A program made the position numbers and the translations under genes. Below, piece by piece: positions 1 through 43,608 of a DNA stretch of 43,608 nucleotides. The notes below the pieces were generated by a model. That model ran no database searches. It had not been told where the DNA came from and worked only from the letters and a program-made list of their open reading frames with translations. Origin of the DNA: a candidate division KSB1 bacterium (GTDB lineage Bacteria; Zhuqueibacterota; JdFR-76; DREG01); NCBI GenBank assembly GCA_022566355.1, contig JADFJB010000021.1:1-43608 (forward strand), read 5' to 3'. Numbering within the stretch: the stretch's first letter is position 1; each line of letters starts with the position of its first letter.

Positions 1-129
1 AATTTGAACAAAAAGCAGCATAAGCACTAAACTAAAATATTTCTAAATGTCTGGTTTTTGGGTGAAACACTTGGGGGGGGGTGGCAACTAATCTTTAAAT
101 CATCCAAACAAAACTGATTAATTATATGA

Positions 130-1779
130 TTAGCCCCATCCGTATACTTCAACAGTTCCACCAGGTGTCTTATACAAGCACTTTAGATGAGCTTTAATAT
201 ATTCAACAACTTTAGGCCTAACATAACGTTGTCTTTCCAAGCGATAGGTATCAACAATTATCCATCCAATTGAGTTATTTTCCACAATTTTTTCGATATC
301 ATTAACCGTGTCAACTACCAATGAGTTATTATATGTATCTCTTAATCCAGATGGACTCCGGTAAACTTCATTTGGACGAGGGTTTTCCAGGCTAGCTAAG
401 AAATAATACTCAGCATTACCAGCATAATAATTAACAGTTAAAGGTAACGTCGAAATAATCGGGTCATTATCAGACAATCTAATCTTCACAAAATTAGCGG
501 CCTCACGCCATTCTAAATGGCTGACCGCTCCATTAGTACCATAAGTAATGTCAGGGATTTTTCTGGAAAAACGGAACCACGGAGACATAATAAGAACCAA
601 AGAAATAAATGCAGGTAAAAACGCATGCGTAAACAACTGCTTGAATGGTCCTGTTTTTGATTGAACAAAGATCCTTTTGCTAATTTGATTTTGTAGTAAA
701 CAACTAGCTTCAACCAATCCGTAAGCAGCTATGAATAACATCAGAGGATAGATATGATAAATGTATCTTTCCATTCGCAGTGTAAAAAGAGTTGACAAAA
801 GAACCAGGGGAACTATAAAATTCACTAATAGATAAAATCCTTGTCGATGAAACTTAACAAAAAAGGCAACAATTCCAAGGAGAGAAAAAATCAATAGTGT
901 TATAAAAAAAGACGAACTTAAAAATTTTACATAACGAAATGGATCCTGCATTGACTCTTGTGTAGCCCAGTTTGGAGCAAATAGAAAAGATTTTGTTATG
1001 CCTGCCAGTAATGAGGAGTCAATTAAAATAATTACAACAAAAATGGTGATACTCGCATACACTAGAAACGAATACTTTGATTTAAGTGTGTTAGTCCAGC
1101 CATTTCTTATTCCAAATAAAATGATCATTGAAGATGCGTAAATAATTAATGAAGGAAAAAGAACACCGGAAAGAAGATGTAACGAAACAGCAATCAAAGA
1201 TGAAACAATTACTAAAGGCAGCCACATTAAATTTAAGTTCCAATCAACAATAAGGTTTTGAACTCTGGATTTTGGAGGATTTTTAGTCTGACTTTGTTTG
1301 GTCCCCTCAAATAGCTCATAAACAGCATAAATACTTATCAAAAAGAAACATTGAAACATTGAATACATTCTGCATTCTCTTGCCCAACCAATCATGAACG
1401 GGTTGAAAGCATAAAGAAGACCTGTGGTTATTGCGACATTATTTTCAAACAAGCGCGATCCAATAAATATGATTAAGCCTATTGAAAAAATTCCAAAAAG
1501 AGCGCTTGGAAACCGTGCAGCAAATTCATTGTTGCCAAATAATCTAAATGAAAAAGAAACTAATTTGGTAAAAATAATACTTCGATCATAAACCTCATTA
1601 CTCGGTAAAACCGGGCCTTTTCCCTCAAGTATAGATTGAGCAACAACTACATGATTCATTTCATCAACCCAAAAACTAGGATCATCGAGGTGAGCTAACC
1701 GTAAGTAGGAACCAATCAAAATAATTACTCCGATTAGCAACCAACTCCAAATCGAAGTTTTCTTAGCCACTTTATTCAA
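130..1779 (-). CDS. GT39-like membrane glycosyltransferase
   Basis: Polytopic membrane protein of 549 residues resembling the PMT/ArnT-type GT39 superfamily, which moves sugars from polyprenyl-phosphate carriers to acceptors on the outer face of the inner membrane. An N-terminal helix (about residues 12-28) is followed by a first loop with DDPSFWVDE at 32-40; acidic residues here are typical catalytic candidates in this fold. Roughly ten further hydrophobic segments follow, then a soluble C-terminal tail of about 130 residues. The block RMERYIYHIYPLM is typical of these families. The start is TTG with no clear Shine-Dalgarno; GTG at codon 4 is an alternative. It is last in the glycosyltransferase block, 45 nt after a GT2 gene whose product could supply its lipid-linked sugar (inference). 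Substrate unknown. Confidence 0.75.
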   Translation of the reverse strand: MNKVAKKTSIWSWLLIGVIILIGSYLRLAHLDDPSFWVDEMNHVVVAQSILEGKGPVLPSNEVYDRSIIFTKLVSFSFRLFGNNEFAARFPSALFGIFSIGLIIFIGSRLFENNVAITTGLLYAFNPFMIGWARECRMYSMFQCFFLISIYAVYELFEGTKQSQTKNPPKSRVQNLIVDWNLNLMWLPLVIVSSLIAVSLHLLSGVLFPSLIIYASSMIILFGIRNGWTNTLKSKYSFLVYASITIFVVIILIDSSLLAGITKSFLFAPNWATQESMQDPFRYVKFLSSSFFITLLIFSLLGIVAFFVKFHRQGFYLLVNFIVPLVLLSTLFTLRMERYIYHIYPLMLFIAAYGLVEASCLLQNQISKRIFVQSKTGPFKQLFTHAFLPAFISLVLIMSPWFRFSRKIPDITYGTNGAVSHLEWREAANFVKIRLSDNDPIISTLPLTVNYYAGNAEYYFLASLENPRPNEVYRSPSGLRDTYNNSLVVDTVNDIEKIVENNSIGWIIVDTYRLERQRYVRPKVVEYIKAHLKCLYKTPGGTVEVYGWG

Positions 1780-1824
1780 TGTTTTTTAAATTTTTTTCAA
1801 AAAAAGAAATCTGATTAATGACAG

Positions 1825-2865
1825 CTATGAGTGAGAATTTAAATCACGGGCATGATCGGTAAAAGATTTTGCGGGCTTTATTATTGGTTGGTTTTTGGAA
1901 TATGAATTTTTCTCAAGTTTCATTATACCCAGTTCAAGTTTTTTTACACGATATAATGTGTCTTCTGTTAACTGACGGTGCCCTGATATTAAATCCGCTA
2001 CTATACCAACTACTCCGAATTGGAAGCCAAGTAGCATTAGCACTGCACTCAGAATCAAAGATTGAATGTGGCCTGATCCACCATCTACAAAAAAATAATA
2101 ATAAAGAAATCGAACCGAAATAAAGAAGCCTACAGAAAATAAAAGCATCCCGGCAAAAGTAAATACACGTAAAGGTTCATACATGGTGTAAATTCGAAGC
2201 ATTGTACCTACACTTCTCTTAATATAAGAAGGGATGCTCTTGAATAATCTTGATTCTCTTAATTTACCGTTTGTTTTCACAGAAACAGAGGAAGTGGCGA
2301 TGTTTTTCCTCCCTGCCTGTATTATTGTTTCAAGTGTATAGGAAAATCGAGAAATCACATTTAAGCGAAGGGCTGCATCTCTGCTGTACGCACGAAAACC
2401 ACTTGTTACATCAGGTATGGTTGTGTTGGAAAATCTTCGTACAACCCAGGAACCAATTTTCTGTAGTTTCTTTTTTGTATAGGAGAAATGATCAATTGTA
2501 TCTACCTGGCGATCTCCTATCACCATATCTGCTTCACCATCAATAATAGGCTTGGTTAAATTTTTAATACTTTCACCACAATATTGATTATCTCCATCCG
2601 TATTGACTATAATATCTGCGCCCAATTTTGTACTGGCGTCTAAACCTGCCATAAATGCTTCAGCCAATCCTTTATTGTTTGTCAATTTAACAATGTGATT
2701 CACCCCTAATTCTTTTGCCACATCTATAGTTCGATCGGTGCTTCCATCGTCGATAACCAATACTTCAATTTCATCAATTCCGAATATATGACGAGGAAGA
2801 TCCTCAAACGTTTTGGGCAAGGATTTTTCTTCATTAAAACACGGTATTTGGATGATAAGCTTCAT
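1825..2865 (-). CDS. GT2 glycosyltransferase, DPM1/GtrB-like with two C-terminal membrane helices
   Basis: Family 2 glycosyltransferase of 346 residues with an N-terminal GT-A domain. It shows IPCFNEE at 7-13, VIDDGSTDRT at 37-46 (nucleotide binding) and NTDGDNQY at 88-95, where DGD is the metal-binding DxD. The C-terminal part has two long hydrophobic segments (about 230-255 and 265-290), as in polyprenyl-phosphate glucosyl- or mannosyltransferases. This family typically makes polyprenyl-phosphate-hexose from a nucleotide sugar on the cytoplasmic side. The ATG overlaps the stop of the upstream GT2 gene as ATGA, so the two are probably translationally coupled. A GT39-like gene follows and is a plausible user of the product. 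The sugar cannot be read from sequence. Confidence 0.85.
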   Translation of the reverse strand: MKLIIQIPCFNEEKSLPKTFEDLPRHIFGIDEIEVLVIDDGSTDRTIDVAKELGVNHIVKLTNNKGLAEAFMAGLDASTKLGADIIVNTDGDNQYCGESIKNLTKPIIDGEADMVIGDRQVDTIDHFSYTKKKLQKIGSWVVRRFSNTTIPDVTSGFRAYSRDAALRLNVISRFSYTLETIIQAGRKNIATSSVSVKTNGKLRESRLFKSIPSYIKRSVGTMLRIYTMYEPLRVFTFAGMLLFSVGFFISVRFLYYYFFVDGGSGHIQSLILSAVLMLLGFQFGVVGIVADLISGHRQLTEDTLYRVKKLELGIMKLEKNSYSKNQPIIKPAKSFTDHARDLNSHS

Positions 2866-3854
2866 TGAGATATAATTTCTTCAATGTTATATTCTTTAAT
2901 CTCTTTGGCATGTGTAAAAATTATCATTTCTCCAATGAGACCGATTGAAACCATTTGTATGCCGATTATCAAAAACAAAGCTCCAAGAAGCAAAAGCGGT
3001 CTGCCTGCTATAGGTGAAGACAAGAATATTCTATATATAAATAAATAAAAATTAATACTTATTCCTAATATAGTAAAAATTGCTCCAAGAAAACCTAAAA
3101 AATGAATAGGTTTTTTAGAATATTTAGTTAAAAAGATTACGGTTATAATATCAAGAAATCTCCTAATATATTCAGAAACATAACGTGATGTTCTAAATGC
3201 TCCCGGTAATTGTTCAATTTTTTCTTCAGTGATTTTGTAACCTTGCTTTAACGCTAACACAGGTATAAAATTGCTAAATCCGCCATAAAACTCAATATTC
3301 TCCAAAACCTGTTTTTTCACAGCAAGAACACCACTATTTATATCATGCAAATTTAATTGAGTTATCTTATTGATAATGTAATTGAATAACTTCGACACAA
3401 TTCTATTCAGTTTTGAATCCCCTCTCGGATAACGCCACCCCACGACCAAGTCATATCCATTATCCAGCTGATTCAAAAGATTTTCTAATTGCAAAATATT
3501 AATTCGCACCCGACTCGTAAAATACAAAATGTTCTGCCCTATTGATTGTTTTAAGCCTGCATCCAAAGCAGCAGATTCTCCAAAAGTTGACCGCATTTTA
3601 ATTAATTTGAAGTTTTTATTGGAAGGAATTCTCGTTTGAACTTTATTAGCCGTATTATCAGTGCTGCCATCATCTACAAAAATGATTTCATATGAAAAAT
3701 TAACCAGGCTTGATTCTAATTGATCGATTAACTCATCAATATAATTTTCGGAATTGTAGAGTGCTACAATACACGACACTACAGTTTTAGATTTATGATT
3801 ATTGTCGTGTTTGCTCACAATACTTTCTTGAACGTCTAATTGACTTGTTTCCAT
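2862..3854 (-). CDS. GT2-family protein lacking the DxD motif
   Basis: GT2/GtrB-like protein of 330 residues. The GT-A start is intact: VSCIVALYNSE at 26-36 and FVDDGSTDNT at 59-68. Two hydrophobic C-terminal segments match its neighbours. The position that should carry DxD reads YFTSRVRIN (111-119); the adjacent paralogue has VMDGDLQND there, and the flanking GYDLVVGWR aligns well, so this is a substitution, not a misread frame. Without DxD, the usual metal-dependent sugar transfer is doubtful. It may be a pseudo-enzyme partner of a neighbouring GT2 or a variant subfamily with another metal site. It lies 3 nt after the 3858-4826 gene and overlaps the next GT2 by 4 nt. Confidence 0.8.
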   Translation of the reverse strand: METSQLDVQESIVSKHDNNHKSKTVVSCIVALYNSENYIDELIDQLESSLVNFSYEIIFVDDGSTDNTANKVQTRIPSNKNFKLIKMRSTFGESAALDAGLKQSIGQNILYFTSRVRINILQLENLLNQLDNGYDLVVGWRYPRGDSKLNRIVSKLFNYIINKITQLNLHDINSGVLAVKKQVLENIEFYGGFSNFIPVLALKQGYKITEEKIEQLPGAFRTSRYVSEYIRRFLDIITVIFLTKYSKKPIHFLGFLGAIFTILGISINFYLFIYRIFLSSPIAGRPLLLLGALFLIIGIQMVSIGLIGEMIIFTHAKEIKEYNIEEIISQ

Positions 3855-3857
3855 AGT

Positions 3858-4826
3858 TTAATCTCGAATTAATTCTGAAAAATAATTAGCTTTTTTTGAT
3901 CCTGTACTTGTAATCAAACTGGCTACTAAACCTAGAAATACATATTGCAAACAACTGGCCAAAAACAAGAATGAAATAATGATTAAAATATTCATTTCAG
4001 CTGCTTCATAACTATTAAAGACAAATCCATTAACCAATCCAATTGTTGCTAGAAATGTACACAGTAAATAGAAAAGACTGATCTTCCCAAAAAACAATAA
4101 TGGGCTTTGCAGGTATTTAATAAAAATATTCAAAGACATTAAATCCATTATGACTTTAAAAGTACGGGCAATACCATACTTTGAATTCCCGAACTTACGA
4201 GCATGATGCCTAACAGGTATTTCTGTAATTATAGCACCTTCCACCTTTGCTAATGCCGGAAGGAATCTATGCAACTCACCATATAAATTAATTTTTTTTA
4301 CGATATTATATCGATAAGCTTTAAGAGCACAACCCGTATCGTGTAAATCTACTCGAGTAACGGAACAAATAATTTTATTAGCAATTCTTGAAGGGATTTT
4401 TCGAAGTATAAGCTTATCTTTGCGATCTTTTCTCCACCCACTAACCAAATCATACCCTTCAGCCATTTTTTCCAAAAGCTTAGGTATATCTTTTGGATCG
4501 TTCTGCAAGTCGCCATCCATAACAATAATTACTTTACCTGTAGCTAATTCAAATCCTGCGTCTGTTGCTGCAGACTGACCACAGTTAGCTCGGAACAATA
4601 TTGCTTTCATATGAGGATCTCGCCTGGCAATTGCTTTTAATTTTTCAGGCGTCGAATCTTTACTGCCATCATCTACTAAAATAATTTCGTAGGTATATTC
4701 TAGGGGTGAAAGCACATCATCTAGAGCCTTGTGCAATAAATCTACATTCTCCTCTTCTTCATAGAGAGGAATAACAACAGATAAATCAAGTTTTGGCGGA
4801 GGAATAAATTTATCTTTTGTTTTCAT
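3858..4826 (-). CDS. GT2 glycosyltransferase, GtrB/ArnC-like
   Basis: Family 2 glycosyltransferase of 322 residues. The GT-A domain has VVIPLYEEEENV (17-28), ILVDDGSKDST (49-59) and VMDGDLQNDP (102-111), with DGD at 104-106 as metal ligand; GYDLVSGWR follows. Two C-terminal membrane segments place it among polyprenyl-phosphate sugar transferases such as GtrB or ArnC. It should charge undecaprenyl phosphate, or a similar carrier, with a hexose at the inner membrane. Next to it lies a paralogue whose DxD is lost, and a third DxD-bearing paralogue follows, suggesting duplication. It sits 13 nt after the polysaccharide deacetylase gene in the same block. The donor sugar is unknown. Confidence 0.87.
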   Translation of the reverse strand: MKTKDKFIPPPKLDLSVVIPLYEEEENVDLLHKALDDVLSPLEYTYEIILVDDGSKDSTPEKLKAIARRDPHMKAILFRANCGQSAATDAGFELATGKVIIVMDGDLQNDPKDIPKLLEKMAEGYDLVSGWRKDRKDKLILRKIPSRIANKIICSVTRVDLHDTGCALKAYRYNIVKKINLYGELHRFLPALAKVEGAIITEIPVRHHARKFGNSKYGIARTFKVIMDLMSLNIFIKYLQSPLLFFGKISLFYLLCTFLATIGLVNGFVFNSYEAAEMNILIIISFLFLASCLQYVFLGLVASLITSTGSKKANYFSELIRD

Positions 4827-4839
4827 GATTGGTGTTCTT

Positions 4840-6075
4840 TTAGTTAATATTTAAGCGTTTAATAAACCTGGGAAACTGTGTGGTTAATTTTTTCATTATT
4901 ATTTTCTTGAGTTTTTTCCTCCCATTACCAGGTAGCCTGTATATATAATGTTCCTCAATTCTTGGAATGTAAAATAGATCACACCCATTTTTATTTGTCG
5001 GTCGACCATTAACAATTCCCCAGTAATTCATTTGGTATCCAATCTTTTTTGATGCCTGTATAGCACATTCACTTCCCAAATACCAGGGATAACATAGCTG
5101 ATCGACAATATGTCCGCTTAATTGTGATTCAATAATTTTTTTTGATTGGGTCAAATCTTCGGTGATTTCATCAGTTTGGGTTTCATTTGTCTCATAAGTT
5201 AAGCCATAACCAGGTGATTTTTCAATTTCTTTAATTATACAGCTTAGATCCTTCCGCCAAGAAGGTTTATTAAAATAATCCATATCCCCATTATTCGTCA
5301 CATGATCTGTGCACTCTTTCCTGATTGATTCATCTATAATCAATTCAGGATTCCCTGCCATCCTGGGATTCGATCTAAAAATCGGCGTGCCCAAAGGGAC
5401 TTGCCGACTATAATTCCTGACCCCATTATTTTGGTAAACCGGTACATTAATGTTACCAAAAATATTGTAATCAAAATTTGGATTGATAAAATCAATTAGT
5501 TTAGAAGAGATACAAATCTGATGATGGTACATCGTATGAGATTGGAAATCTATAACTCTATTATTATGCATCTCTCGAATTTCTTCCCATGAGCAAAGAG
5601 GATATTCAGAATGCTCTCTTGAAGTTAATTCCTTTGCATTTACGTTGTTTCTTCGGTTTTCATACGTTGGTGATTCAGGAGCGCTGTTTGGAATAAGTCC
5701 GGGAATAATAAAACAAATGGCTCTAAATCCATATTTTTTGAGCAATGGATATGCTGTACTAAACAAAGTGGCTAATCCATCATCAAATGTGAGAACAATA
5801 CTCTTTTCTTGTATTTGTTCTTTGCCTGATAAACAACTAAACAATTCATTGCCAACAAGAGTTTTATAACCATTTTGTTTCAAAAATTTTAATTGTGATT
5901 CAAATGAAAGCGGTTCGACTGAGTGATAGACAAAAACAGGAATTTCGTCTTGAATTGTCTGCAAATTTCTGGCAAACATAAATTCCGGATAATTCCCACG
6001 AAGGAACGCATTCAAATCAGGAATATTTTTTTGAATACTTTTACGTGCGGTCTCTATTAATCTTTGACTCATCAT
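4840..6075 (-). CDS. Polysaccharide deacetylase (CE4/NodB-like) with a long insertion
   Basis: Protein of 411 residues with the NodB-type fold expected to remove N- or O-acetyl groups from a polysaccharide. Motif 1 is VLTFDDG (94-100), motif 2 is FQSHTMYHH (177-185; metal histidines), and CYPWYLGS near 328-335 matches the later arginine/proline-type motif. Between motifs 2 and 3 lie about 140 residues, much longer than in a minimal NodB domain, rich in Asn, Tyr and acidic residues; this may be an accessory or substrate-binding insert. No signal peptide is obvious, so a cytoplasmic or lipid-linked substrate is possible. The start overlaps the acyltransferase stop by one base (TAATG), implying coupling. 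Acyl addition and removal next to each other suggest a modified sugar. Confidence 0.78.
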   Translation of the reverse strand: MMSQRLIETARKSIQKNIPDLNAFLRGNYPEFMFARNLQTIQDEIPVFVYHSVEPLSFESQLKFLKQNGYKTLVGNELFSCLSGKEQIQEKSIVLTFDDGLATLFSTAYPLLKKYGFRAICFIIPGLIPNSAPESPTYENRRNNVNAKELTSREHSEYPLCSWEEIREMHNNRVIDFQSHTMYHHQICISSKLIDFINPNFDYNIFGNINVPVYQNNGVRNYSRQVPLGTPIFRSNPRMAGNPELIIDESIRKECTDHVTNNGDMDYFNKPSWRKDLSCIIKEIEKSPGYGLTYETNETQTDEITEDLTQSKKIIESQLSGHIVDQLCYPWYLGSECAIQASKKIGYQMNYWGIVNGRPTNKNGCDLFYIPRIEEHYIYRLPGNGRKKLKKIIMKKLTTQFPRFIKRLNIN

Positions 6076-6824
6076 TATGATTTAGCTCGATTTAAAATAA
6101 CTTTTGCCGGTATTCCTGCCGCAACGCATAAACCTGGGACATCTTTCGTCACAATTGCTCCTGCCGCAATTGCTGTTCCGTTATCAATATGAACTCCATC
6201 CAAAATAACACAATGTGCACCAATCCAAACATCATCTCCAAGTGTAACTCCGCCTTTACCTTTAAAATCGTATTGCCTATTAATGGGTATATCCGTCCGA
6301 TCCAGTTTATAGTTGCCGCCTCCTACAATATAGGTATAAGCAGCAATAATATTGTCTTTACCAATTTTGACATTATTCGAGGAAAAAACTTCACAATTAA
6401 AACCAATATTCGCACGTTCATCCAATTCGATGTTACCATCTTTACAACTTAAAATTGAATTCCGTCCAATGAAAACATCATTTCTTAAAGTGATTCCATC
6501 ATTGCCGGATCCTTTCGCATCAATCATCACGTTATCATCAATAATTACGTTATCTCCCATATTAATTTTTTGAGGATGACGTAAAACAATATTCGTCCCA
6601 AATACAACCGAGCTTCCTACCTTTCCAAGTATGATTGAGTATAATTTGCTTCTTAAAAAAATGCCAAGAGCCCCGGGAATCCAGGATATGAACAAAACGA
6701 TCAGTTCATATTTAATTAAATAGAGAAGGCTTTCAGTACCGACAACTAATTCCTGGTATCTTTTCAATTTAGATTTTTTCTGATTGGTAATCGAATCTTG
6801 AATTTTATATGCTTTACTATCCAT
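6075..6824 (-). CDS. Hexapeptide-repeat acyltransferase (left-handed beta helix)
   Basis: Protein of 249 residues. An N-terminal part with a hydrophobic stretch (about 36-60) precedes a run of hexapeptide repeats from about 85 to 235, such as [17 protein letters not shown] and [15 protein letters not shown]. The C-terminal [12 protein letters not shown] and GIPAKVI blocks are signatures of WbbJ/maltose-acetyltransferase-like enzymes. Such enzymes form trimers and transfer acetyl or similar groups from acyl-CoA to sugars. It lies between an SDR gene and a deacetylase gene in the glycosyltransferase block, so O-acetylation of the polysaccharide or a sugar precursor is the likely role. The exact acceptor cannot be told. 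The ATG start is clear. Confidence 0.83.
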
Positions 6825-6861
6825 ATCAATTTGTATTTTAAAAATAACTATAATCTTAATA

Positions 6862-7881
6862 TTAAATCAAATTTTGATTCTTATACCACTCGGCTGTTCT
6901 GGCCAGACCTTCATCGACGCTTACTTTGGGCTGGTAATTTAATATCTTTTTAGCTTTTGAGATATCAAAAGACCTGCTTTTAGTAAAAAAATCTACTCGG
7001 CGTCTGTAGATTGGAGGTTCAATTCCTAAGGGGATACAAATTTTCTCGCAAAGGGTACCGGCAATTTGAACCGGGAAAGCCGGAAGGTGTATCTTAAATT
7101 TGGAAGAATTGAATATCTCTGCTATTTTATCTAAGATTTGGTTCAGAGTCGGGATATCATCTCCACCAATAATAAAACTCTCTCCAACCGCTTCTTCAAC
7201 TTCCGAGGCTAAAATAAATCCATTGACCAAATCATCGATATAAACCAAATGGTAATAAATCTCACCCGATCCTAACACTATTGTTGGCGTATGTAGTGCT
7301 AATTTGAATACCTTCAGCAATCTTAGATCACCTGGTCCATAAATGGGTGTAGGCCGAACAACTGATACAGGCAAGCCGGTTTTCTTATGAAAATCCAGGG
7401 CAGCAAATTCGCCGTCTAATTTAGTGACTTGGTAAATATCGCCAGGCTTGAACCGGTAACTTTCATTCGCGGGCGGATCTTCAATGTGGCCATGCACACC
7501 CCCTGTACTACAGTGTACAAATTTTTGAATGCCATACTTAAGAGATGATTCCAACAGATACTTTGTGGCTTTGACATGAATATCCCGATATACCTGGTCA
7601 GTTATACCGGCACTCCGAAATATCGCAGCAATATGAAATACCTTCTCTACACCTTTTACTGCTTCAGCAACAATCTCAGGATCTCTCAAATCTCCTACTA
7701 TTACATCATAATTGCCGTTATTCTCTAATGCAAAAAACTTTTCTTTATCACGCACAAATACTCGCACATCATAGCCATTAGCGCATAATGTTTTTGCTAG
7801 AGCATTTCCCGTAAATCCCGTAGCACCGGTAACTAGAACTTTAATTTTAGTCCTTTTTGTCTTTATATTCTGATTTAGCAT
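6862..7881 (-). CDS. Extended SDR, NAD(P)-dependent epimerase/dehydratase or reductase
   Basis: Extended short-chain dehydrogenase of 339 residues. The Rossmann fingerprint is VTGATGFTG at 17-25, followed by VGDLRD for adenine-side contacts, and YQVTK supplies the catalytic Tyr-Lys pair. [12 protein letters not shown] is typical of nucleotide-sugar SDRs, but the overall look also resembles HpnA and dihydroflavonol-4-reductase-like enzymes, so the substrate is open. It lies 5 nt after the GT4 gene and before the acyltransferase gene, making a nucleotide-sugar or lipid-linked sugar substrate the simplest reading. The start is ATG. Confidence 0.8.
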
Positions 7882-7886
7882 TAAAA

Positions 7887-9068
7887 CTATCCGAAAGAAG
7901 AACCAAGGCTAATTTGATCTTCAATCCAATCATAAACTCCATTGAGTCTTTTTTGATGAGCAGCAAATGTATGATTTTTTTCAACAAAATTTTTACCGTT
8001 CCTACCAAATCTTTTTTGCAATTCTATGTTTTCAGCAAGAGCTACAATACCCTCCGCGAACCCATTTGGATCTGCTGGTGCAAGATAGGCTTCATTATTC
8101 GTTAAAATTTGGTTATGGGTATAAAGATCCGTGGCTAAAAGTGGTTTCCCCGAATGTAAATATGGAAAAATCTTCATTGGCGTATTTACACCTTTTATCC
8201 TTGGGCATGTGAGAATATCAGCACTGTTTAGATAATCGGCTAATTTTTCAAAAGGTTTTGGTCCGAGAAAATGTGTCTGCTTGTCAATTTTTAATTTGCG
8301 TGATTTTTCTTTGTAAAAATCGATATCTATACTATTTCCGCCAATTATTACTAGATCAATTTTATTTGTATCTTCACAGGCTAGCTTAAAACTTTCCAAG
8401 AGTAAATCCAAACCCTGGTAATGTTCTAGATTACCTATATATAACAGAATTTGTTTATCAATCCCAAGTTCTACTTTTAAAAAACCATTTGTAGGATGAT
8501 CAGGCTTCTTTATTTGTGAAATATCATGTATCGTTACAGTTTTTTGAGATCCATTTTTTTCACAAAGCTCAGCCAATGCGTTACATACTGGAAGGTTAGC
8601 CAAACTCTTTCTTATTGCCGCCCCTTCAATTTTATTAAATATATTTGCAAACGCTGAAAGCCCTGGGGTTTTTTCAACTATTTGTTGTGCAATGGAAGAA
8701 TCAATATCATAAACATAAGGAATTTTATAAAAATAATTGAAGAACATCGCAAAAAAAACAGATTCCTCACCGGCGTGGATAAGATCATATTTTTTCTGAT
8801 AAACCAGTTTCCAGGCTTTAAAAAACATGAAGAAATCGCAAATTAATTTTTTAAATGAAAATCCAGGATTGATGTTTTTGAGAAAGCTTAAATTTGGTGT
8901 TCGATATATTGTGAGATTTGTTAAATCAACATTCACTCCTTCATTATAAACCAATAAATCAACAGTTGTGTTTTTACGTTCAGCAAGAACACGAAGCACT
9001 AATAACACATCAATAGGTGTTCCTCTTTCTTGATAGAATGGATGCGGAGCTAATAATAAAATATTCAT
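7887..9068 (-). CDS. GT4-family glycosyltransferase (GT-B fold)
   Basis: Retaining GT-B glycosyltransferase of 393 residues, a typical GT4 length. The N-terminal domain opens with ILLLAPHPFYQERGTPIDV, the donor/acceptor loop common in GT4. The C-terminal domain contains LYIGNLEHYQGLDLLLESF (about 209-227), where this family usually has the conserved Gly and phosphate-binding region. The later CPRIKGVNTPMKIFPYL and GKPLLATD segments match the E-x7-E donor region, although the first Glu of the classic motif is not obvious. It probably adds a sugar to a lipid-linked oligosaccharide at the cytoplasmic face of the membrane. It follows the PHP-like gene by 22 nt and the SDR gene by 5 nt. Confidence 0.85.
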   Translation of the reverse strand: MNILLLAPHPFYQERGTPIDVLLVLRVLAERKNTTVDLLVYNEGVNVDLTNLTIYRTPNLSFLKNINPGFSFKKLICDFFMFFKAWKLVYQKKYDLIHAGEESVFFAMFFNYFYKIPYVYDIDSSIAQQIVEKTPGLSAFANIFNKIEGAAIRKSLANLPVCNALAELCEKNGSQKTVTIHDISQIKKPDHPTNGFLKVELGIDKQILLYIGNLEHYQGLDLLLESFKLACEDTNKIDLVIIGGNSIDIDFYKEKSRKLKIDKQTHFLGPKPFEKLADYLNSADILTCPRIKGVNTPMKIFPYLHSGKPLLATDLYTHNQILTNNEAYLAPADPNGFAEGIVALAENIELQKRFGRNGKNFVEKNHTFAAHQKRLNGVYDWIEDQISLGSSFG

Positions 9069-9090
9069 TATTTTATCTCAGTCAAAGAGG

Positions 9091-9939
9091 TCAATTTAAA
9101 CATAATATCTTAGACTTTTTCAATTGAATTAATAATTGATTAATAATCGACCGTATTGGATTTTCAAGTTTTCCATATGAATATAATTTGGCTTCAGGGT
9201 CAAAAAGTATTTTTTTTATTTTTTTACTTGGAAAATTGGAATCAAAATGAGCATTAACACAAAATCCATAACATCCTGGTTTGTTTACCTCCCAGGAAAA
9301 GGCTAATGGATCGCTCCCAGGTAAAATTTGAATTCTCAACTTTTCAGCTTGTTTGAAATGAGATGGATTTCGCCAAAAAGAAGGACGACCTCCATTATCC
9401 CCCAAAAAAATATTTCTCGATTGTTTACTCTCATTTAATATTTGGCTGATAACTTTACCCCGCTTACCAAGCCATTTACCGAAACCCCATGGCAAAACTG
9501 GAATTCCACCTACTGATAATATTTCAGAGATAGTTTCTCTGATTGGATTCCCATTTGGGATTTGCTTAGTTGTCGCCAGCGCAAGGACTTCGAGAGACTC
9601 TAAGGTATTAATCTGTTTGCCTGCTATTATGAATATCCTTTCATAAGAATTTTTTTCAACAATTAAAGCACATTCTTCTTGTGTAGATCGAATATTCCAA
9701 CTTTTTAACTTGGATATACTTTTGCCTGATGAACCTTTTGAGGAATGTTTAACAAACCAGTTTTGGTTATGGTCTTCGGTTAAAAATAAAACTCCGACAA
9801 ATGGAAGGTTATCATTAAAAGAAGATGCTGCATTTTTAAAGTTCAAAAAAGCTGAATCGAGCATTTGTTCCCAATCAAAATAATCGAAAATATGGACATG
9901 GGTATCACAAATTATTTTAATGATTTGATTGGAATCCAA
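9091..9939 (-). CDS. PHP-like / amidohydrolase-like metal hydrolase of unknown role
   Basis: Protein of 282 residues that I cannot name. CDTHVHIFDYF at 11-21 looks like the first metal-ligand strand of PHP or amidohydrolase TIM barrels. GKQINTLESLEVLAL at 107-121 resembles the second PHP motif, and LGDNGGRPSFW (179-189) and LPGSDPL (206-212) could supply late ligands, with Asp210 as in the GSD motif of PHP proteins. The third PHP histidine motif is unclear, so assignment is tentative. The start is TTG; an in-frame stop lies three codons upstream and the next Met is inside the domain, so TTG is well supported even without a visible Shine-Dalgarno. It opens the glycosyltransferase block, 22 nt before the GT4 gene, hinting at removal of a phosphate or another group from a sugar or lipid precursor. 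Confidence 0.55.
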   Translation of the reverse strand: MDSNQIIKIICDTHVHIFDYFDWEQMLDSAFLNFKNAASSFNDNLPFVGVLFLTEDHNQNWFVKHSSKGSSGKSISKLKSWNIRSTQEECALIVEKNSYERIFIIAGKQINTLESLEVLALATTKQIPNGNPIRETISEILSVGGIPVLPWGFGKWLGKRGKVISQILNESKQSRNIFLGDNGGRPSFWRNPSHFKQAEKLRIQILPGSDPLAFSWEVNKPGCYGFCVNAHFDSNFPSKKIKKILFDPEAKLYSYGKLENPIRSIINQLLIQLKKSKILCLN

Positions 9940-10310
9940 GATATGATTTTATCGTTAACGTGAGATTATTCTCTAATTAATTAGTTACAGCTCCGCCTGG
10001 TCAGTCCCAAGCAATCACTTTGCTCTTTGCTTTGAGCAATTCAAATTTAAGGTAATGAATTAGGGTATGGACATTAAGAGAATAAACGCCACTATAGATA
10101 AATCGTCATTATTTGAAAATTATTTAGCAGCCTTATTTCTTAACATGTTAGTATTTAAATTTGTTTATTGTTGCAAAAAAAATACCAAAGTATAACTTTG
10201 GTATTTTTGATTTTCTAGATAGATAAACTTATTAATTATCAACTAGTTAGATATAAAGTAGATATTTTTCTACTTATAATAAAGTGTTCCGATTGGGAAC
10301 AATTGTACAA
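9940..10310. other. Intergenic region between the two polysaccharide blocks
   Basis: No gene is supported in these 371 bases. The right half carries the terminator at 10179-10207 and two smaller inverted repeats (10256-10275 with a 7-bp stem, 10285-10301 with a 6-bp stem) just after the ugd stop. The left half must hold any promoter for the 9939-to-130 block, but I see no convincing -35/-10 pair. Adjacent short symmetries lie at 9962-9973 (GAGA/TCTC arms) and 9973-9984 (ctaattaattag), about 25 to 45 bases upstream of the TTG start; they could be a protein-binding site but may be chance in AT-rich DNA. Confidence 0.5.
10179..10207 (-). terminator. Intrinsic terminator after the ugd operon
   Basis: Perfect 12-bp inverted repeat (10179-10190 with 10196-10207) around a 5-base loop. 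On the minus strand the hairpin is followed by a run of Ts ending in gcaa, as expected for a Rho-independent terminator, about 100 nt past the ugd stop. Ts also follow it on the plus strand, so it could act in both directions. The stem is mostly A:T. Confidence 0.75.
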
Positions 10311-11627
10311 TTATCCGCCAGTGGCATTTTTCCGGCCAACCCCATAATAATCAAAGCCTAGCTTTTTCATTTTAGACGGATCATAAATATTCCTTAAATC
10401 AAACACAAGTGGCTTGTTTAATAACGATTTTATCTTTTCTAAATCTAAACTTCTAAATTGATTCCATTCCGTCATAAAGATCAATGCGTCACACCCTTCA
10501 ATTGTCTCATAGGTCTCTCCACAATACTCAATATCGGGTAGATCTATTCTGGCATTCTCTATCGCTACCGGATCAAATGCCCGTACTTTTCCACCTTCTT
10601 TTTGAATCCTCTTAATGATATCTACAGAAGGCGCGTCTCGCATATCATCTGTGTTGGGTTTAAACGCTAAACCTAACACACCAATTGTTTTACCTTGAAA
10701 GTCTCCAATTCCTTTTTTGATCTTTTCAAACATCCTTTGTCTTTGGTTCACATTCACCTCAATAGCAGAGCCAATTATTTTCAAATCAAAACCTTTGGAT
10801 TTTGCTAACTGGTGAATAGCGGAGGTGTCTTTTGGAAAACATGAGCCTCCATATCCCGGGCCGGCATGAAGAAATTTTCGGCCGATTCGATTATCTAGAC
10901 CCATACCTTTTGCCACATCGTTAATATCGGCACCAACAATTTCACACAAATTAGCCATTTCATTAATGTAAGAAATTTTTGTAGCAAGAAATGCATTCGC
11001 TGCATATTTAATCAATTCTGCAGTTTCAATATTGGTTTCGACGAAAGGAGTTTCGATCAAATATAATGGACTATAAAGCTCCTTTAGAATAGCAAATGCC
11101 TCCGGCTGCTCTGCACCAAGGACAACCCGATCAGGACGCATAAAATCCTCAATAGCAGAACCTTCACGAAGAAATTCCGGATTTGAAGCAACAGAAAAAG
11201 GAACACTATTGGATTGATTATCTTCAACGATTGAACGAATCCATTTTCCTGTACCCACGGGCGAAGTACTTTTATTGACTATAACTTTGTACCCGTTTTT
11301 ATATTTGGCAATATCTTTCGCGACATCTCCGACAAACTGAAGATTAGCTGATCCATCCTCTTTTGGTGGAGTTCCCACTGCAATAAAAACAACTAGTGAC
11401 TTTTCAATAGCCGCTTTAACATCTGTTGTAAAAGACAGTCTCTTTTCTTTCACATTCTTTGCTACTAAAATATCCAACCCTGGTTCATAAATTGGCATAA
11501 CACCTTTGAGAAGTTTGTCTATTTTAGATTTGTCGTTATCAACACATATAACTTCATTGCCAAATTCGGCAAAACACGTTCCGGTAACTAATCCTACATA
11601 ACCGGTTCCAATTACTGCGATATGCAT
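10311..11627 (-). CDS. ugd: UDP-glucose 6-dehydrogenase
   Basis: Oxidises UDP-glucose to UDP-glucuronate with two NAD+, giving a precursor for acidic polysaccharides. The 438-residue length is usual. The N-terminal NAD site is IGTGYVGLVTG (6-16), GTPPKEDGSA lies at 85-94, and the central dimerisation region includes NPEFLREGSA. GPGYGGSCFPKD (257-268) carries the catalytic Cys263. VLGLAFKPNTDDMRDAPS marks the C-terminal UDP-binding domain. A strong GGAGG lies 6 bases before the ATG. It is last in the export/kinase/sugar-transferase operon, 76 nt after the sugar transferase gene, and is followed by a terminator. With the epimerase at 13177-14130 it could give UDP-galacturonate. Confidence 0.95.
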   Translation of the reverse strand: MHIAVIGTGYVGLVTGTCFAEFGNEVICVDNDKSKIDKLLKGVMPIYEPGLDILVAKNVKEKRLSFTTDVKAAIEKSLVVFIAVGTPPKEDGSANLQFVGDVAKDIAKYKNGYKVIVNKSTSPVGTGKWIRSIVEDNQSNSVPFSVASNPEFLREGSAIEDFMRPDRVVLGAEQPEAFAILKELYSPLYLIETPFVETNIETAELIKYAANAFLATKISYINEMANLCEIVGADINDVAKGMGLDNRIGRKFLHAGPGYGGSCFPKDTSAIHQLAKSKGFDLKIIGSAIEVNVNQRQRMFEKIKKGIGDFQGKTIGVLGLAFKPNTDDMRDAPSVDIIKRIQKEGGKVRAFDPVAIENARIDLPDIEYCGETYETIEGCDALIFMTEWNQFRSLDLEKIKSLLNKPLVFDLRNIYDPSKMKKLGFDYYGVGRKNATGG

Positions 11628-11703
11628 TTAATCCTCCTTGAAGAATTTATTTTTGCCAATGTATTCATTTTATTGCTTCGTCATATTTCCTCAAAACTTT
11701 TGC

Positions 11704-13161
11704 TTAATAAGCTCCATAACCAAAAAGAACAACTAATACTGTCTTTAAACTGATCTTTACATCTAACCACAACGACCAATTATCTATATATTCCAGATCC
11801 ATTTCCATCCACCGATCAAAATCAACCATATTTCGACCACTTACTTGCCAGATACAGGTTATTCCCGGTTTTAAGCTTAGCCTACGACGCTGCCAAATTT
11901 CATACATCTCTACTTCTATTGGAAGCGGAGGCCGAGGACCAACAATACTCATATCACCTTTCAAAACATTGAGCAATTGGGGAAGTTCATCCAGGCTGAT
12001 TTTTCTCAATAATCTTCCTAAAGGATACACTCTAGGATCTCGCTTAATTTTAAAGACGGGTCCTTGCATTTCATTTTGTTTTTCAAGTTCTTTCTTTCGT
12101 AATTCCGCCCCTACCATCATAGTCCGAAATTTATATAGAGTAAATTTACGACCATTCAACCCGGAGCGTTCTTGTTTAAAATAAATTGGTCCTTTTGAAG
12201 AAAGTTTAATAGCCAGTGCAAGCACAATAAAAAAGGGCATTGCAATAATAATACCGGTAAGTGAAACTAAAATATCTGTAGTCCGCTTCACAAATAACTG
12301 CCATTCATTTGCTGAAAAAGTTTCAAATTCAAGTAATGGAAAGCCACCAAAATTTGTCTGTTTTAAGCTCGATATTTTTGTATCATAAAGATCTACTGAT
12401 AGATAGGTTTCTACACCTTCTTTTTCGCAAGCCAAAATTGCATCTTCAATATTCCCTAACCATGAACGTGGCACAACAAATACAACCCTATCAACCACAT
12501 AAGTGTGGAGTAACCTGGGGATATCAGATAGCCTGCCAAGAACTTTACTCCCCATAATATAAGTTCCAGTACGCCCTGGCTCGTCATCAATCAAGCCAAT
12601 AATATTTAATCCCCAATGTTTGTGGTTGTTTACTACATCAATAAATTTTTGGGCCCGTTTGCCTGTACCTACTATTAAAATATTTACTCGATTATACCCT
12701 CTTGTCCTTACATATTCGAGAAAAATGATAAAAACTCTTTTTTCAATGACCAACAGAATGGCACAAATACAAGAAAATAAACCCACAAACAATCTGCTTG
12801 TTTCGGTCATTTTTAGCAAGAACACAACACTTCCTATGGCAAGCGTTGATGCAATAGCTGATTTAATAATTCCAAAAAAGATTTTTAAGTAATTTTCGGT
12901 TCGAAAATCATGATACACACCAAAGAAATTAAGAAAAATCAACCAGAAAAAAATTGCCGACAAAAAAATTATGAAATTATTTTCAAAAAAGAAAAGTGCC
13001 CCTTGCAAGTCAAAATTTGGAGCAAATGCCATCTTTCCGAGATTAAACCTATTACGTACTATACCCATCACATAGAAGGTAACCCCAAAGGAAACGGAGA
13101 CAACCACTAAGTCTATAATTTGAAGAATATTCTTTAAAAATATTTCTTTTTCTCGAACCAT
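11704..13161 (-). CDS. Polyprenyl-phosphate sugar phosphotransferase (WbaP/WcaJ family)
   Basis: Initiating enzyme that transfers a sugar-1-phosphate from a nucleotide sugar to undecaprenyl phosphate, starting repeat-unit synthesis. It has 485 residues. Four to five membrane segments fill about 1-150; a nucleotide-binding-like fold with ILIVGTGKRAQKF at 161-173 follows, then a membrane re-entrant segment (about 295-318). The catalytic bacterial sugar transferase domain runs from about 325 to the end, with KFRTM (344-348), SLDELPQLLNVLKGDMSIVG (389-408) and Asp391-Glu392 as the catalytic acidic pair. PGITCIWQVSGR is also diagnostic. It sits between the epimerase gene (15 nt upstream) and ugd. 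Glucose-1-phosphate or galactose-1-phosphate are the usual donors; I cannot tell which. Confidence 0.92.
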   Translation of the reverse strand: MVREKEIFLKNILQIIDLVVVSVSFGVTFYVMGIVRNRFNLGKMAFAPNFDLQGALFFFENNFIIFLSAIFFWLIFLNFFGVYHDFRTENYLKIFFGIIKSAIASTLAIGSVVFLLKMTETSRLFVGLFSCICAILLVIEKRVFIIFLEYVRTRGYNRVNILIVGTGKRAQKFIDVVNNHKHWGLNIIGLIDDEPGRTGTYIMGSKVLGRLSDIPRLLHTYVVDRVVFVVPRSWLGNIEDAILACEKEGVETYLSVDLYDTKISSLKQTNFGGFPLLEFETFSANEWQLFVKRTTDILVSLTGIIIAMPFFIVLALAIKLSSKGPIYFKQERSGLNGRKFTLYKFRTMMVGAELRKKELEKQNEMQGPVFKIKRDPRVYPLGRLLRKISLDELPQLLNVLKGDMSIVGPRPPLPIEVEMYEIWQRRRLSLKPGITCIWQVSGRNMVDFDRWMEMDLEYIDNWSLWLDVKISLKTVLVVLFGYGAY

Positions 13162-13176
13162 TATTATTTATTGGAT

Positions 13177-14130
13177 CTAAATCATATTGTTTTTATTATA
13201 CCAATCTATGAAATGACGAACCCCTTCTTCAAAATAAACTTTGGGAGAATAATTGAATTCTAATTTAGCCTTATTAATATCCGCAAAAGTGATTTCTACA
13301 TCACCTAGCTGAAATGGTAAAAATTTTAAATTAGCTTTCTTACCCAAATATTTTTCTATCGTTTGAATCATTTTCATTAATATGATCGTTTGAGAATCTC
13401 CCAAATTATAGATCTCATAACCTGAACAATAATCATAAGCATTCACCAAGCCATCTATTATATCAGAAATATAAGTATAATCTCTTTGTGATGTACCATC
13501 ACCGAATACAGGTATTTCCTCTCCATGATCAATTAATTTAGTAAATCGATGAATTGCCATATCAGGTCTTTGACGGGGACCGTAAACCGTAAAGAACCGA
13601 ATACAACTTATTGAGATGTCATAAAGATGGTGATAAGAATAAGCGATCAATTCACCTGCTTTTTTTGTAGCCGCATAAGGAGATATTGGATTATCTACAT
13701 TATCAATTTCTGAAAATGGGATTTTTTTATTGTTTCCGTAAACCGATGAAGAAGACGCAAATATGAATTTAGGGATTTCAAATTGGCGGGCAAGCTCCAA
13801 GAGATTTAATGTTCCTTCAACATTTACTTGCTGATAAAGTAATGGATTTTTAATGGATGGCCTTACACCTGCCCTTGCAGCTAAGTGATAAATTCCGCAA
13901 AATTGATGACTTGAAAAAACACTTTTTAATTGCTCATAAATGCAAATGTCCACTTCATAAAGTTTAATTTTATTCGAGGCCATCAAGGATTCAATGTTTT
14001 TTCTTTTAATTGCCGGATTGTAATAGCTGTTAAAATTATCAACACAAATAACATCAATATTGTGATCCACTAATCTTTCGCATAAATGTGAACCTATAAA
14101 TCCCGCAGCACCAGTTACCAACACTTTCAT
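13177..14130 (-). CDS. NAD-dependent epimerase, UDP-glucuronate 4-epimerase-like
   Basis: Extended SDR of 317 residues. The Rossmann motif is VTGAAGFIGSH (5-15), VDNFNSYYN follows the second strand, the catalytic serine region is FASSSSVYG (124-132) and the catalytic pair is Tyr152-Lys156 in PYAATK. RFFTVYGPRQRPDMAI is the form commonly seen in UDP-glucuronate 4-epimerases rather than GalE or dTDP-glucose dehydratases, so conversion of UDP-glucuronate to UDP-galacturonate is my preferred reading. Having ugd in the same operon, which makes that substrate, supports this. It lies 24 nt after the tyrosine kinase gene and 15 nt before the sugar transferase gene. Confidence 0.85.
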   Translation of the reverse strand: MKVLVTGAAGFIGSHLCERLVDHNIDVICVDNFNSYYNPAIKRKNIESLMASNKIKLYEVDICIYEQLKSVFSSHQFCGIYHLAARAGVRPSIKNPLLYQQVNVEGTLNLLELARQFEIPKFIFASSSSVYGNNKKIPFSEIDNVDNPISPYAATKKAGELIAYSYHHLYDISISCIRFFTVYGPRQRPDMAIHRFTKLIDHGEEIPVFGDGTSQRDYTYISDIIDGLVNAYDYCSGYEIYNLGDSQTIILMKMIQTIEKYLGKKANLKFLPFQLGDVEITFADINKAKLEFNYSPKVYFEEGVRHFIDWYNKNNMI

Positions 14131-14154
14131 TAAGTAAGAAGACCCTTAGAACAT

Positions 14155-16491
14155 TCAATAATGGTAATAACTATATCCTTCATGAGCTAAATTTGCTTGA
14201 GTTCCGTTTAAAATGACACCAATCAAGTTAATCGGAACATTTTTAAAAAGATCTAATTTTTGTCTGGCCATATTTCTATTGGTAACTTCAGCTCGAACAA
14301 TTAAAATCACACCCTCTGTTTGCGTTCCAATAACAACTGAATCGGTTGCGGCATTAAGGGGAGGGCTGTCAAAAAGTACTAAATCAAATCTTTTTTTAGC
14401 TTCCTCAATTAGTCGTTTAAGTTGAATTGAACCCAACAATTCCGAAGGGTTAGGCATCATGGAGCCACAGCTAATCATTGATAGATTAGGCACATGGGTT
14501 TCACTCACAGCGTCTTCAAAGCGGACCATACCCATTAGATAATTGCTTAAACCCGGTTCCTTATTTACACCGAAGGTATTGTGTAATACACCTCGCCGTA
14601 AATCGGCATCAATCAATAAAGTATTTGTTTTATGTTGAGCCAAAGTCACTGCCAGATTTGATGATGTAAATGATTTCCCATCTCCAGGTGCAAAGCTTGA
14701 AATCACAAGTGAGCTTATTTTTCCCATATCTTTTGAAAATATGATCTTTGTTCTTAAAGCTCGGTAAGCTTCACCAACCGGTGTAGGCGAGTAGTCATAG
14801 GTTACCAATTGGGAATCGATTTTTTTCAATTTATCAGCATCCTTAAGATCGGACTCGCCGTTAAATTCGATTTTAGGGATTGTCCCGATTACATTTAATT
14901 TTAGATATTTTTTTACATCCTCCGGAGATTTAATGCTTTTATCAAAAAATTCGAAAAAAAGTGCTGCTCCAATTGAAAAAAAGAAAGCAAATACCGTACC
15001 TGCATAGGCTTTTTTCTTCTTATCTCTGTTTACCGGTACTTCAGGAACAATGGCCGGATCCATTATATCTATTTCTTCAGTAGTATCAACAGCTTCCGAT
15101 AATTCAATCTCCTGTGCTTTCCTCTGCAAGTCAGTATAAAGGCTACCAGATACTTCAACGTTCTTAGTCAACTCTGAAAGTCGCATCTGCTCTGCAGGAA
15201 GTGTTTGTATCTCTCTTTCCAATGCTCTGATTTGGCCATAAACATCTTGAATATCCTGGATAGATTCATTGAGCTGCGTTTTAGCGATATTATAAATGTC
15301 TGTTTGAAATACTATAATCCTTTCATCAAGCTCAACAGCTCTTTTAACTGAAGTAGTAAATTGTGCTATTATTACAGCCCTTCTGGATCCATAATCGGTT
15401 AATTGTTGTGCCAACAATCCCATACTGGCATTGTCTTTAAATAATAAATTTTTAATGATTTGACCGTAGATATACCTGATATCTTTATCTTCAGAACCAG
15501 GTGTGATTGTTGTTTTGCCGAGATCAATTAATTTGGTTAATAGGTCGTTTAGATTTTCTGTATTGGATTCGAGATTCCTCTTTTCTTTTTCTAAATTGCT
15601 TAACTCTCTAACATTCTTTTGTACATCAGTATCTAAACTGATAAAATGCCCTTCTTTAAATATTCGAAGTTCATTATTGTGTTGATCAAGCTGTTCTTTT
15701 GCAGCTTTCAACCGTTGATTTATTGCATTTTTATAGTCTTTGGATCGAATTCTTTCAAATGAGATACTTTCTTCAACAAAAATTTCTGCAAGACTATTCA
15801 CCATTTCTGTCACAATTATCGGATTGTAATGAGTCATACCCACTTGCATTAAACTTCCACCTTGCCGTAGTTTAACATTTACATGGGCTTGAAACCAGGC
15901 TACAGCGTCCCGAAATCGAGAAACCTTAAAATTGATACTAATATTTTGCCGGGCAAAGCTTGGCGAAACCTTAATTTTTAATCCGTTAATTTCAAATAAA
16001 TTTTCAGTTAACTGTGAAATCGGACCTGAAGCTATTTCAACAACCTGATTTTCCCCAACAATTTTATTTAGCACAAAGTTGGGCTGTTGCAAGGCCAATG
16101 AATAAACTCCTGGAGTTGGTTCCAGATCTGTAATAAATTTATCGAAAATATCTTGACGTAAAAAGATGCCTTCTTGATCTAAGAGTTGAAGTGTTAATCC
16201 AAGTTTTGCGACTATATTCTCAGCAAACGTACGACTCGTTAACTCAATATATCTACTTTGATTTAAAACTTTGAGTTTTTCCAAATTATAATTTTTAAAC
16301 CTTATCCAAGTAGTTGCCTCATATTCCGGGGGTTTACTTTTTACATAGAATAGCCAGGGTACAAGAATCACCAAAAATAATCCAATGACCAGCCATTTTC
16401 TTTTTAAGATACCATATAGATATCTTCGAATATCGAGATTGATTTCTTCTTCTTCTTTTGTTTCTTCTTCAAAGAATTTCTCAAAATCCAT
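14155..16491 (-). CDS. Polysaccharide chain-length regulator fused to BY-type tyrosine autokinase (Wzc-like)
   Basis: Inner-membrane protein of 778 residues combining a Wzz-type co-polymerase with a bacterial tyrosine kinase, as in proteobacterial Wzc. An acidic N-terminus leads to TM1 (about 33-50); a periplasmic region with coiled coil (about 240-470) follows, then TM2 (about 496-515). The cytoplasmic kinase has an E-x2-R-x2-R oligomerisation motif at Glu574-Arg577-Arg580, Walker A APGDGKS (601-607), Walker A' LLIDADLRR (625-633) and Walker B LVLFDSPP (704-711). The tail has tyrosines at 773, 775, 776 and 778, the expected autophosphorylation cluster. It controls polymer length and export with the Wza-like protein encoded 23 nt upstream. 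Confidence 0.93.
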   Translation of the reverse strand: MDFEKFFEEETKEEEEINLDIRRYLYGILKRKWLVIGLFLVILVPWLFYVKSKPPEYEATTWIRFKNYNLEKLKVLNQSRYIELTSRTFAENIVAKLGLTLQLLDQEGIFLRQDIFDKFITDLEPTPGVYSLALQQPNFVLNKIVGENQVVEIASGPISQLTENLFEINGLKIKVSPSFARQNISINFKVSRFRDAVAWFQAHVNVKLRQGGSLMQVGMTHYNPIIVTEMVNSLAEIFVEESISFERIRSKDYKNAINQRLKAAKEQLDQHNNELRIFKEGHFISLDTDVQKNVRELSNLEKEKRNLESNTENLNDLLTKLIDLGKTTITPGSEDKDIRYIYGQIIKNLLFKDNASMGLLAQQLTDYGSRRAVIIAQFTTSVKRAVELDERIIVFQTDIYNIAKTQLNESIQDIQDVYGQIRALEREIQTLPAEQMRLSELTKNVEVSGSLYTDLQRKAQEIELSEAVDTTEEIDIMDPAIVPEVPVNRDKKKKAYAGTVFAFFFSIGAALFFEFFDKSIKSPEDVKKYLKLNVIGTIPKIEFNGESDLKDADKLKKIDSQLVTYDYSPTPVGEAYRALRTKIIFSKDMGKISSLVISSFAPGDGKSFTSSNLAVTLAQHKTNTLLIDADLRRGVLHNTFGVNKEPGLSNYLMGMVRFEDAVSETHVPNLSMISCGSMMPNPSELLGSIQLKRLIEEAKKRFDLVLFDSPPLNAATDSVVIGTQTEGVILIVRAEVTNRNMARQKLDLFKNVPINLIGVILNGTQANLAHEGYSYYHY

Positions 16492-16514
16492 ATGTACTTT
16501 AACTCCTAATCACA

Positions 16515-17180
16515 TTATTTTAAATTATCTATACGAATAATCAAAAGAGCCATTGATGCAGCAAAAGTTAAAGTATTCATTACAGATCTAATACTTATCC
16601 CACCTTTGGGAGCAACAAGGACCTGATCTCCCGACTGTATACCCAAATCAGTCAAAGAGTATGCATTTTCAAAAGCCTGCAATAGATTACCCACAACCTT
16701 CCTATCGCTTCTAACCACCTGCATCTTTTTTAAATCTGCGCGAGCTGTAGGACCACCTGCAAATTCCATCAAATCCCAAAATGATATTTGAGGATCGACT
16801 CGATAGGATCCTGGTTTACTTACCTGACCTCTAATTGTCACACGTATTAAAGGTCTTACATAAATGAAAGGATCAGTAAGTAGATTCTCATATTTCTTTT
16901 TAATAAGTTCTTCCACTTGCTTAGGTCGTTTATTACCTACTTGTACCAAACCAACAAAAGGCATATAAATATAACCGCGATTATCTATTTTGTAATCACT
17001 ACTTAAATTTGAAATTGGACTTTTATTATTAACGTTGTCATATAATTGCCAAATCTGAATTCTGACGGCATCACCAGCTACTATCATCTCCTGACTATTC
17101 ATGGGAGTTTGGGAAAACACCCTATAAACACTAACTAAAATGATAAATAATATTAAAAACAATTTATACTTTATCTTCAT
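16515..17180 (-). CDS. Polysaccharide export protein, Wza/SLBB family
   Basis: Short periplasmic/outer-membrane export protein of 221 residues. An N-terminal signal peptide (about 1-24, ending VFSQ) has no lipobox cysteine, unlike E. coli Wza. The export domain begins near IVAGDAVRIQIWQL (33-46) and continues to PFVGLVQVGNKRP, and an SLBB domain covers about 110-165 (VTIRGQVSKPGSYRVDP, FAGGPTARADLK). The C-terminal 22 or so residues are hydrophobic and could be an outer-membrane helix of the translocon (inference). It lies between the STAS gene (16 nt) and the tyrosine kinase gene (23 nt), the usual Wza-Wzc pairing. Protomers should form a ring with the kinase to pass polymer out. Confidence 0.88.
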   Translation of the reverse strand: MKIKYKLFLILFIILVSVYRVFSQTPMNSQEMIVAGDAVRIQIWQLYDNVNNKSPISNLSSDYKIDNRGYIYMPFVGLVQVGNKRPKQVEELIKKKYENLLTDPFIYVRPLIRVTIRGQVSKPGSYRVDPQISFWDLMEFAGGPTARADLKKMQVVRSDRKVVGNLLQAFENAYSLTDLGIQSGDQVLVAPKGGISIRSVMNTLTFAASMALLIIRIDNLK

Positions 17181-17196
17181 AATTCCTCATCATAAA

Positions 17197-17910
17197 TTAA
17201 CGAGAACGATAAAATCGATGTCGTTTTTCTTTTGTTTCTAAGTTTAAATCTTTTAACAAAAAGTATAATTTCAAAATACCAACTTTAGATTTACCATAAG
17301 ACGCTGAACGAAGCTTTCCTTTCATTTCCCCGATACTCAACAAAGGTTTTTCTGTAATCAAATGTTTTATCTTATCTTGTAATGATAAATAACTTGGCTC
17401 GACACGTTGTTTCGTCATAAATCTTTGTGTGGGATCAAAGTTATTCTTTTTTTCGGTAGTTGCTCGTAAAACCTGAATATCTGGGACACTTTGGATCGTT
17501 GTTGAATCTTCCTTCCATTTTTTTGTAGGTGTTTGAGTGATATCATATCCACGAATCAAGTCAAATTCATTTATAGCTTCTTCGACTGAATCATACATTT
17601 TTAGAATCCTATTAAACTCAAGCATCTCAAAAACATCGTAAACTTCGGGAACCATATTGACCAGTTTAATATCACCTCCACTTTCCCTTACATTTTTAAT
17701 TTCCCCAACGAATACACCCCAACCAGCACTACTCACATAATTAACACTACTCAAATCTAAAACAAATTGAGCAATTTTAGCATCAAGAAATTCTTTTAAT
17801 CTGCTGACTAACTTCAACGAAGTGTGTGTATCAATATATCCATTCACTTTTAGGTACATGATATCATCGTTGTACCCTACTTGTTGATCAATTATTTGAA
17901 TGCCTTCCAT
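17197..17910 (-). CDS. STAS-domain protein with an unknown basic C-terminal domain
   Basis: Protein of 237 residues and first gene of the polysaccharide export operon. Residues about 5-115 form a STAS domain, as in anti-sigma-factor antagonists. VLDLSSVNYVSSAGWGVFV (50-68) aligns with the phosphorylation loop of SpoIIAA; the family Asp is Ser60 and Ser61 falls on the phosphorylated serine. After a linker (about 120-165), a basic region of about 70 residues (SLQDKIKHLI to the RFYRSR end) has no assignment that I can make; it could be a small helical or winged-helix domain. No serine-kinase or phosphatase partner is encoded nearby. A role in regulating polysaccharide production is inference from position. 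The ATG has no Shine-Dalgarno; a TATAAT (17922-17927) lies just upstream. Confidence 0.82.
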   Translation of the reverse strand: MEGIQIIDQQVGYNDDIMYLKVNGYIDTHTSLKLVSRLKEFLDAKIAQFVLDLSSVNYVSSAGWGVFVGEIKNVRESGGDIKLVNMVPEVYDVFEMLEFNRILKMYDSVEEAINEFDLIRGYDITQTPTKKWKEDSTTIQSVPDIQVLRATTEKKNNFDPTQRFMTKQRVEPSYLSLQDKIKHLITEKPLLSIGEMKGKLRSASYGKSKVGILKLYFLLKDLNLETKEKRHRFYRSR

Positions 17911-18100
17911 ACCGGATATCTATTATAATTAGTTAAAATTAAATATTAGTAAGGATTTATTTACCCAGATCAACCTTTTCTCCTACAAAATATATGCCAT
18001 TCTTACTCAAAAAGAAAATACCTTCGTAACATCTTAATAATCATCAAATTGAAAAGTTCTTTAAAAAAGTCTCACCCGAGAATTGTTCTATTTCGACACA

Positions 18101-19600
18101 TTATCGTTTAGTATCAATTAATTTTTGATACAGTCTATTATATTTTTTACACGAAATATCCCAGGAAAAATCTTTTTTCATAGATCGTACGGCCAATTTC
18201 TTCCAAGAAGACGGATAATTTTTATACAAGTCAATAGCATCTTTTACTGCATCAAGCATAGCATTTGAATTGTACTCGGTAAAAACAAATCCGGTTCCTT
18301 TTTTATTATCATTACTATAGTCGAATACTGTATCGGCTAATCCACCTGTTTTACGCACTATTGGAATTGTTCCATACTTCATACTATAAAGCTGATTCAA
18401 TCCACAAGGCTCAAAATAAGACGGCATTAAAAACATATCCGCTCCCGCTTCGATTAAATGAGCCAAAGAATTATTAAGTTCAATTTTTACCACCAATTGT
18501 TCAGGATACTTCTTTTGCAATTTCTTAAGTTTATTTTCAAATTCCAAAACCCCTTGGCCCAGAATAATGAAATAAACACCAAGGTTAACTATATCGGGAA
18601 TCGCATCAATTATTAAGTCAAATCCTTTCTGATGAACCAATCGTGAAACCATTCCAATAATCGGAATCGATGGGTCATATTTTAGGCCAACTTTTTCGCA
18701 GAGTATGTTTTTATTTTCCTTTTTCTTATCAATTGATCTGGAGCTATAATTAACATGGAGGAAAGGATCGATTTCAGGATCCCATTCATCGTAATTTACG
18801 CCATTGAGGATGCCTACAAATCTTTTCGATTTTTTGTGTAAAACATCCTGCATTCCTGCAGCAAGTTCAGGATTTCCCAAAACTTCTTGTGCATATGTCT
18901 TACTGACAGTATTGATATAATCTGCTAATTCTAAACCGCCTTTAAGAAAACTAATTTTATCAAAGAACTTTAATGGGTTATCGTCATTATTCAAATCGTA
19001 ATTTAAACCGGTTTCCTTTAGCATTTTCAATGCAAAAATTCCGTTATATGCAAAATTATGTACAGTAAAAAGTGTCCGGCTATTTTTATAGAAATTATCA
19101 TTTGAGTAGACGGTTTTTAAATAGATGGGTATTAATCCGCATTGCCAATCATTACAATGAATCACTTCCGGCTGCCAATGTAATTTTTTAAGCATTTCCA
19201 ATGCAGAACGGGCAAACAACGAAAACCTTGCCGCGTTGTCTTTATAATCTTTTCCGGTTTTTGGATCTCCATATAATCCATCGCGATCAAAATAAGGGGG
19301 ATAATCCAAAAAATATATTTGAACTTTAGAATTCGGCAAAAATGCGGCTCTGATGCTTACCGTCACCGTTCCATCTTTGTGTGGTATTTCCAAATCTCTT
19401 AATCGGATAACATCCCGGAGAGCAAATTTTCTTTCCGAAATCGTCTTATATTTTGGCATGAATACACGAATATCATGGCCAAAACTCTTTAACGATATAG
19501 GTAAAGCTGAGGCAACATCAGCTAAACCGCCGGTTTTGGCAAATGGGACGACTTCTGAAACAACATATAATATATTAGACGACGGTGTATCGTTTGTCAT
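18101..19600 (-). CDS. glgA: Glycogen synthase (GT5)
   Basis: Transfers glucose from ADP- or UDP-glucose to the growing alpha-1,4-glucan in the cytoplasm. It has 499 residues, the normal GlgA length. The N-terminus has SEVVPFAKTGGLADVASALP (14-33), with the KTGGL nucleotide-binding motif. The middle has HCNDWQCGLIPIYL and VHNFAYNGIF, and the C-terminal domain has GMVSRLVHQKGFDL, MPSYFEPCGLNQLYSMKYGT (Glu catalytic region) and RKTGGLADTV, all GT5 hallmarks. It lies 26 nt after galT, apparently in the same unit. No branching enzyme or ADP-glucose pyrophosphorylase gene is in the window. Downstream (18066-18080) only a weak 4-bp hairpin before Ts is visible. Confidence 0.95.
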   Translation of the reverse strand: MTNDTPSSNILYVVSEVVPFAKTGGLADVASALPISLKSFGHDIRVFMPKYKTISERKFALRDVIRLRDLEIPHKDGTVTVSIRAAFLPNSKVQIYFLDYPPYFDRDGLYGDPKTGKDYKDNAARFSLFARSALEMLKKLHWQPEVIHCNDWQCGLIPIYLKTVYSNDNFYKNSRTLFTVHNFAYNGIFALKMLKETGLNYDLNNDDNPLKFFDKISFLKGGLELADYINTVSKTYAQEVLGNPELAAGMQDVLHKKSKRFVGILNGVNYDEWDPEIDPFLHVNYSSRSIDKKKENKNILCEKVGLKYDPSIPIIGMVSRLVHQKGFDLIIDAIPDIVNLGVYFIILGQGVLEFENKLKKLQKKYPEQLVVKIELNNSLAHLIEAGADMFLMPSYFEPCGLNQLYSMKYGTIPIVRKTGGLADTVFDYSNDNKKGTGFVFTEYNSNAMLDAVKDAIDLYKNYPSSWKKLAVRSMKKDFSWDISCKKYNRLYQKLIDTKR

Positions 19601-19626
19601 TTAAGTAGTACCATATCTAGATTTGA

Positions 19627-20625
19627 TTAAATGTGAATCTCTCGAAGAAATTTTGCCGCATCTTCTGGCAAAGTAGGATTAATGTAAAATCCAGACCCCC
19701 ATTCAAAGCCGGCAATTTTTGTTAGTTTTGGTATAATTTCCATATGCCAGTGAAAATTTTGTTTATTATCATCCGAGAGGGGTGCAGTATGAATCATAAA
19801 ATTATATGGCGGATCTGAAAGTGCTCGATTTAATCTGATCAAGGTTTCTTTGACAATTAATGCGAAATGGTGAAAATCTTCTTTCTGTGAATTTTCAAAT
19901 TTTGCTAGATGATTTTTGGGCAATATCCATGTCTCAAATGGAAAACGAGGTGCAAAAGGTTCTAAAGAAACAAACATTTCATTTTCTAAAATGATTCGTT
20001 TCCCGGAATTTCTTTCCTGATGGATAATATCACAAAAAATACAACGTTCTTTGTACTTATAATATTCTTGAAATCCTTTCAATTCTTCTGCAACTTGAAT
20101 TGGAATGATTGGAGTTGCAATCAGTTGTGAATGGGAATGTTCCAAAGAAGCACCAGCAGCTGCTCCATGATTTTTAAACACAAGGATATACTTAAAACGA
20201 ATGTCTTTTTTAAGGTCTAACATTCTCTCTTTTATTGCCCACCAAATTTCTTGAATATGACTGGAATCCAGATCGATTAAATCTTTTTTGTGTTCCGGAG
20301 TTTCGATGATAACTTCATGAGCACCTATTCCATTCATAGTATCATAAACACCATCACCCACACGATTCAGCTCCCCTTCAACTTGTAAAGCCGGATATTT
20401 ATTTGGCACAACTCTTACCCGCCAACCCGGTTGGTTTGCTTTTTTTTCTGCTTCTCGATAAGCCAGAACTTCAGGAGGTGTTTTAACTTCGTTCCCTTCG
20501 CAAAAAGGGCAGAATCCGCCTTGTCTTTTAACCGTTTCAACAATAAAATCTGATGGTCTTTTCCCCCTTCCTGTGGATATTATTACCCAACGGCCAACTA
20601 TCGGATCCTTGCGCAACTCAGGCAT
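19627..20625 (-). CDS. galT: Galactose-1-phosphate uridylyltransferase
   Basis: Exchanges UMP between UDP-glucose and galactose-1-phosphate in the Leloir pathway. It has 332 residues. The N-terminal ELRKDPIVGRWVII and FCPFCEGNE (zinc-type cysteines) are characteristic. HSHSQLIATP is the nucleophile-histidine (H-x-H-x-Q) motif, and FHWHMEIIPKL near the C-terminus holds the second histidine pair. CIFCDI probably completes a metal site. It lies 12 nt after the CpoB-like gene and 26 nt before glgA. Its product links hexose metabolism to nucleotide sugars used by the polysaccharide locus just downstream (inference). Confidence 0.93.
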   Translation of the reverse strand: MPELRKDPIVGRWVIISTGRGKRPSDFIVETVKRQGGFCPFCEGNEVKTPPEVLAYREAEKKANQPGWRVRVVPNKYPALQVEGELNRVGDGVYDTMNGIGAHEVIIETPEHKKDLIDLDSSHIQEIWWAIKERMLDLKKDIRFKYILVFKNHGAAAGASLEHSHSQLIATPIIPIQVAEELKGFQEYYKYKERCIFCDIIHQERNSGKRIILENEMFVSLEPFAPRFPFETWILPKNHLAKFENSQKEDFHHFALIVKETLIRLNRALSDPPYNFMIHTAPLSDDNKQNFHWHMEIIPKLTKIAGFEWGSGFYINPTLPEDAAKFLREIHI

Positions 20626-20637
20626 AAAAATTATTTC

Positions 20638-21387
20638 TCATTGAAATTTTACTAACAGTTGCTGAGCAGTTGCTGCAAATTCACTGTTGGGGAATTTATC
20701 CAAGAGCCGCTGAAAGGCTTGTTTTGCACTATCCATTTGCCCCAACTTCTCATAACAAAACCCGATTTTTAGTTGAGCGGCATCTTCCTTATTTGAATTA
20801 ATAAAATTTGCCACCTTTTCAAACTCAATTAAAGCAGTTTGAAATTCTCCAAGACCATAATAGCATTCACCTATCCAATATTGACAATTATCAGATAAGG
20901 AATTGTTCATGTCATTTTGAAGTAACTGTTCAAAGCTGAGAATTGCCGTCTTATAGTCCTTAGCCATGTACTCGGAAAGAGCAGATCGGTAGGCACTTTC
21001 ATTCCCTCTTGATTTTGGAGGTTGTGTAGGTTGTAAATCAATCAACAATTTTTCTCTTTCTGTAAGTTGTTTCTCTTTTTCCCCAATCTCATTTGTTAAT
21101 TGAGAGATGGTGGCATTCTTTTCTAATAATTCGGATTCCAATTTTTTTACTTTCTGCTCCATCTCTTCTTTTTCTTTTATCACTGAATCCAGATTTGTTT
21201 CTTCTTCACCGGCTTTAGGTATACCTAAAAGCTGCAAAACTTGATCTTCATCCGAAGGTTCTGTTTGATTTACATTTTGTTCACCTGGTCTCTGGCTTGT
21301 CATTTCAGGATTTGTGGATGAACAGGCACTAATAAATAAACATACGATAAAAAAAGTAATGACAAAAATTCCATTTTTAAAATTCAT
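20638..21387 (-). CDS. CpoB/YbgF-like TPR lipoprotein
   Basis: Envelope protein of 249 residues. A signal peptide ends in a lipobox, FISAC, with Cys22 as the lipidated residue. A low-complexity stretch (24-60) leads to a coiled coil (about 65-120), and three TPR-type repeats fill about 130-249 (for example YKTAILSFEQLLQNDM, GEFQTALIEFEKVANF and LGQMDSAKQAFQRLLDKFP). This layout matches CpoB/YbgF, which links outer-membrane constriction and peptidoglycan synthesis, though tol-pal genes are absent here. GGAGG lies 6 bases before the ATG. It heads the unit with galT and glgA; a candidate promoter lies at 21559-21588. Confidence 0.8.
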   Translation of the reverse strand: MNFKNGIFVITFFIVCLFISACSSTNPEMTSQRPGEQNVNQTEPSDEDQVLQLLGIPKAGEEETNLDSVIKEKEEMEQKVKKLESELLEKNATISQLTNEIGEKEKQLTEREKLLIDLQPTQPPKSRGNESAYRSALSEYMAKDYKTAILSFEQLLQNDMNNSLSDNCQYWIGECYYGLGEFQTALIEFEKVANFINSNKEDAAQLKIGFCYEKLGQMDSAKQAFQRLLDKFPNSEFAATAQQLLVKFQ

Positions 21388-21558
21388 TTGATACCTCCAA
21401 GTTACCCGATAATATTAAATGTTATATATTTATTCTTAGAAGAAGTTAATTTAGAAAAGCTCAAAAAAAAGGAGTTGTTTCCATTGAATTTGAAAAGATG
21501 TTAAATAGTCTTTTAAACTCATTATTTAATTTCACTTATCATATTGAATTTTATAAAA

Positions 21559-21588
21559 GTTATACAAAAAAATCAAGCTTATTTTCAA
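21559..21588 (-). promoter_or_regulatory. Candidate sigma-70-like promoter for the cpoB-like/galT/glgA unit
   Basis: On the minus strand TTGAAA (21583-21588) lies 18 bases before TATAAC (21559-21564), with TG directly before the -10. It sits in the 280-base gene-free stretch, 170 bases upstream of the first ATG. The region is AT-rich, so chance matches are likely; no conserved site supports it. Confidence 0.3.
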
Positions 21589-21667
21589 TTCAGCATTTTG
21601 CAGAACGAGAAGTAAAAACATCAATATAATTTAGAATTTTTATGAATCCCCAAAAAATGTCCATTTA

Positions 21668-22909
21668 CTAGTATTCATGTCGACGAAGAGAAAAATTGAG
21701 TATTAAAGCGATTGAAACCATACAGGTATTTAAAAAAGAACCCCCATAGCTAATAAACGGCAGCGGAAGACCGGTAACTGGCATCAGGCCCATTACCATA
21801 CCCAAATTGACAAAGTAATGGTATAAAATCATCGTTGTGATACCTATGACAACCAATGATGAAAACCGGTTTTTCACGTTAGAAGCAACTTGAATTCCTC
21901 GTGAAATTAATAGGACAAACAAAACAATAACTGTTATACAACCTAAAATGCCAAATTCCTCTCCAATAACAGAAAAGATGAAATCTGTATGTTGCTCCGG
22001 AAGAAATCTTAATTGTGTTTGTGTGCCTTCTAAAAAACCTTTCCCGGTGATCCCACCTGATCCGATTGCTACTTTTGATTGAATTACCTGGTAGCTGATT
22101 CCTTTTGGATCGCTAACGATTCCAAGGAAGGAAAGCACTCTTTTCTGTTGGTAGGCCTCCAATGAGTTCCAAAGAAATGGTGTAATAACACCTACAAAAA
22201 TATTGAGGACAATATGGCCAAAAGTAAAAATCATGTTCCTACTTGCGAAGAATAATACAATTAACAATATTCCCATAATTAAGGAAAAAGACCATAATTC
22301 AAACGAAGCTAGCATTGTTAATCCCGGGATAAACGTTAATAACAAAATTAGCGGAGATACGCCTGCCCAAAATAGCATAGCCGGGATAATTGCTATAAAA
22401 ACTAAAGAAGTGCCGAGATCTGGCTGCTTAAAGATAAGTATAAAAGGAAGTATCCCAAGACCGGCAAGGATAAGCAAAGTTCTTTTATCATCCAATTTAT
22501 CATGATGATCCGTAAGAAAACGCGCAAGAGCAAATATCGTTGCTAATTTTGCCCATTCCGATGGTTGAAAACGAAGACCACCTGCCGACAACCATCTAGC
22601 AGCTCCACCCCCAGAAATACCTTTGATTAAAACAACAATCAATGCCAGCATGATAAAACCATAAAAAACATACGCCAAAGCCATGTACAATTTGGAATTT
22701 ATCAATATGGCAGGGATAAATAAAATGATTCCAAAACATAACCAGTACACCTGCCTTTGGAAATTGTTAGATGCTAATTCACCAATCTGTCCTGAAGTAG
22801 CACTGTAAATACTGATTAAACCAATCGAAATCAGCATAAACATACAGATAATTAGACCCAAATCTAAAATACTGAAGTTGTGTTTAATTTTGTTAGTAAA
22901 CATCAACAC
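21668..22909 (-). CDS. rodA: RodA, SEDS peptidoglycan glycosyltransferase
   Basis: Integral membrane polymerase that extends glycan strands from lipid II in the elongasome. It has 413 residues with about ten membrane helices. GGAARWLSAGGLRFQPSEWAK is characteristic of FtsW/RodA. LPEQHTDFIFSVIGEEFG carries the conserved acidic residue required for polymerase activity, and PFISYGGSFLN near the end is the family signature. It is last of the five-gene shape cluster, 12 nt after the PBP2 gene, its cognate transpeptidase. Its placement with MreB, MreC and MreD supports RodA over FtsW. Confidence 0.95.
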   Translation of the reverse strand: MLMFTNKIKHNFSILDLGLIICMFMLISIGLISIYSATSGQIGELASNNFQRQVYWLCFGIILFIPAILINSKLYMALAYVFYGFIMLALIVVLIKGISGGGAARWLSAGGLRFQPSEWAKLATIFALARFLTDHHDKLDDKRTLLILAGLGILPFILIFKQPDLGTSLVFIAIIPAMLFWAGVSPLILLLTFIPGLTMLASFELWSFSLIMGILLIVLFFASRNMIFTFGHIVLNIFVGVITPFLWNSLEAYQQKRVLSFLGIVSDPKGISYQVIQSKVAIGSGGITGKGFLEGTQTQLRFLPEQHTDFIFSVIGEEFGILGCITVIVLFVLLISRGIQVASNVKNRFSSLVVIGITTMILYHYFVNLGMVMGLMPVTGLPLPFISYGGSFLNTCMVSIALILNFSLRRHEY

Positions 22910-22921
22910 TGATCCATAATT

Positions 22922-24733
22922 TCAATTCTTACTAGCTAGGCTACTCGGAGTTTCTGCCGGATATTTTTGGAAATATAGTTTTAAAAGCTTTCCTGCTTTA
23001 GGAGCGGCTATACTACCACCTCCTCCGCCATTTTCAATGAGAACAACTATGGCAACTCTTGGGTTTTCACGAGGAGCGAAACCGATAAACCATGCATGAT
23101 CATTACCATGTGAATTTTGTGCTGTTCCGGTTTTACCAGCAACATTTATCCCCGGAACTCTGGCGGCTTTTGCAGTGCCCTTTTCTCCATTAACAACTCT
23201 AAACATCCCTTCATGTACAATATCATACGCCTCCTCAGGAAGTTCTTCAATTTTCAATGGACTTGATTCGTAAACAATCGTTTCCTGAGTAATTTGGTTT
23301 TGAGTCGATTTTAGCAAGTGTGGTTTATGATAGATTCCTCTTTTTGCAATTATTCCAGCAAATTGTACCATTTGTAATGTCGTAACTAAAAGATCTCCCT
23401 GGCCTATAGATAAATTTACCAACAACCCTTTTGTCCATTTTTTTTCACCGTAACGATTATCAAAATACTCATGATCCGGAACTAATCCTGAATTTTCCAA
23501 AGGAAAATCGACACCCGTTTTTTTACCGAACAAAAAAATTCTGCTAAATTTAGACCACTCATCTAACCCAACTTTTAACCCTAATTGGTAAAAATAGACG
23601 TTGCATGATTGTTCAATAGCTTTAAGCAAATTCATTCTACCATGCCCTTTTGATTTCCAACATTTAAAATATCGAACTCCAAATCGGTATGAACCCGCGC
23701 AATTCACAACCGAGGTTGGTTTTATCACCTTATTTGCTATAGCAGCCATTACCACAACTATTTTATAAGTTGAGCCAGGAGGATATAAGCTTTGCAAAGA
23801 GCGATTATAAAACGGATGTTCAGGATTATTTTGAAGATTTCGCCAAACTGTAGGAGAGATTACCCCAGCCAAGTCACGCGGGTTAAAATCAGGTTTACTG
23901 ACCATAGCTAAAACCCCGCCATCTTCCAAATCCAGCATGATAATGCTACCGCGAGATTCCCCCATTGACTCTTCCGCTAAAGTTTGTAAATCTACATCTA
24001 ATGTTAGATCAAGGTTTAATCCCGGTATAGATTTTTCCTTTAGAGGATTTTTTAGTTTTTTTACTTCTCGCCCTAAAGCATCCACTTCAACATATTCGAG
24101 ACCCGATTTCCCTCGTAATTTTTCATCATAAAAACTTTCAATCCCTCTTTTTCCAATTACATCTCCAGATTGATACTCCGGGTTGGATTTATTTTTTAAT
24201 TCTGTGCTTGTAATTTCACCTAAGTATCCAAGAACATGAGCTGCACGCACACTAGAAGGATAGGATCGTATAGGTTCGATCCAAAAACCTACTCCCGGAA
24301 ACTCCATTCGCATTTCTTCAAAACGAGTTACAATAGATATATCAACTTGCCGCATTAATCGAACCGGGAGAAAATAACCTCGCATATTTCTTCGAACAGC
24401 TGCTTTTAGCTCCTCAGGTGTTTTATTGATATACTCGCCAATTCGATTATAAAGATCTGGATTATTCTGTAAATTATATGGAATTGCATGTAATGAAAAC
24501 GCCGGAGAGTTATTTACAATTAATGTTTTATTACGATCGTAAATCAATCCCCGTAATGGTTTTAATGTAACTTCACGAATTCTATTCTGGTCGGATTGTA
24601 ATTTATAATCTGTTTTATGTAATATTTGCAGATAAAACAGCCTAAATATTAAAACAACCGTTAATGCAATTAGACTGATCCAATAGACTAATTTTACTTG
24701 AGATGGAAACGAAGCTATTCTATTATTTTTCAT
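22922..24733 (-). CDS. mrdA: Penicillin-binding protein 2, elongation transpeptidase
   Basis: Class B PBP of 603 residues that crosslinks peptidoglycan during side-wall growth. One N-terminal membrane anchor (about 14-36) is followed by the dimerisation/pedestal region with RGLIYDRN (61-68). The transpeptidase has S321-x-x-K324 in PPGSTYK, S376-C-N378 and K534-T-G536. All three catalytic motifs are intact. The gene overlaps mreD by 11 nt at its start and precedes rodA by 12 nt. Regulation is likely shared with the cluster. Its length and partner genes favour PBP2 over FtsI. Confidence 0.95.
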   Translation of the reverse strand: MKNNRIASFPSQVKLVYWISLIALTVVLIFRLFYLQILHKTDYKLQSDQNRIREVTLKPLRGLIYDRNKTLIVNNSPAFSLHAIPYNLQNNPDLYNRIGEYINKTPEELKAAVRRNMRGYFLPVRLMRQVDISIVTRFEEMRMEFPGVGFWIEPIRSYPSSVRAAHVLGYLGEITSTELKNKSNPEYQSGDVIGKRGIESFYDEKLRGKSGLEYVEVDALGREVKKLKNPLKEKSIPGLNLDLTLDVDLQTLAEESMGESRGSIIMLDLEDGGVLAMVSKPDFNPRDLAGVISPTVWRNLQNNPEHPFYNRSLQSLYPPGSTYKIVVVMAAIANKVIKPTSVVNCAGSYRFGVRYFKCWKSKGHGRMNLLKAIEQSCNVYFYQLGLKVGLDEWSKFSRIFLFGKKTGVDFPLENSGLVPDHEYFDNRYGEKKWTKGLLVNLSIGQGDLLVTTLQMVQFAGIIAKRGIYHKPHLLKSTQNQITQETIVYESSPLKIEELPEEAYDIVHEGMFRVVNGEKGTAKAARVPGINVAGKTGTAQNSHGNDHAWFIGFAPRENPRVAIVVLIENGGGGGSIAAPKAGKLLKLYFQKYPAETPSSLASKN

Positions 24734-25208
24734 ACATCACAACTAATAATTTAGGATAAATTGCCCAAACAATCAGTCCGATTGAGGATGTATAGAGTGC
24801 ACCCGGTAGAGAAAAACGAAAAAATAAATAAATTCCATCCACTTCTGTTCCGAAAGAAAATATCCATCCGTATAGGAAATTATGAGAAAGTGTTACCATA
24901 AATATAAGAAATCCTGTATCCAATATTGAAGTCCCCATAAAACCTATCGGGACATTATGTGTAAAAAAACCGATAAACGATTTACAAAAAGCGCTGAGTC
25001 CAAAAAGAGTTGATAAAATTGCATCTTCAACCAACCCGATAAAAAAGCCAGCCAGGCATCCGAAAACCCGGCCAAATTTTAAGCTTAGAAAAATCAAGTA
25101 AATCACAATAAAATTTGGCTTTACCTCATATATTGCCATAAAATCAGCAATTGTTCTTTGAGCAACCAGGGCGCCAAGAAAAGTAACTGCTGGAACCAAA
25201 TATTTCAT
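24723..25208 (-). CDS. mreD: MreD, rod-shape membrane protein
   Basis: Small polytopic protein of 161 residues with about five hydrophobic segments and little charged sequence, normal for MreD. The GCLAGFFIGLVEDAI stretch (about 50-64) matches the family core, where an acidic residue often follows the GL. It connects MreC and the PBP2-RodA pair at the membrane. Its start is 3 nt after the mreC stop and its end overlaps the mrdA start by 11 nt, so translation is probably coupled. Sequence similarity in this family is low, so position weighs heavily in the call. Confidence 0.85.
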   Translation of the reverse strand: MKYLVPAVTFLGALVAQRTIADFMAIYEVKPNFIVIYLIFLSLKFGRVFGCLAGFFIGLVEDAILSTLFGLSAFCKSFIGFFTHNVPIGFMGTSILDTGFLIFMVTLSHNFLYGWIFSFGTEVDGIYLFFRFSLPGALYTSSIGLIVWAIYPKLLVVMYEK

Positions 25209-25211
25209 GGA

Positions 25212-26003
25212 TTAACGCCGTGGATTTCCGATAATGAATGAATCCTCCAAGTTATTCAAATTAACTGAGGTTGTAATTTCAATTAGCTTAAATAAAGCGG
25301 CCGGTGGTTCTTCAACTTTGCTTACATATCCAATTTCAATTCCCTTGGGATATATTGCGCTATTCCCTGATGTAATGATCACATCGCCAAGTTTTATATC
25401 TTCAGTGATAGGAACGTAATTCAAAATGAGTTTATTTTCGTCCGTGTTTTTAACGATCCCTGTTATTCTTGTTCTTTGAATCATAGCCCCAACCCGAAAA
25501 TTAATATCATCCAAAACTTGCACTACCGAAATATGATCCCCTGCGGTTACAACTCGTCCTACCAGTCCTTTGCTTGCCAACACCGGCATTCCCGGTTGAA
25601 CTCCATCACTTGTTCCAATGTCAAGTAAAATAGCGTGAGAGAAACCTTCATAATTTTGCACTATAATCGAAGCCGGTATTAAATCGTAGGCACTGCTCTT
25701 TTTGAAATCCAGCATTTGTCTTAAGCGGTCATTTTCCAAGTAAGCTTCTTTCAATAAACTATTTTCGTATGAAAGAGCAGCTAACCGGATTCGAATGATT
25801 TCATTTTCTCTTTTTAATGAGCGATATTGATATATTGAACTCATCCAATTGTTCCAAACCCCCGTTGCATTTAGAACATGTGATCTTATCCAGGTTACTT
25901 GTGGTGTTTTATTATTTATAATGAGGAGTAATGAAAGAGTAAGAATGAAAAATAGTATACTGTAATCCCGAAAACTTTGAGTGTATCTTTCCCAACGAAT
26001 CAT
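25212..26003 (-). CDS. mreC: MreC, rod-shape-determining protein
   Basis: Periplasmic scaffold of the elongasome, 263 residues. A single membrane helix (about 15-30) is followed by a coiled coil (about 55-95: SLKRENEIIRIRLAALSYEN) and the two-barrel periplasmic domain. ASKGLVGRVVTAGDHISVVQ and ITSGNSAIYPKGIEIGYVS are the conserved blocks of that domain. It lies 6 nt after the mreB stop. MreC activates PBP2-RodA and links it to MreB filaments. The start codon is ATG. Confidence 0.94.
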   Translation of the reverse strand: MIRWERYTQSFRDYSILFFILTLSLLLIINNKTPQVTWIRSHVLNATGVWNNWMSSIYQYRSLKRENEIIRIRLAALSYENSLLKEAYLENDRLRQMLDFKKSSAYDLIPASIIVQNYEGFSHAILLDIGTSDGVQPGMPVLASKGLVGRVVTAGDHISVVQVLDDINFRVGAMIQRTRITGIVKNTDENKLILNYVPITEDIKLGDVIITSGNSAIYPKGIEIGYVSKVEEPPAALFKLIEITTSVNLNNLEDSFIIGNPRR

Positions 26004-26009
26004 TTGGAG

Positions 26010-27083
<1,074 letters not shown>

Positions 27084-27101
27084 TTACAATTAAGATATTC
27101 C

Positions 27102-28661
27102 TTAGTGTCGGAAATGGCGTTTACCTGTGAATACCATAGTCATTCCGTGTTCATTTACAGCATCAATTACTTCTTCATCTCGAATGGAACCACCCGGTTG
27201 AATAATAGCGGTTACCCCGGCTTTTGCAGCAGTATCAACACCGTCCCGAAATGGAAAGAACGCATCCGAAGCCATTACCGATGCCAAAAGTGATAATCCC
27301 GCATTTTTTGTTTTTTGAATGGCTAACGCCACAGAATCTACTCTTGACATCTGTCCTGCTCCAATACCAAGAAGACGATCACTCTTAGAAAAGACAATTG
27401 CATTTGATTTTACATGCTTTACAGCACGCCAGGCAAAAGCCATAGATTCCATTTCATTTTCACTGGGTTGGCGTTTTGAAACCACTCTAATTTCTGAATC
27501 TTTTAATTGAATATTATCTTCTTCTTGGATTAAAAAACCATTCAAACTATTGCGAATACACAACTTAGCATCCATATTCTTTTTCGGGTGATACTTGAGA
27601 ATCCTTAGTTTTTTTTTCTTTTGTAACAGTAATAATGCATTCTCTTCAAATTCAGGCGCCAATAGTACTTCCAGGAAATGAGATTTCAGTTGTTCTGCCA
27701 ATGATACTGTAATCGATCGATTGACACTCATTATACCCCCAAATGCAGAAACAGAATCTGCGGCCATTGCTTTTTGATATGCCGCTACTAAATCTTTCCC
27801 TGAACCTATTCCACAAGGATTGGTATGTTTTATAATTGCAACTGATGGCCGTTCAAAATCAGAAATAATTGAGTGAGCTGCATCTACATCCATTATGTTA
27901 TTGTATGACAAATCAATACCATGGAGTTGCTCAAAACCATCAATCTCAGGCCCGGAATTTATTTGATAATACCCGGCTTTTTGATGAGGGTTTTCTCCAT
28001 ATCTCAGTTTTGATGTCCTTTGCAAAGGCAAAACCAATCTATCATTTAATTGATTGTTAAAGCCAGTATCCCCGGTAAAATATTCGGCAATCATGCCATC
28101 ATAAAATGATGTCAATTGAAAAGCCTGGACCGCTAATTTTTTGCGAGATTCCTGGGAAAATGATCCTTGATTCTTTTCCATCTCCTCCTGGATCCAGTGA
28201 TATTGTTCAGTGGATGTTATCACAGCAACATCTGAATAATTCTTTGCTGCTGAGCGAATCAACGTTGGCCCGCCAATATCGATCAATTCAACCATATCCT
28301 GGTGTGATTTATTTTTATCACCTGTATGTTCTAAAAAAGGATACAAATTAACCACAACTACGTCGATTGGCCCAATATCCAGTTCTCTTAATTGTCTTTC
28401 ATGTTCTACATTATTTCTAATTGACAGAATTCCTGCAGCTATCTTTGGATGAATTGTTTTTACTCTCCCGCCAAGTATTTCAGGAGAACCTGTGTACTCG
28501 GAAATATCTTGAACTTGAATCCCATGATTCCTTAGGTGTTCTGCCGTCCCACCACTGCTGAGAATCTCATAACCAAAATTACTTAAATTTTCTGTAAATT
28601 CTGATATGCCTGTTTTATCATAAACGCTAATTATTGCTTTTTTAATACAAACCTCACTCAT
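27102..28661 (-). CDS. purH: Bifunctional AICAR transformylase / IMP cyclohydrolase
   Basis: Performs the last two steps of IMP synthesis. It has 519 residues, the standard length. The N-terminal MGS-like cyclohydrolase domain (about 1-195) has [30 protein letters not shown] and [14 protein letters not shown]. The transformylase domain has [20 protein letters not shown] (catalytic Lys-His), [27 protein letters not shown] and [10 protein letters not shown]-like sequence near the end. Nothing is missing. It is 202 nt downstream of purN, with a candidate promoter at 28765-28793, so it may be transcribed separately. The start ATG has a GGAG about 14 bases upstream, a long spacing. Confidence 0.97.
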
Positions 28662-28764
28662 ATGATACTCGGGAACTCCTTCATTTTTAAATAAATAGAA
28701 TGATTAATTAACTTGGACTATTCATGACCTTATCACTGCCATGGGAGGGATCAATTTTGCAACT

Positions 28765-28793
28765 ATTTTATACTTACAATTATGCTTTTTCAA
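28765..28793 (-). promoter_or_regulatory. Candidate sigma-70-like promoter upstream of purH
   Basis: On the minus strand TTGAAA (28788-28793) and TAAAAT (28765-28770) are 17 bases apart, about 105 bases before the purH ATG in a 202-base gene-free stretch. An overlapping TATAAA with 15-base spacing is also present. No PurR-type or purine-riboswitch pattern was recognised in the leader. Confidence 0.35.
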
Positions 28794-28863
28794 TTTTATG
28801 AAAATAGATCCCGTTATAATAAAACCAAAATGGAGTTGTAAACAAGTATTATCTTAAATATTG

Positions 28864-29493
28864 CTATTTTTTAAGAATTAATGCACGGTTATCATATATG
28901 CGGATTCGATCTTCAGCAAAAAGTTGAAGAGCTTTGGGGAATATCTCATGTTCTACTATCAGGACCCTGGCAGCCAAAGTTTCTTCCGTATCATTTTCTA
29001 AAACCGGAACCGACTTCTGGAGAATAATTGGACCGTGATCATAGATTTCATCCACAAGATGAACCGTCGCCCCTGAAATCTTACAACCCCGTTTAAGGAC
29101 GGCATTATGCACATGAACTCCATACATTCCTTCACCTCCGAATGATGGAAGCAGCACCGGGTGAATGTTTAATATCCTATTAGGGTAATAGTTAATCAAC
29201 TCAGGTGTTAGAAATTTGAGATAGCCCGCCAATACAACAAAATTAACTTTATATTTATTAAAGATTTTAACTATTTCCGCATCATATTCTTGAGGAGATG
29301 CGAAATTCTTCTTTGAAAGATATTCTGCTAGGATCCCACTTTGCGTTGCATAAAACAATACCCCCGCTGAATTTTTATTGGAGACCAGAACACAAACCTC
29401 AGCATCCAGTCTGCCTCTTTGAATTTCAGTCAAAATAGCTTTGAAATTTGATCCTCTTCCAGATGCCAGAACTCCTAATCGCAATTTAGCCAC
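28864..29493 (-). CDS. purN: Phosphoribosylglycinamide formyltransferase
   Basis: Formyl-tetrahydrofolate-dependent GAR transformylase of purine synthesis, 209 residues. VLASGRGSNFKAIL (8-21) binds the phosphate, and NIHPVLLPSFGG (109-120) supplies Asn109 and His111. HLVDEIYDHGPI (145-156) supplies Asp148, the third catalytic residue. All match the E. coli Asn106/His108/Asp144 set. It lies 44 nt after the LD-carboxypeptidase gene and upstream of purH; the window also carries purF, but not as one purine operon. The start is ATG. Confidence 0.95.
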   Translation of the reverse strand: MAKLRLGVLASGRGSNFKAILTEIQRGRLDAEVCVLVSNKNSAGVLFYATQSGILAEYLSKKNFASPQEYDAEIVKIFNKYKVNFVVLAGYLKFLTPELINYYPNRILNIHPVLLPSFGGEGMYGVHVHNAVLKRGCKISGATVHLVDEIYDHGPIILQKSVPVLENDTEETLAARVLIVEHEIFPKALQLFAEDRIRIYDNRALILKK

Positions 29494-29537
29494 AATTCGA
29501 TAATGTAATTATTTTGGGGGTGATAAATTTACTGCCA

Positions 29538-30482
29538 TCATCCTGTTTCAACAACTGTTTCCAACAATCTAACTTTGAGAATTTCCGTATCGATTTCAAC
29601 CTGGGCGCCTATTGGTATCGTTAATTTTTTTGCTTGATGACCATATTGAAACCCACAGACTACCGGTACGCTAAGGCCACCAAGATAATCATTAATGACC
29701 TCAGTAATACTTAAGCTTGGTTTTCCTTCTTCTGCTTCACAATCCAAAAATTGCCCGAGAATCACTCCATTAACCTGTTCGAAAACACCCATTAATTTTA
29801 GATGACTGAAATACCGATCTACTCGGTACGGTTCTTCGCCGACCTCTTCCAAAATCAAAATCGCACCATCAAAATCCGGTTGATAAGGAGTTCCCAAAAT
29901 GCTGACCAGCACACTCAAACAACCTCCTAATAACCGGCCGTTTGCCTTCCCGGGGACGATAATTTCAGGTGAAACAAATGAACCCTCCGGAAAATGATTG
30001 TCCGATTCATATGAGCTTAATATAGACCACATGTTTTTTTCTGTGAAAGGATCGATTCCCGTCATTTCGACGGCAACCATAGGTCCCGAGAATGTAATTA
30101 ATCCTGTTCGTCGCCAAATTGCTAATTGAATAGCCGTTAAATCACTATACCCCATCAGTATTTTGGGATTTTTACAAATCAAATCAAAATCCAAATTATC
30201 TAATAAGCGAGAAGTCCCATACCCGCCTCTGCTTGAAAAAATTGCTTTCACTTCTGGGTTACGAAACATAGAGTGAAGGTCATCCAACCTATCCTTATCA
30301 GTCCCGGCGAGATAACCATCTGAATCCTTTACATGATCACCAAAGACTACAGAATATCCGCAGTTCTTCAAATATCTTACCCCTTGGTTTAACTTTTCAG
30401 GTAGCATCGGACTTGCTAAAGACAGGACACCGATTTTGTCTCCCTTTAGTAAGGAAGGGGGCTTAATAGGAAGTATAGACAC
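29538..30482 (-). CDS. LD-carboxypeptidase (peptidase S66)
   Basis: Serine peptidase of family S66, 314 residues, that removes the terminal D-amino acid from tetrapeptide muropeptides during cell-wall recycling. The nucleophile elbow is MGYSDLTA with Ser113 by alignment with known S66 enzymes; IFSSRGGYGTSRLLD (81-95) is the conserved block before it. ILEEVGEEPYRVDR supplies the catalytic Glu and YGHQAKKLTIPIG the His. No signal peptide is visible, consistent with the cytoplasmic LdcA type. It lies 21 nt after the GWxTD gene and 44 nt before purN. Confidence 0.92.
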   Translation of the reverse strand: MSILPIKPPSLLKGDKIGVLSLASPMLPEKLNQGVRYLKNCGYSVVFGDHVKDSDGYLAGTDKDRLDDLHSMFRNPEVKAIFSSRGGYGTSRLLDNLDFDLICKNPKILMGYSDLTAIQLAIWRRTGLITFSGPMVAVEMTGIDPFTEKNMWSILSSYESDNHFPEGSFVSPEIIVPGKANGRLLGGCLSVLVSILGTPYQPDFDGAILILEEVGEEPYRVDRYFSHLKLMGVFEQVNGVILGQFLDCEAEEGKPSLSITEVINDYLGGLSVPVVCGFQYGHQAKKLTIPIGAQVEIDTEILKVRLLETVVETG

Positions 30483-30503
30483 TTGCTCTTGATTGATTGT
30501 AAA

Positions 30504-31799
30504 CTAACGATCTCTATATAATTCTTCAGGATTTAATAATTGGAACTCACCCAGTCCATAATAATCAGCAAAAATGAATTGACGATTCCTTTCAAAATAA
30601 TACCATTGCTCGTACGCATGAATTTGTCTAGCTGAATAAATGGAAGCTTGTGCATTAAACGGCTCCCTGTCGACATCATTGGGCGCGCCAAACAAAACAT
30701 AAACCATACCCATATCAGACTTCCACCCTGGACGCATAACGGAAAAATGAGCATTTGAATACGCTATTCGTCTATAATATTCATCCATTAACTCGTTGGT
30801 TGGGGTACCCGGGGTTGGATCTTTTTTAGCCCAAAATTCCTCGAATAGTTTTTGTTTTTTTTGTGGAGGCGCTCTTTTAATTTTATCAACTTCTTGCCTG
30901 TCGGTCAAGTATTGCATTTGCGATATTGATTCTTCTAAATTTTCCAGCAGATATAAAGAGCCTTGCATAACCTGGCGCAGAATATACCTTTTAACTTCTA
31001 TTCGATTTTTGCTTGTCTTTATTTTTAGAGATAGAGTGTATCTTCCTGAACTTAAAACCGACTGAGAAAAAGGAATATAAACTTCAGTACGAAATTCTTT
31101 TTTTAGTTGTTTAAATTTACCTTTTTCAAGCTGCTTATTACGAAAATCCAACAAAGCATATTCTATTTCAAAGTCACCTTGAGTTTTACTATAAATTTCA
31201 AACATAGTAACGAGAAAATTCTGATCATCTTTTAGGTTGTCTGAAAACTGATCTTTAAGCCACTCTATTTTATTTGAATTTAGGATTTGGGAATTTAACA
31301 AAAACAAATCGCTAACACTAAGTTCCTGGCTGTTAAAATCCTCCATTTTTATTTTCCGGCTAAATTCACCGGTATTTTTAGAATCCAAATCTGTTACTTG
31401 ACAAAGAAAATTATATTCCCCCGGGGCTGCTTCAACGGAAATATTGAATTGACTATAGATTAAATTAGAATTTGTACTATCATAATTAGAAGTGATTGCA
31501 GCTTTTTTATATGTCTTTGCAAAAACCTGTTCTTCATCTTGATTCCGGAGAATGATCGTCAGTTCAACTTCCGCCCGGTATTCTTTATTTTTCTTCTTAA
31601 GAAATTGCAATTCATCATAGGGTATATTTACCTTAACAACTAAAGCACTCATATCGTCATCCCCAGCAACATTTTGGATATTGATTGTGAATTGGGGAGA
31701 GCCTTGTACCCTGGAACTTGTAAGTATTTGCGCTAACAGTGCAGACGTAGTAAAGAGTGACACTATAAATCCGATGAGAACAATTCTATTTATTTTCAT
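30504..31799 (-). CDS. GWxTD-domain secreted protein (GWKSD variant)
   Basis: Protein of 431 residues with a signal peptide (about 1-23, ending LLAQ). The C-terminal third has RPGWKSDMGMVYVLFGAPND, the defining motif of the GWxTD domain, here with Ser instead of Thr. The EQWYYF and FIFADYYGLGEFQLL stretches that follow are also usual. The rest (about 30-320) is beta-rich, with repeated extracellular-domain-like strands. The family is common in FCB-related lineages such as Calditrichota and Ignavibacteria, and its function is unknown as far as I know. GGAGGA lies about 10 bases before the ATG. It lies 134 nt from the ftsY stop and 21 nt before the LD-carboxypeptidase, so an envelope role is a reasonable guess. 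Confidence 0.85.
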   Translation of the reverse strand: MKINRIVLIGFIVSLFTTSALLAQILTSSRVQGSPQFTINIQNVAGDDDMSALVVKVNIPYDELQFLKKKNKEYRAEVELTIILRNQDEEQVFAKTYKKAAITSNYDSTNSNLIYSQFNISVEAAPGEYNFLCQVTDLDSKNTGEFSRKIKMEDFNSQELSVSDLFLLNSQILNSNKIEWLKDQFSDNLKDDQNFLVTMFEIYSKTQGDFEIEYALLDFRNKQLEKGKFKQLKKEFRTEVYIPFSQSVLSSGRYTLSLKIKTSKNRIEVKRYILRQVMQGSLYLLENLEESISQMQYLTDRQEVDKIKRAPPQKKQKLFEEFWAKKDPTPGTPTNELMDEYYRRIAYSNAHFSVMRPGWKSDMGMVYVLFGAPNDVDREPFNAQASIYSARQIHAYEQWYYFERNRQFIFADYYGLGEFQLLNPEELYRDR

Positions 31800-31933
31800 T
31801 TTTTCATTCCTCCTCCCGGTACTTCCCGGAAGATTTGTATGAGTAATATTTTATTCTTGCTTTAATATCGGGAAACCATAAAAATAATTTCATTCTTTTA
31901 TTCTAAAAACATTTTGATTTGAATATTTTATAA

Positions 31934-32869
31934 TCACTTAAAAGCTGGATCGAATATAGCATCTACAAATGAATTTGAATCAAACGGTTCAAGATCGTCT
32001 ATTTGTTCGCCAAGGCCAATAAATTTTATTGGAATTTTAAAATCATTTGCGATTCCAATGACAACTCCACCTTTAGCTGTTCCATCAAGTTTGGTTAAAA
32101 CAAGACCTGTAAGGTTTATGGCATTGCCAAACTCCTCAACCTGCCGCCTGGCGTTTTGGCCGGTTGTGCCATCCAAAACCAACAACCTTTCGTGGGGTGC
32201 ATTGGGTATTTGCTTGGCAATAACACGATCTACTTTTTTCAATTCTTCCATGAGGTTTGTTTTTGTGTGGAGACGACCGGCAGTATCCACAATTACGACA
32301 TCGATATCCCTCGCGAGTGATGCGCTAATAGCATCATAAGCAACAGATGCGGCGTCTGCACCCTCATCCTGACGAACAATTTGACTTCCGGAACGCTTCG
32401 CCCAAATCTCCAATTGATCCGATGCAGCAGCACGAAAAGTATCGGCAGCAGCGACAAGCACCCGTTTATCCTTTTTCTTAAAATTTAGCGCAAGTTTTCC
32501 GATGGTAGTCGTTTTACCTGTACCATTAACACCAACAACCATTATCACGTAAGGTTTGGCATTCACCATAAAAAAATCAGGGCTGGTTTCATGATTATTG
32601 CTATTCAACAACCCTTTTATCTCCTCCCGCAATATTCCATGTACTTCTTGCGATTCGGTTATCCGACCCTGCTTGACACGACTACGAACACCATCAATAA
32701 TACTTAATGTTGTATCAATTCCTACATCACTCGTTATTAATATCTCTTCGATCTCTTCGAACAGTTCTTCGTCTATTTTGGGTTTTAACGATATGGTGCT
32801 TTGAAGTTTGTTAAATAAACCAGTACGGGTTTTACTTAATTTTGAACGAAGTTTATTGAAAAGTGCCAT
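31934..32869 (-). CDS. ftsY: FtsY, signal recognition particle receptor GTPase
   Basis: SRP receptor that delivers ribosome-nascent chains to the Sec translocon. It has 311 residues, mostly the NG domain, so the acidic A domain of E. coli FtsY is absent; short FtsY forms with an amphipathic N-terminus are common outside proteobacteria. The N domain spans about 10-90. The G domain has VGVNGTGKTTTIGKLA (112-127), DTFRAAASDQL, DTAGRL, TKLDGTAKGG and the closing FIGLGEQIDDLEPF, which distinguishes FtsY from Ffh. It is divergent from the plus-strand deacetylase, with 249 bases between the starts. Confidence 0.96.
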   Translation of the reverse strand: MALFNKLRSKLSKTRTGLFNKLQSTISLKPKIDEELFEEIEEILITSDVGIDTTLSIIDGVRSRVKQGRITESQEVHGILREEIKGLLNSNNHETSPDFFMVNAKPYVIMVVGVNGTGKTTTIGKLALNFKKKDKRVLVAAADTFRAAASDQLEIWAKRSGSQIVRQDEGADAASVAYDAISASLARDIDVVIVDTAGRLHTKTNLMEELKKVDRVIAKQIPNAPHERLLVLDGTTGQNARRQVEEFGNAINLTGLVLTKLDGTAKGGVVIGIANDFKIPIKFIGLGEQIDDLEPFDSNSFVDAIFDPAFK

Positions 32870-33023
32870 AAAAAACGATGATTATATGTCAGTATTTATA
32901 AATTTTATTATTTTAAATCTCAAAAAATGGTCGGATCTTGAATGTTTACTAAAAATTATTGCGGAATTTTAATTTCAATAGTGATTTATTGAATTGCAAT
33001 TTAATCTCTTAAAATAATACCTA

Positions 33024-33053
33024 TTGTCAAACCATTTAACTTTAATTTATAAA
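33024..33053 (+). promoter_or_regulatory. Candidate sigma-70-like promoter for the plus-strand deacetylase
   Basis: TTGTCA (33024-33029) and TATAAA (33048-33053) are separated by 18 bases, about 65 bases before the ATG at 33119. It lies in the very AT-rich divergent region between ftsY and the deacetylase; the same region must also hold the ftsY promoter, which I could not place. A second A/T-rich box at 33102-33112 is too close to the start to judge. Confidence 0.4.
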
Positions 33054-33118
33054 AAATGATTCCAAATCCAAAAATAAAAAAATCCTAATTAAAATAATTA
33101 TATATTATACCCATAACA

Positions 33119-33820
33119 ATGAAAAAAGTATTACGAAAAACACTGAACGACATCAGTTATTTTATAGGATTGGAACGTTTTGGCTTTCTGTTATCAAAGC
33201 GAGTATTTTGGCGGGCCGATACAAAAAGAAAAGTCATTGCCCTTACTTTTGACGATGGACCTAATCCAATCTTCACACCTCAAATCCTTGAAATCCTCGA
33301 CGATTTTGCCGTTCACGCTACATTTTTTTTGATCGGGTCAAATGTAAACTTACAGCCTAGGTTAACTAAACAAATCTTTAATTCTGGACATCAAATAGGC
33401 AATCATACTTTCACCCATCCTACTTTAACTAAACTAGGGAATGGCCAGATCGAATCAGAGATTCTGGAGACAAAAAAAGCAATAGAAAATATCTGTAGTG
33501 TAACTACCCTTTTGATGAGACCGCCTTATGGGCTTTTTAACAGGAAAGTGCTGGCCATTACAGCGAACACCAATCATAAAGCTGTGATTGGCGATGTTTA
33601 TCCGCGGGACACCGCTTTGCCCGGTACTCAAAAATTAGTTTCAAGGGTTTTAAAACGAACTCGATGTGGCAGTGTTATTATTTTACACGATGGCGCACCA
33701 TCTGAAAAAATAAGTCGACTCCAGACAGTGGAGGGATTAAGAAAATTGATTCCTACTTTGCAAGAGAGAGGCTTCCGTTTCGTAAGTTTACCTGAGTTAA
33801 TGGATATCGATCATACCTAA
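33119..33820 (+). CDS. Polysaccharide deacetylase (CE4/NodB domain)
   Basis: Compact NodB-type deacetylase of 233 residues, the only plus-strand gene here. All family motifs are present: LTFDDGPNP (42-50, catalytic Asp and metal Asp), HTFTHP (96-101, metal histidines), MRPPYG (133-138) and VIILHDG near the C-terminus. There is no clear signal peptide or membrane helix before the domain; the first 38 residues are basic. It could act in the cytoplasm, leave by an unrecognised route, or have a different start. Its TAA overlaps the TAG of the converging GGR-like gene. No Shine-Dalgarno is visible before the ATG. Confidence 0.88.
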
Positions 33821-35016
33821 CTTAGCTTTAAATTTTGTTTGATCACATCTTTAAAAACCAGCACAGCATCTTTTACTAAATGCGGATGTTTGAACAAAAC
33901 CATTTTCATGAACTTGATCACATTTTTACGGGATTCGGTTAGATTTGCTACTGATTCAGCAATTTCATTGAGATCCTCATCTGTAAATTGGCTAATTGTT
34001 TCTTTTAGCCGGTAAAAAATAGTATGAACATTCCCCTCGGCTTTATACCACTCACGTTCATATTGCAGTAGGAATTCTTTTGAATAATCTCCTTTTTTTA
34101 CGGCCTTAGCTGCCGTTATACCCGCTAATTTACCGCCAATCATCCCACTTATAATGCCTCCACCGGAAAGCGGATTTACTTGTCTCGCAGCATCACCCGC
34201 CAAAAGCAACCCAGGTGCAACGATTTGCTTTAGAGTTTTAGCACAGGGAACACATCCCATGGTAGTGTTTAATTTTTTGGCATTTGGATAATATTTCATT
34301 ATAAAGCGATCCAAATTTGATTTGGCGGATTCCTCCCTGGCATATTGTCCAGCAACACCCAATCCCACATTGGCCACTCCCTCTCCACGTGGAAAAACCC
34401 ATAAATATCCTCCCGGCGAGTAGTTTTCAGAAAAATAAAAATCGCAGGTGGTTGGCTTAAATTCAGCATCCGTTAAAATATATTGAATGACAGATTCAAA
34501 ATCTTTGAGTTTTAGTTGGGTATGGATTCCCCCCCATCGCCCAACTCGAGATTCCGAACCATCTGCTCCAATCACCACTTTACTAGACACTTCGTATTTC
34601 TTATTCTCGGAAATAAAACTTACGCCATTAATCGAGCCATTATTGTGAAGCAAGCCAGTCACACAAGCTCTGGTTCGAATTTCTGCTCCTGCTAAAGCGG
34701 CCCTTTCGGCAATATAATGATCAAAAACTTTTCTATTTAAAATGAATCCTATCTCCCCCCCTACAAATTTCAATTTTGTTCCATTTGAAGAGATTAGGTT
34801 TACTGCATTAATGGGTGTTTGAATATGTTGAGGTTTTGGTTCAAAAAATAACCTGAGGCCGTCGGCCCCTACACCTTCGGCACAGCGAACTGGGACACCG
34901 ATATCCCGGCCTTTTTCCAGGAGTAAAACAGATGCACCATTTTTCGCTACAAATTCAGCTGCAGTTGAACCTGCCGGCCCACCTCCCACAATCACAACAT
35001 CAAAGTTTTCTTTCAT
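33817..35016 (-). CDS. Geranylgeranyl reductase-family FAD oxidoreductase
   Basis: Flavoprotein of 399 residues. [20 protein letters not shown] (7-26) is the dinucleotide-binding motif, [12 protein letters not shown] the mid FAD motif and [18 protein letters not shown] the C-terminal FAD motif typical of the geranylgeranyl reductase (GGR) family. This family saturates isoprenoid chains of archaeal lipids, chlorophyll phytyl groups or quinones, with reduced ferredoxin or NADPH as donor. Its ATG overlaps the ferredoxin stop (ATGA, 35013-35016), and the UbiA gene is immediately upstream, so the three probably act together on a prenylated molecule. The precise substrate is not readable. CVPC before the FAD motif could be redox-active (speculative). 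Confidence 0.85.
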
Positions 35017-35195
35017 GCCGCTTTTTCCACGTACTCAAGGACCTCAATGGGACAAACCCAAACACATAATTTACAGTTTGTGCATTTTTCATGAACGATG
35101 ACTATTTCTGCTTCATAAAGCTCAATGCAATCCGGCGGGCATATCGCCACACAAGCGCCACAAAAATCACAAGAATTTTCCTTGATGTTAATCAT
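35013..35195 (-). CDS. 2[4Fe-4S] ferredoxin
   Basis: Small ferredoxin of 60 residues with two cluster motifs. Cys9, Cys12, Cys15 and Cys19 form the first CxxCxxCxxxCP set, and Cys38, Cys41, Cys44 and Cys48 the second, each followed by Pro. An extra Cys lies at 23. It overlaps the UbiA stop by 8 nt and the GGR-like start by 4 nt, a strong sign of coupled translation. It probably supplies low-potential electrons to the GGR-like flavoprotein; this is inference from the pairing, not from a binding motif. Confidence 0.9.
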
Positions 35196-36153
35196 TCAAC
35201 ACCTCTGAAATATGTGAGAAATTGGGATAATTTAGTTGAAACCGATTCCGATAATACCATTTCGATAAAAAAAATATTCCTAACATCAAAACTGCATATG
35301 CAGGGAATAATAATACGACTGCTAATGATAAAAATAAGATCGCAAATCTAGTTGCTTGAATGATACTGCTTAGATCGTCTTTAAAAAGAAGTTTGACAAA
35401 AAATGGTAAAACCGCAAGCGCAGGAAAAAGTATCAAAAAATCCATAAACAAAATAGCCAAAATTAGACAAGCAATTTCCAACAGCAGTGCCGTTAAAATC
35501 GTTGTGCGCAAATCAAATTTTACTGCAAATGTAATTTTGCCAACGTGCTGATCACCAATCTTATCGGGCATCGTTGTTAAAAGATAAACAGCGCCAATGG
35601 CAAACATATAAGGAACTGCGTTGATAATTGTTTCTAAGGTTAGCATAGCCGTAATTTGCCAGCCAATCATAAATGTTAATAAACCACCAATCAAATTAAC
35701 AAGTAATCCAGCAATCGGCCTGTCTTTCCATAAAAATGGCGGAAGACTGTAACCAATGCCAGTTACAAGAAAAAGCGCAAAACAAAGCATTACCAAATGA
35801 ATATCCTTTTGTACTGCAAAAAAGAAGGCAAGGAGAATACAAACCGTAGTTACACTAATTGCAGTTTTTCTCGACACCATTCCATCTGCTAAAAGAAACA
35901 GTTTGTTATTTTTTTGATCGCTTTGGATATCAGTAAATTGGTTGATAATAAAAACGGACGCCATAAGCATTGTAATTGAAAGAAACGACCTCCAAAAAGC
36001 AGAATCAGTGAAATGGGATTGAATCAATTGCCATTGGGAACTATCAAAATTATTGGATATTAACTGTGGATTGATAAACCCTGCTAATAGGATTGTCCAG
36101 ACCGGAAATAATAATACAGGCCGGGTTAGAAATATGTAATCGAATATCTTGAT
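35188..36153 (-). CDS. UbiA-family prenyltransferase, apparent ATC start
   Basis: Integral membrane prenyltransferase with about nine hydrophobic helices. The first Asp-rich motif is NQFTDIQSD, a variant of NDxxDxxxD, and the second is DKIGDQHVGKITFAVKF. The first standard start is TTG at 36027 (279 residues), but that drops a helix. The same frame continues upstream without a stop for 46 codons and reads KIFDYIFLTRPVLLFPVWT, the usual UbiA N-terminus. No ATG, GTG, TTG or CTG lies in that extension. AGAGAGGA sits four bases before ATC at 36151-36153, so I place the start there, giving 321 residues; a base error in an ATG would look the same. It heads the ferredoxin/GGR-like trio; substrate unknown. 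Confidence 0.75.
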   Translation of the reverse strand: MKIFDYIFLTRPVLLFPVWTILLAGFINPQLISNNFDSSQWQLIQSHFTDSAFWRSFLSITMLMASVFIINQFTDIQSDQKNNKLFLLADGMVSRKTAISVTTVCILLAFFFAVQKDIHLVMLCFALFLVTGIGYSLPPFLWKDRPIAGLLVNLIGGLLTFMIGWQITAMLTLETIINAVPYMFAIGAVYLLTTMPDKIGDQHVGKITFAVKFDLRTTILTALLLEIACLILAILFMDFLILFPALAVLPFFVKLLFKDDLSSIIQATRFAILFLSLAVVLLFPAYAVLMLGIFFLSKWYYRNRFQLNYPNFSHISEVLND

Positions 36154-36238
36154 GCGGTCCTCTCTTTACCCGGAAAACTAATGATTGTGCATGAAAAAGG
36201 CAAGTATTTGTTAATGGAGAAAGAAAATTCTATTTCAA

Positions 36239-37669
36239 TTATATTTCTTGAATAGTGACTTCCTTTTCAATATCCGATTCCTCAAATTTTTCTTCAACCG
36301 GAATGGGATAGTTGCCACTGAAACAAGCTGTACAATAACCAAGTTCTCCATTAGGTACCGAATCCAGTAACTCTTCTAGTGTCAAATATTCGAGACTATC
36401 TACACCTAAATATTCCCGAATCTCTTCTGTCTCCATTCTGTCAGCAATTAATTCACCCTGGGAAGGGAAATCCATACCATAATAACAGGGATGTTTAATT
36501 GGAGGCGAAGAAACCCGAATATGTACCTCCCTTGCACCGGCTTTTCTCAACATTTTGACTAAATGCTTTATAGTTGTTCCGCGAACAATGGAATCATCTA
36601 CCAATACGACCCTTCGATCTTTCAATACACCCCCCACATCATTAAACTTTAACCTTACATGGAAATCACGGGTCTTTTGCGACGGTTGAATAAACGTCCG
36701 TCCGATATAATGATTGCGAATTAATCCTATATCGAATTTTATGTCACTGCGACGTGAATAACCAATCGCTGCAGTATTACTCGAATCCGGAACACTGATG
36801 ACTATATCCGCATCAACAGAATGGCCAATCGCCAGGTTCTTGCCTAATTTTCGTCGTGCCTTATCAACATACTCTCCGAATATTCGACTGTCAGGACGAG
36901 AAAAATAAACAAATTCAAAAATGCAATGTGCCGGTTTCACCGGCTCAGAAATACGGGTACTAAATTCTCCTTTTTGGTTAAAACAAATCAATTCACCGGG
37001 TTTCACATCACGCAGGTAATCAGCGCCGATAAGATCCAAAGCACAAGTTTCGGAAGCGGCGATAATTGTATTTCCAATTTTTCCTAATGCCAATGGACGA
37101 ACCCCATATGGATCCCTTGCTACAATAAGTTCATTTCGAGTTAGAAAAACAAGAGAAAAAGCGCCTTTAACCTGGCGTAATGCATCCAATAATTGTTCAA
37201 CTATTCCATTCTTCTTCGACCGTGCAGCAAGATGCAGGATCACCTCGCTATCATTAGTGGTTTGAAATATTGAACCTGAATTCTCAAGCTCTCTACGAAG
37301 CGATTTATAATTTGTCAGATTACCATTATGAGCTATTGCCAGCGAACCTTGTTTGCTTTTGACTAAAATCGGTTGTGAATTAAGGAGAGTACTAGAACCG
37401 GTTGTTGAATAACGGTTGTGTCCAACAGCAATATGGCCCTTCAGCCCAGATAATATGTTCGGATCATTAAAGATATCGTTTACCAAGCCTGTACCAATAT
37501 GTCGATAAACCTGGTCTCCATCAGTGGTTACAATTCCACTTGCTTCCTGACCTCTATGTTGTAATGCATGAAGTCCCAAATAGGCCAATTCTGAAGCATT
37601 TGCACCGCCATAAATACCCATTATGCCACAATTCTCACGAGGTTTGTCTATACAAGTATTTTGATTCAT
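36239..37669 (-). CDS. purF: Amidophosphoribosyltransferase
   Basis: First committed enzyme of purine synthesis: glutamine and PRPP give 5-phosphoribosylamine. It has 476 residues. The N-terminal nucleophile is Cys14 in ENCGIMGIYG, after a 13-residue propeptide that must be removed. The glutaminase domain has HRGQEASGI and VGHNRYSTTG. RRVVLVDDSIVRGTT is the PRPP-binding motif. Cysteines in HCIFEFVYFSRPDS, HPCYYGMDFPS and GYCTACFSGNYP match the [4Fe-4S] type seen in B. subtilis PurF. A candidate control element was not found in the 100-base upstream gap. Confidence 0.97.
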   Translation of the reverse strand: MNQNTCIDKPRENCGIMGIYGGANASELAYLGLHALQHRGQEASGIVTTDGDQVYRHIGTGLVNDIFNDPNILSGLKGHIAVGHNRYSTTGSSTLLNSQPILVKSKQGSLAIAHNGNLTNYKSLRRELENSGSIFQTTNDSEVILHLAARSKKNGIVEQLLDALRQVKGAFSLVFLTRNELIVARDPYGVRPLALGKIGNTIIAASETCALDLIGADYLRDVKPGELICFNQKGEFSTRISEPVKPAHCIFEFVYFSRPDSRIFGEYVDKARRKLGKNLAIGHSVDADIVISVPDSSNTAAIGYSRRSDIKFDIGLIRNHYIGRTFIQPSQKTRDFHVRLKFNDVGGVLKDRRVVLVDDSIVRGTTIKHLVKMLRKAGAREVHIRVSSPPIKHPCYYGMDFPSQGELIADRMETEEIREYLGVDSLEYLTLEELLDSVPNGELGYCTACFSGNYPIPVEEKFEESDIEKEVTIQEI

Positions 37670-37771
37670 AGATTTAAGCTATTTTTCGTGTTCTTATTTA
37701 TTTTATAAAAAACAATTAAAATAAATTAACTAATTTTTCAGTATAATTCAAAACTATTTTCATTGATTCAG

Positions 37772-38290
37772 TTAGTATTTAAATGAAAAGTTTAATTTAA
37801 ATTTCTTGTCATCTTCCCTAAACGAGAGATCAGGTGACACATCAAATCCAGCTAAATGGGCATCGATGTAAGCATCTCCCATGCTTATTAAGATCGCCAA
37901 TCCAAGAAACCAATAAGATTGATTCCGATAATCCTTATATAATATTCTATTTGCTTCAACTTGTGATTTATTTAACCGGTTATTCCAATAAATTGACGCT
38001 CCAATGATGCCAGTTTCAGTTGCGAAAACGAGTGCAGCCTTCCATTTAATACCATTATACCATTGTCCCCATCCTGGAAAAATAATTGAGCGAATCATTG
38101 CAGATTTTGGAGATGGTAAGCGCTTTACCTCTTTAGTGAGTGTATCCTGGATTGTCATTTCAGATTTAGATTGAGAACAGGTTTTAGAAAATGGATAAAT
38201 ATGAATACAGAAAATAAAAACTAAAATTAATGAGGGCTTGGTGATAGATTTAAAATTAACCATTCGAAATCTAATAATTAAAATCCTCAT
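37772..38290 (-). CDS. DUF5683-like small membrane protein
   Basis: Protein of 172 residues from the start I prefer. ATG at 38290 overlaps the ridA stop as TGATG and lies six codons after the longer possible start (38308). A signal-like hydrophobic stretch fills about 17-33. The core PKSAMIRSIIFPGWGQWYNG (about 62-81) is the hallmark of the DUF5683 / P-G-x-G-Q family of small FCB membrane proteins; it is followed by one helix (about 85-105), an acidic/Tyr-rich segment and another helix (about 130-145). Function unknown. Last gene of the chain beginning at folB. Confidence 0.75.
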   Translation of the reverse strand: MRILIIRFRMVNFKSITKPSLILVFIFCIHIYPFSKTCSQSKSEMTIQDTLTKEVKRLPSPKSAMIRSIIFPGWGQWYNGIKWKAALVFATETGIIGASIYWNNRLNKSQVEANRILYKDYRNQSYWFLGLAILISMGDAYIDAHLAGFDVSPDLSFREDDKKFKLNFSFKY

Positions 38291-38673
38291 CAAATCGCCG
38301 CAACACATTCAATCTCGACTAATACTCCTTTTGGCAATTGTAGCCCACCAACGGCAGATCGAGCCGGTGGATTCTCGGAGATATACTGAGCGTAAACTTC
38401 GTTCATAGCTGCAAAATCGGAAATATCGTTTAAGAATACAGTGGTTTTTACAATATTTTGAAAATCTGCCCCAGCAGCTTCCAATATGGCCTTGATATTC
38501 TTAAAAACCTGGTGCGTTTGTTCAATAATATCATTCCCGACAATCTCTGCCGTTTCCGGATCTAAAGGAATTTGACCGGCAGTATATAAAAGCTGGCCTG
38601 AAGTTTTAATCGCCTGGCTATAAGGGCCAATTGCTGCAGGTGCATGATTTGTTGAAATAACTGTTCGTTCCAT
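38290..38673 (-). CDS. ridA: RidA, reactive intermediate deaminase
   Basis: Trimeric deaminase that hydrolyses reactive 2-aminoacrylate and related enamines/imines. It has 127 residues, the usual length. NHAPAAIGPYSQAIK, LLYTAGQIPLDPETAEIVG, TVFLNDISDFAAMNEVYAQY and the PPARSAVGGLQLPKGVLVEI end are the family signature, with the catalytic arginine in ARSAV. It lies 18 nt after the HD-GYP gene and overlaps the DUF5683-like start by one base. The protein protects PLP enzymes; no direct link to its neighbours is evident. Confidence 0.96.
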   Translation of the reverse strand: MERTVISTNHAPAAIGPYSQAIKTSGQLLYTAGQIPLDPETAEIVGNDIIEQTHQVFKNIKAILEAAGADFQNIVKTTVFLNDISDFAAMNEVYAQYISENPPARSAVGGLQLPKGVLVEIECVAAI

Positions 38674-38691
38674 CCAAATACCTCTTTCACT

Positions 38692-40053
38692 TTAAGATTC
38701 TTTAAGATAGTTTTTCTGATAATACCTGAAAAACAATTCAACCCAACCTGTTTTTTTCTTGTTTGATTTTAGAGCTTTTCTTAAATCATTTAAGGAATAT
38801 TTCCTCAAGTTCGACAAATCCATTTTATCTATCTTTTCTTTATTTGCAATTTCCAGGATTGTAATAATCTTCTCTAAAGATATATTCATAAATAAGTTGA
38901 AAAAATATTCATCTATTTCCATATTAACAGAATTTTCAAGCATTTTCATAACTTTACTGAAATTCATTCTTTCTCGATAATGACGCTTCGAGGTTAAGGC
39001 ATCAAAAATATCAGATATTGCTAGAATTCGCCCTCCCAATGGTATTTCCTTGCCTTTCAATCCGTCAGGATATCCGGATCCATCCATTCGCTCATGATGT
39101 GTTGCAGCGATTTCCGGTACTTTGGCAAATTTACCTGAAAAATGGATTTGCCGTAAAAATGTTCGGGTATGAACAACATGGTACTTTAGATGCTCAAATT
39201 CCTCTTCTGTTAATTTTCCTTTTTTGGTCAAAATACTTTCCCGAACTCCAATCTTGCCCAAATCGTGCAGCAAAGCTGCAATCCTCAGAACTTCCCGTTG
39301 GCTGAAATCCCATTTTGCCTCGCGTGCAATGGCATCAGCGAAAAGCATAATCCGATGGGAATGTCCTGCCGTTAGCGGATCCCGGGCATCTATAATTCGG
39401 GAGAGTGTCAAAACCAGGCTGTCAAAAGTTTGACGAATTTCTTCGTATAATTGAGCATTTTCAATTTGAACGGCTGCAATGGGCGCAATTGCTTCAAGCA
39501 GTCGTACGTCCGCATCTGAAAACTCGCCAGATCGTTTATTTAAAACCTGGAAAACTCCTATCACTTCCATCAAATTATTACGCATCGGGAAAGCCAACAT
39601 ATTTTGAGTTACGTAACCGGTTTTCCTGTCGATTTCCGGATTAAAACGCGGATCGCTGTAACAATCATTGATATTAACGACTTCTCCTAATTTCGCAACA
39701 TGCCCGGCAATTCCTTTGTCAATTGGGAAACGAATTTCATTTTTTTCTAACCCATGGCCGATATGGGACCAAAGTTCATTTTTTGATTCATCCACCAGGA
39801 AAACCGTGCATCGATCAGCCTGTAATGCGTTTTTCACTTCATCCATTAGCAGCTGCAGAAGATTGTCAAGATCTAATTCTTTGGACAAACTTCTAGTGAT
39901 GTAATATATGGTATTAACTCTTGATTGATCTTGCTCAAATTCCTTAATTTTCAGTTCAGATTGGCGTAATTTGGCGATTAACTCCAGTTTGCTTAAATTA
40001 TTATAAGCAGTATTTCTTACAACTGATTTCATCAATGAATTTTCAATCACCAA
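38692..40053 (-). CDS. GAF-HD-GYP protein, probable c-di-GMP phosphodiesterase
   Basis: Cytoplasmic regulator of 453 residues. A GAF domain (about 45-200) with RCTVFLVDES and FPIDKGIAGHVA is joined by a short helix to an HD-GYP domain (about 210-370). The metal-binding HD is in LLHDLGKIG (261-269), and HHERMDGSGYPDGL (319-332) is the GYP block; EIPLGGRILAISDIFDALTS follows. This class degrades c-di-GMP, though some members act on other cyclic dinucleotides. About 80 residues after the canonical domain (about 375-453) are unassigned. The start is TTG with AGGA seven bases upstream; Met8 is an alternative. It lies 15 nt after the small membrane gene and 18 nt before ridA. Confidence 0.9.
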   Translation of the reverse strand: MVIENSLMKSVVRNTAYNNLSKLELIAKLRQSELKIKEFEQDQSRVNTIYYITRSLSKELDLDNLLQLLMDEVKNALQADRCTVFLVDESKNELWSHIGHGLEKNEIRFPIDKGIAGHVAKLGEVVNINDCYSDPRFNPEIDRKTGYVTQNMLAFPMRNNLMEVIGVFQVLNKRSGEFSDADVRLLEAIAPIAAVQIENAQLYEEIRQTFDSLVLTLSRIIDARDPLTAGHSHRIMLFADAIAREAKWDFSQREVLRIAALLHDLGKIGVRESILTKKGKLTEEEFEHLKYHVVHTRTFLRQIHFSGKFAKVPEIAATHHERMDGSGYPDGLKGKEIPLGGRILAISDIFDALTSKRHYRERMNFSKVMKMLENSVNMEIDEYFFNLFMNISLEKIITILEIANKEKIDKMDLSNLRKYSLNDLRKALKSNKKKTGWVELFFRYYQKNYLKES

Positions 40054-40068
40054 AAGAAATTCCTATTC

Positions 40069-40248
40069 TTAAGTATCGATATCTTCAAAGTCAGCATCTT
40101 CAATTTGCGATTCATCGATATCGAGCGATTTCTTTTTAGGTTTGCCTTGTACGGATGGCCTGCCGGATTTGGGCTGGAAGATATGTTTGACAACTTTATA
40201 TCCGTAATAGATCAATATACCCCACAACAATAATTGCAGCAATTTCAT
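40069..40248 (-). CDS. Small 59-residue membrane protein (possibly DUF4834-like)
   Basis: Short gene with ATG at 40248 and TAA at 40069-40071. Its start overlaps the kinase stop as ATGA, and its stop is 15 nt before the HD-GYP start, both good evidence that it is translated. An N-terminal hydrophobic helix (about 3-19: LLQLLLWGILIYYGYKV) is followed by a basic stretch (KSGRPSVQGKPKKK) and an acidic tail rich in Asp, Glu and Ile. Topology would be a single membrane anchor with a cytoplasmic charged tail. It recalls small DUF4834-type FCB membrane proteins, but I am unsure. Role unknown. Confidence 0.7.
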   Translation of the reverse strand: MKLLQLLLWGILIYYGYKVVKHIFQPKSGRPSVQGKPKKKSLDIDESQIEDADFEDIDT

Positions 40249-40898
40249 GCTTTGTTTTCCTCACTTACCCTGGGTATATAATATTTAGTACCTCCCAATG
40301 GATTAGAGATTTGATCGATTAAACTGATTAAATCCTTATCGTTATTGACAAAATCAATCTGGGTAGTGTCCACTATCAAAAGGGGAGTTTCATTATAATG
40401 AAAAAAGAAATGATTATAGGCTTCAACCAGGGAACGAATATATTCCTCATTAATTTTTTTTTCATAAGAGCGCTTTCTTTTACGAATATTTGACATAAGC
40501 CTTGCGGTGTTGGATTGAAGGTATATAACTTGGTCAGGTTTGGGAATTTCTCTTTCAAGTAAAGTGGCTACATGATCATACAACATGTATTCACGTTCAT
40601 CCAGAGTAATAGATGCAAATATTCTATCTTTAGCAAAAACATAGTCCGAAATAAGCACCGAATGAAACAAATCTTGCTGATTTAATTCTTGTTGTTGGCG
40701 GTAGCGACTGAGAAGGAAAAACATCTGGGTTTGAAATGCAAATCGCTGGGGATCCTCGTAAAAATCTTGCAGAAATGGATTCTCCTCATGCTTTTCCAAA
40801 ACGACATTGCCTGTAAGACGTTTACTTAATAGATTGCATAAACTTGTTTTACCTACACCAATTACACCTTCAACGACTAAATATTGTAATTTTTTCAC
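40245..40898 (-). CDS. Deoxynucleoside kinase (dGK/dAK type)
   Basis: Salvage kinase of 217 residues that phosphorylates a deoxynucleoside with ATP. The P-loop is EGVIGVGKTSL (10-20). LISDYVFAKDRIFA carries the DR-type catalytic region, and RKRKRSYEKKI is the lid arginine cluster. The overall pattern fits the dGK/dAK group of the deoxynucleoside kinase family; substrate preference cannot be read. The start is GTG, and GTGA overlaps the folK stop, so they are coupled. folK-kinase adjacency is common in FCB genomes (general knowledge). The 59-residue gene follows with an ATGA overlap. Confidence 0.85.
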   Translation of the reverse strand: MKKLQYLVVEGVIGVGKTSLCNLLSKRLTGNVVLEKHEENPFLQDFYEDPQRFAFQTQMFFLLSRYRQQQELNQQDLFHSVLISDYVFAKDRIFASITLDEREYMLYDHVATLLEREIPKPDQVIYLQSNTARLMSNIRKRKRSYEKKINEEYIRSLVEAYNHFFFHYNETPLLIVDTTQIDFVNNDKDLISLIDQISNPLGGTKYYIPRVSEENKA

Positions 40899-41437
40899 CG
40901 GAGTGCCTTTTCACGGGCATCTAACTTAATGTGCAGTTCCTCTGCCGGATATATAAGACGAACTTTACCCTGGTCAGGACAAAAATCATAAAGATTTTGT
41001 ATTTTCTTTTGGTAGCCGGGTAACCATAGATCAGGCGATATTTCACAAAACGGGGCAAGTACAAACCGTCTTTTATGAAGATCTTTATGGGGAATATTTA
41101 GCCAGGACAAACTGAGTTGCAAATCCGAATAAGTTAATATATCGATATCGATCTCACGAGGTTGCCATTTACCCCTATCGATTCTTCCTAATTTAATTTC
41201 AATAAATTTTCCGAACTGCAGCAATTTAGCCGGTCGAAAATTCGTGTGAATCTCAACCACTGAATTTAAAAAATCTCTTTGATTTTTAATACCATAAGGT
41301 TTTGTGTCATAAATGCCCGAGATTCTTCTAATTTCAATATTGGGCGATTTATCCAAAAGACGAAGCGCTTGAACAATATACCAAAGCCTGTTATCACGAT
41401 TTGAACCTAATCCCAAATATACCGAATTAAACATCAT
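40895..41437 (-). CDS. folK: HPPK, 6-hydroxymethyl-dihydropterin pyrophosphokinase
   Basis: Transfers pyrophosphate from ATP to 6-hydroxymethyl-dihydropterin in folate synthesis. VYLGLGSNRDNR near the N-terminus, the RISGIYDTKPYG loop, QPREIDIDILTY (metal-binding Asp pair) and the IPHKDLHKRRFVLAPFCEI block are diagnostic. A longer reading begins at 41458 inside folB. I prefer ATG at 41437, one base after the folB TAA, because it gives the standard MMFNSVYLGLGSN start (180 residues). Its stop overlaps the kinase start as GTGA. It lies directly after folB, the previous pathway step. Confidence 0.93.
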   Translation of the reverse strand: MMFNSVYLGLGSNRDNRLWYIVQALRLLDKSPNIEIRRISGIYDTKPYGIKNQRDFLNSVVEIHTNFRPAKLLQFGKFIEIKLGRIDRGKWQPREIDIDILTYSDLQLSLSWLNIPHKDLHKRRFVLAPFCEISPDLWLPGYQKKIQNLYDFCPDQGKVRLIYPAEELHIKLDAREKALR

Positions 41438-41438
41438 T

Positions 41439-41792
41439 TTATGGCCTAACAATTTCAACTTCTACACAATCTAAAATTCCATGCACGGCTACATGGGGTT
41501 TTCTAACTCTTACAATAACTTCTTCGATATTGAAATGACTTAAAAGTGTTTGTGCAATTGCTTCCGCAATACCTTCGATGAGACTATATTCACCTTCGAT
41601 AACAACTTCTTCGACGACTTGATAAACCCGAGAGTAATCAACAGTATCTTCTAAACGATCTGTTTTTCCGGCTTTTCTAAGATCTGTAAACAGTTCGATA
41701 TCAATTTCAAAACGCTGCCCTTTTTCTTTCTCGGATTTTTCAACACCGTGGTAGCTGTAGAATACCAGATTAACAAGCCGAATAACATCCAA
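41439..41792 (-). CDS. folB: Dihydroneopterin aldolase
   Basis: Cleaves 7,8-dihydroneopterin to 6-hydroxymethyl-dihydropterin and glycolaldehyde. It has 117 residues, the usual length. VFYSYHGVEKSEKEKGQRFE, LEDTVDYSRVYQVV and FSLIEG-like EYSLIEGIAEAIA are the family core, and VRVRKPHVAV ends with the conserved Lys-Pro. It starts the seven-gene chain; a well-spaced promoter lies about 56 bases upstream (41848-41876). The following gene, folK, uses its product. Confidence 0.94.
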   Translation of the reverse strand: MDVIRLVNLVFYSYHGVEKSEKEKGQRFEIDIELFTDLRKAGKTDRLEDTVDYSRVYQVVEEVVIEGEYSLIEGIAEAIAQTLLSHFNIEEVIVRVRKPHVAVHGILDCVEVEIVRP

Positions 41793-41847
41793 ATTTTCTT
41801 CTATTGGAAACTCTCTTTCTTAAGAAATTTTACGGAAGATTTTCTCG

Positions 41848-41876
41848 AATATACCAATTTGGCAGGTAAGAATCAA
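41848..41876 (-). promoter_or_regulatory. Sigma-70-like promoter for the folB-to-DUF5683 chain
   Basis: On the minus strand TTGATT (41871-41876) and TATATT (41848-41853) are separated by exactly 17 bases. Transcription would start near 41841, giving a leader of about 48 nt to the folB ATG. It lies between the groEL terminator and folB, where a promoter is needed. It is the best-spaced match in the window. Confidence 0.6.
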
Positions 41877-41928
41877 GGAGAATTGGGAAGGTTATTTAGA
41901 CAATAATTTTGATTTAGGTAAAAAAAAA

Positions 41929-41951
41929 GACCGAAGAAAAATTCTTCGGCC
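41929..41951 (-). terminator. Intrinsic terminator after groEL
   Basis: On the minus strand a 10-bp stem (41942-41951 with 41929-41938, including one G:U pair) with a 3-base loop is followed by nine Ts (41920-41928 region). It begins 25 nt after the groEL stop. This is the strongest Rho-independent terminator in the window. Confidence 0.88.
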
Positions 41952-41976
41952 TTTTGTCTTTTCAACTTTTTTAGTA

Positions 41977-43608
<1,632 letters not shown>

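Follow-up and report, generated by a model that had tools for sequence, protein, structure and literature searches.

Where does translation of the gene for the UbiA-family prenyltransferase (hereafter ubiA) begin? The window, that is, the whole stretch of 43,608 nucleotides analyzed here, corresponds to contig C21 of a draft genome of 4.62 Mb (G000; 213 contigs, 98.5% complete), and the features in and around ubiA are listed in Table 1. Reading 5' to 3' on the minus strand, an in-frame TAA is followed by AGAGAGGA, the tetranucleotide CCGC (36157-36154) and an ATC codon; in codons, the frame after the stop opens AGA GAG GAC CGC ATC AAG ATA TTC GAT TAC, where the codons after ATC encode KIFDY and eight codons are available ahead of the conserved DY. 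The distance from ATC to the first usual start codon, TTG, is 42 codons, and the full stretch between the TAA and this TTG contains no ATG, GTG, TTG or CTG codon in the ubiA frame. The preliminary description had pointed out the open frame upstream of the TTG, the lack of these four codons and the Shine-Dalgarno-like sequence four bases ahead of ATC, and all three observations are confirmed by our reading of the sequence. By itself, a run of 42 codons free of ATG, GTG and TTG is no rare event (P about 0.09, given an internal frequency of 5.5%).

Table 1. Features of the ubiA region (positions in the window)
Feature	Positions	Strand	Basis or remark
purF, upstream neighbor of ubiA	36239..37669	-	TIGR01134, 519.4 bits
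TAA, in-frame stop bounding the UbiA extension	36166..36168	-	sequence reading
AGAGAGGA, Shine-Dalgarno-like	36158..36165	-	GAGG core at 36162-36159
ATC, likeliest ubiA initiation codon (candidate)	36151..36153	-	frame reading; GAGG spacing of 5 nt
UbiA head: KIFDYIFLTRPVLLFPVWTILLAGFI (helix 1) and the following loop	36028..36150	-	conservation in relatives
TTG, first usual start codon in the ubiA frame	36025..36027	-	rejected as start
UbiA-family prenyltransferase gene, read from ATC	35188..36153	-	321 codons and stop
Small ferredoxin with 4Fe-4S domains, overlaps the 3' end of ubiA	35013..35195	-	Pfam Fer4
Geranylgeranyl reductase family protein	33817..35016	-	TIGR02032, 231.3 bits (cut-off 158.8)

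Family, predicted fold and genomic neighborhood

The protein matches the Pfam family UbiA (PF01040; E-value 5.6e-20; 72.1 bits against a cut-off of 34.2) over residues 52-259 (numbering of the frame from the stop), with the head outside the match; all 11 NCBIfam matches score below their cut-offs. A structure model, built from only two sequences, is of low confidence (mean pLDDT of 65.1, pTM of 0.62) and places helices at residues 2-9 and 11-26 of the head, with pLDDT of only about 50 there. In the VIA-align comparison, the best rows for this model are UbiA structures (6m31_A: Z 19.4, 3.8 A, 256 residues), and the soluble prenyl diphosphate synthases reach Z values of up to 13.4. The aligned ranges of the UbiA structures start at model residues 1-6, these ranges giving the end residues only, in a region with pLDDT of about 50. 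As far as such a low-confidence model can indicate, the protein appears to adopt the overall UbiA fold, which it would share, along with the Pfam family, with DGGGP synthase (7bpu, 6m31) and the UbiA protein of A. fulgidus (4tq3); however, the identity to these proteins in the structural alignments is only 13-16%.

The gene belongs to a purF-ubiA-ferredoxin-geranylgeranyl reductase cluster that spans positions 33817-37669 of the window. Inspection by eye identified a purF-like C-terminus upstream of ubiA also in two related genomes, G001 and G002. Between purF and ubiA, the search turned up neither a promoter-like signal above the shuffles nor a terminator-like site.

Conservation of the N-terminal head

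Because the Pfam match starts only at residue 52 and the structure model is weak, the argument for the head rests on its conservation in relatives. The UbiA protein read from the stop was compared with 58 related genomes (59 including its own), 57 of which contain a match, the exception being G058; in G029, the match covers only the 3' part of the gene, and the 5' ends were accordingly read in 56 relatives. A related-locus search for ubiA yielded a single locus, the same gene as L013. Positions in the head are ungapped counts from the tblastn start, with AGA as position 1 and ATC as position 5. The head is present in each of the 56 relatives read at the 5' end, where the alignments start at residues 2 to 8; four residues, D9, F12, P16 and W23, are invariant (56/56 each), and two more, R15 (54/56) and G29 (55/56), are nearly so. 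The codon differences in the head at positions 1, 2 and 3 number 19, 10 and 26 in the comparison with G001 (41 codons), 15, 12 and 21 with G002 (40 codons), and 17, 14 and 23 with G003 (41 codons); the bias toward third positions is weaker than in the body of the gene (95, 53 and 175 differences from G001 over 280 codons). The extension is very likely the true N-terminus, and the proposal of the preliminary description that it encodes the first UbiA helix is upheld: each of the 56 relatives has the head, with a usual start ahead of it.

The mechanical list of open reading frames begins the gene at the TTG at 36027, the frame's first usual start, which would yield a product without helix 1. We find this reading extremely improbable: none of the 56 relatives read lacks the head, the invariant residues of which would be lost, and no Shine-Dalgarno-like sequence precedes the codon (no 4-base match, by eye, in the 25 bases ahead). 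The loss of the conserved head led us to reject TTG as the start.

Start codons in the relatives

ATG occupies position 1, which is AGA in G000 and precedes the ATC position by four codons, in 33 of the 56 relatives; in another 19, ATG lies at some other position from -12 to 8, and the remaining four, including G001, have only GTG or TTG in this interval. In G001, there are TTG codons at positions 0 and -3, plus an ATC at position 5 that may simply be an old sense codon. At the ATC position itself, 52 of the 56 relatives have a codon other than ATG, and four have ATG (residue 5 is L in 18 relatives, I in 9, V in 9, A in 4, M in 4 and others in 12). Given that ATG is mostly found at the AGA position and that the ATC position is non-ATG in the great majority of relatives, ATC need not once have been ATG, and the codon lost as the ubiA start may have been a different one. 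The alternatives posed in the preliminary description, a rare ATC start or an ATG altered by mutation or error, were the right ones, with the refinement that the lost start may have been elsewhere. In two genomes (L020 in G044 and L032 in G023), the only nearby ATG stands exactly at the ATC position, and therefore a protein starting there seems to be viable.

G000 is the sole genome without a usual ubiA start among the 57 read; in every one of the 56 relatives, among them the two other members of its family, ATG, GTG or TTG is found near the head. The rare ubiA start is therefore not conserved, as a regulatory one would usually be, and this counts against initiation at ATC. The same distribution favors the explanation that the start codon in the assembly is wrong, the cells having ATG, GTG or TTG at or next to ATC, and that the assembled codon reflects a consensus base error or a mixed-strain base. 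We regard this as a distinct possibility, although on the doubtful side; further evidence bearing on it is given below, with the broken reading frames. Confinement of the departure to one of the 57 genomes is also consistent with a recent, real mutation that removed the ubiA start in this strain, followed by weak expression from ATC or by decay, and similar start changes, from ATG to ATA or ATT in rsbW, were reportedly selected in Listeria (PMC13068326). However, all 321 codons of the ubiA frame are uninterrupted, the identity to the closest relative, G001, is 59%, and the differences are concentrated at third positions; a recent mutation appears unlikely.

Shine-Dalgarno signal and choice among the candidate codons

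The GAGG core ends 5 nt ahead of ATC and amounts to a weak match of only 4 bases. In 843.6 kb of G000, matches of at least 4 bases were found for 48.9% of the 466 ATG-first genes compared to 16.1% of the shuffles, the gene sets here and in the scans described below being open frames taken from the first usual start codon rather than annotated genes. Among the 195 ATG-first genes with a Shine-Dalgarno core in this sample, the spacing is 3-9 nt in 162, 4-7 nt in 128 and exactly 5 nt in 32. The anti-Shine-Dalgarno sequence was taken to be the usual one because the pattern for the 3' end of 16S rRNA was not found in the G000 assembly. Of the near-cognate codons, CTG, ATA, ATT and ATC are known to work as starts; among these kinds, ATC is the one with good spacing 5' of the conserved DY, and the ubiA start is most probably at 36153.

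Several other codons have some features of a start. Downstream of ATC, AAG (36150-36148) and ATA (36147-36145) are each one base away from ATG, AAG with a spacing of 8 nt; upstream, there is an in-frame ATG at 36192 and a TTG at 36203, which could be used with a frameshift or read-through. We consider initiation at any of these highly unlikely. The spacing of ATA would be 11 nt, which is rare in G000 (3 of the 195 genes), and the rare starts for which function has been reported do not include AAG. ATG 36192 was rejected, two in-frame stops, TAG and TAA, intervening between it and ubiA; TTG 36203 is the only upstream start, by eye, that a single-base indel would rescue, and the one-base shift it needs would produce a longer N-terminal tail unlike those of the relatives.

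An apparent rare start in infC and rare starts in other bacteria

The infC gene of the same genome (L063, G000:C67) has an apparent ATC start, AAAAGGAGTGCTCAT-ATC, with AAAAGGAG located 7 nt ahead of ATC AAA GAA GGT GAA, and ATG, GTG and TTG are all absent from the stretch that separates the in-frame stop from the conserved RINEQI motif; therefore, AUC initiation probably works in this cell. The infC motif search located 17 of the 31 loci, and this conclusion makes use of G000 infC only. In several relatives (e.g., L086, L099, L101 and L112), a purine-rich, AGGAGG-like or GGGGAGG sequence precedes ATT in infC.

In published work, infC is reported to start with ATT in E. coli and with ATC in Streptomyces and to be restrained by its own product, and sigR of Streptomyces to have an IF3-repressed GTC start (PMC5472188). 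Other reports describe fixed rare starts in 6 of 2265 conserved genes of Listeria and an experimentally confirmed ATC start in Listeria rnhC (PMC13068326), rare starts that lower the protein yield in cvfC1 (AUU) and ccpN (AUA) of S. aureus (PMC13009471), and an ATG to ATA start change in rpoS (PMC12864459). A literature search, judged from its listing, returned no related paper on a UbiA-family gene with a rare ATC start.

Like infC with its ATT, ATC or ATA starts, ubiA combines a near-cognate codon with an upstream Shine-Dalgarno sequence; however, the rare start of infC is widely used and autoregulatory, whereas that of ubiA is a singleton among the 57 genomes read and belongs to a metabolic gene. 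Streptomyces sigR resembles ubiA in being a non-infC gene with a rare start that was missed by annotation, and IF3 restraint could apply to ubiA as well, but the sigR start was proved by experiment whereas that of ubiA is predicted from sequence. In cvfC1 and ccpN, too, the near-cognate start is aided by Shine-Dalgarno pairing; in these genes, the pairing is extended and the rare starts are conserved, in contrast to the 4 bases and the non-conserved start of ubiA. AUC initiation in ubiA is plausible and of a known kind and would be a new instance rather than a new mechanism.

Missing starts and broken frames elsewhere in the genome

In the first 443.6 kb of G000, two more genes, one of the UbiA family and one for a glutamine amidotransferase, lack a usual start before the conserved N-terminus. 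The second UbiA-family gene (L071, 12133-13023, minus strand, G000:C8; L115 in G001; L116 in G002) has no ATG, GTG or TTG before the conserved PYLILLRPTN in G000 and G001, and has TTG in G002; the frame in G001 opens TAG ATT CTG AAA, and the 5' end is overlapped by the upstream frame in all three genomes. Initiation at CTG, ATT or ATA, or coupled translation, is possible for this gene. The class-I glutamine amidotransferase-like gene (L074, 13016-13786, plus strand, G000:C11) has a 44-codon head without usual starts, with GGGAG 8 nt ahead of ATT; given the overlapping frame, a frameshift is possible too, and this gene is also one of the 11 cases kept by the frame-break scan described below. 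By eye, two coding-looking heads without usual starts were observed in G002 as well (L182, 14944-15951, plus strand, G2C9, and L178, 17850-19421, minus strand, G2C5; one of them exchanger-like). The inspection by eye covered some of the dozens of heads listed. The missing starts in G000 and G002 speak for some genuine rare starts in the family or else for similar errors in both assemblies.

Frame breaks were sought as a strong coding signal that continues across a stop without a new start. The stricter scan kept 11 of 13 candidates in 843.6 kb of G000, whereas 800 kb of G002 yielded two, both kept, and 240 kb of G005 none, an excess with P of 0.004 (binomial) or 0.01 (Fisher, by gene); an earlier, looser version flagged 15 breaks in G000 against a single one in 400 kb of G002. 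Among the 11 breaks are a TAA between WDVDF and AYLKKLEREKPVIFCGDLNVAH in an exonuclease III-like frame (L161, 2349, plus strand; G000:C8:22349), a TGA in a four-helix-bundle-like gene and a TAG in a TolB-like gene; a fumC-like frame with an in-frame TAA after MSSDKFRIETDSMGEMKVP (L082, around 8252; G000:C19) was found separately. These four names are our presumptive identifications, made by eye from sequence motifs rather than by family search. A propeller/SpoIIE-like protein (L083, about 8999, minus strand; G000:C20) also shows a frameshift-like break, close to a CCCCC run.

The higher frequency of breaks in G000 than in the two control genomes, with stops in genes such as those for the exonuclease III-like protein and fumC, adds to the case for an assembly error in ubiA. 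However, the broken frames may be real; G000 is more AT-rich (39.3% GC against 43.5 and 44.6% in the control genomes), which makes stops by chance likelier; among the 11, at least C5 resembles a normal ATG start preceded by GGAGG; and the scan is crude, having left unflagged a broken symporter-like frame in G002 that was found by eye (G2C10, 16587). Together with the G002 heads that lack a start, this frame counts against an effect limited to G000. Still, given the excess of frame breaks, error or recent mutation stays a strong rival to a rare ubiA start, and whichever the cause of the breaks (errors, strain mixtures or true lesions), the loss of one gene's start codon would come as no surprise in G000.

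Proposed initiation at ATC and its implications

We give roughly even chances to the reading that ATC at 36153-36151 is present in the living genome and is used as the start. Under this reading, ubiA would be an ordinary gene for a UbiA-family membrane prenyltransferase in the cluster with purF, ferredoxin and geranylgeranyl reductase; the initiator tRNA would read ATC as fMet, helped by the GAGG core 5 nt upstream, and the product, fMet-KIFDY..., would retain helix 1. As with infC, such a near-cognate start would be expected to entail low expression and sensitivity to IF3. A broader conjecture, that isoprenoid-transfer genes in this lineage rely on weak starts restrained by IF3 (the ATC of ubiA and the start of the second UbiA-family gene), with the level of IF3 coupling translation fidelity to prenyl-lipid synthesis, is highly speculative and, in our judgment, improbable.

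If the assembled codon is an error, ubiA is a lone missing start in a draft genome, to be weighed against the other broken frames of the assembly. If ATC is real, a metabolic membrane enzyme of an uncultured lineage would join the short list of bacterial near-cognate starts, and would illustrate how standard start rules can trim a conserved helix off a protein.
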